Source of the DNA: an uncultured Kordiimonas sp. | GTDB lineage: Bacteria; Pseudomonadota; Alphaproteobacteria; Sphingomonadales; Kordiimonadaceae | Direction: 5' to 3' | DNA: 64,000 bases | Assembly (NCBI GenBank): GCA_947503625.1 | Contig: CANNEK010000001.1 | Span: 434,001-498,000, forward strand | Part shown: positions 1-64,000 of the stretch, piece after piece | Numbering within the stretch: position 1 is the stretch's first letter | Layout: every line of letters starts with the position of its first letter | Position numbers and translations under genes: made by a program | The notes under the pieces: model-generated | Told to the model about the DNA's origin: nothing | What the model saw: the letters and a program-made list of their open reading frames with translations, nothing else | Databases searched by the model: none

Positions 1-498
1 CGCCATTTTCAATTCGCTCTGCATGCGATCCTGAAAATCTGTCAGGCTTCTGATTAAAAACCTGTTTTCAAGATGCATACAAACACGTGCGAGCAATTCC
101 GGGTGGTTGATGGGTTTCGAAACAAAGTCTGTTGCCCCTACTGCGAAGACCTCAACTCGTTCCTCAGCAGTTTCAGAAGCGGACTGCACCAAAATCGGCA
201 GCCGCGATGTCGTCGGGTCAGCTCTCAATTGCCGGCACACGTCGTAACCTGAAAGCCTTGGCATATTGATGTCAAGAATGATCAGGTCAGGTATAGATGC
301 CGCAATTTGCTTGAGAGCATCATCACCATCTTCCGCATACGTAACATTCGCAAAGCCGCCACGATGCAAACACATACCGATCATTTTGCGCATGATAGGC
401 ATGTCGTCGACCACGAGGATATGAGCGCTGCTCACACCCTCGGGCAAAGCCTCATTACGACCCGGAACCGGGATTGAATCCTGAGCAGTCTCGGTCAT
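1..498 (-). CDS. response regulator, partial (probable receiver-phosphatase fusion)
   Basis: A CheY-like receiver domain begins at ATG 498 and runs off the left edge, so only about 166 residues are visible. Seen: the acidic pair D31/D32, the phosphoacceptor D76 in LIILDINMP, S107 and the conserved lysine K128 in FVSKPI. After the receiver comes a charged linker ending QSELKMA. This resembles the linker before SpoIIE/PP2C phosphatase domains of RsbU/HsbR-like proteins, though that domain is outside the window. The STAS protein gene just upstream on the same strand supports a partner-switching role: the regulator would dephosphorylate the STAS antagonist. Receiver call is firm; phosphatase output is inference. 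Confidence 0.85.
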   Translation of the reverse strand, partial: MTETAQDSIPVPGRNEALPEGVSSAHILVVDDMPIMRKMIGMCLHRGGFANVTYAEDGDDALKQIAASIPDLIILDINMPRLSGYDVCRQLRADPTTSRLPILVQSASETAEERVEVFAVGATDFVSKPINHPELLARVCMHLENRFLIRSLTDFQDRMQSELKMA

Positions 499-532
499 CC
501 AAGGCCCCTAAACCTGCATATAAACTTAACTA

Positions 533-832
533 TTAACCTGCCAACAGATCAGAAAGCTTAGTTAGCTTCAACATACTGGCCACGTGCCCTTGCGCACCTG
601 TGACACTGAGCTTCCAGCCCGCGGTGTCAGCTTGTTCTTTAGCGATCAAAAACATACCCAGCCCCGCAGAGTCCACCATTCCCACATCCGTGAGGTCAAA
701 CGTACATGCCTCCACGTTGCCTTCTGCCAACTCCTTCAGTATCTGGCGAAAACTGACGTTTTCCGAAAATGTGATATCACCGCTAAAAACGACTTTCGCA
801 TCACCATTATTCTTGTCAATCCGGTATTCCAT
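533..832 (-). CDS. STAS-domain anti-sigma factor antagonist
   Basis: 99-residue single STAS domain, the usual length for SpoIIAA/RsbV-type antagonists. The DSAG motif at 54-57 carries the expected phosphoserine (S55), followed by the amphipathic helix GLGMFLIAKEQA. The start at 832 has a good AGAAGGA ribosome site six bases upstream. It is co-directional with, and 34 bases ahead of, the response regulator gene, so the two probably form one transcript. Known role of the family: the unphosphorylated antagonist captures an anti-sigma kinase and frees a sigma factor or other target. The kinase is not in the window. Confidence 0.88.
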   Translation of the reverse strand: MEYRIDKNNGDAKVVFSGDITFSENVSFRQILKELAEGNVEACTFDLTDVGMVDSAGLGMFLIAKEQADTAGWKLSVTGAQGHVASMLKLTKLSDLLAG

Positions 833-1035
833 GGTAGTTCCTTCTTATTCCTGAGAGGGCGTGCTGTCCCCAAGCAAACTTCGTCCAGCTGCAGGCCTAC
901 ACACGGCAACTGCTTGCGTTCCGACAACACTAGGGTGAAAATGTTAAGCTAGATTTAACAACTCCCCCTTGAGTTGCGGTGAGTGAGATATTGCGCGATT
1001 TTAGAGCCAAAAACAATCGATAGTTGCAATGAATA

Positions 1036-2229
1036 TCATTGCGCGTCAGCTTGGAATTGATGCATTAACCTCTGGAAAACAATCAACAAAACAAGAATGG
1101 TTGTCATTCCTGTCCAAAACGGCAAACCAACATGCACATCAAAAAGTAAACCGGCCATTAAAGGACCCAAAGAACGTCCCAGGGCCTGCATTGATTGTGC
1201 GACCCCAAGCACGGCTCCTTTTTCGTGAACATCCGCTTCGTGCGACGCCAGGGAAAGGCTGGATGCGCTGAAGAAAGCGGTGCCCACGCTGGTAAAGGTG
1301 AGGGCCGCATATAAGACTGCCTGATCTGGCACAAAGCCAAGCAAAGCCAAACCTGCCGCCATAAAACACAGGCCGGCCCGGGCCAGTTTCGTTTCACCGA
1401 ACCGTCGGGCCAAGGGCCCAACAAGACCGCCTTGCACCAGCACCAAGACACATCCGACAAAAATAAACACATTCCGCATCTCTTGCGGCCCCCAACTAAA
1501 GTGTACGAAGACATACTTCGGAATTATGGGTTCCATAAGGGCGACGCAAGACGTGAAAACTAGAATAAGGAAACACAGTTTCAACAACGAAGGATGTCGG
1601 GCAATTTTGTAAAAAGCCGCCAATCGATTTTGCTTCACGGCCTTATCCATTTGGGGTCCACCCAATGCTCTGGCATTCTCTTTGTGTGTTTCTTTAAAAA
1701 AGAAAAAAACCAGAAGGGCTCCCGTAAAACACGCAAGGGAAGAGCCAATTGTCGGCCCGACAATCGTCGCAGTTTCAGCAGTTTCTCCCGCCATGGAGCC
1801 CCCGACAGCCGTGCCAATAACAAATGACAATCCGATTGCAGCACCAATAACCCCCATACCTCTGGTACGATTTTTCGCTGATGTCATGTCTGCAACCGAC
1901 GCAAACACAACAGCCAGCGCACCAGCACATCCTCCAGCAAAAGCCATGGTCACAAACAGCGCATACAAGCTCCCACTTGACATTGCCATGCCAAGGTAGG
2001 CGCTCCCGCCAAGAAAAAGTGCTGAATACAGAGTTTTTTTTCGCCCCACCCGATCAGATAACCGACCCCACTGAGGCCCTAAAAGAAACTGCGCCAGGCT
2101 ATAAACCGCGAGAACAGGTGTCGACATCGCTGTTGAAACGCCCATGTTTGCCAATACGAACATAATTCCCGGCAGTAACATTGCGAAACTGCCCATGATC
2201 ACAATGACCGCTATAAACAGTATCGGCAT
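1036..2229 (-). CDS. MFS transporter, TetA/Bcr-like drug:H+ antiporter
   Basis: About 397 residues with some 12 hydrophobic segments. The MFS signature GRLSDRVGRKK sits in the loop between segments 2 and 3, typical of the TetA/multidrug efflux branch. I prefer ATG 2229 (MPILFIAV) to an in-frame start 20 residues upstream, because transmembrane helix 1 begins at once after 2229. It lies downstream of the TPR lipoprotein gene on the same strand, about 150 bases away. Function is probably export of a small hydrophobic compound across the inner membrane; the substrate is unknown. Confidence 0.85.
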   Translation of the reverse strand: MPILFIAVIVIMGSFAMLLPGIMFVLANMGVSTAMSTPVLAVYSLAQFLLGPQWGRLSDRVGRKKTLYSALFLGGSAYLGMAMSSGSLYALFVTMAFAGGCAGALAVVFASVADMTSAKNRTRGMGVIGAAIGLSFVIGTAVGGSMAGETAETATIVGPTIGSSLACFTGALLVFFFFKETHKENARALGGPQMDKAVKQNRLAAFYKIARHPSLLKLCFLILVFTSCVALMEPIIPKYVFVHFSWGPQEMRNVFIFVGCVLVLVQGGLVGPLARRFGETKLARAGLCFMAAGLALLGFVPDQAVLYAALTFTSVGTAFFSASSLSLASHEADVHEKGAVLGVAQSMQALGRSLGPLMAGLLFDVHVGLPFWTGMTTILVLLIVFQRLMHQFQADAQ

Positions 2230-2380
2230 AGGCCTCCAGTCTGGTTGAAGCACAGGAGAAACGTGACTACAAAAGGCAAGCCTAGCCAACAGGCGCCGGA
2301 CAAGCGATGATTTGCCTCAACGTCTCACGTTATCAGGCCAGCTTTCCGGGGCACGGTATAACACACCTGGAAGCCAGTAT

Positions 2381-4855
2381 TCATTCGCTTTCAGCGCGCG
2401 CCTCAACCAGTTTTTCCATCAGTTTTTTCTCAAGCGCCTGGAATGTCGAGCGTTGCCCTGCGTTTTCCAGATCATTTATGGCTTTGCGCAATATATCTGT
2501 ATCTCCAGATTCAGACGCATCAATATCCACAATAGTAGACGCATAGGCGGTGGCGTCGCCGCCCTCAAGGCCAAGTTCGCCAGCCAGCCACAAACCAAAC
2601 AGCTGATTTCGTTTGGTACGTATTCTCTGTTGTTCCGCTTCTTGCGCTTCCTGTTCCGGAGAACGGACAGGCGTATTCTCAATCGCTTCGAGTGCTGCCG
2701 CCTGTTCGGCCACCCTCTGCTTGCGGTTGTCTTCCGCCAGTCTTTCAAGCTCGGCGAGCAACTCAGACTGATCGTCCTCTGCTTCCAGTACGTCCCGAGA
2801 TTGCTCCAAAATAGCTTCCTGTCTTTTTCTTTCCTCCTCGCGCGCCTTCTCGGCGTCTGCAACCCTCTTGGCGCGAGCAGCCTCCTGGGCTTCGTCTTCT
2901 TCACTTTGGGCTTTTTGCCATTCCTGAATTAAGGGCTCAATATAGGCGATGAAATCCTGATCATATTGACCAAGTCTCTTCGCGTTCTCCGCCAAGGTAA
3001 CTGCACGTGAATAGAAACCAAGTGCCGCAGTGGCTTCAGCCTGGTCCGCCACAACAATGGGAAAATTCGGCATCGCATCTGCTGCCCGGTCAAGATATGG
3101 CAATGCTGCCTCGGGCTCGCCGGTCTCCAGAAGAGACCGCCCCAGCATGGCTTGTACCTGAGGGTCCTCAGTCGAAAGCTTTGCCAGCACTTCGAGGTCG
3201 CTTCTGGCGTTCCCGTACTCTTCTTTCTGAATGTAAGCGAAGGCACGGTTTTTCAGCGCCGATTGATACTCCGGTACCCGCTCAATTGCCCGGCTGTATG
3301 CCTTAATCGCTTCGTCATATTTGCGCTGCCGGTGCAGTATCGCGCCTTGAAGATTGGCTGCTACAGTGCTCTCTGGGTCTATCACCATCAATTGATTGAG
3401 TGCGGTAGACGCCTGATCAAGGTCGCCGGAGGCCAAAAACATATTTGCCTTGTTAGTAAGGCTTTCGGCATCTTCATTGTCGTCCGCATACATAGCATCT
3501 AAAAGAGCTGTCGCTCCATCAAGATCATCATTCAGAAATCGCGCGAATGACGCACGCGTCATCAACTGCCTGATAGTCTCAGGGTCTGTATTTTCGTCTT
3601 GACGGGCAAGTGTTAGGGCTCGCTCAATATACTTGCGCGCAGAACCCAAATCTCCCCTTCCTGCTGCCGCCGATGTGGCATGAACCAGAGCCGTTACGTT
3701 GGTTCCTTCTTCGATAAGTGGCGATAATATCTGCAATGCCTCGGCGGACTGCCCCCGGCGTGCCATGGAGTCTGCCAATGCCAAACGGGTTGAAGGGTCG
3801 TTCGGGAAGAAAAAAAGCGCTCTGCGCAAATAGGGAATAGCCGTAGAGTATTTTTCCAATTCATAGGTGGTCAGCCCATAAACCTGAGCAGCTCTGGGAT
3901 ACTCGCGAGTGAAATCGCCGGTCCTGATCAGCAAGTCTTCCGCTTCATCAAGTTTCCCCTCTCCTACAAGAAGAAGGGCGGAATAATAGTTCGCCATTGG
4001 GTTGTTTGGTGTTGAAGTATAGATGGCATCAAGCTGCTGGCGCGCCAGCTCGAACGAATCCTGCGAAAGATGAATACCGGCGAGTTCAAGCCGGGAAAGG
4101 ACATCTGCCGGGTTCGCCGCCACGGTTTTCTCAAAAAACGCAAGCGCTTCATCAATCTGTCCACTATAGCGCGCGACCATACCCTGAGCGTAACTAATCA
4201 TCGGATCGTCTTGTTCACGTAGAACAGCTTCGGCAACGTTCGCACGAGCATTCTCTATGTCGCCTGCTTGCAAATAGAACAACGCCAGTGCCGTATATCC
4301 GATAAAATTCTCGGGATCATTATCAATCGCTGCCTTGTAGAAGGCCTCGGCGCTTTCAGGCTTGCCCAAAGACTGGGAAATATCGCCGCGCAATACAAGC
4401 CCATTGAACTCGTCTTCTTCTGGCAGCCTTAACCCACGCAATGCTTCGCTCGCGTCTTTGTGTCTGCCCTGCATAACCAATGACTGCGCAAACATGAGCG
4501 CTGTTGTTTCCTCTCCCAAGCCACGGTCACGCAACTTGTAGATTGTCTCTTCCGCAGCAATGCCTGCGCCAAATTTGATGTAGATTTTGGCCAGCAACAG
4601 CATATGCTGGTTGCTCGCGGTTCCTTCGTCACGATAGAACTGCAAAGCATCCAGCGCTTTCTGGTCTTCGCCGTCATCAACAAACTTTTGCAGGTCCTCA
4701 ACGGAATAAGAGCCGAATAGCTCGCGTTTCTTTGCTAGCTCCTCATCTTCGCCGCACGCGATCAATAGAAAAGGCAGCAATGCCGCAAAAAACAGTCGTG
4801 CGACTTTAAATTGGCTGAACATTGGAATTGGTCGGGTCATTGGCTCTTGGTCCAT
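2381..4855 (-). CDS. TPR-repeat lipoprotein with C-terminal DUF1476 domain
   Basis: 824 residues. An N-terminal hydrophobic segment ends in the lipobox LIAC (C34), so the protein is a predicted lipoprotein. Residues about 45-620 are tandem TPR repeats, similar in style to PrsT-type TPR lipoproteins linked to PEP-CTERM/exopolysaccharide systems. About 640-740 is a highly charged K/E/Q/A-rich probable coiled coil. Residues 746-824 match the stand-alone DUF1476 protein at 8254-8577: RTKRNQLFGLWLAGELG against RARRNRLFGEWLAGEMG, then a shared spaced pattern to the end. DUF1476 is the zeta inhibitor family of the F1-ATPase, normally cytoplasmic, so its presence on an exported lipoprotein is odd. 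Three in-frame ATGs (4855, 4840, 4822) lack a clear ribosome site; the start is uncertain. Confidence 0.85.
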   Translation of the reverse strand: MDQEPMTRPIPMFSQFKVARLFFAALLPFLLIACGEDEELAKKRELFGSYSVEDLQKFVDDGEDQKALDALQFYRDEGTASNQHMLLLAKIYIKFGAGIAAEETIYKLRDRGLGEETTALMFAQSLVMQGRHKDASEALRGLRLPEEDEFNGLVLRGDISQSLGKPESAEAFYKAAIDNDPENFIGYTALALFYLQAGDIENARANVAEAVLREQDDPMISYAQGMVARYSGQIDEALAFFEKTVAANPADVLSRLELAGIHLSQDSFELARQQLDAIYTSTPNNPMANYYSALLLVGEGKLDEAEDLLIRTGDFTREYPRAAQVYGLTTYELEKYSTAIPYLRRALFFFPNDPSTRLALADSMARRGQSAEALQILSPLIEEGTNVTALVHATSAAAGRGDLGSARKYIERALTLARQDENTDPETIRQLMTRASFARFLNDDLDGATALLDAMYADDNEDAESLTNKANMFLASGDLDQASTALNQLMVIDPESTVAANLQGAILHRQRKYDEAIKAYSRAIERVPEYQSALKNRAFAYIQKEEYGNARSDLEVLAKLSTEDPQVQAMLGRSLLETGEPEAALPYLDRAADAMPNFPIVVADQAEATAALGFYSRAVTLAENAKRLGQYDQDFIAYIEPLIQEWQKAQSEEDEAQEAARAKRVADAEKAREEERKRQEAILEQSRDVLEAEDDQSELLAELERLAEDNRKQRVAEQAAALEAIENTPVRSPEQEAQEAEQQRIRTKRNQLFGLWLAGELGLEGGDATAYASTIVDIDASESGDTDILRKAINDLENAGQRSTFQALEKKLMEKLVEARAESE

Positions 4856-4940
4856 CAGTAATGATAATTATGCTCGGCCACCCATTCACCGCGCAACTAA
4901 TCATAATATAAAGTCGGTGTCTCTGCCTTTATGCCAGAGC

Positions 4941-4991
4941 TGATACAAGTTTTGTTGATTATTGATACAAATTGCACTATTATTATCAACA
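4941..4991. promoter_or_regulatory. putative operator upstream of PEP-CTERM gene
   Basis: In the 217-base divergent gap between the TPR lipoprotein and PEP-CTERM genes, TGATACAA occurs twice as a direct repeat (4941 and 4963, 22 bases apart). An imperfect inverted repeat TGTTGATTAT / ATTATCAACA (4953-4962 and 4982-4991, 9 of 10 pairs) overlaps it. Spacing of two helical turns suggests a protein binding site. No regulator is identified. Confidence 0.3.
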
Positions 4992-5072
4992 GTAATTAAA
5001 GATTGGGTTGTCGGGCGGTCAGCAGACACAGTGAAGTGTCGTGGCTGCCTTTCTATTTGGATTGGAAAGTAA

Positions 5073-5798
5073 GTGATTCCAGTTGGAACAGTTTTCAGGT
5101 CTCTGACCCTTGGGTTGTCTTTGATTGGCTTGAGTAGTGTCATGACCACATCTGCAAGCGCTACATTTTACTGGGATGTTACTGCCGACGCAGGAAGTTT
5201 TGCTCCCGTTGTTCTCGGCGATGATATTTCTCTGGATGCGTGTAGCTCCCGCCTGCACGTCGCAAACAACCCTAGCGGCGCAGGAACATCTGTTTGTAAT
5301 CTCGTTAACGTCTCGTTGTTTAGCGTAAACTGGTTTGCGAAAAATATCACCACTGGTGCATTTTCCTGGCTGACAGGTGGCTTGGGCAGCAACCAGAATC
5401 CAAACCTTTACAGCCTTCCTAACGGAACCGCGGCAGCCAACAGCCAGACCACAACTGCGACAGGCTCCGGTACTTTTTTTGATAGCGTTGGAACATATGC
5501 GATCGGGGTCTATGTAGCGAGCACAACGACATACACCAATTTCACAGAATCCATCAGCAACGGCGGCGCACCATTCAATTATACAGCCAGTTTTGGTGGC
5601 GACTTCACTTCATCGCTTTCAAGCGCATTCAACTCAAATGGATATTTGAACAATGCAGCTGCCTGGAGTTCAAACTTCACCATCAGCGAGCCCGTGACCG
5701 TGCCAGAACCGGAAGCTGTTTTCCTATTGCTGTCGGGCTTTGGAATGATTGCCATGCGCGAACGACGCAGGCGCAGGAAGTCTATGCTTCAAGCTTAG
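5073..5798 (+). CDS. PEP-CTERM sorting domain protein
   Basis: 241 residues: N-terminal Sec signal peptide (cleavage likely after TTSASA), a Ser/Thr/Asn/Gly-rich beta-type body of unknown fold, then the sorting signal at 210-236: the VPEP motif, a hydrophobic stretch LLLSGFGMIA and a basic tail RERRRRRK. Such proteins are processed by an exosortase and released or anchored at the outer surface. The start is GTG 5073: an in-frame TAA sits immediately upstream and GGAAAG is five bases before it. It diverges from the TPR lipoprotein. No exosortase is in the window, so the processing enzyme must be elsewhere. Confidence 0.85.
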   Translation: MIPVGTVFRSLTLGLSLIGLSSVMTTSASATFYWDVTADAGSFAPVVLGDDISLDACSSRLHVANNPSGAGTSVCNLVNVSLFSVNWFAKNITTGAFSWLTGGLGSNQNPNLYSLPNGTAAANSQTTTATGSGTFFDSVGTYAIGVYVASTTTYTNFTESISNGGAPFNYTASFGGDFTSSLSSAFNSNGYLNNAAAWSSNFTISEPVTVPEPEAVFLLLSGFGMIAMRERRRRRKSMLQA

Positions 5799-5804
5799 AT
5801 AATG

Positions 5805-5826
5805 GGGGCCTTCTGGCCCCTTTTTT
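5805..5826 (+). terminator. intrinsic terminator of PEP-CTERM gene
   Basis: GGGGCC-TTCT-GGCCCC followed by six T, directly after the stop codon. The convergent molybdoenzyme gene ends 25 bases further on. Confidence 0.9.
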
Positions 5827-5850
5827 ATGTTCTAACTGATCGTAATTTCT

Positions 5851-8097
5851 TCACACTAACTGATCTGCGATTGGTAATTTGCGGATCCTCTTCCCGGTCA
5901 ATTGAAAGATAGAGTCAGTTAATGCTGCTGCGAATGGTGGCACAGAAATTTCTCCTGTTCCGAAGACTTCGTCACTGCCCTGAATGATATGAGTATCAAC
6001 CGAAGGCGGCGCATCAGCGATAAGCATCATCTGATAGCTGTCGAAGTTGGTTTTAACAGCCCTACCCTGCTCAAATACCGCTTCCTGATAGAGGGTTGCG
6101 GAAAGCGCATCATTAATGCCGCCTTCGATTTGCGCTTTTGCCCCGTTCGGGTTCAAACACAAGCCGCAATCTAATGCTGCCGTGACTTTATGCACCACAG
6201 GGCGCCCACCTTTCATGCTTGTTTCTACGACAAGCGCACAGTAACTTCCGAATGTGAAATACCCCGCAATACCACGAGCGCGTCCCGCCGGTGCGGGCGA
6301 AAACCAGCCAGCCTCATCAGCCGCTTTTTGAAGGCAGTTTGCCAGCCTTTCCGGGCTCCAGGTAGGGCCACCCCAATGGTCATAGGGCAATTCTTCATGG
6401 CCGCGCAAAAGGCCTAATCGAAACGCCAGCGGATCTGTCCCTGCAGCTTCCGCAAGTTCATTCACAAAACTTTCGGTAATAAACCCTTGCTGCGACGGCA
6501 TGGGCGCGCGCCAGGGTCCTTGCATGATGCTCCATTCCTCTGAGTGAAAGTCGAGTTCGAAGTTTTCAACCAGATTACGAGGAAAATTTCCTTCCCACAC
6601 TGTTTCCAAATAGAGTTGGTCAGCGGGAGGCCTGCCACCATCTGTTGTCGTCGCATGGGCGCTGGTATGGTGCCAACCAACTATTTTGCCTTGCGCGTCA
6701 AGGCCTGCGCGCAAACGCTGGCATGAGGTCACTCGATATCCATCAACGGAAAGATCACTCTCCCGGCTCCAAACCAGTTTGACAGGTCTACCTACCTTTT
6801 TGGATATTTCATAGGCTTCCACCACATAGTCAGACCATAATCGCCTGCCAAAACTGCCGCCGGTGCGCGTAAGTTCGCAATGAATGGCATCCATATCGAG
6901 ACCCGAGCGGCGGGCAATGTGTGACAAGGTTGTTCCTGTGTTATGCCCGGGTTCGATTATTACAACTTCATCCAGTTTTGCATGAACAATACAGTTCATT
7001 GGCTCCATTGTGCCATGTGCGATGGAAGGCAGCACATATTTGACATCCAGGATTTTATGCGCGCCAGAAATAGCATCGGCGCCTTGCCCGTCTTTTAAAA
7101 CAGGCGCACCCTTCTCTGAAACCAGTTCATCTAAACGCAGATGAAGCGCTTTGGTGCTGTCGGTATTATCGTCGACCCAATCGACCTTCAGAGCCTTCAA
7201 GCCCCGTTGCGCGGCCCAATATGTCTCGGCGACCACCGCAATCGCTACTTTCTGATAGTGATTGTCGGTTGGTTCTTCAAGGCGCACAATGTTTGTCACA
7301 CCGGAAACATTCATTGCAGCATCTGCTTCGATTGATCCAATCGTCGCTGTGCGCGTAGGCGCATGCAAGATAGACGCATGGAGCATATCAGGCATCTCGG
7401 CGTCAATCCCGAATACAGCATCTCCGGTTACAACCTCGGTAACCCCTTTACTTTTTTGATCCGAGCCAATCAGGTCAAAATTCTCGACATCCTTAAGAGC
7501 CACTTCAGCGAGATTGTCCAACTCGGGAAACGGCATGGTTGCAGCCAGCGTCGCAAAGTCAGAAAAAGGGAACCGCTCACCACTGCCTGAAACCTGAATA
7601 TGGGAGGCCGATGTAGATAACCGGGACATGGACAGGCCCAGCTGCTCGGCTGCCGCCCTTAAAAGGAGGTCGCGTGTCAACGCTGCAACCTGCCGGATCG
7701 GACGCCAGGTGCGTCTAGTAGTGAAACTGCCTCCCCCGCCCTGCGGCCCGAACGCCCAACTGGACTGGCCTTCAGCGTTCTTTCTGAGTGTAACGGGCAA
7801 TTGTCGCACACTTATTGTTTCGAAGTCTGCCCCCACTTCTTCCGCCACCAACATTGCCGCTGTCGTATGCATGCCAGTACCGATTTCTGGCGACGGGCAA
7901 CCAACAATGATGCTGTTGTCCGGCTGAATGGTGATAAACGGGCCGACTTCGCCCCTGAAGTTCAGCAGGAGTTTTGTGTCTGCACTTTGCGCCGCTTTGG
8001 CAGCAAGGGTGCCGTTTGCCACAACAAAAGCACCTCCACCCAATAAAACCCTGATAAAATTGCGGCGATCAATACCCGTAATCCTGTCGTCTTCCAC
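5851..8097 (-). CDS. xanthine dehydrogenase-family molybdopterin subunit (IorB-like)
   Basis: 748 residues. A twin-arginine signal (DRRNFIRV, then a hydrophobic stretch ending LAAKAA) predicts Tat export of a folded, cofactor-loaded protein. The body matches the large subunit of isoquinoline 1-oxidoreductase / periplasmic aldehyde oxidase, with a glycine-rich GPQGGGGSF stretch, the TGGSFGRR motif and, near the C-terminus, GTGEISVPP holding the expected catalytic glutamate. The start is GTG 8097 with AAGGG upstream. Members normally work with a small 2Fe-2S subunit (IorA) and often a cytochrome c. Neither is adjacent, so the electron acceptor is unknown. Substrate is probably an N-heterocycle or aldehyde (inference). 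Confidence 0.85.
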   Translation of the reverse strand: MEDDRITGIDRRNFIRVLLGGGAFVVANGTLAAKAAQSADTKLLLNFRGEVGPFITIQPDNSIIVGCPSPEIGTGMHTTAAMLVAEEVGADFETISVRQLPVTLRKNAEGQSSWAFGPQGGGGSFTTRRTWRPIRQVAALTRDLLLRAAAEQLGLSMSRLSTSASHIQVSGSGERFPFSDFATLAATMPFPELDNLAEVALKDVENFDLIGSDQKSKGVTEVVTGDAVFGIDAEMPDMLHASILHAPTRTATIGSIEADAAMNVSGVTNIVRLEEPTDNHYQKVAIAVVAETYWAAQRGLKALKVDWVDDNTDSTKALHLRLDELVSEKGAPVLKDGQGADAISGAHKILDVKYVLPSIAHGTMEPMNCIVHAKLDEVVIIEPGHNTGTTLSHIARRSGLDMDAIHCELTRTGGSFGRRLWSDYVVEAYEISKKVGRPVKLVWSRESDLSVDGYRVTSCQRLRAGLDAQGKIVGWHHTSAHATTTDGGRPPADQLYLETVWEGNFPRNLVENFELDFHSEEWSIMQGPWRAPMPSQQGFITESFVNELAEAAGTDPLAFRLGLLRGHEELPYDHWGGPTWSPERLANCLQKAADEAGWFSPAPAGRARGIAGYFTFGSYCALVVETSMKGGRPVVHKVTAALDCGLCLNPNGAKAQIEGGINDALSATLYQEAVFEQGRAVKTNFDSYQMMLIADAPPSVDTHIIQGSDEVFGTGEISVPPFAAALTDSIFQLTGKRIRKLPIADQLV

Positions 8098-8206
8098 TAT
8101 TCCAGCCCTTCCCTTATCCGCTATAATGTAACATTATGGGATATTGAAGCTGGCGGAAAGACCGCTAGGCGGGAAAACCGAACGATTCGACGCAAAATGC
8201 AGGTAC

Positions 8207-8228
8207 AAAAAAGGGGCCTTACGACCCC
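8207..8228 (-). terminator. intrinsic terminator of DUF1476 gene
   Basis: Read on the minus strand: GGGGTC-GTAA-GGCCCC followed by six T. It lies 25 bases past the DUF1476 stop codon. Confidence 0.9.
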
Positions 8229-8253
8229 AATTTACTCGTGAAATTTCTTGCTT

Positions 8254-8577
8254 CTAAGACTCAGCCATCACCTGACTTTTGGCTTCATCCATAAAAGACT
8301 GCAGTTTCTTCGCAATATCTTCATCACTCATGCTCTTGGCACTTTTTTCGAGATCGGCTTTAACCTTGCGAATTACGTCATCATCGCCCTCTTCCTCAAG
8401 GTCTGCGGCAACAACGGAACCAGCATAGTCTTTTACTTCGTCGCCGCTCATGCCCATCTCTCCGGCAAGCCATTCACCAAACAGTCGGTTACGACGCGCC
8501 CGCGCCCGAAACATGAGATCCGCATCATGGGCAAATTTGTCTTCGAATGCTTTCTCGCGGCTGTCAAAAGTGGTCAT
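8254..8577 (-). CDS. DUF1476 protein (F1-ATPase zeta inhibitor family)
   Basis: 107 residues, the family's usual length, found almost only in alphaproteobacteria. The N-terminal part (FEDKFAHD..., ARRNRLFGEWLAGEMG) matches the zeta subunit, which in Paracoccus blocks ATP hydrolysis by the F1 sector through its N-terminal segment. Position next to purC is a conserved alphaproteobacterial arrangement. It has its own terminator and diverges from purC across a 230-base gap that must hold both promoters. A second copy of this domain forms the C-terminus of the TPR lipoprotein 4 kb away. Confidence 0.9.
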   Translation of the reverse strand: MTTFDSREKAFEDKFAHDADLMFRARARRNRLFGEWLAGEMGMSGDEVKDYAGSVVAADLEEEGDDDVIRKVKADLEKSAKSMSDEDIAKKLQSFMDEAKSQVMAES

Positions 8578-8807
8578 GAGAAAAAGGTCCTTTTGTCCGA
8601 TTCTTTTTTGGAAATAGGTAAAACGAGTATCGTTTTCAACCCGTGCCCGGTGTTTCTAGGCTTCATTTCATAGCAATTTCAACAGTAAATGCGAAATATT
8701 ACAAATTCCTTTCCACAAACATTGTCGCGGGCTGTCTCTTCGGCTATGGTCCGGCCAAATTTTGATACCTCCTTCAGCGCACTCAGGCCAACAAGGGAAA
8801 CACAACT

Positions 8808-9578
8808 ATGTCCCGCCGTAACAAGCTTTATGAAGGCAAGGCCAAAGTCCTTTTTGAAGGACCGGAGCCCGGCACGATTATCCAGTATTTCAAAGACGAT
8901 GCGACTGCATTCAATGCAGAAAAGAAAGGCACACTTTCTGGTAAGGGCGTCGTCAACAACCATATTTCGGAATATCTGTTCAAGGCACTGGATGACATCG
9001 GTATCCCCAACCACTTTATCGAACGCCTCTCGATGCGCGAGCAACTGGTGAAGGCCGTTGAGATCATTCCTGTTGAGATCATTGTCCGTAATGTTGCCGC
9101 AGGCAGCATGTCCAAAAGACTTGGTATTGAAGAAGGCACGCCACTACCAAATCCACTGGTGGAATTCTGCTACAAGTCAGATGAACTGGGCGACCCGTTG
9201 ATTGCGGAAGAACACATCCTGACATTTGGCTGGGCCGAAGAACAGGAAATCGATGAGATGATGTTCTATGCGCTTAGGGTAAATGACTTTCTGTCAGGGA
9301 TGTTTGCAGGCATCGGAATCAAACTGGTCGATTTTAAACTGGAATTTGGCCGCCTTTACGAAGGCGACGACTGCATCACTATTTTGGCCGATGAGATCAG
9401 CCCTGACGGCTGCCGTCTGTGGGATATCAAAACCGGCAAGAAACTCGACAAAGACCGCTTCCGCCGCGACCTTGGCGGAGAGATGGAAGCCTATCTCGAA
9501 GTGGCGAAGCGACTGGGTATCCTGCCATCTGCAGACGTTACCGAAATCGCAGATCACAAAAACAAGAAACGCAGTTAA
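8808..9578 (+). CDS. purC: phosphoribosylaminoimidazole-succinocarboxamide synthase
   Basis: 256 residues, normal length. SAICAR synthetase joins CAIR and aspartate using ATP in purine synthesis. Seen: the N-terminal YEGKAKVLF strand, NHISEYLF, and the substrate-binding [15 protein letters not shown] segment followed by [11 protein letters not shown]. It is the first gene of purC-purS-purQ-purL, all in the same direction with short gaps (32, 5 and 11 bases), so one transcript is very likely. Confidence 0.97.
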
Positions 9579-9610
9579 GTAAACACCATCAATTCAGAGG
9601 AAAGCCGACG

Positions 9611-9850
9611 ATGAAAGCTCGCATCCATGTCACCCTTAAAAACGGGGTCCTGGACCCGCAAGGCAAAGCGATAGAGCATGCGCTCGGTAATATGGGCTTT
9701 GATGGCATAAACCAGGCCCGACAGGGTAAATTCATCGAACTGGACCTGTCCGAGACCGACCGCGACAAAGCAGAGACAATGGTCGACGAGATGTGCCGCA
9801 AGTTGCTGGCAAATACCGTTATTGAAAACTACAGCATCGAGCTGGAGTAA
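9611..9850 (+). CDS. purS: phosphoribosylformylglycinamidine synthase subunit PurS
   Basis: 79 residues, starting at ATG 9611 ([18 protein letters not shown]) after a GAGGAAAG ribosome site. A longer in-frame reading upstream overlaps purC and is not used. PurS is the small subunit that bridges PurQ and PurL in the three-part FGAM synthase. The [19 protein letters not shown] stretch is typical. Five bases separate its stop from purQ. Confidence 0.96.
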
Positions 9851-9855
9851 CGGAC

Positions 9856-10518
9856 ATGAAATCCGCTGTTATTGTTTTCCCTGGCTCAAACTGTGACCGG
9901 GACATGGCTGTTGCTCTGGAAAAGGTCACCGGTCACAAACCTCAAATGGTCTGGCATCAGGATCATGACTTTGACACTGTTGATTTCATCGCCCTACCCG
10001 GCGGCTTTTCCTATGGCGACTACCTGCGTTGCGGTGCCATGAGTGCCCGCAGCCATGTAATGAAAGAGGTAGTAAGGCGAGCAGAAGACGGTGTACCGAC
10101 GCTCGGTATCTGCAACGGCTTTCAAATCCTTACCGAAACAGGGCTATTGCCTGGCGCGCTGATGCGAAACGCTGACCTGCATTTCGTATGCAGGGATGTA
10201 AAACTGTCAGTCGAAAATGCCGATACCCTGTTCACTCAGGATTACATGGAAGGTGAAGAGATACTAATTCCGGTTGCCCACCATGACGGCAACTATTTTG
10301 CTGACGATGATACGCTCGATGAGCTGGAAGCCGAAGGACGCGTGGCGTTCCGCTATTGTGCAGACGTTAATGGCTCACAGCGTGGGATTGCCGGCATCAC
10401 CAACGCCAAAGGCAATGTCCTGGGGATGATGCCCCACCCGGAACGCATGATTGAACCAGCCCTTGGTGGAAGCCATGGACGCAAACTGTTCACGTCGATT
10501 ATGAACCGGCTCGGGTAA
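9856..10518 (+). CDS. purQ: phosphoribosylformylglycinamidine synthase subunit PurQ
   Basis: 220 residues. Class I glutamine amidotransferase subunit that makes ammonia for FGAM synthase. The nucleophile C86 lies in LGICNGFQ, and the catalytic His/Glu pair is in MMPHPERM near the C-terminus. [15 protein letters not shown] is the oxyanion-side motif. It acts with purS and purL on either side. Confidence 0.97.
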
Positions 10519-10529
10519 GGGGAAACAGG

Positions 10530-12740
10530 ATGACAAATGTGCCAAACATAAATGACATCAAAATCACCCCGGAAATCGTCAAAGAACATGGCCTGACCGA
10601 AGAAGAATACCAACGTATTGTATCTGCGATGGGGCGCGAACCCAATTATACGGAACTTGGCATTTATAGCGTGATGTGGTCCGAGCATTGCTCTTACAAG
10701 TCTTCTCGCTTCCACCTGAAAAAACTGCCGACAGAAGCACCCTGGGTCATTCAGGGGCCCGGCGAAAACGCAGGTGTTATTGATATCGGTGATGGACAGG
10801 CGGCTATCTTCAAAATGGAAAGCCATAATCACCCATCCTATATCGAGCCATATCAGGGTGCGGCGACCGGTGTTGGCGGCATTTTGCGCGACGTATTCAC
10901 CATGGGTGCGCGCCCTGTAGCAAACATGAACGCACTGCGGTTCGGCGAGCCTGATCACCCTAAAACCCGTCACCTGCTGGCGGGTGTTGTAGAAGGCATC
11001 GGCGGATACGGCAACTGCGTGGGCGTGCCCACCGTGGGTGGTGAGACTAACTTCGACCCATCTTACAATGGCAATATCCTTGTAAACGCGATGACCGTTG
11101 GCCTCGCGGACACGGACAAGATCTTCTACTGTGCCGCGGCAGGTGTTGGTAACCCGGTTGTGTATGTGGGCAGTAAAACAGGCCGCGACGGCATCCACGG
11201 CGCTACCATGGCGTCTGCAGAATTTACCGAAGACAGCGAAGAAAAGCGCCCGACCGTTCAGGTTGGAGACCCTTTCACCGAGAAATTGCTTATCGAAGCC
11301 TGCCTTGAGCTGATGGCAACAGATGCCATCATAGCCATTCAGGACATGGGCGCCGCAGGGCTAACCAGTTCCAGCGTAGAAATGGCGTCAAAAGGCGGTG
11401 TCGGCTTTGAGTTGAATCTGGATAAGGTGCCCCAACGCGAAGAAAACATGACACCCTACGAAATGTGTCTGTCGGAAAGCCAGGAACGCATGCTTATGGT
11501 TCTCAAGCCTGGCCGTGAGGACATGGCAAAAGCGATCTTCGAAAAATGGGAACTCGATTTTGCTGTTATTGGCGAAATCACCGATACTGGCAAACTCACA
11601 CTGACATTTGGCGGTGAAGTGGTAGGCGATATGCCGATCAACAGCCTTGTTGAAGACGCACCAGAGTATGAGCGCCCCTATGTGCCGACACCAAAGCGTG
11701 AAGCAGTGGACGTCGCGGCTGTCAATGACCTAAACAAGGCCGTGCTTGACCTCATCGGCGGGCCAAACCTTTGCTCCCGCCGCTGGATATGGGAACAGTA
11801 TGACCATATGGTTATGGGCGACACCATCCAGCGCCCAGGCGGTGACGCTGCCGTTATACGTGTGCATGGCACCGGGAAAGCGCTGGCGATCAGCACCGAT
11901 GTAACACCGCGTTACTGTCATGCTGACCCGGTTGAAGGTGGCCGTCAGGCTGTTGCTGAAACGTGGCGTAATATCACTGCAGTTGGCGGCACACCGCTGG
12001 CGATCACTAACTGCCTCAATTTCGGCAACCCGGAACGCAAAGACATCATGGGCCAGTTTGTCGGCTGCCTTGAAGGCATGGGCGAAGCCTGTCGCGCGCT
12101 TGACTACCCGATCGTATCGGGCAATGTGTCGCTCTACAACGAAACCAACGGTTCCGGTATCCTGCCAACCCCCGCAATCGGCGGTATTGGGGTGATGAAA
12201 GACAGCGACAAAATGGCGACAATCAGCTTCAAAAATGAAGGTGAAGCCATTGTTTTAATTGGTAAAACAAAAAACGAACTCGGCGCAAGCCTGTATCAGC
12301 GCGAAGTCCTCGGTAAGGACGCCGGCGCGCCGCCACATGTGGACCTTGCGCTTGAACGTCGCAACGGTGACTTTGTAAGAGCCCTTATCGAAAACGGCCA
12401 GGTCACCACGTGTCACGACCTGTCGGATGGCGGCCTGATTGCCGCACTGGCAGACATGGCGATCGCGGGTGGTATAGGTGCAAGCGTGGCGGTTGACGGC
12501 GAACTACCACTGCATGCAGCTCTGTTTTCAGAAACACAGGCCCGCTATCTGATCTCGGCAGACACCGAGACAGCGGAAACGATCCGCAAGGAAGCTAAAG
12601 ATGCAGGAATCCCGGTCGCCGTCATTGGTGCGACGGGCGGCAAGCGCCTGCGCGTGAACAACGATGCGGTCGACATTCCGATGAGCGAACTCGCACGCGC
12701 CCACGCTGACTGGATGCCGAAGTTCATGGCAAAAACATAA
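10530..12740 (+). CDS. purL: phosphoribosylformylglycinamidine synthase subunit PurL
   Basis: 736 residues, the short form of PurL used with separate PurS and PurQ. It converts FGAR to FGAM with ATP and ammonia. Seen: [12 protein letters not shown] near the N-terminus, [20 protein letters not shown], and a second AIRS-like half with [19 protein letters not shown]. Last gene of the pur operon. In many alphaproteobacteria bolA and grxD follow at once; here they lie 9.8 kb further on. Confidence 0.97.
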
Positions 12741-12853
12741 CCCACACGAGTCTGGAAAAAACAATAAACCCTTTATTTACTGATTTTCTTAGTCGCTACC
12801 GGGACGACATTTTCTGGACAAAGCAAGGAACAGTTGCGCATCAGTCATGCGTT

Positions 12854-13786
12854 ATGAATGCCACTGGAACCAAAGCTCTACTGGATCGATTGAGTTTAAA
12901 AAACCTTCCGGTTGATCTACCTCCAGTGGACCCTGTGGACTCGTTGTCTCAAAGGTTTTCTGCCTGGTTGGAGGCTCAGCCTGTCGATATTCGCAAGACC
13001 TGTAACCTTGATCAGCAGCCCCCTCCGGAAGGTGTTCATTTTATTGCCGGAGAAACCGGCATTTTTTATGATTTCCGGAATACAGATATCGTTATTGACG
13101 AGTTCTACTCCAACAAAATTGACCTCAAAGGTAAACTGCTTGATTTTGGCTGCAGTTCAGGGCGGAATCTTGCAACGTTACAAGAGGTCTATCAGTCCGA
13201 TTTGATTTTGTTCGGTGTTGACCCTGTTCCATCATCAATCGCTTGGGCCCGGCAAGCGATGCCCGAAGTTTCTTTCTCGGTTAATCAGCAGATGCCTCCG
13301 TTGAATATGGAAAGCAATACGCTCGACTTCGTTATTGCCAAGAGTGTCTGGACTCATTTTGGCGCTACCGCAGCTGCTGCATGGTTTAAAGAAATAGCTC
13401 GTGTACTTCGTCCCGGAGGCTATTTCTTTTTCTCGACGCACGGGCCACACGATATTGCTTCAAGAATTGTCCACAATTTTCCGAACCCACGATACGAGAG
13501 GTTTGATGGTCACCAGAAATGGAATAAAGGCCTATTTCTCACCGAAGCGATAAAACGACTGGATCACAATGGTTTTGCCTTTTTCCCTTATAAATCTGTA
13601 AGTCATCAGGGTGATGTCGGGCAAATCGTGGACGGCTCTACTGCTCAATGGGGCTTAACCTTTGTTCTGCGAAATTTTCTGGAGTCTGAACTGCTACCAT
13701 CGGATTTGAGAGTTGTCTCTCGCAGTATCTGTAGAACTGGCCATCGCCATGACGCCTACATTGTCCAAAAAACATACGATGCATAA
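12854..13786 (+). CDS. class I SAM-dependent methyltransferase
   Basis: 310 residues. Motif I is LLDFGCSSGRNLATL (about residues 95-110), and the post-II region has NTLDFVIAKSVWTHF and IARVLRPGGYFFFSTHGPHD. This is a methyltransferase_11/25-type Rossmann fold. No signal peptide, so it is cytoplasmic, unlike the exported methyltransferases elsewhere in this window. The long N-terminal extension (about 90 residues) resembles glycan- or lipid-tailoring enzymes but gives no substrate. It lies 113 bases after purL, with no terminator visible between. Confidence 0.8.
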   Translation: MNATGTKALLDRLSLKNLPVDLPPVDPVDSLSQRFSAWLEAQPVDIRKTCNLDQQPPPEGVHFIAGETGIFYDFRNTDIVIDEFYSNKIDLKGKLLDFGCSSGRNLATLQEVYQSDLILFGVDPVPSSIAWARQAMPEVSFSVNQQMPPLNMESNTLDFVIAKSVWTHFGATAAAAWFKEIARVLRPGGYFFFSTHGPHDIASRIVHNFPNPRYERFDGHQKWNKGLFLTEAIKRLDHNGFAFFPYKSVSHQGDVGQIVDGSTAQWGLTFVLRNFLESELLPSDLRVVSRSICRTGHRHDAYIVQKTYDA

Positions 13787-13939
13787 AAAGCAGATATGAA
13801 GTTTTAGTCGGATTGATAGCGGAATCTGCCGTGACTGCGAGAACCGGTAGTTCATGATTTCACATAGAGACAGCGTTGCCATAATTATGCTACAACTTTC
13901 GCTTAAGGTTGGGGCTGAAATGGATTTAGGGAGAAACCC

Positions 13940-14407
13940 ATGAAAACTCTAGCAAAAATAACCACTCTAACGGCCGCGCTGGCCCTTGCTGCCTGCGGCA
14001 GTGACGACAATAACACTTCACAACAAGCTGACGAACAGGCCGCGGCCGCAACTACTGAAACGGCCCCAGCAGAAGATAGTATGATGGAACAGGCGCAGGC
14101 AATTGCTTCTACCGCCGCTGAAAAAGCTGCAGAAGTTGCAGAAGCCCTGAAGCTTGATACCAGTTCGCTTGAAAGTTTCCAGTCCAGTCTTACCGCAATG
14201 AAAGGCTCGCTCAATGATGATCAGGTGGGCCAGTTGACCAGCGCACTGGGTTCGCTTGCAAAGAACTCTGCAGGAGAAAAAGGCGGCCTGATGGGGGCCG
14301 CTAAAAATCTCGCTTCCGGCAAGTCTATGGAAGAAACGGTCTATGAAACGTTAGGCGACAAACTTGATGGTCTGACATTCGAAGATGTGCTGAATTTAGC
14401 CAAATGA
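13940..14407 (+). CDS. small Ala/Glu-rich lipoprotein
   Basis: 155 residues with a lipobox LAAC at C19 and an acidic, alanine-rich linker typical of envelope lipoproteins. The C-terminal half (LDTSSLESFQSSLTAMKGSL..., then ETVYETLGDKLDGLTFEDVL) is helical. I recognise no named family. An AGGGAGAAA ribosome site precedes ATG 13940. Confidence 0.75.
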   Translation: MKTLAKITTLTAALALAACGSDDNNTSQQADEQAAAATTETAPAEDSMMEQAQAIASTAAEKAAEVAEALKLDTSSLESFQSSLTAMKGSLNDDQVGQLTSALGSLAKNSAGEKGGLMGAAKNLASGKSMEETVYETLGDKLDGLTFEDVLNLAK

Positions 14408-14424
14408 TATAACGGCATAGACAA

Positions 14425-14455
14425 TTGAAAAGGTACTCCTTCGGTGCCTTTTCAA
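14425..14455. terminator. bidirectional hairpin between convergent genes
   Basis: TTGAAAAGGTAC-TCCTTCG-GTGCCTTTTCAA, a 12-pair stem with one G-T wobble and A/T-rich outer arms. It can serve both the lipoprotein gene and the protease gene that ends at 14460. Confidence 0.65.
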
Positions 14456-14459
14456 ACTG

Positions 14460-15365
14460 CTATCTCTTCAACGCCGACAGATAGAGCTTTCTTTCCGCAA
14501 CATCAAAGGCATAGCTGAAGTCATTCAGAAAAGCAGTGCCTATAACGCCGTCAGCTTCAAACGTGCCCTTACTGACAATAAGGGCTGCGTGATCCACAGC
14601 ATGCATTGCCCCGATGGAAAACTGACTTTTGGCAATAAGCGCGTTACCCAGCGTGTCTGCAGGTGCGGTTGTTTCGTCCGCTTGCAACTCTTCCAGTTCA
14701 GCCTGATTTGCGAAAAGAAGAACGCCGTGAAAACCAGTGTCAATGATCATCAGTTTCTCTTCTATCTCCAGAGATTCTGCCCGACGGACCTTGGTTCGAA
14801 CCGCTATAAGCGGGTTAAGGTCGATGAGATCAACCATAGTATCGTACGTGCCTGAAAAGTTTGTGCCGCTCGGAAACAAACTAACCCGTTGCTTGTCCGG
14901 GTTGACCGCGATCGCAAAATTGGCGAACACGTCCCTTCCCGCAATTATGTCATAGTTTGGTGCTTCTCGTCCGGGGAACAGACCCGTTGATTTCCATGGC
15001 CCGTAAACCCAGTTGTTGCTTGTGAACTCGTGATCGCCAAACCTTAAGGTAAACCAGTCAAGCAAGCGAAAGTCGATCAGTTTGTCAGTGAAAGGGAAGT
15101 AGACATAATAGTCTTTTTCAAGTCTTCGCCCCACCCCCATAGTCCCAGCATGGTCAAACAGGATGGAATTCGCAGCCGCAGTATCAAACAAAACCCGCAA
15201 GGGTACGCCTTCAGTAGACCTGGTTCTGACTTTAACAGGGCCGCGTATATCCCGCATCAGCTTCATGGAAGCAAAAGGCTTCGGCAAACCCAGTGCTGAA
15301 GCCGACTGCGTGCCAGAGACTGCTACCAAAATTGAGAGAAAGGCTGATACTATCCTTTGATGCAT
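14460..15365 (-). CDS. exported retropepsin-like aspartic protease
   Basis: About 301 residues from ATG 15365; a longer TTG-started form is less likely because the signal peptide (LSILVAVSGTQSASA) begins just after 15365. Two D-T motifs appear, VLFDTAAANS and MIIDTGFHGVLL, as in single-chain retroviral-type proteases with both lobes in one polypeptide. The C-terminus GTAFLNDFSYAFDVAERKLYL matches the flap-side end of the family. In the first lobe the usual DTGA is DTAA, so activity is not certain. Location is probably periplasmic. Confidence 0.75.
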   Translation of the reverse strand: MHQRIVSAFLSILVAVSGTQSASALGLPKPFASMKLMRDIRGPVKVRTRSTEGVPLRVLFDTAAANSILFDHAGTMGVGRRLEKDYYVYFPFTDKLIDFRLLDWFTLRFGDHEFTSNNWVYGPWKSTGLFPGREAPNYDIIAGRDVFANFAIAVNPDKQRVSLFPSGTNFSGTYDTMVDLIDLNPLIAVRTKVRRAESLEIEEKLMIIDTGFHGVLLFANQAELEELQADETTAPADTLGNALIAKSQFSIGAMHAVDHAALIVSKGTFEADGVIGTAFLNDFSYAFDVAERKLYLSALKR

Positions 15366-15522
15366 AAGAGTTAAAGTATACCGTTTATGGCGCAAATGTG
15401 CAATTCACCCTTCGTTGATCAGCCCGCCAAAGTATCCAAATGCCAGCTTTTCACATTTTTCTCATTGGGAATTCTCTGCGTCCTCTCGTATGGTGCGGGC
15501 GTCATAATTAGGGAGGGTCCAA

Positions 15523-16938
15523 ATGAGGTATTTTGCGCGCACTATTGGCACGGCTGTCAGCCTTCTGGCATTAAACACAGCCGTTTCCGGGCAGGAAGAT
15601 GAAGCAACTGTTGCAGCCTACGCCGCAGGCTACAAAGCAGCATTCACCTGCAGTGCTGTTTTCAACGCGGGAAAGAAACAATCTGCCATTGATGAGCATG
15701 AATTTACTGGAATTTATGATCTGGTCCAGGAACAGGTAACCAGGCTGACCGCAGAGATCGATACCGAGGCCAAGCGGGTGAGTGTGAGCTACAGCGAGAC
15801 CATGCCACCGCGCATTTCCCAGTGGCGGCCTCATCTCGGATGCGTGCAACTGCCGGTGGGAACTTCAGAGTATTCATTCAGCGACCTGCCCCAAACGACC
15901 GGTGTGAATCAAATAGATGCCAGTAGCGATGATGGCGCTCCGTGGACCAAACGAAACGCTGTGAATGCGAAAACCGGGAACACGCAGCTGGATGAAGCCA
16001 TCAGGCGCGCCTTTGTCCGTGGGGAATATGGTGCCAACGCCAGAACAACAGCGATATTGATTGCGTCACCACAGCAAGTCATCGCAGAAAACTACATTAA
16101 TGGCTTCACCCCAACAACATCCCAGCGAACCTGGTCGGTTGCAAAAAGCATTGCCGCTTCCGTCGTTGGTGCTGCCGTCCAGCAGGGTATGGTTGATGTC
16201 AAAAAAACAGCAATCATGCCGGAATGGTCGAGACCACTGGATCCGAGGAGCACGATCACTCTTGAGAACCTGCTGCATATGGCATCCGGCCTTGACAGCA
16301 ATCGGGCCGGCAACCGTACCGACAGGCTCTATCTTGGCGGAGGCCTTGTAACAGATACATCCAGCCGAAATGCCCTTGAAGCGATACCCGGAACGCGCTG
16401 GAAATATGCGAACAATGATACTCTATTGGCTATCAGGCATTTGCGCGCGGCCATGGATGATGACGCTGCCTATCTTGACTTCCCGTTCACGTCTTTACTG
16501 CACAAGATTGGTATGACCCATACTTATCTGGAGACTGACTGGGAAGGTAATTTCATCCTGTCCAGCCAGGTCTGGACGACATCGCGTGATCTTGCGCGTT
16601 TGGGACTTTTGCACCTGAATGACGGCGTTTGGAACGGTGAACGCATATTCCCCGCAGGATGGGCACAATATGTTGCAACGCCCGCACCCGCGCAGCCTCA
16701 GAAGCGGCCTGATGGAAACCCTACGGTTGGGTACGGCGCGCAGTGGTGGCTCTACCGGGACTTCCCTGAACTACCTGCAGATACTTATGCCGCACGCGGC
16801 AATCGTGGGCAGATACTGATGATTATACCTTCAAAAAACCTCGTTCTCGTACGCAGGGGATACGATATCGCTGGCGGGCCAGGGTTTCAGATGCATGAGT
16901 TCGCCGCCGATGTGCTGAAATCGATGGAAACCCGGTAG
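15523..16938 (+). CDS. serine hydrolase, class C beta-lactamase fold
   Basis: 471 residues with an N-terminal signal peptide. The catalytic S-x-x-K is SVAK (S205-K208) and the second motif Y-x-N is YAN (Y295-N297), within the beta-lactamase/PBP4-like fold. About 150 residues precede the catalytic domain and are not recognised. The start at 15523 has GGGAGG upstream. Members include esterases, D-amino-peptidases and penicillin-binding-like proteins; the sequence does not separate these. It ends four bases from the convergent alpha/beta hydrolase gene, and its terminator lies inside that gene. Confidence 0.85.
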   Translation: MRYFARTIGTAVSLLALNTAVSGQEDEATVAAYAAGYKAAFTCSAVFNAGKKQSAIDEHEFTGIYDLVQEQVTRLTAEIDTEAKRVSVSYSETMPPRISQWRPHLGCVQLPVGTSEYSFSDLPQTTGVNQIDASSDDGAPWTKRNAVNAKTGNTQLDEAIRRAFVRGEYGANARTTAILIASPQQVIAENYINGFTPTTSQRTWSVAKSIAASVVGAAVQQGMVDVKKTAIMPEWSRPLDPRSTITLENLLHMASGLDSNRAGNRTDRLYLGGGLVTDTSSRNALEAIPGTRWKYANNDTLLAIRHLRAAMDDDAAYLDFPFTSLLHKIGMTHTYLETDWEGNFILSSQVWTTSRDLARLGLLHLNDGVWNGERIFPAGWAQYVATPAPAQPQKRPDGNPTVGYGAQWWLYRDFPELPADTYAARGNRGQILMIIPSKNLVLVRRGYDIAGGPGFQMHEFAADVLKSMETR

Positions 16939-16941
16939 CCT

Positions 16942-17784
16942 TTATCCAACTTTTAACCATCCGGCGAGTGTTTTAACAACGCCGGATGGTTTTTTACCCC
17001 AATTCACATGCCCCAGATACTCTCCCTGCTCTTCCGCGCCTAGTTTGACACGCGTTAGCCGGGCGCGTTTATAAACAGCACATGATCGGTCTATGGCTTT
17101 TGTGGTCGCCATAGTATCCTCTTCAAACGCTACCGAGATAACCCTACCCGGGTAAGAACTCAGGCTACGTTCCACACCCTCAAAGCCTGCAATATTGTAG
17201 TTGCCGGATCGCGCCCATAGACGCCAGTCAAGCATCAGGCCTCGATATTCCCGCCCACCAAAGCCGAACCATTGACCCGGAAAATAACCTAATACCTTTG
17301 TCAGAGCCGGTAGAAATATGATGAGAAACTTTACGAACATGGACGCGGGATTTGGAAAATCACCATGGTAAGGAAACCCGCAGGCAAGGTGGACGACCCC
17401 TGAATATGTTTTTTGCCTTGAGGCAACGGCCAAACTCGCCACATGGCCACCGAGGCTATGACCCCCGATGTAAAGCGGGGCATCACTGAAACGGCTTTTT
17501 GCCCATTGTGTCACACAAGCAACGTCATCTTCGAGATAGGCATTCAGGTCGAAGCCTGATCCATCACCCGGACGGTACAGACTTTCCCCATTGCCCCGCT
17601 GTTCAAGAACAATGGTTGCGATACCCTGCTCGGCCAACCCGTCGGCCAATTTTCGATAGAATGAGCCCCTCACACCCAATGCAGGCAGGATCATCAATGT
17701 GCTGTTGTGCTCATCCATGGGCTCCGTCAAAAAGACAGGAATATCTGTGCCGTTGCTGGAGACCAGATGTTGCCATTCGCTCAT
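16942..17784 (-). CDS. alpha/beta hydrolase
   Basis: About 280 residues from ATG 17784, which has a GAGGGAA ribosome site; an in-frame extension upstream lacks one. The nucleophile elbow is GGHSLGGHVASLAV, after an oxyanion region ILPALGVRGSFY and the EQRGNGES loop. It resembles COG4757-type hydrolases. No signal peptide, so it is cytoplasmic. Its last 40 bases double as a terminator for the convergent serine hydrolase gene. Confidence 0.85.
   Translation of the reverse strand: MSEWQHLVSSNGTDIPVFLTEPMDEHNSTLMILPALGVRGSFYRKLADGLAEQGIATIVLEQRGNGESLYRPGDGSGFDLNAYLEDDVACVTQWAKSRFSDAPLYIGGHSLGGHVASLAVASRQKTYSGVVHLACGFPYHGDFPNPASMFVKFLIIFLPALTKVLGYFPGQWFGFGGREYRGLMLDWRLWARSGNYNIAGFEGVERSLSSYPGRVISVAFEEDTMATTKAIDRSCAVYKRARLTRVKLGAEEQGEYLGHVNWGKKPSGVVKTLAGWLKVG
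16955..16995 (+). terminator. terminator embedded in convergent coding sequence
   Basis: A perfect 12-pair stem, AACCATCCGGCG at 16955-16966 and its complement at 16980-16991, with a 13-base loop, then T to 16995. It directly follows the serine hydrolase stop on the plus strand but lies within the last codons of the opposite alpha/beta hydrolase. Confidence 0.85.
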
Positions 17785-17893
17785 AAAATTCCCTCTGGTG
17801 ATAGAACTAGCTTCGGAACGGGGCGGTTCAAGCATTGATTTGGTATGGCAGCGACAACCGCTATAGTGAGTTGGGGGCTAAAAAGGGGGCATC

Positions 17894-18517
17894 ATGCTGA
17901 AGCAAAAACACTTTATCGATAGCCACAAAGTTGCGACTGCATTTGCGGTTTTGGGATTGATGGCGTGGACTGAGAATTGGTCCAACACAACTGCTTGGGT
18001 ATATTTTGGTCTACACGGGGCTTATGGCGTTATGTGGATGATGAAAAGCCGCATATTTGGCGACAAGCAATGGAACCAAAAAACCGGCCCTGCATACGGT
18101 TTGGTTATATGGATCGCTTTAACGGGTTATTGGTCTGCACCCTATTTGATCTTAACAACCAATTTTGAAGCACCGGCATGGTTTCTGGGAGTTGCCATAT
18201 TTATCTACGCCATTGGTATATTCTTTCATTTCACAGCTGATATGCAGAAACACATTGCGCTGACGTTGCGCCCCAGGGAGCTGATAACCGACGGCATATG
18301 GAAAAGAAGCCGTAACCCCAACTATTTCGGTGAACTACTCATTTATCTCGGCTTCACAAGCCTCGCATGGCACTGGTTTCCTGTGGTATGGCTCGCTGCA
18401 ATGATCGTGGCAGTTTGGGTACCCAACATGCTTAGGAAAGACAAGTCTCTGTCAAGGTATGAAAAGTTCGCCAGCTATCGGAAATCAAGTGCCTGGCTGG
18501 TACCCTACATTTTTTAG
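17894..18517 (+). CDS. DUF1295 / isoprenylcysteine-methyltransferase-like membrane protein
   Basis: 207 residues with about five or six membrane segments. The C-terminal signature DGIWKRSRNPNYFGELLIYLG is the cofactor-binding region shared by isoprenylcysteine carboxyl methyltransferases, steroid 5-alpha-reductase-like DUF1295 proteins and NnrU. Substrate unknown; a membrane lipid or lipid-anchored thiol is plausible. It sits alone between convergent genes. A second, shorter protein of this broad type is at 28065-28511. Confidence 0.75.
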   Translation: MLKQKHFIDSHKVATAFAVLGLMAWTENWSNTTAWVYFGLHGAYGVMWMMKSRIFGDKQWNQKTGPAYGLVIWIALTGYWSAPYLILTTNFEAPAWFLGVAIFIYAIGIFFHFTADMQKHIALTLRPRELITDGIWKRSRNPNYFGELLIYLGFTSLAWHWFPVVWLAAMIVAVWVPNMLRKDKSLSRYEKFASYRKSSAWLVPYIF

Positions 18518-18534
18518 CGCAACCGCCACATCCA

Positions 18535-20013
18535 CTAGAAGTACTCCCTGATCCGGTTGAGAAACTCTGTTTCACCGCCTTCAGGGGTACCGGACAGTCG
18601 CCACAGTAAAAAGAGCGTAAGGCAGTATACAGCAGCGCCCGTAAAAACCTTGGCCGCAGCAACGATGACCAGCGACCAGTCGGCTGACAGTCCAACCGCA
18701 TCAACCGCAGCAAACATAACTGATGCTGCAATTGCTGGTCGCCAGACTATCCCGAGCAAAGACACGTTGAAGCGCGATTTTGCAAACAACCAAGCCAACT
18801 CAATAGCCACCGACAACACCGACATTGCCGCCAATGCCATCGCTATAGCCAATAGGTCTTTAAAGAAGTACGCAGCAACGCCGGACCCGATGAGAATCAG
18901 GCCTAATCGCCCCGTCCGAAATCGGGCCGAAACTTGTTGTCTGTCAGCAATCACATACAAACCTGAAAATAGATCGCCCAGAACTACAGCCGCCGTGGCG
19001 AAGGCAACATATGGCATATACTGGATTGCCTGTTCCCACTGATAGCCCAAAAGCAGATAAACCAATTCCTCAGAGACTGAAGAAATGCCGGCAGCAACGG
19101 CAAAAGAGGCAATGAATGCTGCGCCTGCAAACCGGCTGACTACCTCACTCAGTTTAACGGGATCGGCCTGAACTTTTGCGGCGCCGGGAAAAAATACCTG
19201 CCCTGCCGGCGCGATTAACTCTGCAACGAACAAGCGACATAGGTCTCGAGAAATATGATATGCACCAAAACCTGCAGAATCACTTGAGCGCTTGGCAATC
19301 CACTCGTCGACATGCCGGATTCCGTATGAGTTCAAACCAACGACAAAGGTCCAGAAAGCGAAACTCCTGACATTCGCGGCTTTGGCAAATGTTAGTTTCG
19401 GTCTGAACGACCGGGCAACCTGTGAGGAAATAATCGCAAATGAAGCACCAGCCAGCTGTCCCCAAACCAATGCCCAGTATGTGCGAAAATAGTAAGCACA
19501 GCCAATTGTGACGGTGACAGCGACTATCTTGTCTGCAGACTTGAGGACCAGATCTTTTCCATACTGTAAATCCCGATTAAAAAACTCCGTTGCCGGGCTA
19601 CGAAGCGCCCCAAGAACTGAAACAACACAAAGAACCTGCAAGACTTCCACAAGCCTTTCTTCCTGAAGCAATAAAGCAGCCCAAGGCGCAGTAAGGTATA
19701 TTACAGCGGCTATACCCGTCGATATAATCAGCCGAAGCGTCCAGAGGGTATGCAATTCATCGATATCGATTTTCTGCGTGCGAATAATATATTCCCGCAG
19801 ACCGATCTGGTTTAAAACCTCGAATAATACCAGGACAAGGCTTGCGGCACCCACAAGACCAAAGTCCTCGGGGGTCAAAAGCCTCGCTGTAATCGATACG
19901 GAGATAAACCCGATCATTCGCACCAAAAAACGAGTACCAATCAGGATTGCGGTACCCTCTACCGAGCGCCGGCTAAGAGACTTATCTTGTTTTGACTGTT
20001 GTTCATTGGTCAT
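18535..20013 (-). CDS. oligosaccharide flippase family protein (Wzx-like)
   Basis: About 492 residues with 12-14 hydrophobic segments and the family start LSRRSVEGTAILIGTRFLVRMIGF. It would move a lipid-linked glycan from the inner to the outer leaflet of the inner membrane. I choose ATG 20013, which overlaps the sulfotransferase stop as ATGA, indicating translational coupling; an in-frame GTG lies five codons upstream. Last gene of the glycosyltransferase-sulfotransferase-flippase unit. Confidence 0.88.
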   Translation of the reverse strand: MTNEQQSKQDKSLSRRSVEGTAILIGTRFLVRMIGFISVSITARLLTPEDFGLVGAASLVLVLFEVLNQIGLREYIIRTQKIDIDELHTLWTLRLIISTGIAAVIYLTAPWAALLLQEERLVEVLQVLCVVSVLGALRSPATEFFNRDLQYGKDLVLKSADKIVAVTVTIGCAYYFRTYWALVWGQLAGASFAIISSQVARSFRPKLTFAKAANVRSFAFWTFVVGLNSYGIRHVDEWIAKRSSDSAGFGAYHISRDLCRLFVAELIAPAGQVFFPGAAKVQADPVKLSEVVSRFAGAAFIASFAVAAGISSVSEELVYLLLGYQWEQAIQYMPYVAFATAAVVLGDLFSGLYVIADRQQVSARFRTGRLGLILIGSGVAAYFFKDLLAIAMALAAMSVLSVAIELAWLFAKSRFNVSLLGIVWRPAIAASVMFAAVDAVGLSADWSLVIVAAAKVFTGAAVYCLTLFLLWRLSGTPEGGETEFLNRIREYF

Positions 20014-21026
20014 TTGCTTGCCAACCACGCCTTGAGGGCCTGCTCGACCTTCGCTTCGATGCCGGAATACAAGTCCATATCCGCAGAATGATCATACTGT
20101 GACTGCCGCGGCGCGTAGAGTGCCTCTACTTCTTTGGAAAGCATCGATGATGCACGTACTTTTTCGAGCAGCAGACCAGCTTCTTTGACAAAACTGGTAT
20201 TCAATTGCTCGTAACTGATGAAAAAGTTTGCGTCTCTGCGGGCAAACAATTCTGATAGCCGGTGAATCAGATAATAGATTTCATACGGGTGGGTTTGGGC
20301 AGCCGGGCGTAACATTTCAGGAAACACTATCGACAGGTCACGGTACCAGGGCAGTAGGTAGAAATTGCAAAATGGCTGAAATGTTAACAGGTTCCAATTA
20401 GGGTCGTTGTCATGTTCTCGCAAGGTAGAACGCCAACAGTCTCTTGGATTGCGCCGCAAATGAACAATGCAAGCCCGGGGGAAAACCTCTTTCAAAAATG
20501 CCAGGCGAAAATCCACCCTGTTAAATTGAAGTAGTGGCCTTTTCGGGGCAGTCCTTATGAGTTGTTCAAGAAATGCGACCATATTTGCATCTGTCGCACC
20601 TTGACCCATGGCAAGCTTTTTGCTGGCCCACAGGGTATCGAAATATTGGTCCAGGCCCTTAAGGTTCTGATAGTTCGCTGCATAGTCGCTAACACCGCGA
20701 TGAGTTGAATCTACCAAGTTTCCCCGAGCGTCAGGATCAAACCAGCGCCGCTCATTGAATGGTTCATAGTAGGCTGTGAAATCGGGTAACATATTGAATA
20801 TCTGCCACACCAAGGTGGACCCGGATCGAAAACGGGCGGAAACAAATATTGGCCCGTTTCCCTGTTCGGGCCCAAGCGGGCGGTCGGTAAACGGCTCGTT
20901 AGAAGCTACATACTCGGGTAACTCTACTGTAGACCTGAAAACTGACGTAAAAAACACCATTGCACGGGTTAACCGCGGATATGGCATAAAATTTCTCAAA
21001 ATTCTGTCGGTATTGCTTTCAGGCAA
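20010..21026 (-). CDS. sulfotransferase family protein
   Basis: 338 residues. The PAPS 5'-phosphosulfate loop is RFRSGSTLVWQIF near residue 50, and the 3'-phosphate region is VHLRRNPRDCWRST. The start is probably TTG 21026, which has a strong GGAGG five bases upstream; ATG 20987 (MPYPRL) is the alternative. Between a glycosyltransferase and a flippase, it most likely sulfates a surface glycan or its lipid-linked precursor (inference). Similar proteins are common in marine alphaproteobacteria. Confidence 0.85.
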   Translation of the reverse strand: MPESNTDRILRNFMPYPRLTRAMVFFTSVFRSTVELPEYVASNEPFTDRPLGPEQGNGPIFVSARFRSGSTLVWQIFNMLPDFTAYYEPFNERRWFDPDARGNLVDSTHRGVSDYAANYQNLKGLDQYFDTLWASKKLAMGQGATDANMVAFLEQLIRTAPKRPLLQFNRVDFRLAFLKEVFPRACIVHLRRNPRDCWRSTLREHDNDPNWNLLTFQPFCNFYLLPWYRDLSIVFPEMLRPAAQTHPYEIYYLIHRLSELFARRDANFFISYEQLNTSFVKEAGLLLEKVRASSMLSKEVEALYAPRQSQYDHSADMDLYSGIEAKVEQALKAWLASK

Positions 21027-21072
21027 ACCAGCCTCCGTTCCGCCCCCGAAAGGGAAACTACCCTACCGTCCA

Positions 21073-22281
21073 TCACAACTCATCAAAAAACTCTAACAAT
21101 TCCTTTGCCTTGTTGTTCCAGTCGTTTTTTTGTGCATGGCTGCGCGCCGACTGCCCCATCTGTAAACGCCGGTCATCGTCTTTCAACAAGCCTGAAACCG
21201 CGCTTGCGATATCATCTGTGTCTTCGCCGTTCACAAGCAAACCCGTATCTCCATCCAGAATGGCATCCACAGCACCACCGGCCCTGCCTCCGACAGACGA
21301 AACACCAGCTGCCGCAGCTTCCAGAAACACAAGACCAAAACCTTCGGTGTCACCGTCAGGCATCGTACGATTGGGCATAACAAACAAATCTGCTGCCTGA
21401 TACACAGCAATTAGCTCCTCGTCAGGAACATAGCCAAGCTGATGAACGCTGCCTTCCAATCCCAATTCAGCTATCCGGTCGTGCAAAGGTTCACTCATTG
21501 GTCCGGTACCACACAGCAGAAGCTGTGCGTCAGGGACCTGAGCAACAATATCAGGCCAGGCGTCGATCAACTTGTCAAAGCCCTTTCTGGCGACCATTCT
21601 GCCGGCAGCAACTACGACCTTGAATTTGGATAGGTCTATCCCCAAGGACAAGCCTACCCTGACGGGGGTCGCAAACTTCTCAAAATCAACGCCGTTGTGC
21701 AGAAGCTTGATGCGCTCAGGTCGGGCCGCATAACGCTCGACAAGCAAATTTAGCGTGAAGTTACTGACAGTAATAATGCCATCCGAGGCGGCAATTGCTT
21801 TTTTCCGGTTTTCCTCTGCTCTTGCCGAATGCGCTTTTTGTGAAAACTCCTCGCCATGGGTGTAGTACACAATGCGCTGGTTCGTACACCTCTTGAGAGT
21901 GCCGGGAAGCCAGGTAAAAGCCTCAGCTGCGCCAATACAAATCGTACTGATGCCCTCGTTGTGGCAGATCTCCTGTATCTTTTGGACCAGAACCCGATTT
22001 ATCCGCCACGAGTCTAAATATGCCTTTAATTTTGCCCCGACTCCGAGTTTCCCCGATGCGAGATTGGGTCGTACGCGATCCAGACGCGTGATTTTGTAGG
22101 GTGCAAACTGGTCAAAACCCGAAAGACCACTCACCAGCGCGCCGGTCGTATAGTCCCGCGCACCGGTCAGAATGTGAAATCGTTCCGGGAAACAACGGGC
22201 CATCGCGTCATAGACAGATGGTGCACCCCCTACCAACGGGAGATAGTGGGTAGTAACAATAAGGCAACGCCCCTGCATCAT
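21073..22281 (-). CDS. GT4 family glycosyltransferase
   Basis: 402 residues with a GT-B fold: N-terminal GAPSVYDAMARCFPERFH, the domain-joining LLHNGVDFEKF, then VVAAGRMVARKGFDKLIDAWP and the donor-binding EGFGLVFLEAAAAGV. It transfers a sugar from a nucleotide donor to a glycan acceptor in the cytoplasm. First gene of a minus-strand unit with the sulfotransferase (46 bases on) and the flippase. Confidence 0.9.
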   Translation of the reverse strand: MMQGRCLIVTTHYLPLVGGAPSVYDAMARCFPERFHILTGARDYTTGALVSGLSGFDQFAPYKITRLDRVRPNLASGKLGVGAKLKAYLDSWRINRVLVQKIQEICHNEGISTICIGAAEAFTWLPGTLKRCTNQRIVYYTHGEEFSQKAHSARAEENRKKAIAASDGIITVSNFTLNLLVERYAARPERIKLLHNGVDFEKFATPVRVGLSLGIDLSKFKVVVAAGRMVARKGFDKLIDAWPDIVAQVPDAQLLLCGTGPMSEPLHDRIAELGLEGSVHQLGYVPDEELIAVYQAADLFVMPNRTMPDGDTEGFGLVFLEAAAAGVSSVGGRAGGAVDAILDGDTGLLVNGEDTDDIASAVSGLLKDDDRRLQMGQSARSHAQKNDWNNKAKELLEFFDEL

Positions 22282-22599
22282 TTCAAGAATCCAGCATGAA
22301 GTTGTCGACCCGATGATAAAGCCATTTCATCGCTTGCCATTGTGACCGGTGTTCTACGAAATTCGAAGCTGATAGCATATTTCAAATATCCTCTTCGGCC
22401 CCAAACACAACCTAGGCAAGCTCTCAAAAAAAAGCAACGCTTCGCGGTTCCCGCCAAAACCTCTCAGCGCCACAGTCGCGGTTACATGTTATGATAAATC
22501 CGATGAATAAAGTTGAGCTGGAAGCATATATGATGGATAATGGGCACAGAGCTGGTGAGCTCACAAATGTTGTATTTAAAAGCTTGACTGGAGACCCAT
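22282..22599. other. 318-base gap before bolA
   Basis: Divergent region between the glycosyltransferase gene and bolA; promoters for both should lie here. A 38-codon reading frame at 22503-22619 overlaps the bolA start in another frame but has no ribosome site, so I do not call it. No other structure was seen. Confidence 0.5.
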
Positions 22600-22833
22600 A
22601 TGGCAATGATCGCGGATGAAATCGAAAAGCTCATCAAAGAGGATTTGCCTGGTGCTGATGTACGCATTGAAGACTTGCGCGGAGACGGCGACCATTATGC
22701 AGCACATGTCATCTATGAGGGGTTTCGTGGCAAATCTCGCATCCAGCAGCACCAGATGGTCTATAAGAGCCTGAAAGGCCGGATGGGCGGCGAACTGCAT
22801 GCACTGGCTCTCCAGACCGGTCTGCCTGACTAA
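22600..22833 (+). CDS. BolA family protein
   Basis: 77 residues, a single BolA domain with GDGDHYAAHVIYEGFRGKSRIQQHQMVY and a conserved histidine in the C-terminal ELHALAL. GGAG precedes the start. It is followed 180 bases later by the monothiol glutaredoxin grxD. BolA and Grx4 form a [2Fe-2S]-bridged heterodimer in iron-sulfur trafficking, so the pairing is functionally sensible and conserved in alphaproteobacteria. Confidence 0.95.
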   Translation: MAMIADEIEKLIKEDLPGADVRIEDLRGDGDHYAAHVIYEGFRGKSRIQQHQMVYKSLKGRMGGELHALALQTGLPD

Positions 22834-23013
22834 GGCAATCTATCGCAGATAGCATTACCGTCGCTCCCTTTCCGTTTTGAAACGAACTGATTTGCCTGTC
22901 AGTTAAACCTCACTAATCCGACAAATTTTGTCATATTTATGTGGATTACACTTGGCAGGCCTGAGATAGCACCCTATTTATTAGCCAACTTCCCCAAATA
23001 CAGGACCAATCTA

Positions 23014-23346
23014 ATGAGTGATAACCCCGTTTTCGATCGTATAAAAGACTATGTCAGCAAAGACGATGTCGTGCTGTTTATGAAGGGTACGCCAATTTTT
23101 CCTCAGTGTGGTTTTTCAAGCGTCGTCTCACAAGTTTTGCAGCACGTGGGTGTCGACTATGAAAGCTATAACGTGCTGGAAGACATGGACATCCGCGAAG
23201 GCATCAAAGCCTATTCAGATTGGCCAACAATTCCTCAGCTCTACGTAAAGGGCGAATTTGTTGGTGGCTGTGACATTATAAAAGAAATGTTCGAAACCGG
23301 TGAATTGCAGCAAATGTTCTCCGACAAAGGTCTGGTTAAGCAATAG
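23014..23346 (+). CDS. grxD: monothiol glutaredoxin, Grx4 family
   Basis: 110 residues from ATG 23014 (MSDNPVFDRIKDYV); an upstream in-frame GTG would add 25 unrelated residues. The CGFS active site follows KGTPIFPQ, and WPTIPQLYVKGEFVGGCDI gives the glutathione-binding residues. It carries a labile [2Fe-2S] cluster and partners with the BolA protein encoded upstream. Confidence 0.96.
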   Translation: MSDNPVFDRIKDYVSKDDVVLFMKGTPIFPQCGFSSVVSQVLQHVGVDYESYNVLEDMDIREGIKAYSDWPTIPQLYVKGEFVGGCDIIKEMFETGELQQMFSDKGLVKQ

Positions 23347-23385
23347 AACCGACAAGCTAACAGTTAGGCTTTAAGGATATCGATT

Positions 23386-24444
23386 ATGGAAATGCGCCGT
23401 CTTGGACGCAGCGACATTCATGTCAGCAAGATCTGTCTCGGCACCATGACTTGGGGCCAGCAAAATACCGAACAAGAAGGTCATGAACAGATCGAAATGG
23501 CGCTTGAGTACGGCGTAAACTTCCTTGATACCGCGGAAATGTATTCTGTCCCCGCACGGGCAGAAACATATGGCCGAACCGAAGAAATTATTGGCAGTTG
23601 GCTAAAGAAGTCTGGCAAGCGCAAAGATGTGGTGATTGCCAGCAAGGTAGCCGGGCCGATGCCAACATTGAAACACATACGCCCCCAATTGCACCGCGAT
23701 GGACACAATGACCTTGACCGCAAGTCAGTTATAGAAGCCTGTGATGCCAGCCTTAAGCGATTGGGAACAGACTATCTGGACCTTTATCAGGTTCACTGGC
23801 CAAGTCGGCGAACCAATTTCTTTGGTGTGCTACGCTACCGGCCAGCGCCAGAGGACAACTCTGTGCCGCTTGAGGAAACGCTTTCCGCAATGCAGGAACT
23901 GGTCGACGCAGGCAAGGTTCGGGCTATCGGTTTATCGAACGAGTCACCTTGGGGGGTTTCGCATGCACTCACTTTGTCCGAGACAAAGCAACTCCCCCGC
24001 GTGGCAAGTGTTCAAAACCCTTATAATCTGCTGAACAGATCCTACGAGGTTGGGCTTGCGGAAATCAGCTTGCAGGAAGACTGCGGCTTACTGGCCTATT
24101 CTCCGCTGGCATCCGGTTTTTTAACCGGTAAATATATGAACGGCGCGCGCCCTGAAGGCGCGAGGTTTACACTTTTTTCAGGCACCTTTGGAAGATACCT
24201 GAACGAGGGCGGTGAAGCCGCTATGGAAAAATATGTAACACTTGCGCGCGACAACGGCCTGGACCCTGCGCAAATGGCTAACGCTTTTGTCAATATGCAA
24301 CCGTTCCTGACATCAAATATCATCGGTGCCACAACAATGGAGCAGCTCAAAACTGCGCTTGAAACGCATGACATTGTGTTACCAAAAGAGGTGATCAAAG
24401 AAATCAACGCTATCGAAACGCAGCACCCTATGCCCTGCCCTTAA
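23386..24444 (+). CDS. tas: aldo/keto reductase, Tas-like
   Basis: 352 residues. Clear likeness to E. coli Tas along the whole length: GLGTMTWGQQNTEQE-type N-terminus, DTAEMYSVP with the catalytic tyrosine, YLDLYQVHWP, and NPYNLLNRSYEVGLAEIS. NADPH-dependent reductase of unknown natural substrate, cytoplasmic. It lies 39 bases after grxD on the same strand and may share its transcript. It converges with the methyltransferase gene 13 bases beyond. Confidence 0.88.
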   Translation: MEMRRLGRSDIHVSKICLGTMTWGQQNTEQEGHEQIEMALEYGVNFLDTAEMYSVPARAETYGRTEEIIGSWLKKSGKRKDVVIASKVAGPMPTLKHIRPQLHRDGHNDLDRKSVIEACDASLKRLGTDYLDLYQVHWPSRRTNFFGVLRYRPAPEDNSVPLEETLSAMQELVDAGKVRAIGLSNESPWGVSHALTLSETKQLPRVASVQNPYNLLNRSYEVGLAEISLQEDCGLLAYSPLASGFLTGKYMNGARPEGARFTLFSGTFGRYLNEGGEAAMEKYVTLARDNGLDPAQMANAFVNMQPFLTSNIIGATTMEQLKTALETHDIVLPKEVIKEINAIETQHPMPCP

Positions 24445-24457
24445 CTGGTAAGGTGGA

Positions 24458-25195
24458 TTACCGGGGCTTCCGGTACAAATGGGTAAACCGGTCACTTTCA
24501 CCAATGGCACGATGGGCTTCTTTATTGGGGCCACGCAACGACGGCGGCAGTGAATATACTCCCATCGGGTGGTCTTTGTTGTCTGCGGGGTTTCGGTTTA
24601 CATCTGAGGTCCGAACGAGCTCAAAACCGGTATTTTCAGCCGTCGTTCGGAAATAGCTTTCGTTAACATATCCATTTTGGCTGACGGGGTCCTGCTCGAT
24701 TTCTTCGTCACCCGCATGATCAACAACCCCGAGATAACCGCCCGGCTTTAGCATCCGGTATATATCTGCAAGATGATCTTCCGCCGGTGCTCCGTAAATC
24801 AGGAAGCCGTGCACCCGAAATACATAGACCATATCGATGGCGCCGTAAGGAATGTCCTGTGCCTCTGAACCAGGCCACCCTGAACGACCGGCAACATGAA
24901 AATAGCGCCCGCCCCCCGCCACAGTAAGCGGCTCAATAAGACGTCTGTACCAGCCACCCGGCCCGCCAGGGAAGATTTCAACAACCGCCTCCGTGGGATC
25001 AAAGCCCATGAATGTCAGCGTCTCGAGCGGATGTCGATATTGATCGCGTGCAACATGTCGTCCGGGCCTTTCGGGGCTTTCTATTAGAAGCTTCAGGAGG
25101 CTTTGCGTGTCGGCACTGGCTTGCGGACGCTCGGCGCCAACACCACTGGAAACCGCAAAAACAAAAGAAAAAGCTATAAGAACCAATCGCCGCAT
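24458..25195 (-). CDS. exported methyltransferase-like protein, copy 1
   Basis: 245 residues with a signal peptide (LVLIAFSFVFAVSSGVGA). Class I Rossmann-like pattern of the COG4798 kind: RDQYRHPLETLTFMGFDP, a motif-I region VVEIFPGGPGGWY, IYRMLKPGGYLGVVDHAG and a C-terminal GESDRFTHLYRKP. Closest in the window to 28563-29447, then 27097-27870 and 46592-47359. Motif I is the most changed of the four. Export is puzzling because SAM is not known to be available in the periplasm; binding of another ligand is possible. Confidence 0.78.
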   Translation of the reverse strand: MRRLVLIAFSFVFAVSSGVGAERPQASADTQSLLKLLIESPERPGRHVARDQYRHPLETLTFMGFDPTEAVVEIFPGGPGGWYRRLIEPLTVAGGGRYFHVAGRSGWPGSEAQDIPYGAIDMVYVFRVHGFLIYGAPAEDHLADIYRMLKPGGYLGVVDHAGDEEIEQDPVSQNGYVNESYFRTTAENTGFELVRTSDVNRNPADNKDHPMGVYSLPPSLRGPNKEAHRAIGESDRFTHLYRKPR

Positions 25196-25299
25196 TGCAC
25201 TGTCTCCTTTGCGGCAACCCTAACGGGGTCGCCCGGAGAAAGACAAACAAATGCGATCACAGGTTCGTCAGGACCATGGCCCCTTCGGCTTTGAAATTA

Positions 25300-26331
25300 C
25301 TATTGAAGGAAGGTAGGCAGTTGGCCCACTGCCAGGGCAGGCAAGCCAATCGCCAGAATGACACTGACAATCAGGCCGATCAGCGCGCGACCTATATCTG
25401 ACAGGATATCCTGAAAGGCTTCCCGCCGGTTCCGGAGACCACCAACATAACTGACCGCAATTTCACGGCCCGCAAGCAGACCAAGGAAAACCCATGTCGT
25501 ACTCATAGGAACATCGTTGATCTCTTTGAAGAAGATCAGGATCAGTCCATAGATGATATTGACGAGCGCGGCGCCCCGCACATCAGAAGTATTCGTTTTC
25601 GAAAGAACGATTTCCTGAATTTTGCCGCCACGCCGTGCAAAGATAACAGCGTGCAGAACAAGCATTACAATCGTCGCGAATACCAAAAGCTCAAAAGAGA
25701 AAGTTACACTGATGCTGCCATCTGGATGGGTGACCGTTTCACGAGGCAGGAAAACGAAGATATTTGCCAGATCCTGGATCAACCACTGAGACCAAAGGAA
25801 AGCCGTTGAAGCCCACTGTACAACTGTCCATTTCAAGTCATGGCTGGCGCGCGGCGTCTCAGATATCCAACGTTCAAACGACCTTGCTACCAGCATGTAA
25901 ACCACAAGACCGGAAACAGCTGCAACAACATAGCCAGAACCACTTTTTACAAGCATTTTGCCCAGCACAGCCTCGGTGGCTTCACCACCGGAGAGCGTGA
26001 ATATTGTGAGAACCAGAAATGTTGTAGAAACCGGGACGCCGTAACGTGTCAGGATCAACAGAAATATCGGTGGCACTGCATGCCACCACTGAATACCGTC
26101 CTGATAAGGAATCTGGTTGAGGCGACCGTATGCAATGTCTCCGTTGTTTCCGAAGTATCCATAGATCAAAACAACGAGAATAATCGTGCAAGCAAAGGCC
26201 CACAGCGTTGTCCACGGCCGGTGCGAATTTGAAGACAGGAACGTACCCAGTGTCTGAATGGCATCGTTGGCAACAATGGAGTATGCTGCCAGAATAAAAC
26301 CAATGACCCCAAAAATCTCAATGCCAGCCAC
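25300..26331 (-). CDS. multi-pass membrane protein, PiT-transporter-like
   Basis: 343 residues with about nine to ten membrane segments. Two internal half-repeats look like those of the PiT inorganic phosphate transporters: IVANDAIQTLGTFLSS near the N-terminus and a second copy around KEINDVPMSTTWVFLGLLAGRE, with STTFLVLTIF in between. The canonical GANDVANA signature is altered. A transporter of phosphate or another oxyanion is a reasonable guess but not proven. It stands alone, with a long gap behind its start. Confidence 0.55.
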   Translation of the reverse strand: MAGIEIFGVIGFILAAYSIVANDAIQTLGTFLSSNSHRPWTTLWAFACTIILVVLIYGYFGNNGDIAYGRLNQIPYQDGIQWWHAVPPIFLLILTRYGVPVSTTFLVLTIFTLSGGEATEAVLGKMLVKSGSGYVVAAVSGLVVYMLVARSFERWISETPRASHDLKWTVVQWASTAFLWSQWLIQDLANIFVFLPRETVTHPDGSISVTFSFELLVFATIVMLVLHAVIFARRGGKIQEIVLSKTNTSDVRGAALVNIIYGLILIFFKEINDVPMSTTWVFLGLLAGREIAVSYVGGLRNRREAFQDILSDIGRALIGLIVSVILAIGLPALAVGQLPTFLQ

Positions 26332-26716
26332 TGCAGAACATCCCCTGTTTGTTCCTCAACACCCACCAACTCTCCCGCTCCCGCGTGAGGCGACCTCTAT
26401 AGACCAGAAAACCGTTTTCGGTTGTGTTAAACTTTTATGACAGCACATTCATGCTGCCACTAAAAATAAACCTGACGCAAACGCAGGAAAATTAATAACT
26501 GTATTTCAAATAGTTAACAAGTTTCCCGGTTCGACTCACCAGCACGAATTCTTGAAAAAAAAAGCTGGGAAAGTCATACATAAGCTGTTGCAGTACATCA
26601 TTTTCTCATTTGACGTACAAGATAGATTCTACGCTGGGTTCCTAAGTCAATTGGTTGCGCAATAACATTCTGTTCTAGCGCGAATATTGCCACTTAAAGG
26701 CGTAGTCATTTTGGCT
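26332..26716. other. 385-base AT-rich gap
   Basis: Lies between the PiT-like gene start and the 3' end of the lipase remnant. It is more AT-rich than its surroundings. TTGACG near 26614 could be a -35 box, but I find no matching -10. I see no gene. It may contain decayed 3' sequence of the lipase. Confidence 0.4.
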
Positions 26717-27034
26717 CTACTTCAAGTTAACGGGCAGCGTTGCGTCAGCTGACGGAGCGTCCAGCAATAGGAAGCAATATCGTCCTTGCGCCTTCAGCGT
26801 TTTGGGTATCTGCGCGCGCCAGACTGTTGTGCCTGTTTCAGTATCTTTCAGGCGGGAGCCCAGAATGCCCGGGATGACAATAACCGGGTTCCGGTCAGGT
26901 CGGTCTGTTACCGCAGCACGATTATAGAGCACACCAGGTTCAACAGTCTTCTGTGTTGCCGCACATGCAGACAAAATCAAGTCACCAATAGTGATCAATA
27001 ACGCTCGCATCAACCTGATCACCATGTGTCCCAT
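26717..27034 (-). pseudogene. truncated LCAT-type lipase/acyltransferase remnant
   Basis: The first 70 residues look like an intact lipoprotein start (LILSACAATQ) followed by NPVIVIPGILGSRLKD, the typical opening of bacterial lecithin:cholesterol acyltransferase-like proteins. After TVW the annotated frame stops making family sense and ends at residue 105, where the family is normally 400 or more. In a neighbouring frame the same DNA reads DTQNAEGARTILLPI, which fits the next family block, so a frameshift is visible. The catalytic Ser/Asp/His region is gone. Confidence 0.6.
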
Positions 27035-27096
27035 ATTAAACCAAAAATCCGCACACTCCGGACAGAATGTGCGGATGCAAAGTGTTAACTCGCAGA

Positions 27097-27870
27097 CTAT
27101 TTTGTGAATTTCATGACAAAACGGTCAGTTTTGCCGCGAAAATCAGGCCTGAAGGGTGACTGCGAAGGGTCGTCTTCAGAATTTGCCAGGATTTCGCTCT
27201 CACCAGCGAAAGTGAAACCAGCTTCCGTTACCTGTTTTTTAACGAACTCGGAATTGATCCTGTGAAGCTTGTCTCCCATCTCGCTACCTGTGCCTGTCGG
27301 GGCCTCGTGGTCAATTACGACAAAACTCCCCCCTGGCTTCAGAGACTTGTATATGGAACCCAGAATTGCGGTCATATCCTCTGGTTCAGTACGTGCCTCA
27401 TGCTTCATGAAATAATCATGGTATGCAAGAACCGACATAACCACATCCACAGTCCCTGCGGGAAGGTCTACTTCTTCGCTTTCAACATTGACAGGTACAA
27501 TGTTTGGCAGGCGTTCAGCAAAACGGGCTGGAACAGTTTTCTGCATGAAAGCCCAATACACGGCCCCGTTGTGAGCGTAGACTTTGCCTTCATCACCAAC
27601 TACATGCGACAGAATCTCGCTGTAATATCCACCGCCCGAGTTCAGGTCCAGAACGGTCATGCCCGGCTTAACGCCAGCAAACAATAGCACGTCGACAGGT
27701 TTACGGTTGGCATCCCGCGCCCGGTCCTGCTCGGGCCGGTCCGGGTTCGCCAAAGCTGCCATGATCCCGCCATGGTGATCCGCGCTTGCTGCCTGTCCTA
27801 AAACGGCACCAAGAGCAAATGACGCACCGATAATAGTGCCTGTCCATTTAGATTTTCTATCAATTTTCAT
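27097..27870 (-). CDS. exported methyltransferase-like protein, copy 2
   Basis: 257 residues from ATG 27870; the longer upstream reading has no signal-peptide logic. Signal peptide ends near GQAASA. Motif I is good: GMTVLDLNSGGGYYSEIL; then VVMSVLAYHDYF, IYKSLKPGGSFVVIDHEAP and the C-terminal KTDRFVMKFTK. It belongs with 24458-25195, 28563-29447 and 46592-47359. The leading RARDANRKPVDVLLFAGVKPG block is shared with the 46.6 kb copy, suggesting these two form one subgroup. Periplasmic location is predicted; the substrate is unknown. Confidence 0.82.
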   Translation of the reverse strand: MKIDRKSKWTGTIIGASFALGAVLGQAASADHHGGIMAALANPDRPEQDRARDANRKPVDVLLFAGVKPGMTVLDLNSGGGYYSEILSHVVGDEGKVYAHNGAVYWAFMQKTVPARFAERLPNIVPVNVESEEVDLPAGTVDVVMSVLAYHDYFMKHEARTEPEDMTAILGSIYKSLKPGGSFVVIDHEAPTGTGSEMGDKLHRINSEFVKKQVTEAGFTFAGESEILANSEDDPSQSPFRPDFRGKTDRFVMKFTK

Positions 27871-28064
27871 GATGTTTATCCCCACTAGTTTAAGGCACGC
27901 CTCATCCACCGCACCTTCCAAAATGAGCATACTAGCCCTGCTAAAGCTGTCCAGTAACGAAATTGGGACCAAAGGACCTCGCAAAGGTATGGTTTCGACT
28001 TCATGGTCAAAATGCTCTAGTCTCCTGTCCTGACTAAAATTTCGTAATCCGATGGAGAGACTGT

Positions 28065-28511
28065 GTGCGAAAAATACTGGTTCCCCCGCTGATGATGCTG
28101 TTGTGCATACTGGGAATGATTGCTTACGACCGGTTCGGCTCGCCGACCACCGCAGTCAGCGGCACAGCTGTAAATATCGGCTATTTTCTTATCATCGTTG
28201 GAATCGCCTTGCCTGCATGGAGCGCATTGATATTCCGGCGTGTAGAAACAAACATCATCCCATACAAAAGCCCGGAAAAAATGGTTACCGAGGGGCCGTT
28301 CCGCTTTTCACGAAACCCCATGTATCTTGGAATGCTCCTCGTGATATCAGGGGTCGCCGTTCGACTGGGTAACTACGAAAGCCTTGCATTTGTAGCGTTG
28401 TTTTTCGCTGTTGCAAACTGGTGGTACATTCCGTTTGAAGAGACAAAAATGCATGCTGTTTTTGGTGATGGTTTCGATAGCTATAAACAGAGCGTACGGC
28501 GTTGGATATAA
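28065..28511 (+). CDS. isoprenylcysteine methyltransferase-like membrane protein
   Basis: 148 residues, four membrane segments. TEGPFRFSRNPMYLGMLLVISG and the C-terminal EETKMHAVFGDGFDSYK are the shared signature of ICMT/PEMT-like methyltransferases (COG2020). The start is GTG 28065 with GGAGAG upstream. Set between two exported methyltransferase-like genes, although on the opposite strand. Likely methylates a membrane-associated carboxyl, thiol or amine group; the target is unknown. Confidence 0.8.
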   Translation: MRKILVPPLMMLLCILGMIAYDRFGSPTTAVSGTAVNIGYFLIIVGIALPAWSALIFRRVETNIIPYKSPEKMVTEGPFRFSRNPMYLGMLLVISGVAVRLGNYESLAFVALFFAVANWWYIPFEETKMHAVFGDGFDSYKQSVRRWI

Positions 28512-28514
28512 TAG

Positions 28515-28547
28515 AAAAGGGCGGCCATATTTATTGGCCGCCCTTTT
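28515..28547. terminator. bidirectional intrinsic terminator
   Basis: AAAAGGGCGGCCA-loop-TGGCCGCCCTTTT, a perfect 13-pair stem with a seven-base loop and T runs on both strands. It sits between two convergent genes (stops at 28511 and 28563). Confidence 0.92.
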
Positions 28548-28562
28548 CTGATTTTTCAGACT

Positions 28563-29447
28563 TTACTCAGGCTTGCGAAACTTGAGTGTCATGCGGTCAG
28601 ATTCGCCAATAGCCTCAAGGCGTGCACGCTTTTCAGGATCATCGTCGCTGCCGGCAAGCCGTGGCAGCAAACGCCAAACATAATCATCTTCGGTTGGTTG
28701 ATCTTTGGGATTTGCGTTGATCTCGCTGGACCCGACAAATTCAAAACCTGCTGCCACCATATTGGCTATCAGAGGCTCTTGTTTAATGTAACCGTTGAAA
28801 CCTTTAGCCCATTCATCGCTGTTGCCAGCTGGTGACCTATGTTGAACAATACCGACAATACCACCCGGCTTAAGGGCTTCGTATATTTCGGCAAATGCCT
28901 GAGTACGAGTTCCAATTCGATCCTCGAATTTGTTCAGGTGATGCATGGCACGAAACAGTAAAAACGCATCCACGGTACCCCGGGTATCCTCAGGCATTGC
29001 GCCAAACAGGAAAGCGCCGACTTCGGTTTTGCCGTCACCGCGCCAGCCCTTAGCTTCTTCAACATAAGTATCCGGCCATTCTTTGAAGCGGGTCATACGG
29101 TCTGGACGGTCACCATAGTCAAGCTCACGATGGGCAAGCGAATAGCTAACACCGATCAACTTGCCATTGTCACCAAGATATGGAAGCAGGATGTTACTGT
29201 AGTAGCTTCCCGCCAAGGTGTCGGCAACGGTCATACCAGGCTTTATCCCAAGGAATGCAAGTGTTTCCTTTGGGTGCCGATATTGATAACGCGCTTTTAC
29301 TGCGTCTGGCTGCTCAGCCAACACGACATCCAGCTTTTCCATGTCATCAGCGCCAAGGTCCCTTGCTGATGCCAAGGGTGCCCAAACCGCCGTAATGAGT
29401 AGCGAAGAAAAGAGAACGCGCCCAACAGCGCGAATAGTTGTGATCAT
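28563..29447 (-). CDS. exported methyltransferase-like protein, copy 3
   Basis: 294 residues, with signal peptide ending near APLASA. Shares YQYRHPKETLAFLGIKPG with copy 1. Motif I region is GMTVADTLAGSYYSNIL, lacking the usual D/E-x-G-x-G glycines. Then FLLFRAMHHLNKF, IYEALKPGGIVGIVQHRSP, and ends GESDRMTLKFRKPE. An insertion near residue 260 (LLPRLAGSDDDPEKR) makes it the longest copy. The altered SAM motif together with export argues for a non-standard role. Confidence 0.82.
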   Translation of the reverse strand: MITTIRAVGRVLFSSLLITAVWAPLASARDLGADDMEKLDVVLAEQPDAVKARYQYRHPKETLAFLGIKPGMTVADTLAGSYYSNILLPYLGDNGKLIGVSYSLAHRELDYGDRPDRMTRFKEWPDTYVEEAKGWRGDGKTEVGAFLFGAMPEDTRGTVDAFLLFRAMHHLNKFEDRIGTRTQAFAEIYEALKPGGIVGIVQHRSPAGNSDEWAKGFNGYIKQEPLIANMVAAGFEFVGSSEINANPKDQPTEDDYVWRLLPRLAGSDDDPEKRARLEAIGESDRMTLKFRKPE

Positions 29448-29557
29448 CTAGCCCTCCTGATCATTTCAAACACGTAAACAGTCTATCTCTGGCTCCAGCC
29501 CATATCTTATAAAAATGACAGAAATCGGTAAACGACGCTATTTTCAATTTCCTGTCA

Positions 29558-30286
29558 TCACTCTGGAATCCTAGTACCGTCATAAGCGAATACATGGCCG
29601 CTGTCATCAGGCTTCAGTCCAGCGAGAACATTAACAAGCCTGGCTGCAGACTGTGACGGCGAAAAAAGGTTTTCCTTTGCAACGCCACGCTGAAAGGGTT
29701 TCGATAGACCTGTATCTACTGTGCCGGGATGAAGCCCTACGCAAATGGACAAAGGGTTCCGGCGCTTCCATTCGATGGACAGCGTTTTCAAAAGCATATT
29801 CAGGGCGGCTTTCGACGCGCGATAAGCGTACCAGCCACCAAGACGATTATCAGATATGCTGCCAACTCGGGCGGACATCGCAGCGAAAACTGCCCTGCTC
29901 TTGCGGGGCATGACAGGAAAAAAATGTTTAGCTAGCAAGGCCGGCCCGATCGAGTTAATCTCAAATATGCGTTGCATGGCATCGGGGGATAGCTGGCGCA
30001 TGGTTTTTTCTGGTTGCAGCTCACCGTCGTGCAACATTCCTGCCGCCACCACCACCAATTGCACATCCCCTAACCCGGCGATCCTGCCAACGGCACTTTG
30101 TATCGAGACTTCGTTGAGCATATCGGCCTGCATTTGCTGAACGGAACCATCAATACTTTGGGGCACCTCGCGGGAAACCAAAATCACCCGTGAGAATTTT
30201 TTCTGCTCTGCCAACAGCTCTGCCATCGCGCGGCCGATGCCGCCAGCGCCCCAAACAACCGCAACATTAGTTTTGGATATATTCAT
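29558..30286 (-). CDS. short-chain dehydrogenase/reductase (CsgA-like)
   Basis: 242 residues from ATG 30286 (MNISKTNVAVVWGAGGIG); upstream in-frame codons lack a ribosome site. The NAD(P)-binding GAGGIGRAMAELL is at the N-terminus, and the catalytic YRASKAAL (Y-x3-K) is preceded by a serine in AAMSARVGSI. The C-terminal VDTGLSKPFQRG is typical of the group annotated as CsgA-like or C-factor SDRs. Cytoplasmic; substrate not predictable. Confidence 0.87.
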   Translation of the reverse strand: MNISKTNVAVVWGAGGIGRAMAELLAEQKKFSRVILVSREVPQSIDGSVQQMQADMLNEVSIQSAVGRIAGLGDVQLVVVAAGMLHDGELQPEKTMRQLSPDAMQRIFEINSIGPALLAKHFFPVMPRKSRAVFAAMSARVGSISDNRLGGWYAYRASKAALNMLLKTLSIEWKRRNPLSICVGLHPGTVDTGLSKPFQRGVAKENLFSPSQSAARLVNVLAGLKPDDSGHVFAYDGTRIPE

Positions 30287-30390
30287 ATCGTGGTATACGC
30301 GAAACAGGTTGTATTGGATGGTAATGTTATGTTGTGGAAGGTTTTTTTCCTGTACCAAACGCTCGATAACTCGCGATGATATGCTGATTT

Positions 30391-32295
30391 ATGGAATTCA
30401 TCATCATATCATCACCAGACCTGGAGGAACATAAGCCCTCGCTGCGCAAAGCAATTATGGCGGCGCCTATGCTGGCTCCTGTTGATGGTCCGTTTGGCTT
30501 CTATGACATGGGCAGCCTCATGGTGGCAGCCAATGGTCATCAATCTAATGACGTCTGCACAGTCGGGTTTGACGGCGCGGCCATTAGCGATGCCCGAGCG
30601 TACTCCAGCGGAAATGGATCAGCGCCGCTTATATCCGAGGCAGTTCGTTATATTGATGATTGCCTCGACAAATTCAGCAGTGCAGACCTGCGCGGCAGTT
30701 TTTGCTTCATGCGGTTCAACCCGCATACCAAAGCCTTCAATGTTGTAACCGATCCGTTGTCTCTATACCCGGTCTTCGTTTGTGGCTTCGGCGATACACT
30801 GATTGCAAGCAACAATATTTATGTCATCCAGTCCGTCGTCACTGCCATGGGCCTGCACCTGACCCGTAGCTCAAAAGCCGGCATCTACCAAACGCTATAC
30901 AGCGGCGGGGCAAAAGAGCGCACTGGTTTTCGTGAGATCGCCTTGCTGCCTGCAGGCCAACAAATCGCTGGCATTGGCCCAAACTGGCGATTTGTATCGA
31001 AAGCACAGCCCAAGCCTGCAGACATCAATGACTACCCCGAAGCCCTAAATCGCGCTGCGACAAGAATTTCCAATTCTGTAGCCGCAATCGCGAAATCGAC
31101 GCGGGATCAGGAACTGTCTTTGAACATTTCGGGTGGTTTTGGCTCGCGCCTCGTCCTCGCAGCTGTGGTTGCGTCTGGCGTGAGAAATATCAAGGTTCAG
31201 TGCAGTGACTCTCTAAATGCAGAGACTGAACAAATAGCTGTTCAGCTTGCCGCGCAATTTGGTATCCACCCTGCCAAGTCGTCCATATCCTCAAAAGACA
31301 AAAATACTGATCTGTTGGCAGCAATGCGCCAAGATGTCTTTCTCCAGCAAGGCCTGGGGGGCGCTCCCATGACTGCACGCACAAATGCGCGGTTTCAGAA
31401 TTTTTCCATGTTAAGCGCCCAAGGTATTGAACTTTTGGGTCTGCCAGGGATGCAGTCCAATAAGGGAAACCTGTTTTGGAGGTCGCCCCTGCAACACATA
31501 GCCAAGATATCCAATAGCGACCCGGTCTACAGTGTTTGTTTGAAAGCCCTTCTAAGCGGCACCTTTGACCGCCAGAAACGTGGCATTGCCCGTTCGGCAT
31601 ATGTAATCTGCAATAGTCGTCATCGTATCCACAGTCTCTTCAGGCGGGATTTCATACGGTCAAGCACGCGCGAGATTTTAGCACAGCTGCAGCAAAATTT
31701 AATGGACACGAAAACAACGCCTGTTGAGGCATATCTAAACACAAACATGTGCCGCAACCTTGGCCTTACAAGCCGTATCCTAAATTGCAGTCATGGTTAT
31801 TATTCCATATTTGCAGATCCCGTTCTTTTGGAATGTGCAGCGGTTGCTGATCAGGTCGGTTTACAGAAAGGTTCTTTCATTCTTGACCTGCTTGAGAAAT
31901 TGGGTGGAGCACGCATATTCGAGCAACCCTTTACCGGCTTTGCATCGTCCAAAGCAATTCGCCAGCAACTAGCGAAACGATTGAACAAACCGGAGAAAGC
32001 GATCTTCCTCAATCCAAAGAAACCCGCTGATCCATCAAACAAAACAAATACTGAATTATTAACGTCGGCAAGATTGCAACGTATCAACGGAGAGTTTGAA
32101 GCGCTGATAAACGCCCTTCCCATCAATCACGAATGCTGGCGATATTTTAATCGAAGAACGCTCTATAACAATATAAAAAATAGCGATTTTTTTGGAAAAA
32201 ATAGCCTACAAAAAGAAGATGAAGTATTGATTCTACACACTTTGATTTGGGCTGCAGGAGCCGAAGACAAAATGGGGATAGAGCACTTTCAATAG
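30391..32295 (+). CDS. divergent asparagine-synthase-like protein
   Basis: 634 residues with the AsnB two-domain plan. Residues about 1-190 are Ntn-glutaminase-like (LRGSFCFMRFNPHTKAF, PLSLYPVFV, LLPAGQ) but have no cysteine at position 2, so no glutaminase activity is expected. Then comes an ATP-pyrophosphatase-like domain whose P-loop, normally SGGxDS, reads SGGFGS at 247-252: the aspartate is a glycine (G251). The family also includes lasso-peptide and capsule enzymes. It may bind but not activate carboxylates, or be non-catalytic. Its C-terminal half is rich in aromatic and basic residues. It diverges from the SDR gene. Confidence 0.65.
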   Translation: MEFIIISSPDLEEHKPSLRKAIMAAPMLAPVDGPFGFYDMGSLMVAANGHQSNDVCTVGFDGAAISDARAYSSGNGSAPLISEAVRYIDDCLDKFSSADLRGSFCFMRFNPHTKAFNVVTDPLSLYPVFVCGFGDTLIASNNIYVIQSVVTAMGLHLTRSSKAGIYQTLYSGGAKERTGFREIALLPAGQQIAGIGPNWRFVSKAQPKPADINDYPEALNRAATRISNSVAAIAKSTRDQELSLNISGGFGSRLVLAAVVASGVRNIKVQCSDSLNAETEQIAVQLAAQFGIHPAKSSISSKDKNTDLLAAMRQDVFLQQGLGGAPMTARTNARFQNFSMLSAQGIELLGLPGMQSNKGNLFWRSPLQHIAKISNSDPVYSVCLKALLSGTFDRQKRGIARSAYVICNSRHRIHSLFRRDFIRSSTREILAQLQQNLMDTKTTPVEAYLNTNMCRNLGLTSRILNCSHGYYSIFADPVLLECAAVADQVGLQKGSFILDLLEKLGGARIFEQPFTGFASSKAIRQQLAKRLNKPEKAIFLNPKKPADPSNKTNTELLTSARLQRINGEFEALINALPINHECWRYFNRRTLYNNIKNSDFFGKNSLQKEDEVLILHTLIWAAGAEDKMGIEHFQ

Positions 32296-32298
32296 TAC

Positions 32299-33018
32299 TT
32301 ATTTTTCACCATCTTCGGGTTTGCCCTTCAAGGTCTTTCGGCCCGTAAACATTGCCGAGATGATCCCGCCGCCATGACGATTGTCTGTCCAGACAACTGC
32401 TACAATATGCAAGACAACAAGGCCAAGAAGAATGTAAAAATTGGTAACGTGTGGAGACAGGAACAGGCTTCGAAAATCTCTCATTTCCTGATAGGCATCC
32501 GGGTCCACCAAACTACGATCATAAGGTAGAATATCTTCCGGGTTAACCCCGGGAGCCGCGACCCATTCGGCGATCATCGTACCAAATGGCGGGTAATAGA
32601 TATCGGTTCCTGCCAATACGAGACCAGTTGATGCCTGAACTATCAACGCGATCAATAGTGCAGTCACCGCTAACCTGCCCAGGGGGTTATGGCCTTTGTA
32701 ACTTGTCTTTTCGCCTGATACATAGGCTTTGAGGGCGGGGACATATCCATTCCCAAAAGGCAAAAATGCACGCCACCGCGCAAAAGGCCCGCCAACGAAA
32801 GCCCAGACCAGACGCCAAGCCAAATTCGCTGCAAAAACATAGCCCGCATAAACATGAACTGTTTTCAAAAGAATTTTGCCATCATTTGTTGCCCCCAGCG
32901 CGCCCGCGTTTAACAAAGCAACCCCGCAGGCTATCAGCACCAGCATTGCTAGAATATTGACCCAGTGAAATATCCGCGTCGTACGATCCCAGACCGTATA
33001 TTCTGTATGTGTCGCCAT
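32299..33018 (-). CDS. cytochrome b561 / b6-type membrane protein
   Basis: 239 residues with four main membrane helices. DRTTRIFHWVNILAM (first haem-ligand histidine), KTVHVYAGYVFAANLAWR and SPHVTNFYILLGLVVLHI (further histidines) fit the Ni/Fe-hydrogenase-type b-cytochrome family (COG3658). It would pass electrons between the quinone pool and a periplasmic partner. No partner gene is adjacent, although the orphan Tat-exported molybdoenzyme at 5.8-8.1 kb would need such an acceptor (speculative). Confidence 0.85.
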   Translation of the reverse strand: MATHTEYTVWDRTTRIFHWVNILAMLVLIACGVALLNAGALGATNDGKILLKTVHVYAGYVFAANLAWRLVWAFVGGPFARWRAFLPFGNGYVPALKAYVSGEKTSYKGHNPLGRLAVTALLIALIVQASTGLVLAGTDIYYPPFGTMIAEWVAAPGVNPEDILPYDRSLVDPDAYQEMRDFRSLFLSPHVTNFYILLGLVVLHIVAVVWTDNRHGGGIISAMFTGRKTLKGKPEDGEK

Positions 33019-33099
33019 TTCACTCCCCCGTGATTAAGTCTCGTGCTCATGCGCGTCAGGCGAAATTATAGTGTCGAATCTGGCACTGAAATGTCAAGC

Positions 33100-33582
33100 T
33101 TAGGGCCCAATCAGCAGCCCATTGGGTTCAAACGATTGCTTGAAGGTAAAGGCCAAGGGAGACGCACCATCAGTCTGGAGAGCCTCAAGGCGATCAACAG
33201 CCTCCTCGATAGACGGTTGATGCCCGGCAGGCACCCACCAAAGAACCAGATGATTTGAATCCGGCATGTGGAACCATTCTTTTCGGCGTGCCATGATTTT
33301 CGCATGTGCCGTGCGGTACGTGAAATCATGCAGGCTTTTTATATCTTGCCAAACCGACATGTTAACAATGGTGCCATCTCCATATGGATTAAAACCTGTC
33401 GCATCACCCGCTTCGTCTTGCAGTCGCCAGACAAAACCTCTTGACTGTTCAGCCAACGCGTTGATTTCATCAAGTGCATCCATAAAACCCTTGACCTCAG
33501 GCGCATCACGAGACGTCAGGAAATTGGCTATGTTGAGCTGAGCTATGTGAAATGATGCTGCAGTAGATGATGCACTCGACAT
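33100..33582 (-). CDS. DUF3291 domain protein
   Basis: 160 residues. The ferredoxin-like DUF3291 pattern is clear: FHIAQLNIANF, FVWRLQDEAGDATGF, IVNMSVWQDIKSLHDFTYRTAH, and LVLWWVPAGHQPS. Function unknown; the fold is related to dimeric alpha-beta barrel monooxygenases such as the ABM protein at 37324. Last gene of a probable minus-strand unit after amidase and TfoX-like genes. Confidence 0.88.
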   Translation of the reverse strand: MSSASSTAASFHIAQLNIANFLTSRDAPEVKGFMDALDEINALAEQSRGFVWRLQDEAGDATGFNPYGDGTIVNMSVWQDIKSLHDFTYRTAHAKIMARRKEWFHMPDSNHLVLWWVPAGHQPSIEEAVDRLEALQTDGASPLAFTFKQSFEPNGLLIGP

Positions 33583-33615
33583 TCTAAGGTCCCTCTGGAA
33601 TTTCGGATTTGGAAT

Positions 33616-34002
33616 TTAAATGGCGCGTTTCGGTATCGAAGGTTTCTTTTTCTTTGGCTTCTTTGGTGGTTCGGTATCTATAAAGTCGAGCGCGAGAGAT
33701 ACCCAGTCGGAAAGTTGGCTGTCGGTCTGAAAGCCCTCTGGTTCTATCAGCATAATTGATTTCATCACCCGCCCGGTAAAGCCACACAAACGCACATGAG
33801 GTTTACCGAGCGCAGCAGCAGCCCGCACCTCTCCGCACCGCACCATAAGCTCGTTTCCCTGGTTATCACCAGACACGCCAACCGCCATATGGCCCTTGAC
33901 CATAAAGCACAAGCCGCCAAACATTTTTCGTTCTTCAAAGGTACGGTCCTGCGTCAGAAGCGTCATTCGAACGCGGGATACCAGATCTTCATCATAAGCC
34001 AT
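33616..34002 (-). CDS. TfoX N-terminal domain protein
   Basis: About 128 residues from ATG 34002 (MAYDEDLVSRV); a TTG eight codons earlier would overlap the amidase gene. FEERKMFGGLCFMVKGHMAVGV is the TfoX_N signature. Unlike full Sxy/TfoX competence regulators it lacks the C-terminal TfoX domain and instead ends in a lysine/proline-rich tail (PPKKPKKKKPS). It starts 10 bases after the amidase stop, so they are likely co-transcribed. Confidence 0.87.
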   Translation of the reverse strand: MAYDEDLVSRVRMTLLTQDRTFEERKMFGGLCFMVKGHMAVGVSGDNQGNELMVRCGEVRAAAALGKPHVRLCGFTGRVMKSIMLIEPEGFQTDSQLSDWVSLALDFIDTEPPKKPKKKKPSIPKRAI

Positions 34003-34012
34003 TATGTCACCG

Positions 34013-35434
34013 CTATTTCGGGTCAATCGGCATGGTCATGCCAGCTACCTGCTCAACAGCCTCAGCGGCATCAAGGCATTGATACTCTGAAAATCTGGGG
34101 CCGATAATCTGGACAGACTGTGGCAAGCCACCCTCGTGCCCCACCGGGACCACCGTTGAAGGCAGACATAGCGCATTGGTCGCCATTATCACCCTGTGTC
34201 CCCTCAGAATTTCACCCATGCGCTCCGGCGTCGAAAGGTCATCCCCTATCTTGAAGGGAATATCCGTCGCGGTAGCCGTTAGCCAAAGGCCGTTTTCATT
34301 GAACCATGCGCCCCATTCGCGCAGCAATTCAGTGCGCCGTGCGAGCGATGCACCCAGCGTCTCGGGCCCTGCCTCAACATCCAGTGCCGCTCCCCACAGT
34401 CCCATGGTTTTCAACGCGTCTTCGCTGAACAATGCTCGGATCATGTCGCCAGACATACCAAGAGGCACAGCTTTATTGATTTCGCTCCATAGCCGGACAG
34501 CATCCTGAAAGTTTGGCGGCTCGCCTTCCGAAACCTCATAACCAGCCGCTTCCAGTGCCGCCGCTGCTTTCTCAATACCCGACACCACCTGGCTGTGCGC
34601 ACGCTCCCCGCCCGGGTTGGTCGATACGGCAACTTTGCCTTTCGGCAGGTGCGGGTGCACTGCGCCCTCAGGTAAAACCGGGCTCGTCCAGGGGTCGACA
34701 GGGTCCGGGCCTGCCATAACACCGTACGCTACACGCAAATCCTGAACATGCCGGGCCATGGGCCCGTGCACCATCATCAAATCAATACTTGCGAGTGTCA
34801 CTGCAAGCGCCCCGCGCGGAATAGCGCCCAGTGTGGGCTTCAGAGTCGCCACACCGCATGCCTGACTCGGCCAGCGGAGCGAACCACAATAATCGTTACC
34901 AAGCCCAAGTGGGGACATGCCAGTGGATAGTGCAGCCGCTTCGCCGCCCGAAGAGCCGCCCGGTGTTCGTGTGCTGTCCCATGGGTTGACCGTTGGGCCA
35001 TAAAGTCCACTATCGGTGTGCAGCCGCAGGCCCATATCCGGCAGGTTGGTACGGCCAATTACAATCGCGCCAGCCGCTCGCAAACGGGCTACCGCTGGTT
35101 CGTCCGCCTCGGCAATCCGGTTCAGCAGCGCCGGCATGCCCTGTGTGGTTGGCTCGCCTGCCATATCGACATTTTCCTTCAGCGTGACCGGAAGCCCGTG
35201 AAGAGGGCCCAGTTTCCCGGCGTTCTGGTGGCCCCGGCCAGCCGCAAGAGCTGCATCGGCCTCGTCAGCCGCCTTTAGCGCTGCGTCATCATAGCGCCGG
35301 ACCACAGCGTTAATCGTGCTATTCACGGTGTCAATGCGATCAAGGTGTGCCTGCACAGCCTCGCGGCAGGAAATCTCGCCTCCGCGAATGGCCGCCACAA
35401 TTTCAAGTGCACCTTTTTTCCAGATTTCCGTCAT
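34013..35434 (-). CDS. amidase signature family enzyme
   Basis: 473 residues. Ser-cisSer-Lys triad context: lysine in LPVTLKENVDM, cis-serine in GGSSGGEAAAL, and the nucleophile serine in GNDYCGSLRWPS, where the usual DTGGS is DYCGS. It hydrolyses a carboxamide; the substrate could range from aryl amides to amino-acid amides. It is not GatA, since no gatB or gatC is nearby and the sequence is too divergent. Cytoplasmic; first gene of a unit with TfoX-like and DUF3291 genes. Confidence 0.88.
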   Translation of the reverse strand: MTEIWKKGALEIVAAIRGGEISCREAVQAHLDRIDTVNSTINAVVRRYDDAALKAADEADAALAAGRGHQNAGKLGPLHGLPVTLKENVDMAGEPTTQGMPALLNRIAEADEPAVARLRAAGAIVIGRTNLPDMGLRLHTDSGLYGPTVNPWDSTRTPGGSSGGEAAALSTGMSPLGLGNDYCGSLRWPSQACGVATLKPTLGAIPRGALAVTLASIDLMMVHGPMARHVQDLRVAYGVMAGPDPVDPWTSPVLPEGAVHPHLPKGKVAVSTNPGGERAHSQVVSGIEKAAAALEAAGYEVSEGEPPNFQDAVRLWSEINKAVPLGMSGDMIRALFSEDALKTMGLWGAALDVEAGPETLGASLARRTELLREWGAWFNENGLWLTATATDIPFKIGDDLSTPERMGEILRGHRVIMATNALCLPSTVVPVGHEGGLPQSVQIIGPRFSEYQCLDAAEAVEQVAGMTMPIDPK

Positions 35435-35610
35435 GACCTACTCCCCAATTAAACAAACAGGCGTGCAGTCTAAAGTCAGCCAGCAGGCAATGAAAAGTGA
35501 AAACAATCGACTCGTCTCAACGAAGCGTCAATTCGCGGGCACGTCGTTTGACCGGGTTACCTTCATTCGCAAGGATATCCCTTCACACATAAAACTGCGG
35601 GGAGGCAGTC

Positions 35611-36027
35611 ATGACAGCACGGCGTATTCAAATCATCGGATGGGGACTGTTCCTGATATATTATTTTGCGGCAAAATATTTCGTTGCCGGCTTCACCGGC
35701 TTCTCGGTCGGTTACCTCGTCAGCGTACTTATTCTGGTTACGTTAACGGCAATCATCCCTTTCTATACCGCCAGATGGCTGGCGGGGAAACTGACAGGCG
35801 CTGCCCGCGTCGCGGCAATCCTGCTGTTGCCCGTTTTATTGACGATGGCGGGACTTTCGGTCTTTTTTGTCACTTTCATCGCCCCCAATTTCGAGGCAAT
35901 CAAACTGCCGGATATCATTCACAGGGCTTTCGAACCTGGCATTGCCATTACAGTGCTGTTGCTGGTGCCATTGATCGCGGGCCGCATAAGTCCTGAAGCT
36001 CCTGAAGCCCCTGATGCGAGCGAATAA
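35611..36027 (+). CDS. four-helix membrane protein, unknown
   Basis: 138 residues with four hydrophobic segments and a short acidic proline-rich tail (SPEAPEAPDASE). GGGGAGG lies at a good distance before ATG 35611, so it is a real gene. I recognise no family. Divergent from the amidase; it converges within seven bases of the metallo-hydrolase gene. Confidence 0.7.
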   Translation: MTARRIQIIGWGLFLIYYFAAKYFVAGFTGFSVGYLVSVLILVTLTAIIPFYTARWLAGKLTGAARVAAILLLPVLLTMAGLSVFFVTFIAPNFEAIKLPDIIHRAFEPGIAITVLLLVPLIAGRISPEAPEAPDASE

Positions 36028-36033
36028 CCCGGC

Positions 36034-37170
36034 TTAATTCTTTTGGCCTGTCGTGGTGGTTTCACCCTCGGTCAGCATCATGGCAGTCGGTGTGTCGCCT
36101 GTCATTTCAAACCTGACCTGAAGCTCGTGGTCCAGCCAGCCGCGTGGATGAAACTGTGTTGCCGACAACGGCAGCAGCTCAACCATAAACTCACCTTTTC
36201 GCTGTGCAATCAGCCCGCGGTCTCCGCTTGAAACAGTGACAGCCGCCCCTCCTTCAAACACATAGGTGCCGATATAGGCATTCAGTTTGGTGCCGCTCAT
36301 CGGCATCGTTGTAACCATATCGGTTGACAAAATACGGTCGACGAAGCGGCGCATGCGGTTGGGCGGAATGAAATTTGTCCTGTTTTCACCGTTAAACAGC
36401 TGTTTGATCGTGTTCAACCGCTTATCCCCGGCAATTTCCTCGGCGTTTTTGCCTGCTTTGGCCAGCTCGATAACCCGGCTGTGCATCGTAACAGTGTTTT
36501 TGGCATAGTCCTTAAGGCCCTGCCGGTTTGAAACCGCACCGTGCCCCGGCACAATAACAGTGTTTTCATCCGCGATCGATAGCGCCAGTGCCATGGTCGC
36601 CCGATGGCCTTCAATGCCGCGTGCGAAGGTCGTCGGATGCCAGTTTGTCGTGAAGGTATCGCCCATGAACAGAGTGTTGCTGGTTGCCAGATAGATCAGC
36701 GCATCCTCTGGCGTGTGCGAGCTGGTGGCGAACGCCTGAATTTCCTCGCCAGCTGCCATCAGGGTCAGTTTTTCCCTGAAATGAACCGTACCGGGGTATG
36801 CACGAAAGAGCGCATTTTCCTGCGCAATAACTGCAGCACCCGTAGCCGTGAAAATGGCATTGCCGTCTGCATGGTCTTCATCACTGTGGGTGTTGAAAAC
36901 ATATGTTACAGGCTTGTCCGAAATTGCCCCAATCGCATCCAACAACTGGGTGCGTGTGCGCTGTCGCATCGCATCCACCAGAACAAGGCCGTCTTCGCCG
37001 ACAATCACGCCGACACTGGCGCCCGCGCCGTTACCGCCATACAGCACATAGACATTGTCGGTAACCTGATGGGTTCGAACCACAGGGTCCGGGCGGTCCT
37101 GAGCCATAATCCCATCACAAAAAACACCCGCCATCACAAGGCAAAAGCCTGTCAGTTGCGCAAATTTCAT
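36034..37170 (-). CDS. exported metallo-beta-lactamase-fold protein
   Basis: 378 residues from ATG 37170 with a signal peptide (FCLVMAGVFCDGIMAQ). An MBL fold: GVIVGEDGLVLVDA, the metal motif HSDEDHADGN, SSHTPEDALIYL, FMGDTFTTNWHP, VPGHG. In the usual H-x-H-x-D-H the second histidine is an aspartate here, so zinc site 1 is altered. The C-terminal about 90 residues form a separate beta-rich domain. Resembles periplasmic MBL proteins of unknown substrate. Confidence 0.82.
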   Translation of the reverse strand: MKFAQLTGFCLVMAGVFCDGIMAQDRPDPVVRTHQVTDNVYVLYGGNGAGASVGVIVGEDGLVLVDAMRQRTRTQLLDAIGAISDKPVTYVFNTHSDEDHADGNAIFTATGAAVIAQENALFRAYPGTVHFREKLTLMAAGEEIQAFATSSHTPEDALIYLATSNTLFMGDTFTTNWHPTTFARGIEGHRATMALALSIADENTVIVPGHGAVSNRQGLKDYAKNTVTMHSRVIELAKAGKNAEEIAGDKRLNTIKQLFNGENRTNFIPPNRMRRFVDRILSTDMVTTMPMSGTKLNAYIGTYVFEGGAAVTVSSGDRGLIAQRKGEFMVELLPLSATQFHPRGWLDHELQVRFEMTGDTPTAMMLTEGETTTTGQKN

Positions 37171-37323
37171 CCCACTAATCCCCGTTTGCTTATTGCATAA
37201 CACCAGCAATCAGCCGGCATCAAATGATATGATATATCATAAATATAAAAGACAAGAAGAAACCGGCGCAGATCATGTAAAAACAGTCAGGGGCCGTCAG
37301 CTCAAAAAAGGCAGCCCAAACCG

Positions 37324-37623
37324 CTAAGTCGGCATCTGGCTTTCAGCCGCATAAATCTGCATGTCCGGCGCTTCGGGCGAAAGTGTGCGCAGTGCACCGG
37401 CAAATGCCCGCGATTCCGGCACAGAAAAATGCGCTTTCAGCGCCGCCATATCAACCCAGTATTCCAGAAACACCAGCTTGTTCGGTGCTTCACAATCCAC
37501 ATGCACATTGTGAGCGATGCAGCCGGGTTCGCCGCGCGACCGGGCACAGTGTTCAAGGCTCAGACCCAGAATTTCATCGTGTGTTTCCGGCGTTGTGATA
37601 ACGGAGCCTGTCACAATAATCAT
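37324..37623 (-). CDS. antibiotic biosynthesis monooxygenase-type protein
   Basis: 99-residue ABM domain: MIIVTGSVITTPETHDEI, CARSRGEPGCIAHNVHVD, LVFLEYWVDMAALKAHFSVPESRAF. Members are cofactor-free quinol monooxygenases (YgiN-like) or structural relatives. Its start overlaps the stop of the upstream small membrane protein gene as ATGA, so the two are coupled. Confidence 0.88.
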   Translation of the reverse strand: MIIVTGSVITTPETHDEILGLSLEHCARSRGEPGCIAHNVHVDCEAPNKLVFLEYWVDMAALKAHFSVPESRAFAGALRTLSPEAPDMQIYAAESQMPT

Positions 37624-37853
37624 GGTGCGCCACCCCCGCTGGCATCATCAGGTTCTTTGGTCTTTTTTGAGCCCGCAGCATGGCCGGCGACGCCAACACC
37701 CATCCCCAGTGCAATACCCAGCAACCAGTTATCAAGCGCGAGGCCAAGAGCCACAGCAATTGCCACACTGGCGGCGATGGGGCCAGTCAATCGAAGGCCG
37801 GCCTTTGCAGAATCGTTTTCAGGTGGTGTTTCGGGGTTTGGTTCTTCTGTCAT
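37620..37853 (-). CDS. small two-helix membrane protein
   Basis: 77 residues: an acidic proline-rich N-terminus, two hydrophobic stretches (LTGPIAASVAIAVALGLAL and WLLGIALGMGVGVAGHA) joined by DN, and a lysine/acidic tail. Glycine-rich helices suggest tight packing. Stop and next start overlap (ATGA), supporting translation. No family recognised. Confidence 0.65.
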   Translation of the reverse strand: MTEEPNPETPPENDSAKAGLRLTGPIAASVAIAVALGLALDNWLLGIALGMGVGVAGHAAGSKKTKEPDDASGGGAP

Positions 37854-38031
37854 GCTGTCCTGCGGCTTTGGCGTGGAATTTTATGATGCAGCCCGATCAT
37901 GGAGCGCACACCCGAAAACGTCCAGAAAATTTCATTTGCGCTTCCGGTGCGACAAACGGCGCACAGGCAAACCGATACAACGGATACAACGTAAGATAAA
38001 CAAACGCTTCAACGGAACCCGGAACCAGTAC

Positions 38032-38472
38032 ATGACACGCTCTCTTAAAGATAACAGGTCACAGAACAGGCTGGCGAAGGCTAAAGTTTATTATAACGGC
38101 TCCTGCCCTGTTTGTGCGTTCGAGGTCGGGCGCTACAGGCGGGCCGCTGTGGCCACTGGCGCACCGCTTGAGTGGATTGATGTATCACTGCAGGAAAATG
38201 CACGCGTGCTGGCGCCCTACGGCCTGAGCTGTGATGATGCCTATCGCCGCATGACGGCAGTGGTGGACGGGGCCGGTGAACCACTGCTGGGCCTTGATGC
38301 CTTCATTGCCATCTGGGCACGCCTGCCCGGCCTTATATGGGCTGCAAAGCTGTTCACATGGCCGGTTATCCGCCCCGTCAGTGCGTTTTTCTACGAGCAT
38401 GTCGCCGCCCGGCTGATTTACCTGTGGAACAAACGGCGGCTGCGGCAGGCTGGCACACAGCAAACGCGCTAG
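38032..38472 (+). CDS. DCC-family thiol-disulfide oxidoreductase (DUF393)
   Basis: 146 residues from ATG 38032. VYYNGSCPVCAFEVGRYRR contains the CPVC motif of the DCC/DUF393 family, and GLDAFIAIWARLPG and RPVSAFFYEHVAARL are typical. The upstream in-frame extension overlaps other genes and is not used. Presumed redox role; no biochemical assignment. It overlaps the convergent DUF3574 gene by four bases. Confidence 0.85.
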   Translation: MTRSLKDNRSQNRLAKAKVYYNGSCPVCAFEVGRYRRAAVATGAPLEWIDVSLQENARVLAPYGLSCDDAYRRMTAVVDGAGEPLLGLDAFIAIWARLPGLIWAAKLFTWPVIRPVSAFFYEHVAARLIYLWNKRRLRQAGTQQTR

Positions 38473-38951
38473 GGTTTTGCGGGCGTAATAAACTGTGTGC
38501 ACACCGGCGCATCAGAGCGCATGACAGCTTCCTGATCAAAACGTTTGATATAGGCCTGCGCAATCGCCTGCAGCTTGGTTTCCGCTTCCAAACTTGGCGC
38601 ATACTGTATCATCAGTATTTTGGTTTTTTCGCAGCCGCCTTCAAGGGCCACATTGCCTGCTTGGCAGCTTTCGCCCTGCCAGTAACCCGCACCATCAATG
38701 ATGGTAAATCCCTTGCTGAACTTTGGAATAATTTCCTCTATGGTAAAGTCGCGCCACCCTTCGTCTGTCACCTCGCCGCCATCGCCGATATCCCGCCCGA
38801 AAAACAGCCGCGTTTCCGTCCATGCAAGTGTACCTTCAGCGCACAGCGGCCCGGCAAACGCAGGCGTGCCAATCGCCAGCATAAAGCAGGCTGCCAGCCA
38901 TCCGGCTCCGCCTCTAGCAACCAGTTTCATCCCAAAAAACACATTGTGCAT
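38469..38951 (-). CDS. DUF3574 exported protein
   Basis: 160 residues from ATG 38951 with a signal peptide (ACFMLAIGTPAFA). The domain TRLFFGRDIGDGGEVTDEGW followed by FTIIDGAGYWQG matches DUF3574, small periplasmic proteins of unknown function. Four cysteines could form disulfides. A longer in-frame reading upstream overlaps the MNT-HEPN gene antisense and is rejected. Confidence 0.82.
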   Translation of the reverse strand: MHNVFFGMKLVARGGAGWLAACFMLAIGTPAFAGPLCAEGTLAWTETRLFFGRDIGDGGEVTDEGWRDFTIEEIIPKFSKGFTIIDGAGYWQGESCQAGNVALEGGCEKTKILMIQYAPSLEAETKLQAIAQAYIKRFDQEAVMRSDAPVCTQFITPAKP

Positions 38952-39042
38952 AGCCTGCTCCCCTGTTCCATTTGGCCCAGCATATCCCCTCTTCATGCAA
39001 TCAACAATTGTCTTTGCTCGCCGGGGTGATAGGGTATTGCCC

Positions 39043-39960
39043 ATGACCGATACCACCAGACCCATGTTTGATTTTTCCGATGCGCTGGCGCACCTGCCCG
39101 CCGACAAACAGGCCGAGCTTGCGCGGGCGCTGCACATCCTGTTTGAGGAATTTGAAGACGTGCGCGCTGTTGCCACCACTGCGCCCAAAAAGCTCGCCCG
39201 CATCCTGCATGTGCTGCTGTTTGGCTCGTTCGCACGTGGCACTTGGGTTGAAGACCACAAAAGCGGCTATATGTCTGATTATGACCTGCTGATTGTTGTC
39301 AGCAGCGAGTTCGCAACCGACTATAGCACTTACTGGTACAAAGCCGAGGAGCGCATCCTGCGCGACCCGAAAATCGGCCGCGAAGTGAACTTCATTGTGC
39401 ACCCCCTGTCAGAGGTGAACACCCGGCTGGCGGAAGGCCAGTATTTCTTCTCGGATATCCGCCGCGAGGGCATCCCTCTTTATGAGCTGTCGCGTGACAA
39501 GCGCCTCATCGATCCGGCGGAAGTGAATGAAGCCGAGGCCAAAGAAAAGGCTAAAGAGTATTTTGAATTCTGGTTCCCCAAGATTGAAGAATTTTGCATA
39601 GATGCGCAGGCATGTATCGACAGGAAAAGCTATGAGAAGGCAGCTTTTGAACTCCATCAGGCGGTCGAAAGCGCCTACAATTGCTTCCTGCTCACCCACA
39701 CGCTCTACAGCCCGCCAAGCCACAACATCAAGTTCCTGCGCTCGCTCGCTGAAGACATAGACGCAAGCCTGATCGACGCTTGGCCCCGCGCCAGCAAGCG
39801 CGACCGCGCCGCCTTCGAACTTCTAAAGCGCGCCTACATAGACGCCCGCTATTCCCCCAAGTTTGACGTGACAAAAGATCAGCTGGACTGGCTCACGCAC
39901 CACACCCGCACCCTCGAAGCCGCCGTCAAACAGGCGTGCGAGGCCAAACTGGGTGAATAA
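39043..39960 (+). CDS. nucleotidyltransferase-HEPN fusion protein
   Basis: 305 residues. An N-terminal minimal nucleotidyltransferase (MNT): GSFARG at 61-66 and the metal pair D79/D81 in SDYDLLIVV, then IGREVNFIVHPLSEVN. A C-terminal HEPN domain follows (about 175-300: CIDRKSYEKAAFELHQAVESAYN, RAYIDARYSPKF). MNT and HEPN proteins often form toxin-antitoxin pairs in which the MNT part AMPylates the HEPN RNase. Here both are in one chain. The HEPN motif position that I remember as histidine in relatives (ARYSxHY) is lysine here, hinting at a non-RNase role. Stands alone. Confidence 0.82.
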   Translation: MTDTTRPMFDFSDALAHLPADKQAELARALHILFEEFEDVRAVATTAPKKLARILHVLLFGSFARGTWVEDHKSGYMSDYDLLIVVSSEFATDYSTYWYKAEERILRDPKIGREVNFIVHPLSEVNTRLAEGQYFFSDIRREGIPLYELSRDKRLIDPAEVNEAEAKEKAKEYFEFWFPKIEEFCIDAQACIDRKSYEKAAFELHQAVESAYNCFLLTHTLYSPPSHNIKFLRSLAEDIDASLIDAWPRASKRDRAAFELLKRAYIDARYSPKFDVTKDQLDWLTHHTRTLEAAVKQACEAKLGE

Positions 39961-40337
39961 GCCACTATCAGAAACGGCAGATGTTCGATAGGACAAACGA
40001 ACATTGGAAATGTTGACTTAGGATTACAACCGATTTCGAGGCATCTAGCCCCAGCTCCAATCAAGCAACCTTATTGTGTTTTGTGCAACTACCCCGTCAT
40101 CATGACCTCTCCGGCCACTTCATTGGCATACAGATGAAGCCCGGCCTGCTTCTGCTATGCCGTGCTTTATTGAGCACCTTATTCATCCGTGTCACACCGG
40201 CTTCCGCCTCTTGCCGCCGGGCAGAAAATAATGCGCGCAATGGTAATATTCAGGCTATCGAACGCCGGTTTTTTAGTAGATAGTGCTTGGCTAAGGCTTG
40301 GCGTTTGTCCGGGCAACACCATGACAGGAAAGACACG
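39961..40337. other. 377-base gap with no supported gene
   Basis: A 49-codon frame from ATG 40134 to 40283 starts hydrophobic (LLLLCRALLSTLF) but has no ribosome site and no recognisable continuation, so it is not called. A promoter for 40338 should lie here. Confidence 0.4.
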
Positions 40338-40682
40338 ATGCCAGACCTAACGGGGTATGTTTCGATCAGAAACAACTGCGGCAAAACAATCAAGGATGTG
40401 ACCTTGTCGGTTACGGTTGATGGCACTGTGCGCCAGATGATCAAGGACCCGTCCCTGCCCGACACATTGACAACCCTGAACCGGAAATACAGCTTCCCCG
40501 GCGGTGCCGGCACCGACTGGCAGGTTGCTTTCACGTTGGATGGCGCACAAATAACCGGCACGGCAAGCTGCCAGCTTTCATCGGCAGACAACAACCAGAC
40601 CCTTAGGATAGCATTGCTTGCAGACAGGTTTACGCTGTCGCCGCGCGCCGTCGAGCCGGTAATTGGCGAGTATGACCTTTAG
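40338..40682 (+). CDS. small hypothetical beta-rich protein
   Basis: 114 residues from ATG 40338, preceded by AGGAAAG. Alternating hydrophobic/polar pattern (GYVSIRNNCGKTIKDVTLSV, WQVAFTLDGAQITGTASCQL) suggests a beta-sandwich. Two cysteines. No signal peptide. I recognise no family. Its 3' end faces the thiC terminator. Confidence 0.6.
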   Translation: MPDLTGYVSIRNNCGKTIKDVTLSVTVDGTVRQMIKDPSLPDTLTTLNRKYSFPGGAGTDWQVAFTLDGAQITGTASCQLSSADNNQTLRIALLADRFTLSPRAVEPVIGEYDL

Positions 40683-40711
40683 CCTTCAGGCAATTCGCAA
40701 AACCAGTTAAC

Positions 40712-40739
40712 AAAAAGGCCGGAGCGAACCCCGGCCTTT
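40712..40739 (-). terminator. intrinsic terminator of thiC
   Basis: On the minus strand AAAGGCCGG-loop-CCGGCCTTTTT, a nine-pair stem and a T tract, 27 bases past the thiC stop. Confidence 0.9.
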
Positions 40740-40765
40740 GGTGTTTCTGACATGTCCGTTAAAGC

Positions 40766-42755
<1,990 letters not shown>

Positions 42756-42889
42756 GGAACGGTTAAGTTGAAGCCGGAAGCCTACGCGCGGCAGGGCACA
42801 CGCGCAAGCATTTTCGGCGCAACAAATGGTTGCCAAAGCCCGCGCGGTGCGCTTCTGTTGCACCCTTAGGTAAATGAAGGGGATTTGGC

Positions 42890-43804
42890 GTGAAGATGTG
42901 GCAAAACTGGCTGGTGGCAGGCGTGGCAATTGCCGCATGGGGCATGGGGGCAACAGCGGAAACCCCAAACCCTCTAACAAGCGACCCGGCCACGATTGAT
43001 GCTGCACACCCACCAGCGCTGGCAGAACTTTCGTTCATCAGCTCCGGCGCCAAGCTGAACGGTCATATGTATCTGGCGAACGGCGCGGGCCCACACCCCA
43101 CAGTTGTTTTACTGCATGGCTTCCCAGGCAACGAAAAGAACCTTGATCTGGCCCAGTCGATACGCCGCGCGGGGTTTAACGTTCTGTTTTTCCATTATCG
43201 CGGATCATGGGGCAGCGAAGGCGACTTCACCTTCAGTAATGTGATTGCAGATGTGGCGTCTGCCATTGCGGAACTGCGTAGCGAAAAAGGCCAAACCGCT
43301 TACCGCGTGGATCCAGAGCGTATCAGCCTTGTCGGCCACTCAATGGGCGGGTTCGCGGCCCTTATGGGCGCGGCGAACGACCCCGCTGTTTCCTGCGTTG
43401 CAGGTATTGCGCCAGCAAATCTTGGCAATGTGGACCCGTCCTTCAATAACGAAGAAGCGCTCAAGGGCTTTGCCGCATACTCGGACACACTTGGTTCGAT
43501 CAGAAACAACGGCGGCGGCGCCGGTAACGCCATTGTTGCGGACATGGAAGCGAACCGCGCCGCATTCAATACCGCCAAACTCGGTAACAAGCTGTCAGGA
43601 AAGGCCGTGCTTTTGATCGCGGGCGAGAAAGACACCGTGTTGCCCCCTGCCATGTTCCACGAGCCGCTGGTGAAAGCCTATGCAGCAGAGCAAGGCATCA
43701 AACTTACGCACACAGTGCTTGACGGAGACCATTCCTTTTCCTGGACGCGCTTTGCGCTGATGGAGACCGTGGTGAACTGGCTGGACAGCAACTGCCGACA
43801 ATAA
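42890..43804 (+). CDS. exported alpha/beta hydrolase
   Basis: 304 residues (start GTG 42890, or ATG two codons later; GAAGGGGAT upstream). Signal peptide ends near MGATA. HGFPGNEKN is the oxyanion loop, GHSMGGFAAL holds the nucleophile serine, and GDHSFSW the histidine. Closest in style to dienelactone-hydrolase/prolyl-oligopeptidase-type peptidases or esterases. Periplasmic. A class of substrate cannot be set from the sequence. Confidence 0.85.
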   Translation: MKMWQNWLVAGVAIAAWGMGATAETPNPLTSDPATIDAAHPPALAELSFISSGAKLNGHMYLANGAGPHPTVVLLHGFPGNEKNLDLAQSIRRAGFNVLFFHYRGSWGSEGDFTFSNVIADVASAIAELRSEKGQTAYRVDPERISLVGHSMGGFAALMGAANDPAVSCVAGIAPANLGNVDPSFNNEEALKGFAAYSDTLGSIRNNGGGAGNAIVADMEANRAAFNTAKLGNKLSGKAVLLIAGEKDTVLPPAMFHEPLVKAYAAEQGIKLTHTVLDGDHSFSWTRFALMETVVNWLDSNCRQ

Positions 43805-43872
43805 AAAGCTTCACCCACAACTCTCCCATTTGGTGTATTATACACCCGGAAAAGTGAATTAGGGGGAAGGAA

Positions 43873-44835
43873 ATGACGGAACATTATATTGCCTGGTGGA
43901 ATGTCGAAAACCTGTTTGACAGGGTCAACAGCCCTACCCGGCCGGCATGGCTGCAGAAAAAACTGCAATCGGAGTTAAAAGGCTGGACCGCAGCTGTGCT
44001 GAACAAAAAATGCAGCCAGCTAGCGCAGGTCATCAACGCAATGAATGATGGCAACGGCCCGGACATTCTTGGTGTCTGCGAAGTGGAATCAGAAGCGGTT
44101 CTGCAAAAACTGGTTGGCAAGCTAACAATTGCCGGCCGGGACTACGGTGTTAAGCACCATGATACATCGGACGCCCGCGGCATTGATGTTGCCTTCATTT
44201 ATGACCGCAATGTTTTCGAGGCGGGCGATCTGTTTGACCGCGTCATCCTGAAGCGAAATGCGACCCGTGATCTGGTGCAGGTGAACTTCAAAAGCGTCGG
44301 CAGCGGCAACGACCTGATCCTGATTGGCAACCACTGGCCGTCTCGTCTGGGAGGACGCTTCGAAAGCGAACCTTACCGGATTCTGGCGGCAGAAACATTG
44401 AGTTACTGGCTTGACCGCATTCCGGAAAAAATGGGTTTTGAAGCTCCTGTTATCGTCATGGGAGACTTTAACGACGATGCATTTGACCGCTCTGTCACTG
44501 ACTATGCGCTCGCAGTTCGCGATAAATCGAAAGTCGCATCGAAACGCTCGAAAAAGCCATATCTCTATAACCTCAGTTGGGGACTATACGGCGAAGACCG
44601 CGGCACCCACTACTACAATCACTGGGGTGTTCTGGATCAGATTATGGTCAACCGCCCGCTGGTCAGAACAGATGCCAAATTCAGGTTGATTGACGGGTCT
44701 TTTGATACGTTCGCACCGGACTTTATCTTCAAAAACAAAAAACCACGCCGGTTTTCGCGGCCCGCCAAGAAGGACTTTGACGAGGAGGGCTACAGCGATC
44801 ATTTACCGGTTGTCGTGAAGGTAAAAGAAACCTGA
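43873..44835 (+). CDS. endonuclease/exonuclease/phosphatase family protein
   Basis: 320 residues. EEP-fold catalytic blocks are in order: WWNVENLFD, ILGVCEVES, IDVAFIYDR, IGNHWPSR, VMGDFNDDAFD and the final YSDHLPVVV. No signal peptide, so cytoplasmic. The LGVCEVESEAVLQKL style is common in proteins annotated as nucleases or phosphodiesterases. AGGGGGAAGG precedes the start. A small 3' fragment with a similar ending lies at 50369-50515. Confidence 0.85.
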   Translation: MTEHYIAWWNVENLFDRVNSPTRPAWLQKKLQSELKGWTAAVLNKKCSQLAQVINAMNDGNGPDILGVCEVESEAVLQKLVGKLTIAGRDYGVKHHDTSDARGIDVAFIYDRNVFEAGDLFDRVILKRNATRDLVQVNFKSVGSGNDLILIGNHWPSRLGGRFESEPYRILAAETLSYWLDRIPEKMGFEAPVIVMGDFNDDAFDRSVTDYALAVRDKSKVASKRSKKPYLYNLSWGLYGEDRGTHYYNHWGVLDQIMVNRPLVRTDAKFRLIDGSFDTFAPDFIFKNKKPRRFSRPAKKDFDEEGYSDHLPVVVKVKET

Positions 44836-44901
44836 TCAACGATTTGGCGGCTATCACGGACTAAACCAATGACCGGTAGGCACGCAGCGCCTGAATGGGA
44901 T

Positions 44902-45822
44902 ATGCTTGCGGCCATGAAGCGTACCGCCCTTACCCTTTGCGCACTGTTCGCGATTTTCTCCTCTGGAGCAGAACTTGCGTACGCCGATACCGTCAGGAGC
45001 CTCACAACATTTGAAGGGGAGGACCGGGAACCCGCTGTATCACCAGACGGAAAATGGCTGGCCTATCTGAGTGACCGTAAGGGTGACCGCTCCAACGAGC
45101 TTTGGCTCATTGGCCTGCAATCGGGTGCTCACCGCGCTTTATTGACCGACATGAACATTCAAAGCCCGCCTGCATGGACCCCGGACAGCAAGCAATTGAT
45201 CATCGCAGCCGCATCAGGCGATGCACCGGCAACACTTCGTTCATATGATATTACAACGGCTACGCTCTCCGGGCCCCTGTTCCCAAACGCAGGTATTCAG
45301 GGCCGCCAGATGTTTCCCGATATCTCACCGGACGGAAAAACAGTTACTTTCACACTCGCCGGAACCGGGGAAAACGCTGGACTTGACCTCTATATCGCTG
45401 CCTTCGAAACAAGAACGATCACACGCCTGACCAGCCACCCGGAAAATGATCTGTGGTCACGATTTGACAGCTCGGGCAACGGTATCGTCTTTTTTTCCCG
45501 CCGGGACACGGAAGGTGAAGCGGATGATATTTACCATATGAACGTTGGTACCTGGCATATTACCCGCCTTACCGACGCACATGACCATGATTTTGTGCCA
45601 TCACCCTCGCCTGACGGCGCCTTCATTGCGTTCTCATCACGCCGGGAAGGCTCGCCTGCGCTTTATGTTATGAGAACAGATGGCACCAGCCAGCGCCGAT
45701 TGTCAGAACCGGGCCTGAACGTCACTCATCCAGCATGGGGACCCGACAGTAAGGCGATTTATTTTACCGGGCGCCCGCAATCCGGTGGTTCCGGCGACAT
45801 AATGGTGATGAGTTTTAATTAG
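44902..45822 (+). CDS. TolB-like WD40/PD40 beta-propeller protein
   Basis: About 306 residues with a signal peptide (LCALFAIFSSGAELAYA). Repeated propeller blades: EPAVSPDGKWLAYLSDR, PAWTPDSKQLIIAA, FPDISPDGKTVTFTL, FVPSPSPDGAFIAFSSRR, HPAWGPDSKAIYFTGR, with the x-SPDG-x motif once per blade (about six). Unlike TolB there is no tolQRA-pal context. Start could be 44902 or 44914; neither has a strong ribosome site. Probably a periplasmic binding scaffold. Confidence 0.82.
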   Translation: MLAAMKRTALTLCALFAIFSSGAELAYADTVRSLTTFEGEDREPAVSPDGKWLAYLSDRKGDRSNELWLIGLQSGAHRALLTDMNIQSPPAWTPDSKQLIIAAASGDAPATLRSYDITTATLSGPLFPNAGIQGRQMFPDISPDGKTVTFTLAGTGENAGLDLYIAAFETRTITRLTSHPENDLWSRFDSSGNGIVFFSRRDTEGEADDIYHMNVGTWHITRLTDAHDHDFVPSPSPDGAFIAFSSRREGSPALYVMRTDGTSQRRLSEPGLNVTHPAWGPDSKAIYFTGRPQSGGSGDIMVMSFN

Positions 45823-45861
45823 AGCATGCGGGGGAAAACGCTCTGGTGGGGATTTTCAGGG

Positions 45862-46344
45862 TCAGCGCATTTTCCCGAACGCCTTGATAAACTGACACTC
45901 TTCAGTATTGGACGCATCATTCAACAACCGCGTCTCGGCAGTGCGGGCATACCCTTCCCGTTCATAAAACCGGTGCGCGCGGGCAAAGCGCGTGTCTGAC
46001 CAAAGTTCAACCTGCTTCGCCCCCAACGCCCGGGCGCGCCCTTCAATCAGGTCAAGCAGGCGGCTTGCAGCACCAGTCCCGCGCAAGGATGCATCAAGAT
46101 ATATCCGCTTTAGTTGATAAGTTGTTTCGGTCAGCGGCGCACCCGACACCAGCGCAACAATCCGGTCGCCCTCATCAAGCACATACCCTTCACCCCCCAG
46201 GTTTTCGAGCGCCGTTGCATAAGTATTCAGGTCACTGTCGACACCATCAGGCTCAACAACCACACCGGGATACTCGCTGAAACAGCGCGACAGCAGGTCA
46301 ACAAGCCTGGGTGCGTCCTTGTTTCTGACAGGGCGAACGTTCAT
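45862..46344 (-). CDS. GNAT family N-acetyltransferase
   Basis: 160 residues. The acetyl-CoA loop is LDASLRGTGAASRLLDLIEGRA (R-x-x-G-x-A type, motif A), and RFARAHRFYEREGYARTAE is motif B. Substrate unknown. Convergent with the propeller gene across 39 bases. Confidence 0.9.
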   Translation of the reverse strand: MNVRPVRNKDAPRLVDLLSRCFSEYPGVVVEPDGVDSDLNTYATALENLGGEGYVLDEGDRIVALVSGAPLTETTYQLKRIYLDASLRGTGAASRLLDLIEGRARALGAKQVELWSDTRFARAHRFYEREGYARTAETRLLNDASNTEECQFIKAFGKMR

Positions 46345-46591
46345 GTATTTTGCCTCTCATGGTTGGTGTTCAGGGCGCCGCCACGTGAACACGATTGTGT
46401 GAACGAAATGGTTTCATTTCGCTATCATACCCCCTGAAAACGCCGCGTACCAACAGGTTCGCTGATCATGGGTTCCACCAGCGCGCAACCCATTATAACA
46501 AATGTTGGACTTGCCGCCATCTTATGGTCACGGTTAGCTGACAGTGCGGTTTTATACTGTCTATCCACACACTGGGGAACTGGAGGGAAAC

Positions 46592-47359
46592 ATGATCCAC
46601 CATCTCAAAACAGGTTCAAAAACATTCGCCGCTATTGCAGCAGCCATGACGCTGGGCTTCGCGGCGCAAGCAAACCAGAACGCCGAAGGCGAGACCGCAA
46701 TGCCGGACCGCCCGGCAGCGGAAATTGCACGCGATGCAGGGCGCAAGCCCAAGCAGGTTCTGGCCTATCTTGACGTCAGGCCCGGCATGAAAATCTGGGA
46801 TCACGCCTCTTCAACCGGTTATTATGCCGCTATTTTCTCGGACGCCGTTGGCCCGGAAGGCATGGTATACGCCCAGAACAGGCCTGCGGGCTGGGAGCGG
46901 CTGAAGGACGGGCTTGCCCCGCGTTATGAAGCCATGGGTAACGTCACGCCCTTCATTGGCCAGATCAGTGAATTTGAAGGCGAAGACGGCACGTTTGACA
47001 TGGTCTTCACCGGCCTGATCTATCACCATATGCACTATAATGAAAACACCGGCAACGACACGCCAGACGCCTCAAAAGCCTTTTTTGCCAAGGCATTGGA
47101 GCTTTTGAAACCCGGCGGCACCTATGTGATTATCGAGCATCAGGCCCCTGACGGCACACCGCGGGCGCAAAGTGCGGCATGGCACCGGGCAACACTGGCA
47201 AATGCGATCAATGACCTGACATCCGCAGGCTTCGAGTTCGTTGGCACTTCAGACATTCTGGCCAACCCCGATGACCCGCAAAACGCACATTTCCGCGAGC
47301 TATCATCGGGCCGCGACAGCAGCCAACGGTTTATCGTCAAATTCCGCAAGCCGGAATAA
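46592..47359 (+). CDS. exported methyltransferase-like protein, copy 4
   Basis: 255 residues from ATG 46592, which has GGAGGG upstream. Signal peptide ends near GFAAQA. RDAGRKPKQVLAYLDVRPGMKI aligns with copy 2 at 27097. Motif-I region IWDHASSTGYYAAIF, then FTGLIYHHMHY, LLKPGGTYVIIEHQAP, FVGTSDILANPDDP and the C-terminal QRFIVKFRKPE. Lone gene here, 17 kb from the other three. Confidence 0.82.
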   Translation: MIHHLKTGSKTFAAIAAAMTLGFAAQANQNAEGETAMPDRPAAEIARDAGRKPKQVLAYLDVRPGMKIWDHASSTGYYAAIFSDAVGPEGMVYAQNRPAGWERLKDGLAPRYEAMGNVTPFIGQISEFEGEDGTFDMVFTGLIYHHMHYNENTGNDTPDASKAFFAKALELLKPGGTYVIIEHQAPDGTPRAQSAAWHRATLANAINDLTSAGFEFVGTSDILANPDDPQNAHFRELSSGRDSSQRFIVKFRKPE

Positions 47360-47380
47360 CAGCGCAGCCATAAGCCTTTA

Positions 47381-47411
47381 CCCCGTGGCCAACGCTTTTG
47401 CGGCCACGGGG
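47381..47411. terminator. GC-rich hairpin between convergent genes
   Basis: CCCCGTGGCC, an 11-base loop, GGCCACGGGG: a perfect 10-pair stem just after the methyltransferase gene. There is no T run, so termination could need Rho. Confidence 0.5.
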
Positions 47412-47425
47412 TTCACATGGTTCCA

Positions 47426-47659
47426 TCAGCGATAGGTTTCAGAGCCTCTGCCGTGAAACAGCCGGTACAGCATGTCGGCCTGCTGGCACATGCTGAAAGC
47501 AAGGGAATACAGCCCTACCGCCTGCGGGTCGTCACCGCGCAAGCCGCCACTGGCCAGATCACGCAGCAAAACCGTGTTGCCCATCAGGCGCGCCAGCGGC
47601 TCTTCCATTTCCATATGCGCTTGGTCCCGCGAAAGCGTGCCTTCTGTGCGCTGGTGCAT
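47426..47659 (-). pseudogene. 3' part of a frameshifted gene (77 codons from first ATG)
   Basis: The reading frame is open back to 47845, but no ATG, GTG or TTG occurs before ATG 47659. The codons upstream read as protein (repeats of E-P-A-x-K-E-P, then NSNWWDAPELWVYKAM) and overlap the end of the next gene upstream in the -1 frame. So this is more likely the second half of one gene split by a frameshift than an independent gene. The visible part (MEEPLARLMGNTVLLRDLASG...) is helical and unrecognised. Confidence 0.5.
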
Positions 47660-47796
47660 GGCCTTATAGACCCATAGCTCGGGTGCGTCCCACCAGTTGC
47701 TGTTTTTGATTGTTGGTTCTTTTGGGGCCGGTTCTTTTGAGGCTGGTTCTGTTCCCTCGGCAAAGGCTTGGGCAGAGGCTTGCGGCCCTTCGTCCT

Positions 47797-48315
47797 CTAC
47801 CGGGTCCGGGTCTTGATGCTGTGTTCCGGCGGCGGATACAGCGTTTCATGATTGATGCTCAGCGCTTCATAAAAGGGACTGACCGCTTTGACGTGAGCGA
47901 GGAAGCGCCCCTGCTTCATCAGGGTAATATGCACGGGCATACCAAGCCGTTCGGTCAGGGTGGCCATGGTGCCTGCGCGCCATTCCTCTGCTTTTGCCGG
48001 GATACGGTTGCTGGTGACAATCAGCGTATAGGGCTCGTCGCGGGCCACCATCGCGCCCACATCGCTGTGCGGCCCGTGCAGAATAATCTGGCAGATGCGC
48101 CGCGTGCGCGGTGGCTTGCGGGACAGCGCGCGCATGCGGTTGTCGTGCGCGGCAAATGTTTCAAGGATGGTTTCGCGCATGTGCCGCAGGTTCACCTCGC
48201 GCCGTTCTTCCCGGTTCAGGCGGCGCGGTTCATCCGATGCTGCTGTAGGTGATTGTTCGGGTGTTTCTACGGTTGGTTGTGGTGTTTCTTGTGTGCTAGA
48301 CGTGTGATCAGCCAT
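47797..48315 (-). CDS. degenerate nucleotidyltransferase-like protein
   Basis: 172 residues. A T/P/E-rich N-terminal tail (about 35 residues) is followed by a charged helix and a domain that mirrors the nucleotidyltransferase half of 39043-39960: ICQIILHGPHSDVG in place of LLFGSFARG, EPYTLIVTSN in place of DYDLLIVVSS, and MPVHITLMKQG...FYEALSINHETLY in place of REVNFIVHP...GIPLYE. The GS motif and the metal aspartates are missing, so it is probably inactive as a transferase. Diverges from the Xre regulator. Its natural C-terminus may be the frame at 47426-47845. The family assignment is pattern-based inference. Confidence 0.45.
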   Translation of the reverse strand: MADHTSSTQETPQPTVETPEQSPTAASDEPRRLNREERREVNLRHMRETILETFAAHDNRMRALSRKPPRTRRICQIILHGPHSDVGAMVARDEPYTLIVTSNRIPAKAEEWRAGTMATLTERLGMPVHITLMKQGRFLAHVKAVSPFYEALSINHETLYPPPEHSIKTRTR

Positions 48316-48419
48316 GCCGACCTCCTCTAAAGGTTGGTTGTGGTTAGGCCCGGTGAGGTGTTACAGCACCTTGCCGGGTCGTTATGAGGTTTTCAGCACA
48401 AACGCACATTGCTTGCATC

Positions 48420-48510
48420 GTGCTCAAAACAAAATACATTGTGCTAAGAATGATAACACTAGTCAAGCTTAAATGAGCACACTGTGCTAATTAATTATAT
48501 CATGGTGCTA
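48420..48510. promoter_or_regulatory. phased GTGCT operator repeats before xre gene
   Basis: GTGCT(A/C) occurs at 48420, 48441, 48484 and 48505, giving spacings of 21, 43 and 21 bases: two or four helical turns on one DNA face. The copy at 48484 is part of a palindrome AGCAC-ACT-GTGCT (48476-48488). Further inverted AGCAC copies are at 48365 and 48395. It sits between the Xre gene and the divergent nucleotidyltransferase-like gene, so autoregulation of both is likely. Confidence 0.6.
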
Positions 48511-48512
48511 TT

Positions 48513-48734
48513 ATGAAGCCGATTCAATGTAAAATGGCACGAACCGCCCTGGGGTGGGGTGTCCGTGATCTTGCGAAAGCAGCCGATGTAGCGCCCGCAA
48601 CAGTAACGCGATTTGAAGGTGGCAAGGGTCTGCAATCACGCTCGATCGACGCTATGCGTGTGGCACTGGAAACAGGCGGCGTTATATTCATTCACGAAAA
48701 CGGCGACGGACCCGGCGTACGCCTGAAAAAATAG
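48513..48734 (+). CDS. small Xre-type helix-turn-helix regulator
   Basis: 73 residues, a single HTH_3 domain: CKMARTALGWGVRDLAKAADVAPATVTRFEGG (written here in two parts: residues 6-25 and 26-37), then a short C-terminal strand VALETGGVIFIHENG that is typical of stand-alone DNA-binding regulators of this length. The start overlaps the last operator repeat region with no clear ribosome site, so the transcript may be leaderless or start close by. Likely represses its own promoter and the divergent gene. Confidence 0.85.
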   Translation: MKPIQCKMARTALGWGVRDLAKAADVAPATVTRFEGGKGLQSRSIDAMRVALETGGVIFIHENGDGPGVRLKK

Positions 48735-48823
48735 CGCTTCACCCGCACTCCAGCTAATCAACCTGTCAAGATAGTTTCGCTTGCACAAACACCCTCTCGT
48801 ACCAATCATTGGTGGTGGATTTT

Positions 48824-48851
48824 CAAGAGGGAAGCATCAAGAGGGAAGCAT
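48824..48851 (+). repeat. 14-base tandem duplication of ribosome site
   Basis: CAAGAGGGAAGCAT is repeated perfectly at 48824-48837 and 48838-48851. Each unit carries a GAGGGAA ribosome site; the second unit ends in the racemase start codon. Confidence 0.85.
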
Positions 48852-49530
48852 GATGCATATTGGAATGATTGGCGGCATTGGCCCCGCCGCGACCGAATTT
48901 TATTATCGGAACCTGGTAAAAAAGCACAATGATGCCGACCGCATCATGGAACTGACCATTGTGCATGCCGACACAATCGAGATGATCGAAAACTTCAAAA
49001 AAGGCGCAAACCAGGAACAGGCCAACATTTTCCTGAAGTTCACCGAACGGCTGCAGGCGGCAGGTTGCGACGCAGTGGCTGTAACCTCCATGGCCGGACA
49101 TTTCTGTATCGAGGAATTGACCGCAATCTCTCCCCTGCCCGTGCTGAACGCCGTACCCGCGATTGACGCCCGCTTCAGCGCAGACGGCATCAGGCGCATC
49201 GGCCTGCTGGGCACCAACGGCGTGATGGCCAGCAAATTTTATGGCGGCATCAAAAGCGCTGAAGTGCTGGTGCCTGCGGGCGATACGTTTGAGAACGTCA
49301 GCGAAGAATATTTCGCCATTGCCCGTGCTGGCGCCTGTACCGACGAGCAGCGTGCTTTTTTCTTTACTGAAGGCCAAAAACTTATCGACCGGGGCGCTGA
49401 TGCCGTCATTCTGGCGGGTACCGACCTGTGCCTTGCGTTTGACGGGCAAAGCCCCGGCTACCGCGTGCTCGACAGCGCGCTCATTCATGTGGATGCGATT
49501 TTCGAGGCTTCTGTTACGGACCGGGTTTAG
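48850..49530 (+). CDS. aspartate/glutamate racemase-family protein, cysteine-less site
   Basis: 226 residues from ATG 48850. GMIGGIGPAATEFYYRNLV is the clear N-terminus of the Asp/Glu racemase family. The two catalytic cysteines are not present: the first motif (usually CNT) is TSMAG with S80, and the second (usually GCTE) is AGTDL with G190. Other cysteines (C73, C86, C163, C194) are near but out of register. It therefore probably does not racemise by the usual two-thiol route. A 26-codon 3' fragment of a relative lies at 50057-50134. Confidence 0.82.
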   Translation: MMHIGMIGGIGPAATEFYYRNLVKKHNDADRIMELTIVHADTIEMIENFKKGANQEQANIFLKFTERLQAAGCDAVAVTSMAGHFCIEELTAISPLPVLNAVPAIDARFSADGIRRIGLLGTNGVMASKFYGGIKSAEVLVPAGDTFENVSEEYFAIARAGACTDEQRAFFFTEGQKLIDRGADAVILAGTDLCLAFDGQSPGYRVLDSALIHVDAIFEASVTDRV

Positions 49531-49608
49531 GAGGACTGGCAAACTGTTGATATTAATCTCCAGTCATGTTTGTCTGATTTGAGAATTCATGAGCCAGCGA
49601 GGAACATC

Positions 49609-50019
49609 ATGACTAAAGCGACGATAACCTGGGCAATTGTGTTAATGCTTATTATGTTGCTCTTGATGGGCTTCATGGAGTTATACAACGACCTCAAACG
49701 CGATACCGAGGAAATCAAGACTGGTAGAAACCGGACAATTTTCGAAGAACACGAAGTTGGTTCGGGTATACACACTGTTAACTTCAAGTCAGAATTTCCC
49801 GATATCGTAACGATACTGGACTTTCGTCCGTCTAAAAACTCAAGCGTAAGCTCGATGAAGGCAACGAAAGAAAGTGAACTTGTTTACGATCTTCAATGCT
49901 TGAAGTTCGGAGCGTCCGAATACACTGCATCAGTTACGGTTCAAGACAGCAAGCGACAGCAATATCAAGCAACAGTCAAAGTGTTTGTGGTCTGCAAAGA
50001 GCCGTCAGAAGAATACTAG
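49609..50019 (+). CDS. single-pass membrane protein, unknown
   Basis: 136 residues from ATG 49609 with GAGGA upstream. One N-terminal membrane helix (ITWAIVLMLIMLLLMGFM), then a soluble beta-type domain of about 105 residues with two cysteines. No family recognised. It sits between the racemase-like gene and a racemase 3' fragment, as though it arrived within or replaced a duplicated copy. Confidence 0.65.
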   Translation: MTKATITWAIVLMLIMLLLMGFMELYNDLKRDTEEIKTGRNRTIFEEHEVGSGIHTVNFKSEFPDIVTILDFRPSKNSSVSSMKATKESELVYDLQCLKFGASEYTASVTVQDSKRQQYQATVKVFVVCKEPSEEY

Positions 50020-50056
50020 ACTGACGATCTATCTTAAACTTCCGAGTTTTCATGCA

Positions 50057-50134
50057 GTGGACCGACAGGATCCCGGCTTTCCGGCGATCGACAGCGCCCC
50101 GGTACATGTGGATACAATGATCCGGATCGAATAA
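50057..50134 (+). pseudogene. 3' fragment of a racemase-family gene
   Basis: The 25 codons before TAA read VDRQDPGFPAIDSAPVHVDT then MIRIE. This aligns with the end of the intact racemase-like protein (FDGQSPGYRVLDSALIHVDA). No start or upstream part is left, so it is the tail of a lost second copy. Confidence 0.65.
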
Positions 50135-50368
50135 AAACTATGTGTCCACCTTTACATTGACAAAGTCGTATAAAGTGTATCAATATCGCGCAATAGTTGT
50201 AAATATTGCGGTTCCATCTGTGGGGGAAATCATGGTGCCTCCCAATATTGGTTTTGTGCCCAACCTTTTCATTTGCTGCCCAGACACGCAAAATTGCGAT
50301 AGCCATATATAAAACGCTGAGTCTGACGAGAACACGAATTGGCGGAATGCAGCCCCCGCTATAATACT

Positions 50369-50515
50369 ATGCTGGATCTGCGCTTCCATTCGGCTGGCGT
50401 TGCAGCGTGGAACCCGCAAGCCGAGGTCTTGAAGACTTCGCAAGCATACTGCGATGCTGAAACACAGGGCGGAACCGACCATAGGCCGGTCGTGCTGACG
50501 ATTGATATTCAATAA
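50369..50515 (+). pseudogene. possible 3' fragment of an EEP-family gene
   Basis: A 48-codon frame (MLDLRFHSAGVAAWNPQAEV...) ends GTDHRPVVLTIDIQ, like the DH-x-PVV end of endonuclease/exonuclease/phosphatase proteins (compare SDHLPVVV at the end of 43873-44835). An in-frame stop at 50324 and no ribosome site argue for a remnant. Assignment rests on one short motif. Confidence 0.35.
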
Positions 50516-50576
50516 CTCTTTTCACTCGTGCGCCAAATAATAAGACGGAATACAAGCCAGAGGGAAGGCATTAACT

Positions 50577-51302
50577 ATGCAGAATACAATGATCAAAATT
50601 TCTTTGTTAACTTTGTGTGTTGTTTTCGGGACCCTTTCGGTTCAGGCACAAAATGTCATTTTTATGCGCCACGGCATAGACTTTAGACCCGACGAGAGTC
50701 CCAACCCAAATGCTAATCTTACCTCACACGGTGCCAAGGCAATAAGAAATGCTTTCGGCGCTAATCTCAACCAAGATTACTGTGACATGCTCTCGGGCGC
50801 TAAAGCGTTTAAGGTGTATTACCTGGATGTCTCAGTACCCGTGGATAGGCCTGGTCGCATTGATCGACCTGACTACTTTCTTTCGGCAGAGGCTGTTGCT
50901 GATGGCGTGCGAGATGGGCCCTGCATGTATATGCCCGAAACAGAAGTCCTCCCGTTAGAGGTGAGCAGTTATCAAACTTCACAGAATGATCCAGCCGATC
51001 TCGAAACAGTGTGGAAAGCTTTGAATCGAACTCATAAAGACTATGTCTCGATTATAATACTTGGGTCCGATTATTTGAAAGGTCTTGAAGACGAAAGGTT
51101 TACTAAATACTGGCCTGAAGTTCAGTTGATTCTAAATAATTTACGTAACTGCTTTAATGAAGTAAGAAATCTATCAGATTCGCCCAGAGCAAAACGCGCA
51201 TTTTATTACAACTATTTTTTCAGCGTTACCAATACTGCAGGACTAGTAGTATTGAATCCATATAGGATAAATGGAATAGAACCGCGTGATGATGGTTGCT
51301 AA
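50577..51302 (+). CDS. exported histidine-phosphatase-like protein, divergent
   Basis: 241 residues with a signal peptide (LLTLCVVFGTLSVQA). NVIFMRHGIDFRPDE carries the RHG of the histidine phosphatase superfamily, and NLTSHGAKAIRNAF fits the following LTxxG-x-xQA block. The second catalytic histidine is not apparent: the matching strand is VSIIILGSDYL. Six cysteines. The gene is more AT-rich than its neighbours, consistent with transfer. Its last 77 bases overlap the opposite-strand 51226-51672 gene. Confidence 0.6.
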   Translation: MQNTMIKISLLTLCVVFGTLSVQAQNVIFMRHGIDFRPDESPNPNANLTSHGAKAIRNAFGANLNQDYCDMLSGAKAFKVYYLDVSVPVDRPGRIDRPDYFLSAEAVADGVRDGPCMYMPETEVLPLEVSSYQTSQNDPADLETVWKALNRTHKDYVSIIILGSDYLKGLEDERFTKYWPEVQLILNNLRNCFNEVRNLSDSPRAKRAFYYNYFFSVTNTAGLVVLNPYRINGIEPRDDGC

Positions 51303-51672
51303 GGCAGTCCAGTTCCGCCTGAACTGCCAATAGAAAATACCTGCCACGACTAAGCCCAACCCGGCAGCGCCAAATCTTATTTTGGCAAGCATCAAGTTCC
51401 CCTTCATTGTCGGGCGGCGCTCGCTCATTCGATTGTTGTCCGTTCCTCCATGTTTTCACGAACATCAGAAGCTGCTCGGCAGGAACTCCGAGCGCATAAA
51501 TGCCACCGCACCAAAGAGCCGCCCATAGCGAATAGTCTGAAAGCGTTCTCGCAGTGACCGTTTCAAGGTCTTTGATTTCCCAAGTCAGGTAACAGCAGTA
51601 AACACAAAGACCGATCAGCACGGCCCTGCGAATAACCCACTTTTCGGGAACTGGAACATCAGTCACGTTCAC
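51226..51672 (-). CDS. holin-like membrane protein (phage lysis cassette)
   Basis: Up to 148 residues from GTG 51672, with AAGGA upstream and a GTGA overlap with the stop of the 27-residue gene before it. NVTDVPVPEKWVIRRAVLIG opens like small phage holins, and two membrane segments follow (LIGLCVYCCYLTW and ALWCGGIYALGVPA). The C-terminal 60 residues overlap another small membrane gene in a different frame, so part of this tail may not be under selection. Downstream of an endolysin-like gene on the same strand. Confidence 0.5.
   Translation of the reverse strand: MNVTDVPVPEKWVIRRAVLIGLCVYCCYLTWEIKDLETVTARTLSDYSLWAALWCGGIYALGVPAEQLLMFVKTWRNGQQSNERAPPDNEGELDACQNKIWRCRVGLSRGRYFLLAVQAELDCLSNHHHAVLFHLSYMDSILLVLQYW
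51243..51392 (-). CDS. nested small membrane protein
   Basis: 49 residues from ATG 51392, which has AAGGGGAA at good distance. One membrane helix (FGAAGLGLVVAGIFYW) and a basic/aromatic C-terminus. It lies wholly within 51226-51672 in another frame, an arrangement recalling nested phage lysis genes (Rz/Rz1), although it has no lipobox. Confidence 0.4.
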   Translation of the reverse strand: MLAKIRFGAAGLGLVVAGIFYWQFRRNWTALATIITRFYSIYPIWIQYY

Positions 51673-51752
51673 TCATCCTTTTTATGGATGTGTCGAATGA
51701 GGGCAAACAGAAGCACTGCGCAGATGCACAGCCAGGTGAACGCCCGTTTCAT
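51669..51752 (-). CDS. 27-residue single-helix membrane peptide
   Basis: MKRAFTWLCICAVLLFALIR then a basic tail HIHKKDE. Its stop overlaps the next gene's GTG start (GTGA). It sits between the endolysin-like and holin-like genes. No strong ribosome site, so support comes from the coupling and the membrane-peptide composition. Confidence 0.4.
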   Translation of the reverse strand: MKRAFTWLCICAVLLFALIRHIHKKDE

Positions 51753-51815
51753 TGTTTGTTTAGTCTGGTCGTTGAATCAGTTGGTCACGGCAACGGGTGC
51801 CGAAATAAATGAAGA

Positions 51816-52292
51816 TCACGAAAATCCAGCGGGTTTACAGTGTCTCCAGTCTTTCAGAAACTCGTCCACAGTGCCTTTGCCCAGTGGCGTATTCCAATGG
51901 GCTTTCCAGTAGTCAGCCAGGCCATTATCATTGTCCACAGCAGGCAGCGGCTGAAGCACACGTGAATAGATTAGCCTGCCCGCTGCTGTTGCATAAACGG
52001 GGTCCATCAAAGCTTCTTCAGGTGTGCAATTTGCAGATGGCTCGAAGCCATTGAGAAGCGCCTTGCGGCGCGGCCTGTATTCCAGAAAGTTCAAATACAG
52101 GTCTTCCAGTGTTTCCGGCTCGATCTGATAATAAGAAAGGGCAGGACCACCATCCACCTGCCGATCATACTTGAAGCCTCCGGATTCGTGACACGCTGTC
52201 ATCAGCAGTAGTTTTTCTGCCGAAGGGCTTTGCATGTCCATCTTCAAGAGTGTTGGGCGCAGTGTCCCTTCCAGAAACTCAGTCGCATTCAT
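51816..52292 (-). CDS. phage-type endolysin / muralytic protein
   Basis: 158 residues. LLLMTACHESGGFKYDRQVD followed by GGPALSYYQIEPETLEDLY resembles endolysins of marine podophages: a glutamate after a conserved histidine, then the GPALG-x-x-Q-x-EP block. No signal peptide, so release would need a holin; candidates follow directly downstream. Likely a leftover or domesticated lysis gene, since no other phage structural genes are seen. Confidence 0.65.
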   Translation of the reverse strand: MNATEFLEGTLRPTLLKMDMQSPSAEKLLLMTACHESGGFKYDRQVDGGPALSYYQIEPETLEDLYLNFLEYRPRRKALLNGFEPSANCTPEEALMDPVYATAAGRLIYSRVLQPLPAVDNDNGLADYWKAHWNTPLGKGTVDEFLKDWRHCKPAGFS

Positions 52293-52390
52293 TGCTTACC
52301 CTCCTGTTGGCAAGTCAATCATGCCGCTCTTTGTATCTGGAATAAATGGTGACGACTAACCCACCACATTATTGAGGGTCAGCGGCAAAC

Positions 52391-52669
52391 CTACTCCGCA
52401 GCGCGCAGCATTACCTGCCTTCTGCGGTAGGTAATGCGGCCGCTTTCGCGGTAGGTTATGGAAACCGCGCCGAAGCTGAGCGCAAGCGCGCGGCGCTCGG
52501 CACTGATATCGAAATGCACGCGGTGGGTGCCTTCATATTGCAGCCACTTGTGGTCGATGCCCAGCATGGTTGCCATCGCCAGCAGTTCCTCAAGGCTGTC
52601 GGCCAGCATGTGGTTCATATGCAGCCCGTGAAACGGGATCATCGCGTTATCGACATAAACAGCCATCAT
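52391..52669 (-). CDS. DUF4031 domain protein
   Basis: 92 residues. AVYVDNAMIPFHGLHMNHML, ELLAMATMLGIDHKWLQY, HFDISAERRALALSFGAVSI: the DUF4031 pattern, a small domain of unknown function found on chromosomes and often in phages. Two ATGs in tandem at the start. It is the upstream neighbour of the lysis cassette on the same strand and may belong to it. Confidence 0.82.
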   Translation of the reverse strand: MMAVYVDNAMIPFHGLHMNHMLADSLEELLAMATMLGIDHKWLQYEGTHRVHFDISAERRALALSFGAVSITYRESGRITYRRRQVMLRAAE

Positions 52670-52721
52670 GTTTCCCTAGCGCACCGAAGCCCTGAATAAC
52701 AAACAAAAAGGATAACAAACG

Positions 52722-52749
52722 AAAAAGGGCCGCCCCGAAAGGCAGCCCC
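52722..52749 (-). terminator. intrinsic terminator of rpsD
   Basis: On the minus strand GGGCTGCC, a short loop, GGCGGCCC (one T-G wobble) and then T5. It lies 24 bases past the rpsD stop. Confidence 0.85.
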
Positions 52750-52773
52750 AAAATTCTGAATGTGGTCTCGTGA

Positions 52774-53385
52774 TTAACGAGAGTAAAATTCCACCACCAG
52801 GTTCGGCTCCATGATCACCGGATATGGTACTTCATCAAGCGTTGGTACGCGCACGTACGTGGCTTTGAAGCCTTCAACGCTGACATACTCTGGGTATTCA
52901 CGCTCAGGGCTCTGGCTTGCTTCGATCACCATTGGAATGGCACGGGCTTTTTCGCGAACTTCCACAACATCGCCAGCTTTCAGGAGGCGAGAAGGAATGT
53001 TACAGCGCTTGCCGTTAACCAGAACATGACCGTGGCTGACGAACTGACGGGCACCAAACACAGTTGGTACGAACTTGGCGCGGTATACAAGTGCGTCCAG
53101 ACGGCACTCAAGGATACCTACCAGGTTTTCGCCTGTGTCGCCCTTGCGGCGTACAGCTTCATCGTAATAACGGCGGAACTGTTTCTCGGTGATGTTGCCG
53201 TAGTAGCCTTTCAGCTTCTGCTTGGCACGCAGCTGGATACCAAAGTCAGACAGCTTGCCTTTGCGGCGCTGACCGTGCTGGCCCGGGCCATAATCACGAC
53301 GGTTTACCGGGGACTTGGCACGGCCCCAGATGTTTTCGCCCATACGGCGATCAATTTTGTACTTCGCTTGGATACGCTTGGACAT
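52774..53385 (-). CDS. rpsD: 30S ribosomal protein S4
   Basis: 203 residues. Primary 16S rRNA binder that nucleates 30S assembly and also acts as a repressor in many bacteria. Seen: [43 protein letters not shown], and the S4 RNA-binding domain from about residue 93 ([35 protein letters not shown]). Single-gene unit with its own terminator, as usual in alphaproteobacteria. No zinc-binding cysteines at the N-terminus (C- type). Confidence 0.98.
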
Positions 53386-53562
53386 GCGAATCGCTCCTTT
53401 TTCTAAGCGCCACGAGCGTGTGCAGTCCGAATTCGATAAGGCACTATATTGCTCGTGCGGACAGGATCACTATTGCCCTGACCATTCATTAACGGGCGGT
53501 GGATATAGGTGCAGGGGGCCAGTGTCAACGGAAAAGTTGTATTTCCGGTGCTTTATTGCGCT

Positions 53563-54282
53563 TTAAATCTGATATTCGGCAGTGTAGGTCACGCCGCCGG
53601 TCAGGTTTGCAGGCACAGCCACATCCATGAACTTTGGGTTCGGGAGCTTCAGGTTGCCCATCAGTTCCACATATTGCTCCTTGGTTTTCACCTGAAGACG
53701 CGGGTTGAACTCGCGCTCCTCCGCGATACGGCTTTCGTGCACACCGCGGTAATCATGGCCGGGATACACGACCGTGTCATCCGGCAGGGTAAGCAGTTTC
53801 CGGAAAATGCTGTCATACTGCGCGCCCGCGTCCCCGTTCTGGAAATCGGTGCGACCACTGCCCCTGATTAAAAGCGTGTCGCCTGTGAACACCATCGACC
53901 TTCCATCTGTTTCCAGCAAATAGCTGAAGCTGTCGTCGGTGTGGCCCGGTGTTGCGATGGCCTTCAGCGCATGGTTGCCGAATGTGATCTCCTCGCCGTC
54001 CTTAACGAAACGATCAATGCCGGAGGCACTTGAGCCTGCACCATGGATACTGAGCGCACCAAATGTCTCGCGCAAAGCCCCAAGCCCCGTGACATGGTCG
54101 GCGTGCACATGTGTGTCGATACCGTACTTAAGGGTCAGGCCCAACTCCTTGAGCAACCGGACATAAAGCGGCATCTGCTCCACAACCGGGTCGATCATCA
54201 CCGCTTCCCGGCTGTCTTCATCCCCGAGCAGATAGGTATACGTCCATGTTGCATGGTCAAAAAGTTGCCGGAAGATCATCAA
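53563..54282 (-). CDS. persulfide dioxygenase-like MBL hydrolase
   Basis: 239 residues of the ETHE1/Blh type: TYTYLLGDEDSREAVMIDPV, the metal motif THVHADHVTG, TPGHTDDSFSYLL, VFTGDTLLIRGSGRTDFQ and VYPGHDYRG. Family members oxidise glutathione persulfide to sulfite. Its start overlaps the rhodanese stop as ATGA, and the CsoR-like regulator leads the operon. The three genes form a sulfide/persulfide detoxification unit. Confidence 0.9.
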   Translation of the reverse strand: MMIFRQLFDHATWTYTYLLGDEDSREAVMIDPVVEQMPLYVRLLKELGLTLKYGIDTHVHADHVTGLGALRETFGALSIHGAGSSASGIDRFVKDGEEITFGNHALKAIATPGHTDDSFSYLLETDGRSMVFTGDTLLIRGSGRTDFQNGDAGAQYDSIFRKLLTLPDDTVVYPGHDYRGVHESRIAEEREFNPRLQVKTKEQYVELMGNLKLPNPKFMDVAVPANLTGGVTYTAEYQI

Positions 54283-54845
54283 TTTGCCTCCTGTGTTGCA
54301 TTGGCACCCGGATTAGTACCACCTGTGTTGTTCCACGGCATGCGGGCCAGCATCATACCCATGGCACATGTGTCTGTCAGCCCGGCAAACACCAGCCCTG
54401 CCCCAACAAAAGCCGACAGGCCGACGAACCAAGGGTGTACCAGTGCGCCCAGAACAACACCGAGCAGCACGAGAGAACCGGCAGCAATGCGCACCTGCCG
54501 CTCAAGCGACATGGTTTCCCTGCCGCGGTTAACCGGCATGCCGGAAGCATCGCAGGCATCAGTGCCACCTTCAACCACAAAGATGCTCTTGTCGGTTGCC
54601 CGGGCCAGTTGCTCGGCCGCCTTCATGGCACGACCGCCACTTTTACACAGGATGAAAATCTGGTCGGTGCCATCCGCCGCCGCAATTACCGTATCGGTAT
54701 CGAAGCCTTGCAGTGGAAACAGCCTGACACCATCTACATGGCAGGTTGCGTGCTCTGCAGGGGTACGCACGTCAATCATAAACAGGTTTGGGTGCAGGTT
54801 GCGCACCTTGCCGAACGCTTCGACCGAAATAGTTTGAACTTTCAC
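54279..54845 (-). CDS. rhodanese with DUF2892 membrane domain
   Basis: 188 residues. Residues 1-110 are a rhodanese domain (MIDVRTPAEHA, active loop CKSGGRA with the sulfur-carrying cysteine). Residues 115-175 are a two-helix DUF2892 segment (RIAAGSLVLLGVVLGALVHP and GAGLVFAGLTDTCAMGMMLA). It would hold sulfane sulfur at the inner face of the membrane. Middle gene of the regulator-rhodanese-dioxygenase operon, overlapping the next gene by four bases. Confidence 0.9.
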   Translation of the reverse strand: MKVQTISVEAFGKVRNLHPNLFMIDVRTPAEHATCHVDGVRLFPLQGFDTDTVIAAADGTDQIFILCKSGGRAMKAAEQLARATDKSIFVVEGGTDACDASGMPVNRGRETMSLERQVRIAAGSLVLLGVVLGALVHPWFVGLSAFVGAGLVFAGLTDTCAMGMMLARMPWNNTGGTNPGANATQEAN

Positions 54846-54857
54846 TGACTTACTCCT

Positions 54858-55112
54858 TTACGCGTACTTTGAGATCAACTTTCCAAGCTCGATGGCCTGA
54901 TCGGTCTCTCCCGACTTGATGTGTTCTTCAATCATACAGGCAAGCATAGTATGATTGGCCTTCTCGAGCGCTTTGCGGGCGGCGCTCATTTGCTGGGCGA
55001 CCCGTTCGCAATCAGGCTCGTCAACAGCCATCATCTTTTGAATTCCACGCAGCTGCCCTTCAATGCGTGCCAGCCTGTTCAGCATTGCTGTGCGGTCTTT
55101 TTCGTTGATCAT
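54858..55112 (-). CDS. CsoR/FrmR-family repressor, sulfur-type ligand set
   Basis: 84 residues from ATG 55112, which has GGAG seven bases upstream; a TTG four codons earlier is not needed. LNRLARIEGQLRGIQKMM and QQMSAARKALEKANHTML are the family helices. C35 matches the first CsoR ligand, but the expected copper histidine is M60 and the second cysteine is H64, while an extra C59 appears. So the canonical Cu(I) site is absent, and a thiol-based persulfide sensor in the manner of CstR is more likely. Its operator lies directly upstream. Confidence 0.85.
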   Translation of the reverse strand: MINEKDRTAMLNRLARIEGQLRGIQKMMAVDEPDCERVAQQMSAARKALEKANHTMLACMIEEHIKSGETDQAIELGKLISKYA

Positions 55113-55124
55113 AATGATCTCCAA

Positions 55125-55145
55125 ATACTATACCCCCTATAGTAT
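55125..55145. promoter_or_regulatory. CsoR-family palindromic operator
   Basis: ATACTATA-CCCCC-TATAGTAT: perfect eight-base arms around a five-C tract, 12 bases before the regulator start. AT arms with a central C/G tract are the hallmark of CsoR/CstR/FrmR operators. It would block transcription of the whole three-gene unit. Confidence 0.85.
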
Positions 55146-55297
55146 AATTTCGATCACAGAAATTTCAAGAGTATGAGAGGAATTTAGCCAGTCGAATAGT
55201 TTGACTCCCAGAAAGGATACAAACGCGGCAGCATCCTCACAATCGTAGGGCGGCTGTTATCCAAAACACAGCAACAGACGCCTTTTGTCCCGTTCGC

Positions 55298-56182
55298 TCA
55301 TCCCCGGAAACGGCGGATAAGGCTGGACGTGTCATTCCGGCTGCCACCCATTTTCTGCACGTCTGTGTAGAACTGATCAACCAATGCCGTCAGAGGCAGT
55401 GAAACCTGCATGCGTGACGCTTCATCAAGTACGATGCCCAGATCCTTGCGCATCCAGTTAACGGCAAAGCCAAAGTCAAATTCACCGTCTATCATTGTTG
55501 ATGCGCGGTTTTCCATCTGCCAGCTTTGCGCCGCGCCCTTGCTGATCACATCAACAACTGCTTTGGCGTCCAGTCCCGCTTCCATCGCAAAATGCAGAGC
55601 TTCTGCAAGCCCCTGCACTACCCCGGCGATGCAAATCTGGTTGACCATCTTGGCCAGTTGCCCGGCGCCAGCATCGCCCAGTAGCCTGACAGATTTTCCG
55701 TATGCGGTCATTATGTCCGCTGCCTTGTCGAAATGGCCCTGCCCTCCACCACACATCACTGTCAGCGCTCCGTTCACGGCACCAGCCTCTCCACCGGAGA
55801 CCGGCGCGTCGACGAACCCTACACCGCGCTTTTCCGCAGCAGCTGCCATCGTGCGGGCACAATCTGCTGATGCGGTGGTGTGATCAACAAACACTGTATC
55901 CTGTTGCATCGCATCAAATACGCCGTTGTCACCGATGCAAATCGACTCAACATCCCTGTCTGCGCCCACACAGGCAAAAACGATATCCGCGTCTGCCGCG
56001 GCACCTGCCGGTGTCGGGGCAGCGAACAGCTCGGCATCTGTTTGTTCCGAATATTCATCTATCCAGTCTTCAGCCTTGCTTGCGGTTCGGTTATAAACCG
56101 TAACACTATGACCAGCGCGTGCCAGATGGCCTGCCATAGGGTATCCCATCACCCCAAGACCGATAAATGCCAGTTTTGCCAT
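55298..56182 (-). CDS. beta-hydroxyacid dehydrogenase (GarR/MmsB-like)
   Basis: 294 residues. N-terminal FIGLGVMGYPMAGHLARAG binds NAD(P); DAPVSGGEAGA is the substrate loop, and GAGQLAKMVNQI carries the catalytic lysine. The family covers 3-hydroxyisobutyrate dehydrogenase and tartronate semialdehyde reductase; the sequence alone does not decide. Cytoplasmic, single gene. Confidence 0.88.
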   Translation of the reverse strand: MAKLAFIGLGVMGYPMAGHLARAGHSVTVYNRTASKAEDWIDEYSEQTDAELFAAPTPAGAAADADIVFACVGADRDVESICIGDNGVFDAMQQDTVFVDHTTASADCARTMAAAAEKRGVGFVDAPVSGGEAGAVNGALTVMCGGGQGHFDKAADIMTAYGKSVRLLGDAGAGQLAKMVNQICIAGVVQGLAEALHFAMEAGLDAKAVVDVISKGAAQSWQMENRASTMIDGEFDFGFAVNWMRKDLGIVLDEASRMQVSLPLTALVDQFYTDVQKMGGSRNDTSSLIRRFRG

Positions 56183-56292
56183 GTAACCCTCCAGATCGAA
56201 TGATGAACATGCCCCTGCTTAGGGGACACCGCGCTCAATGTCCAGCAGGCGGGTTGGCGTAAATTCCCTTTGACTGAATTAATCAGAAAAGA

Positions 56293-56802
56293 TCAGAATT
56301 TGGCTTTGAAATTTGAAAAATTCTTTGCTTCCACTTCCCAGCGTTTATCCGCGACAACACGAAACTTGAGGCTGTTGGTTTTCCACATTTCCAGTTTCAT
56401 CTCGTTTTCAAATAAAAACAGTTTTCCATCCTCAACGGAAAAAACGGAAGGGTCTGCGCTCACCGTACGGTGTTCCGACATCGCAAAAGCGCAATGTCCA
56501 GCATACTGAGGTGCGTAAGCGATTGGATTTTCCATGAAAGACTGGCGACTGCTATAATTGGCAAAATAATAGAGCTGCCCTTCATAAGGGTAGCTGATGG
56601 ATGCGTTGCCCGGCTGGGGTAGCCCGCCCGCAAAATATAGTGTTGGATCATATCCGCCTATCGCGAGAGGCAGGTTTTTAGTGTCTACGGCTTGGTGAAG
56701 AGCAACACCTGCAGTCAACAAACTCTCATGATGAGCTGTTGCTGCCACAGGCGTTGTAGTAATCGCTATAATAACCAGTCCGGTTTTAATCAACTTGCTC
56801 AC
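56293..56802 (-). CDS. exported YHS-domain protein
   Basis: 169 residues with a signal peptide (LVIIAITTTPVAATA). LAIGGYDPTLYFAGGLPQPG and LYYFANYSSRQSFMENPIAYAPQYAGHCAFAMSEH follow the YHS pattern (given here in parts, residues 40-60 and 75-110), a possible metal-binding fold. Proteins of this size occur widely in the proteobacterial periplasm with unknown role. Confidence 0.85.
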   Translation of the reverse strand: MSKLIKTGLVIIAITTTPVAATAHHESLLTAGVALHQAVDTKNLPLAIGGYDPTLYFAGGLPQPGNASISYPYEGQLYYFANYSSRQSFMENPIAYAPQYAGHCAFAMSEHRTVSADPSVFSVEDGKLFLFENEMKLEMWKTNSLKFRVVADKRWEVEAKNFSNFKAKF

Positions 56803-57012
56803 TTGAAATCTCTTTCCTTTTTGCCCTGTCCGTTAGGCAAAAAGTATGGCCCGCCGCAGTGGATTGCACTTAACGTTAAAACACCTATGGGTGAGCAAGC
56901 CGTGAGTGATTGTGCAAATCGGCCCGGTACACTTTATTCAGGTGTTGGCAAAAGAGTGAAACGCCATATAGTTACGGCTGGTACGGTCGGCAAAACTAGG
57001 GACATATACATA

Positions 57013-59454
57013 ATGAAATCATGGAAATTCTGGCTAATTTTTGCAGGCGTTATGATGCTTGCATTTGTTGGTATCGGTTATGGTTGGCTAAAAAGCAGCC
57101 TCCCTCCGGTTAGTGGTACCTTCATGGTTGAAGGCCCCGGCGACACCATCACCATTGCGCGCGACGCAAACGGTGTACCGCACATAGATGCAGCGAGCGA
57201 AAATGACCTAGCGTTTGGCCTTGGTTATACCCACGCCCAGGACCGCTTGTGGCAAATGGAAATGAACCGCCGCATTGGCTCTGGACGCGTTGCAGAGGTA
57301 CTTGGCTCATCCGGGCTTGCTTTTGACCGCTACTTTAGAACGCTCGGCTTTACGTCTCGAGCGAAAACAGCGCTTGCGGCCCTGCCCGCGGACGCAGTTG
57401 AGATGTTGGAGATGTATGCAAGGGGAGTGAACGCTTATGTTTCCGATCATGCTGGTGCGCTGCCACCGGAATTTGTAATTACAGGCGTCGATCCGGAACC
57501 ATGGTCACCAATAGATTCACTGGTTTGGCAAAAAATGATGTGGCTGGACTTGTCTGGCAATGCAAGACACGAAGTTGCGCGTGCGCGCCTTCTTACAAAG
57601 CTGAGCCCGGAACAGGTTGCAACACTGTACCCCGTTTACCCCGGGGAAGCGCCGAGAGACCTCCCGGACATGGCCAGCCTATACGAAAAAGCTCCTATCA
57701 TGGCAGTAGCTAAGGCCATAGGCCCCGAAAAGCCTGCGGGCTATGGCTCAAACAACTGGGTGGTTTCAGGTGAAAAAACAGCTTCCGGATTGCCGCTGCT
57801 TGCAAACGACCCGCATCTGGGCTTGACAACACCATCCATCTGGTATCTGGCGCGCCTCCATAATCGCACGGATGGCAGCAACATTGTGGGTGTCAGCTTT
57901 CCTGGCGCGCCGGGTATCGTGCTCGGGCGAAACAATCACATCGCGTGGGGGTTCACGAACACAGCACCAGACATTATGGACCTTTTCATTGAAAAGCTGG
58001 TCGACGAAGACAGATACCTGACCCCTAACGGGCCGTCTCGTTTCGGCGTCCGGAAAGAGACGATCAAAGTACGAGGTGGTGAAGATATCGTGATGAACGT
58101 AAGGGAAACACGCCACGGCCCTGTCGTTTCCGACATTTATGATGGTACCGAAGAATTCGTAAACGAAGGGCACGTTATAGCTCTGCAATGGACAGCCCTT
58201 TTGCCCAATGACAGTGGTGTGATTGCACTCTCGAAACTCGGGTCGGCGAAGAACTTTGACGAGTTCAGAGAGGCTGGTTCTTTTTACGGCGGCCCTCAAC
58301 AAAACATGATTTACGCTGATACCGAGGGTAATATTGGTTACTACGCACCTGCAATTGTGCCCGTTCGCCGAGTAGACAATGAAATCAATGGCTTACTGCC
58401 ATCCCCTGGCTGGGATGAAAAATACGACTGGCAGGGATTTTTACCCTACGATCAGTTGCCGACCCGGTTCAATCCGTCCAATGGCGTTATCGCAACGGCC
58501 AACGAGAAAATTATCGATGACAGCTATCCACACTATATAACACACGACTGGGCTTTACCTTATCGTGGCAATCGCATACGTGCAGCACTACACGCGGTAG
58601 CAGAACACACCACGGATACCTTTGGAAAACTTCATTCAGATGTTGTGTCAGACATGGCACGGGACATTCTGCCGTGGATGCTGGTCCACCTTGAAGAGAC
58701 ACCTCTGAAAGCCCGACTGGCTTCATGGGACGGCGAAATGGCAGCAGACCAGCCAGAACCGCTCATCTTTTACACCTGGTTGCGGCATTACCAGGCCTTT
58801 CTGATGGCAGACGAACTGGGTGAATTGTATTCGAGCTTCCGCCGTCAACGACCAAGGCTTCTGAAATCCAGCCTTTATTGGGCGTCAACCCCAAAAAGCG
58901 ATGCATGGAATACAGGCTATTACGCTCTTCCTGTGCTGGGCCAAAGTGCATCTCTCGAATGGTGTGACGATGTCACCACGGAAGAAAAACAGGAGACATG
59001 CGGTGCGCTGGCAAATCGGGCAATGGCGGAAACTATCAATGAACTATCGGTGGCTTACGGTGAAGACTGGCAAGGCTGGAAATGGGGCACCACTCACGTC
59101 GTGCAGCAAACTCACCGCCCCATGAGCCAAATACCAGTCCTGAAAGACATATTTGGACTGAATGCACCGATTGGGGGCGGGCGTTTCACGGTCAACGTCG
59201 CTGGTGTCAGCACCAATCCCGGCGCACTTAACCAATCGACATTTGGCCCAAGTTACCGGGGTATTTTTGACCTTTCTGACTTGGAAAAATCGCTTTACGT
59301 GCAGCCTACCGGCCAATCGGGCAATCCGTTTTCGGACCACTATGCAGACTTGTTCGAAACGTGGCGCGACGTGGAATATTTCACGATTCCGACAACAAAA
59401 CCTGTTCCGGATGACGCTGTAGGGATTTTAACGCTGGTGCCGGGTCAACAATAA
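57013..59454 (+). CDS. penicillin acylase family protein
   Basis: 813 residues from ATG 57013; the long in-frame extension upstream has no support. N-terminal membrane anchor or signal (LIFAGVMMLAFVGIGYGWL). The alpha part has ARDANGVPHIDA and GYTHAQDRLWQMEMNRRIGSG. The autocatalytic site is YGSNNWVVSG, with the Ntn nucleophile S246 becoming the first residue of the beta chain, then LPLLANDPHLGL. Family members cleave beta-lactam side chains or acyl-homoserine lactones, so quorum quenching is possible but unproven. Confidence 0.92.
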   Translation: MKSWKFWLIFAGVMMLAFVGIGYGWLKSSLPPVSGTFMVEGPGDTITIARDANGVPHIDAASENDLAFGLGYTHAQDRLWQMEMNRRIGSGRVAEVLGSSGLAFDRYFRTLGFTSRAKTALAALPADAVEMLEMYARGVNAYVSDHAGALPPEFVITGVDPEPWSPIDSLVWQKMMWLDLSGNARHEVARARLLTKLSPEQVATLYPVYPGEAPRDLPDMASLYEKAPIMAVAKAIGPEKPAGYGSNNWVVSGEKTASGLPLLANDPHLGLTTPSIWYLARLHNRTDGSNIVGVSFPGAPGIVLGRNNHIAWGFTNTAPDIMDLFIEKLVDEDRYLTPNGPSRFGVRKETIKVRGGEDIVMNVRETRHGPVVSDIYDGTEEFVNEGHVIALQWTALLPNDSGVIALSKLGSAKNFDEFREAGSFYGGPQQNMIYADTEGNIGYYAPAIVPVRRVDNEINGLLPSPGWDEKYDWQGFLPYDQLPTRFNPSNGVIATANEKIIDDSYPHYITHDWALPYRGNRIRAALHAVAEHTTDTFGKLHSDVVSDMARDILPWMLVHLEETPLKARLASWDGEMAADQPEPLIFYTWLRHYQAFLMADELGELYSSFRRQRPRLLKSSLYWASTPKSDAWNTGYYALPVLGQSASLEWCDDVTTEEKQETCGALANRAMAETINELSVAYGEDWQGWKWGTTHVVQQTHRPMSQIPVLKDIFGLNAPIGGGRFTVNVAGVSTNPGALNQSTFGPSYRGIFDLSDLEKSLYVQPTGQSGNPFSDHYADLFETWRDVEYFTIPTTKPVPDDAVGILTLVPGQQ

Positions 59455-59556
59455 TAAGGCCATCGGCAAATCTGATCGGTTAGCGTGAACGAGTTGTTAA
59501 CCATCTATTGCGATAGTGAGGCAACTTCATAGCGTTAACTCGAAGACAGGTGCCCC

Positions 59557-60480
59557 TTGGCTGGTGACGACGATGCATTAAGACCGATCATCAAGAAGGT
59601 CAAAAAGGTTGAAGGTGGCGGCCATCACGGTGGTGCGTGGAAAGTTGCCTATGCCGACTTCACAACGGCTATGATGGCATTTTTTATGCTACTCTGGCTT
59701 CTGAACGTTGCGCCACCGGAAACACTCGCTGGGTTGGCGGACTATTTTTCGCCAACAACAGCTGCCGTTTCCGGCCGTTCAGGCGTTGATGCGATCAACC
59801 CGCCGTCGGAAGACTCCATGGGGTCTAACCCTTCACCCGCTGTCGTTATTGCCACCCCCGGCCCGCCTCAGTCGGGACCAACGTCAGGTGACGGCGACGG
59901 AGCTGACGGCGAAGGTGGTAGTGATCCGGACATCCGCGATATTATGGAAGCAGCCAACCGCATTCAGCAGCAAGAAGACCTCTCGTTTGAACGGATGCAG
60001 GAACAAATCAGGCTGGCAATCCAGCAATCCCCAACCCTTTCCGACATGTCTGACCAGTTGATCATGGAAATCACCGAAGATGGTATGAAGATCCAGCTGA
60101 TCGATAAAGATCGCCGCGCCATGTTTCGCCAAGGCACTGATGAGCTCTACAACTACGCCAAGGACATGTTGCTGGAGATTGGCGAATCCGTGCAGTTTCT
60201 GCCCAACCGGATCACAGTCCAGGGGCACACGGATGGCGGCAATTTCACAGACAATCGCGGTGAAGGAAACTGGGAGCTCAGTGCAGACCGGGCCAACTCC
60301 GCCCGCCGGGTATTGGATGAATCCGGTGTTACCGGCGACCGTTTCTTTGAAGTAACCGGCAAGGCCGGCACAGACCCACTATATCCTGACAATCCAACCC
60401 GGAGCGAAAACCGACGGATTACGGTCCTGATTTTACGCGAGGCACCAGTTGTTCCGCCAAACCTGACCGGCGGCAACTAA
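59557..60480 (+). CDS. motB: flagellar motor protein MotB
   Basis: 307 residues. AWKVAYADFTTAMMAFFMLLWLLNV is the plug and single membrane helix (two parts, residues 29-40 and 41-53) with the proton-binding aspartate in YADF. The C-terminal OmpA-like peptidoglycan-binding domain has ITVQGHTDGGNF and WELSADRANSARRVL. The start must be TTG 59557: an in-frame TAA lies seven codons upstream and no ATG or GTG comes before the membrane helix. MotA is not adjacent, which is unusual. Confidence 0.92.
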   Translation: MAGDDDALRPIIKKVKKVEGGGHHGGAWKVAYADFTTAMMAFFMLLWLLNVAPPETLAGLADYFSPTTAAVSGRSGVDAINPPSEDSMGSNPSPAVVIATPGPPQSGPTSGDGDGADGEGGSDPDIRDIMEAANRIQQQEDLSFERMQEQIRLAIQQSPTLSDMSDQLIMEITEDGMKIQLIDKDRRAMFRQGTDELYNYAKDMLLEIGESVQFLPNRITVQGHTDGGNFTDNRGEGNWELSADRANSARRVLDESGVTGDRFFEVTGKAGTDPLYPDNPTRSENRRITVLILREAPVVPPNLTGGN

Positions 60481-60578
60481 CACGTCTGCCCATTCCCGTT
60501 TGCTTTATGCTTGTTCACGTCCATGGCTGTCGTTAACAATAAGGTTTGTGATAGAATAGTGGTCAGGCGCGCCTTCTA

Positions 60579-62414
60579 GTGGAACTTGTAGAACCAACTC
60601 TTCAAATGTGGCTAACCTTTGCCATCGTCGTGGGTGCGATTGTTGCATATTCCTATGACCGTATCCCCCTTGAATTGTCTTCAATCGCGACGGTGGCCCT
60701 GCTCCTGTTCCTGTTCCACGTCATGCCCCTTTATGACGATAGCGGTGCCAAGGTACTGGATGCCCGAACCATTCTACGGGGATTCGCGGACCCATCTTTA
60801 ATCACAATCATGGCGCTTTTGGTTGTCGGCCAGGGACTGGTTCAGACCGGTGCTCTGAACGGGCCCGCAAGGATGCTTGTTGGTTGGGGCAAAACCCATC
60901 CCAATCTGGTGCTGCTTGCATGCCTTCTGGTGGTAATGCTGATTTCGGCCATAATGAACAACACGCCCGTTGTGGTGATTTTCATACCTATTTTGGCGGC
61001 CCTAGCGGAAAAGCTCGGCATCCAGTCCGCACAAGTCATGATGCCGCTCAGCTTCGCAGCGATCCTCGGTGGCAATATGACCAAAATCGGCTCAAGCACC
61101 AACCTTCTTGCCGCAGGCGCTTATGAGCAATCGCATGGCGGCACTATCGCGTTTTTTGACTTTACCGTTCCCGGCGCAGCACTTGCTCTCGTCGGCTTCC
61201 TTTACGTGATCTTTATCGCCCCAAAACTTCTTGTCGACCGTAGCGGCATTGCCAAAAGGCTGGCACGTAGTGGCGGCAAACAGTTTCTCTTTCAGATGGA
61301 ACTCGCGCCAGATAATGGCCTTGTCGGGCAAAAGGCGGTTGCAGGTATGTTTCCGGGGCTGAAAGATGTGACTGTTCGCATGATCCAGCGAGGGCACCTC
61401 AAGCTTCTCCCTCCCTATGATGACATTACCCTGAGTGTAGGCGATATTGTGATGGTTGCTGCCACCCGCAGCGTCATGACGGAACTATTGAATGCATCGC
61501 CAGACCTTGTTGCCGATGCGGAGGGGGACGAAGGTCCGGACGAACAAGCGGGGCAACGCAGGGTCATCGCGGAGGCAGTAATAGCGCCTGCTTCACGGCT
61601 TGACGGGCGTACTCTGTCTCAATCCGGTTTCCGTGCTGAAACAGGTTGTTCCGTTTTAGGTGTCCAGCGCCGCAGCAGAATGATCCGGGCGGCGCTATCG
61701 CAATTGCGTCTTGAGGCCGGCGACGTTTTGCTGGTGATGGGCGAGCGCAACAACGTGCTTGATTTACGAACGAACCAGGACGTTTTGCTTATGGAATCGT
61801 CAGCGTCCGATGTTCCCATGAAAGAATACGCCGTCAGAGCGTTGATGGTTTTTGCTGGCGTTGTTTTCACAGCAGCGCTGGAGATCATGCCCATTGTCCT
61901 GTCCGCCATGCTCGGCGCAACAATGATGATGGTTTTACGCTGCTTGAACGTGCGTCAGGCAAGTCGCGCCATTGACAGGCGTGTCTTCACGATTGTAGGG
62001 GCCGCACTGGCGCTGGGCGCCGCGATGCAGGGCACTGGCGGCGCTACATGGCTTGCTCATAGTTCGATTGAACTGATGACAGGAGCTCCGATCTGGGTGC
62101 TGTTGTCGGGCTTTTTCCTGCTCGTTGCACTATTAACCAATGTGCTGTCAAACAATGCCACTGCCGTGCTCTTCACGCCAATCGCTGTTTCCATCGCTCT
62201 TGAACTGCAAGTTGACCCAATGCCATTCTTGCTCGCCGTCATTTTTGGCGCAAATTGTAGTTTTGCGACGCCGATGAGCTATCAGACCAATCTACTGGTC
62301 ATGGCACCCGGGCACTACCGATTCAGCGATTTTCTTCGTGTTGGTACACCACTGATAATTATTATGTGGATCACATTCACTTTGTTTGTGCCTTGGTATT
62401 ATGGTTTACTTTGA
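60579..62414 (+). CDS. SLC13/DASS-type transporter with TrkA-C domains
   Basis: 611 residues from GTG 60579. Two membrane halves, each with an asparagine-rich signature (SAIMNNTPVVVIFIP and NVLSNNATAVLFTPIA), flank two cytoplasmic RCK/TrkA-C domains (about 220-400), as in the ArsB/NhaD-related SLC13 group with regulatory inserts. Probably a sodium-coupled anion importer; sulfate or a carboxylate are the usual options. Single gene. Confidence 0.88.
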   Translation: MELVEPTLQMWLTFAIVVGAIVAYSYDRIPLELSSIATVALLLFLFHVMPLYDDSGAKVLDARTILRGFADPSLITIMALLVVGQGLVQTGALNGPARMLVGWGKTHPNLVLLACLLVVMLISAIMNNTPVVVIFIPILAALAEKLGIQSAQVMMPLSFAAILGGNMTKIGSSTNLLAAGAYEQSHGGTIAFFDFTVPGAALALVGFLYVIFIAPKLLVDRSGIAKRLARSGGKQFLFQMELAPDNGLVGQKAVAGMFPGLKDVTVRMIQRGHLKLLPPYDDITLSVGDIVMVAATRSVMTELLNASPDLVADAEGDEGPDEQAGQRRVIAEAVIAPASRLDGRTLSQSGFRAETGCSVLGVQRRSRMIRAALSQLRLEAGDVLLVMGERNNVLDLRTNQDVLLMESSASDVPMKEYAVRALMVFAGVVFTAALEIMPIVLSAMLGATMMMVLRCLNVRQASRAIDRRVFTIVGAALALGAAMQGTGGATWLAHSSIELMTGAPIWVLLSGFFLLVALLTNVLSNNATAVLFTPIAVSIALELQVDPMPFLLAVIFGANCSFATPMSYQTNLLVMAPGHYRFSDFLRVGTPLIIIMWITFTLFVPWYYGLL

Positions 62415-62450
62415 CACTTAAACCACAATGATCCCGTTAGATTGCAAGCC

Positions 62451-63188
62451 ATGACCGATCAAGGCATCCAGTTCCCCAAGTTTTATGTGACCGCTTCGTC
62501 GCCCTGTCCTTATATTGAGGGAAACGAGGAACGAAAAGTATTCACTGAACTGCGGGGCCCTGAAGCCATCGCCTTGAATGAAGCACTGGGGAAAGTTGGA
62601 TTCCGACGCAGTCAGACCGTCGTTTATCGCCCCGCCTGTGAAAACTGTTCAGAATGTGTTTCTGTTCGCGTTATGGCACAGGAGTACACACCCAGCCGTT
62701 CACAGAGGCGTATCGCCAGACAAAACAGTGATTTGAAGTCTGAAGTCCGGCCTTCTACTGCCACTCAAGAACACTTTGATCTATTGACCCAGTATCTTTC
62801 CGCCCGTCATGCTGACGGCTCCATGGCCGGCATGACCATGGAAGAATTCGAAGAGATGGTTGAATCCAGCCCGGTTCAGACCGTTTCCATTGAGTATCGG
62901 AAAGTTATGACCAACGAGCTTGTCGCCGTCGCCCTGACCGACGAACTGTCGGACGGCTTGTCGATGGTTTACAGTTATTTCGATCCAGCGTATGAAAAAC
63001 GTTCGATAGGAACCTACCTCATCCACGATCATATTGAGCGCACGCGCTACGCGAATCAGCCCTATGTTTATCTTGGCTACTATGTTCAGGACAGCCCGAA
63101 AATGAACTACAAGGCGCGCTTCAAACCCCTTGAAAGGCTCGGCCCAAACGGCTGGTATCCCTTTGACCGCGATGCAGACGCTGTTTAG
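62451..63188 (+). CDS. bpt: aspartate/glutamate leucyltransferase
   Basis: 245 residues from ATG 62451; a TTG three codons earlier is possible. N-terminal SSPCPYIEGNEERKVFTEL with the conserved cysteine, YRPACENCSECVSVRV (C-x2-C-x2-C), and DPAYEKRSIGTYLIHDHIE. It adds leucine from Leu-tRNA to proteins with N-terminal Asp or Glu, marking them for ClpS/ClpAP. This is the bacterial Ate1-like type common in alphaproteobacteria. Confidence 0.93.
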   Translation: MTDQGIQFPKFYVTASSPCPYIEGNEERKVFTELRGPEAIALNEALGKVGFRRSQTVVYRPACENCSECVSVRVMAQEYTPSRSQRRIARQNSDLKSEVRPSTATQEHFDLLTQYLSARHADGSMAGMTMEEFEEMVESSPVQTVSIEYRKVMTNELVAVALTDELSDGLSMVYSYFDPAYEKRSIGTYLIHDHIERTRYANQPYVYLGYYVQDSPKMNYKARFKPLERLGPNGWYPFDRDADAV

Positions 63189-63349
63189 CGCAAATTGCGC
63201 GCTCTTTGCTTGCTACCTCGTGTTTCGCTTCTATACTGGCAACCAATTAAATCTGCGCCCAAGGCGTTGGATATTCTGGTAGAGTTCGCACATTATGGTC
63301 TGGTGCACGGCACCATATAGGGCCTTGTGCAAGATGTGGGGGCAGCATC

Positions 63350-64000
63350 GTGCCAAGTAAAGTTAAAGTCACAGCAAAAAATGGTACACTGGTAGATATA
63401 AAAAATACCAATGTACCAAATCGCAGGAAGATATTACGCGGCGCCGGCATGGTAGGCGCGGCAACAGTTTTAGCTGCCTGTGACAGCAATGGCGATCAGG
63501 GGCAACAAGCTGGTGGCCCGGCCATTGTCAGCAAGAAACGAGACCTCAAAATGGTGACTACATGGCCCAAGAATTTCCCGGGCCTTGGAACAGGTGCAGA
63601 GCGTCTGGCGCGCCGCATTGAGGCACTTTCGGACGGAAACATAACGATCAAAGTATATGCTGGCGGTGAACTTGTAGGCGCACTTGAAGCTTTTGACGCC
63701 GTCTCCCAGGGCAAGGCCGATATGTATCACGGCGGCGAATACTACTGGCAAGGCAAGTCACCCGCATTCAACTTCTTCTGTGCGGTTCCAATGGGTATGA
63801 CTGCCCCAGAGATCACCTCATGGGTGCGATTTGGTGGCGGTCAGGAGCTTTGGGATGAATTGTCTGCACAATTTAATGTGAAAGCCTTCCTCGCTGGAAA
63901 CTCCGGCACTCAAATGGGGGGGTGGTTTGCCAAGGAAATGAATTCTATCGAGGACTTTCAAGGCTTACGCATTCGCATGCCCGGCCTTGGCGGCGAAGTG
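63350..64000 (+). CDS. TRAP transporter substrate-binding protein, partial
   Basis: Runs off the right edge; 217 residues visible from GTG 63350 (GGGGG upstream). The N-terminus has a Tat motif NRRKILRGAGMVGAA followed by a lipobox-like LAAC, so it may be a Tat-exported lipoprotein. KMVTTWPKNFPGLGTGAERL, YAGGELVGALEAFDAVSQGK, GGEYYWQGKSPAFNFF and NSGTQMGGWFAKEMNS match the TakP/DctP-type family that binds 2-oxoacids or similar. The membrane subunits (dctQ, dctM) are expected downstream of the window. Confidence 0.88.
   Translation, partial: MPSKVKVTAKNGTLVDIKNTNVPNRRKILRGAGMVGAATVLAACDSNGDQGQQAGGPAIVSKKRDLKMVTTWPKNFPGLGTGAERLARRIEALSDGNITIKVYAGGELVGALEAFDAVSQGKADMYHGGEYYWQGKSPAFNFFCAVPMGMTAPEITSWVRFGGGQELWDELSAQFNVKAFLAGNSGTQMGGWFAKEMNSIEDFQGLRIRMPGLGGEV

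Follow-up and report, generated by a model that had tools for sequence, protein, structure and literature searches.

The zeta subunit (DUF1476; ATPaseInh_sub_z, PF07345 in Pfam) is treated as a subunit of the alphaproteobacterial F1-ATPase in the accessible parts of two studies (PMC10469736, PMC9317440), the first of which terms its N-terminus inhibitory. The available text of a third study describes residues 1–18 as unstructured in solution and residues 19–103 as a four-helix bundle; in the F1FO complex, residues 1–32 form an inhibitory helix (PMC5795051). The same text states that zeta truncated at the N-terminus failed to give inhibition and that helix 4 contacts an α subunit of F1, and its title result is that deleting zeta in P. 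denitrificans is not sufficient for activating hydrolysis. PrsT belongs to a different setting: in the part of the source available, it is named as a tetratricopeptide repeat (TPR) lipoprotein of the PEP-CTERM system (PMC1569441). In Aquincola tertiaricarbonis, prsT and the adjacent pepA are both involved in floc formation, according to the accessible part of PMC9850573.

Here we describe a Kordiimonas protein in which these two families are joined. The window, by which we mean the whole 64,000-nucleotide stretch analysed, comes from an uncultured Kordiimonas. One uninterrupted open reading frame at 2381–4855 on the minus strand encodes 824 residues, a PrsT-like TPR lipoprotein with a C-terminal zeta domain. 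It begins with a signal peptide with the lipobox LIAC (4754–4855, minus strand), assigned by a pattern test, with Cys34 as the only cysteine of the mature protein and Gly at +2. A TPR superhelix follows, up to about residue 648 (2912–4753, minus strand), supported by Pfam TPR matches, a 790-residue structural model and Foldseek matches to TPR proteins. Next comes a charged, coiled-coil-like linker (2642–2911, minus strand), supported by the alignment of the fused proteins, a comparison of C-termini and long helices in the models; it is longer in the fused proteins than in their unfused relatives. The protein ends in a four-helix bundle that is predicted to be of the zeta type and lacks the motif found at the N-terminus of free zeta (2393–2641, minus strand). 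A separate, complete zeta gene lies at 8254–8577 on the minus strand, covering PF07345 positions 1–102 with an E-value of 3.8e-38 and its N-terminal motif intact. An initial annotation of this DNA had proposed the same order, in which DUF1476 comes after the lipobox, the TPRs and a coiled coil, and that order was borne out.

The profile search confirmed DUF1476 at the C-terminus. PF07345 matched residues 739–821 with 63.1 bits against a cut-off of 25 (E 3.6e-17), spanning profile positions 19–101 of 102, and the C-terminal 95 residues alone gave an E-value of 3.1e-19. The interval first assigned to the domain, 2384–2620, was right, the profile match starting seven residues earlier at nucleotide 2641, and the alignment of the last 79 residues with the free DUF1476 protein was reproduced by BLASTP (41% identity over 79 aa, E 6e-19). 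A sequence search of the PDB at E ≤ 1 returned only three distinct sequences, all zeta-family chains: 2ll0/2mdz/5dn6 (1.4e-12), 2kzc (2e-11) and 7vkv (2.5e-9). Within the source genome, PF07345 matched this locus and the free gene and nothing else; among related genomes, all six fused copies that we found scored over the cut-off.

Chance or coiled-coil bias was considered as the cause of the match. With a control HMM built on 24 free zetas, taken from the genus and the family, the six fused proteins scored 55.9–74.1 bits, seven of the nine unfused relatives were reported at no more than 0.8 bits and the other two were unreported, while 1,800 shuffles of the fused domains reached a maximum of 10.0 bits. 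The shuffles and the unfused relatives together rule that explanation out. An assembly artefact is very unlikely as the origin of the fusion, because the same fusion occurs in six separate genomes, including that of the isolate K. aquimaris JCM 16665.

We then compared predicted structures of the fused domain with solved ones. The AlphaFold model of the C-terminal part contains four helices (114–141, 147–162, 167–179 and 186–204), with block pLDDT values of 82–95 across residues 121–205. VIA-align superposed it on 2kzc with Z 13.4 and 1.5 Å over 82 residues, although for helical bundles Z values as high as about 13 may be commonplace; the values were Z 9.7 and 5.4 Å for 2ll0, and Z 8.7 and 3.5 Å for 7vkv. 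These three zeta entries were the top solved matches, the best unrelated row reaching Z 6.3, and Foldseek also placed 2kzc and 7vkv at the top. The alignment behind this model included eight free zetas, which could bias it, so its likeness to zeta is not independent. When the alignment contained no free zeta, the resulting model of 790 residues again had four helices in the corresponding positions (699–726, 732–744, 752–764 and 771–789), with short helices through residues 2–594; the best 50 Foldseek rows for the full-length model were dominated by TPR proteins and others built of similar helical repeats. The models predict that the fused domain folds as the zeta four-helix bundle, as the initial annotation had anticipated.

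The profile match, the predicted bundle and 20 positions conserved alike in the fused and free sets link the domain to the zeta subunits of known structure (2ll0, 2kzc, 7vkv, 5dn6). It differs from them in that it lacks the N-terminal motif, forms the C-terminus of an 824-residue lipoprotein and is predicted to be extracytoplasmic. By score and by predicted fold it belongs to the PF07345 family; the conserved segment at the N-terminus of that family, which is linked to inhibition, is absent. The motif M[TA][TI]FxxRE.. opens all 24 free zetas examined and is found in none of the six fused copies, whose PF07345 matches start at positions 9 (the earliest, in G001), 16, 16, 19, 22 and 26. Since the inhibitory helix comprises zeta residues 1–32 in the complex, part of it (19–32) is still covered by the fused copy. 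Judged by its sequence, then, the fused domain is the bundle minus its working tip, overlapping the base of the inhibitory helix.

Could such a domain still act on the F1-ATPase? For this, the protein would have to stay inside or have a cytoplasmic form, serving as a membrane-tethered regulator. The retained fold core and the 20 shared positions fit this idea, as do helices at the places of helix 4 and of the inhibitory helix (up to residue 32) as these are given in the accessible text of PMC5795051. The missing motif speaks against it, and so do 13 positions that are conserved in free zetas and not in the fused set, with three more conserved in both sets as different residues. A complete free zeta gene is also kept in all six genomes with the fusion. 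Because the motif is missing from every fused copy while the free gene is complete in every one of these genomes, the fused copy is unlikely to stand in for the free inhibitor, and the cytoplasmic job is covered by the free gene.

The predicted location of the protein bears on the same question. Of the 15 TPR proteins of the locus, 14 show a lipoprotein pattern, all six fused ones among them; the fifteenth reads LHAC. In those 14 proteins the +2 residue is Gly or Ser, and a second cysteine is missing from all six fused proteins. The lipobox and the lack of a second cysteine in the fused proteins favour export, and we infer that the fused protein is exported and lipid-anchored; a point against this is the frame in G018, which offers no ATG ahead of its lipobox. 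In E. coli, Gly or Ser at +2 would send a lipoprotein to the outer membrane. The envelope placement suggested in the initial annotation gained the lipobox in six of six fused proteins and the absence of another cysteine, support that comes from sequence only. The lipobox argues against access of the fused domain to F1, and F1 control seems to us unlikely, a reading to which we give little weight.

Apart from zeta, the protein resembles PrsT. TIGR02917 (PrsT) was its best NCBIfam match, at 201 bits where 312.2 are required, and we call it PrsT-like on that account. As in PrsT of the XrtA/PEP-CTERM system, it is a TPR protein with a lipoprotein signal, a PEP-CTERM-like gene is adjacent to its own, and EpsH exosortase and PEP-CTERM proteins are encoded in the genome. 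It differs in its score below the cut-off and in that a true PrsT is also encoded in the same genome, over the cut-off and 12 kb from EpsH. Across the genus, EpsH was over its cut-off in 19 of 19 genomes and PrsT in 18 of 19. The arrangement also resembles the prsT-pepA pair of Aquincola, with a TPR lipoprotein gene adjoining a PEP-CTERM gene. In the accessible part of that report, however, pepA precedes prsT and depends on RpoN, whereas the Kordiimonas pair is divergent and we found no sigma-54 site beyond chance: a pattern of our own matched once in 19 intergenic stretches upstream of PEP-CTERM genes, where 0.4 matches are expected by chance.

The proposed partner is encoded at 5073–5798 on the plus strand, divergent from the TPR gene, and its product ends in VPEP, a hydrophobic stretch and RRRRR. 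It is PEP-CTERM-like in the sense that it scored 17.8 bits with Pfam PEP-CTERM (cut-off 20.7) and also stayed below the cut-offs of the NCBIfam PEP-CTERM families. Four of six partner proteins tested passed the TIGR02595 cut-off of 16 bits, three from the source genome (L105, L106, L107) and one from G018 (L110); the window's own partner and L109 missed it. A relative of the window's PEP-CTERM protein stands beside all 15 TPR genes of the locus (14 mapped plus the window), the partner in G008 being cut by the contig end and that of G005a lacking the C-terminal pattern. PEP-CTERM-like neighbours were likewise present at eight of eight paralogous TPR loci examined, and the true PrsT locus is without one. 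In the source genome alone, a PrsT-like TPR lipoprotein gene is paired with a divergent PEP-CTERM-like gene at least four times (window 2381–5798, L105:2817–5517, L106:1802–4819 and L107:2112–4929). Sister pairs occur in other Kordiimonas genomes, and in one of these pairs (L111) both genes are on the same strand.

We compared the two halves of these pairs by their distance matrices. The comparison covered 21 pairs, of which 20 are divergent and one is same-strand. The TPR and PEP-CTERM matrices correlated with r 0.84, a value that none of 2,000 permutations reached, and the true pairing ranked first of 13,824 within-genome re-pairings. This shows that the TPR and PEP-CTERM genes were inherited jointly; contact between the proteins is not proven by it, since linkage alone can give this result.

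Pfam bore out the neighbouring genes as MFS and PurC. Between the PEP-CTERM gene and zeta, the window contains a gene for a molybdopterin-cofactor-binding oxidoreductase (5851–8097; Pfam MoCoBD_1 and MoCoBD_2), whose product starts with RRNF and looks Tat-like by eye; among the mapped loci, it recurs only in G017. At the zeta–MFS locus of G007 (L070:4482–11488) and G005 (L073:4039–10190), two PEP-CTERM/TPR pairs stand in tandem.

We followed the fusion through a sample of 19 Kordiimonas genomes that includes K. aquimaris JCM 16665, K. gwangyangensis and uncultured Kordiimonas. Six genomes carry it (G000, G017, G018, G008, G013 and G001). Seven have complete unfused orthologues (G002, G003, G005, G006, G007, G010 and G016), with two copies each in G005 and G007, and in G012 an unfused gene is apparently split across contigs. 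In G004, G014 and G015, zeta directly adjoins the MFS gene with no TPR/PEP-CTERM pair at the locus, and we take the module to be absent or lost there for that reason. G009 and G011 were left out of the presence/absence calls.

In phylogenetic trees the fused copies group together: all six lie on one side of a branch with support 100/100 in the TPR tree, and they cluster with support 98/96 in the domain tree, both trees being rooted at the midpoint only. As they group in both trees, they are most simply explained by a single origin. Five of the fused proteins were included in a rougher tree that also contained outside paralogues, and because these five nest together among unfused ones, it favours one gain; we infer gain rather than loss of the domain. 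Most mapped loci have the zeta gene upstream of the TPR gene, which suggests local copying, and the likely source of the fused domain is this zeta gene a few kilobases upstream. The domain tree, built on 84 columns, does not show where among the free zetas the fused copies belong, so it gives no proof that the adjacent zeta is the source gene.

Beyond the genus, PF07345 was present in 27 of 29 family, 233 of 246 order and 247 of 385 class genomes (overlapping samples), and in the order sample only the six Kordiimonas genomes had two matches. The class sample contained 16 further genomes with two matches, in frames of 61–207 aa apart from one of 482 aa that contains a complete zeta with its own start. 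We also checked 32 single-match genomes for a lone fused copy, among them those whose best match seen was weaker than 1e-20, the range expected of a lone fusion. Their frames measured 57–159 aa, with one of 473 aa that carries its PF07345 match from position 1. Of 15 regions that had long frames or an odd second copy, 12 matched the core pattern and three (L091, L103 and L104) did not. Ten frames longer than 300 aa were considered as fusions and rejected: each holds a complete zeta with its own start, and the upstream part looks untranslated by eye. At two loci of other Alphaproteobacteria, L092 (G589) and L091 (G372), the second zeta matches begin only at profile position 25 or 28 and are without the usual N-terminus.

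The initial annotation had suggested that DUF1476 may be a general, mobile peptide-binding or regulatory module, of which this fusion would be one use among many. Second matches in 16 other class genomes, some starting at position 25, 28 or later, would suit that view, as would the moonlighting role of zeta proposed for Zymomonas in the accessible part of PMC9317440. The ten long frames with complete zetas speak against it, and no other zeta fusion was found among the matches listed from the 29 family, 246 order and 385 class genomes. Among these matches, fusions in further genomes turned up within Kordiimonas and not beyond it, and with the fused proteins forming one group in one genus, the general-module idea is very improbable.

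A more serious alternative is a passive role, in which the domain is no more than a C-terminal tail or spacer that persists because it folds and has no binding partner of its own. Complete orthologues do without the domain in seven genomes, and G014, G015 and G004 do without the whole PEP-CTERM/TPR pair at the locus. In each of the 15 pairs compared, the domain has also evolved more quickly than free zeta. Between G000 and G017, identity is 56% in the domain and 81% in the TPRs. Against a merely tolerated tail stands its pN/pS of 0.35–0.57, below 0.6 in all 15 pairs with synonymous sites near saturation (pS 0.67–0.95), although these ratios are crude. The corresponding values were 0.08–0.33 for free zeta and 0.15–0.49 for the TPR part. 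Twelve positions, such as T786, A799, G800 and Q806, exceed the conservation threshold in the fused set only, a threshold that a set of six sequences passes easily. On these substitution patterns, purifying selection maintains the fused domain, less tightly than it maintains free zeta. We regard the passive tail as the strongest rival and still as unlikely.

The reading we prefer, at a probability of roughly 60%, is that an exported PrsT-like lipoprotein took on the zeta bundle to serve as a docking head at its C-terminus, in a role unrelated to F1 control. The bundle would have been acquired in the common ancestor of a single group of Kordiimonas, by a PrsT-like lipoprotein whose partner was one PEP-CTERM-like surface protein. 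In that event the nearby zeta gene would have been copied onto the 3′ end of the TPR gene, behind a longer coiled coil. While the PEP-CTERM partner is being exported or displayed at the surface, the TPR superhelix may grip it; the coiled coil would present the bundle for docking to another envelope protein or for self-assembly; the bundle itself would play no part in controlling F1. Only tentatively do we suggest the more specific version, in which the bundle, otherwise known chiefly from a cytosolic brake of the F1 motor, has been exported and now has the specialised task of a recognition head, carried by an envelope adaptor that serves a dedicated PEP-CTERM surface protein.

Both halves of the protein are known families; as far as our searches show, the combination, the apparent compartment and the missing N-terminal motif are new. 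We found no earlier report of the TPR–zeta combination, and no paper linking Kordiimonas with PEP-CTERM, in the open-access literature searched. In the accessible text of PMC10469736 the word "fusion" does not occur, and in that of PMC9317440 neither "fused" nor "periplasm" does.

This protein is in effect a natural construct, a zeta bundle without its N-terminal motif in what is apparently another compartment, and it would reveal the capacity that the bundle has of its own. The PEP-CTERM/TPR-lipoprotein pairs, for their part, offer a testable handle on the role of PrsT-like proteins for exosortase cargo. Its sequence suggests that a well-known domain of energy control has been put to a new use beyond the cytoplasm. 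If true, the protein would clearly exemplify how a regulator of bioenergetics can become a domain for protein sorting or surface assembly.
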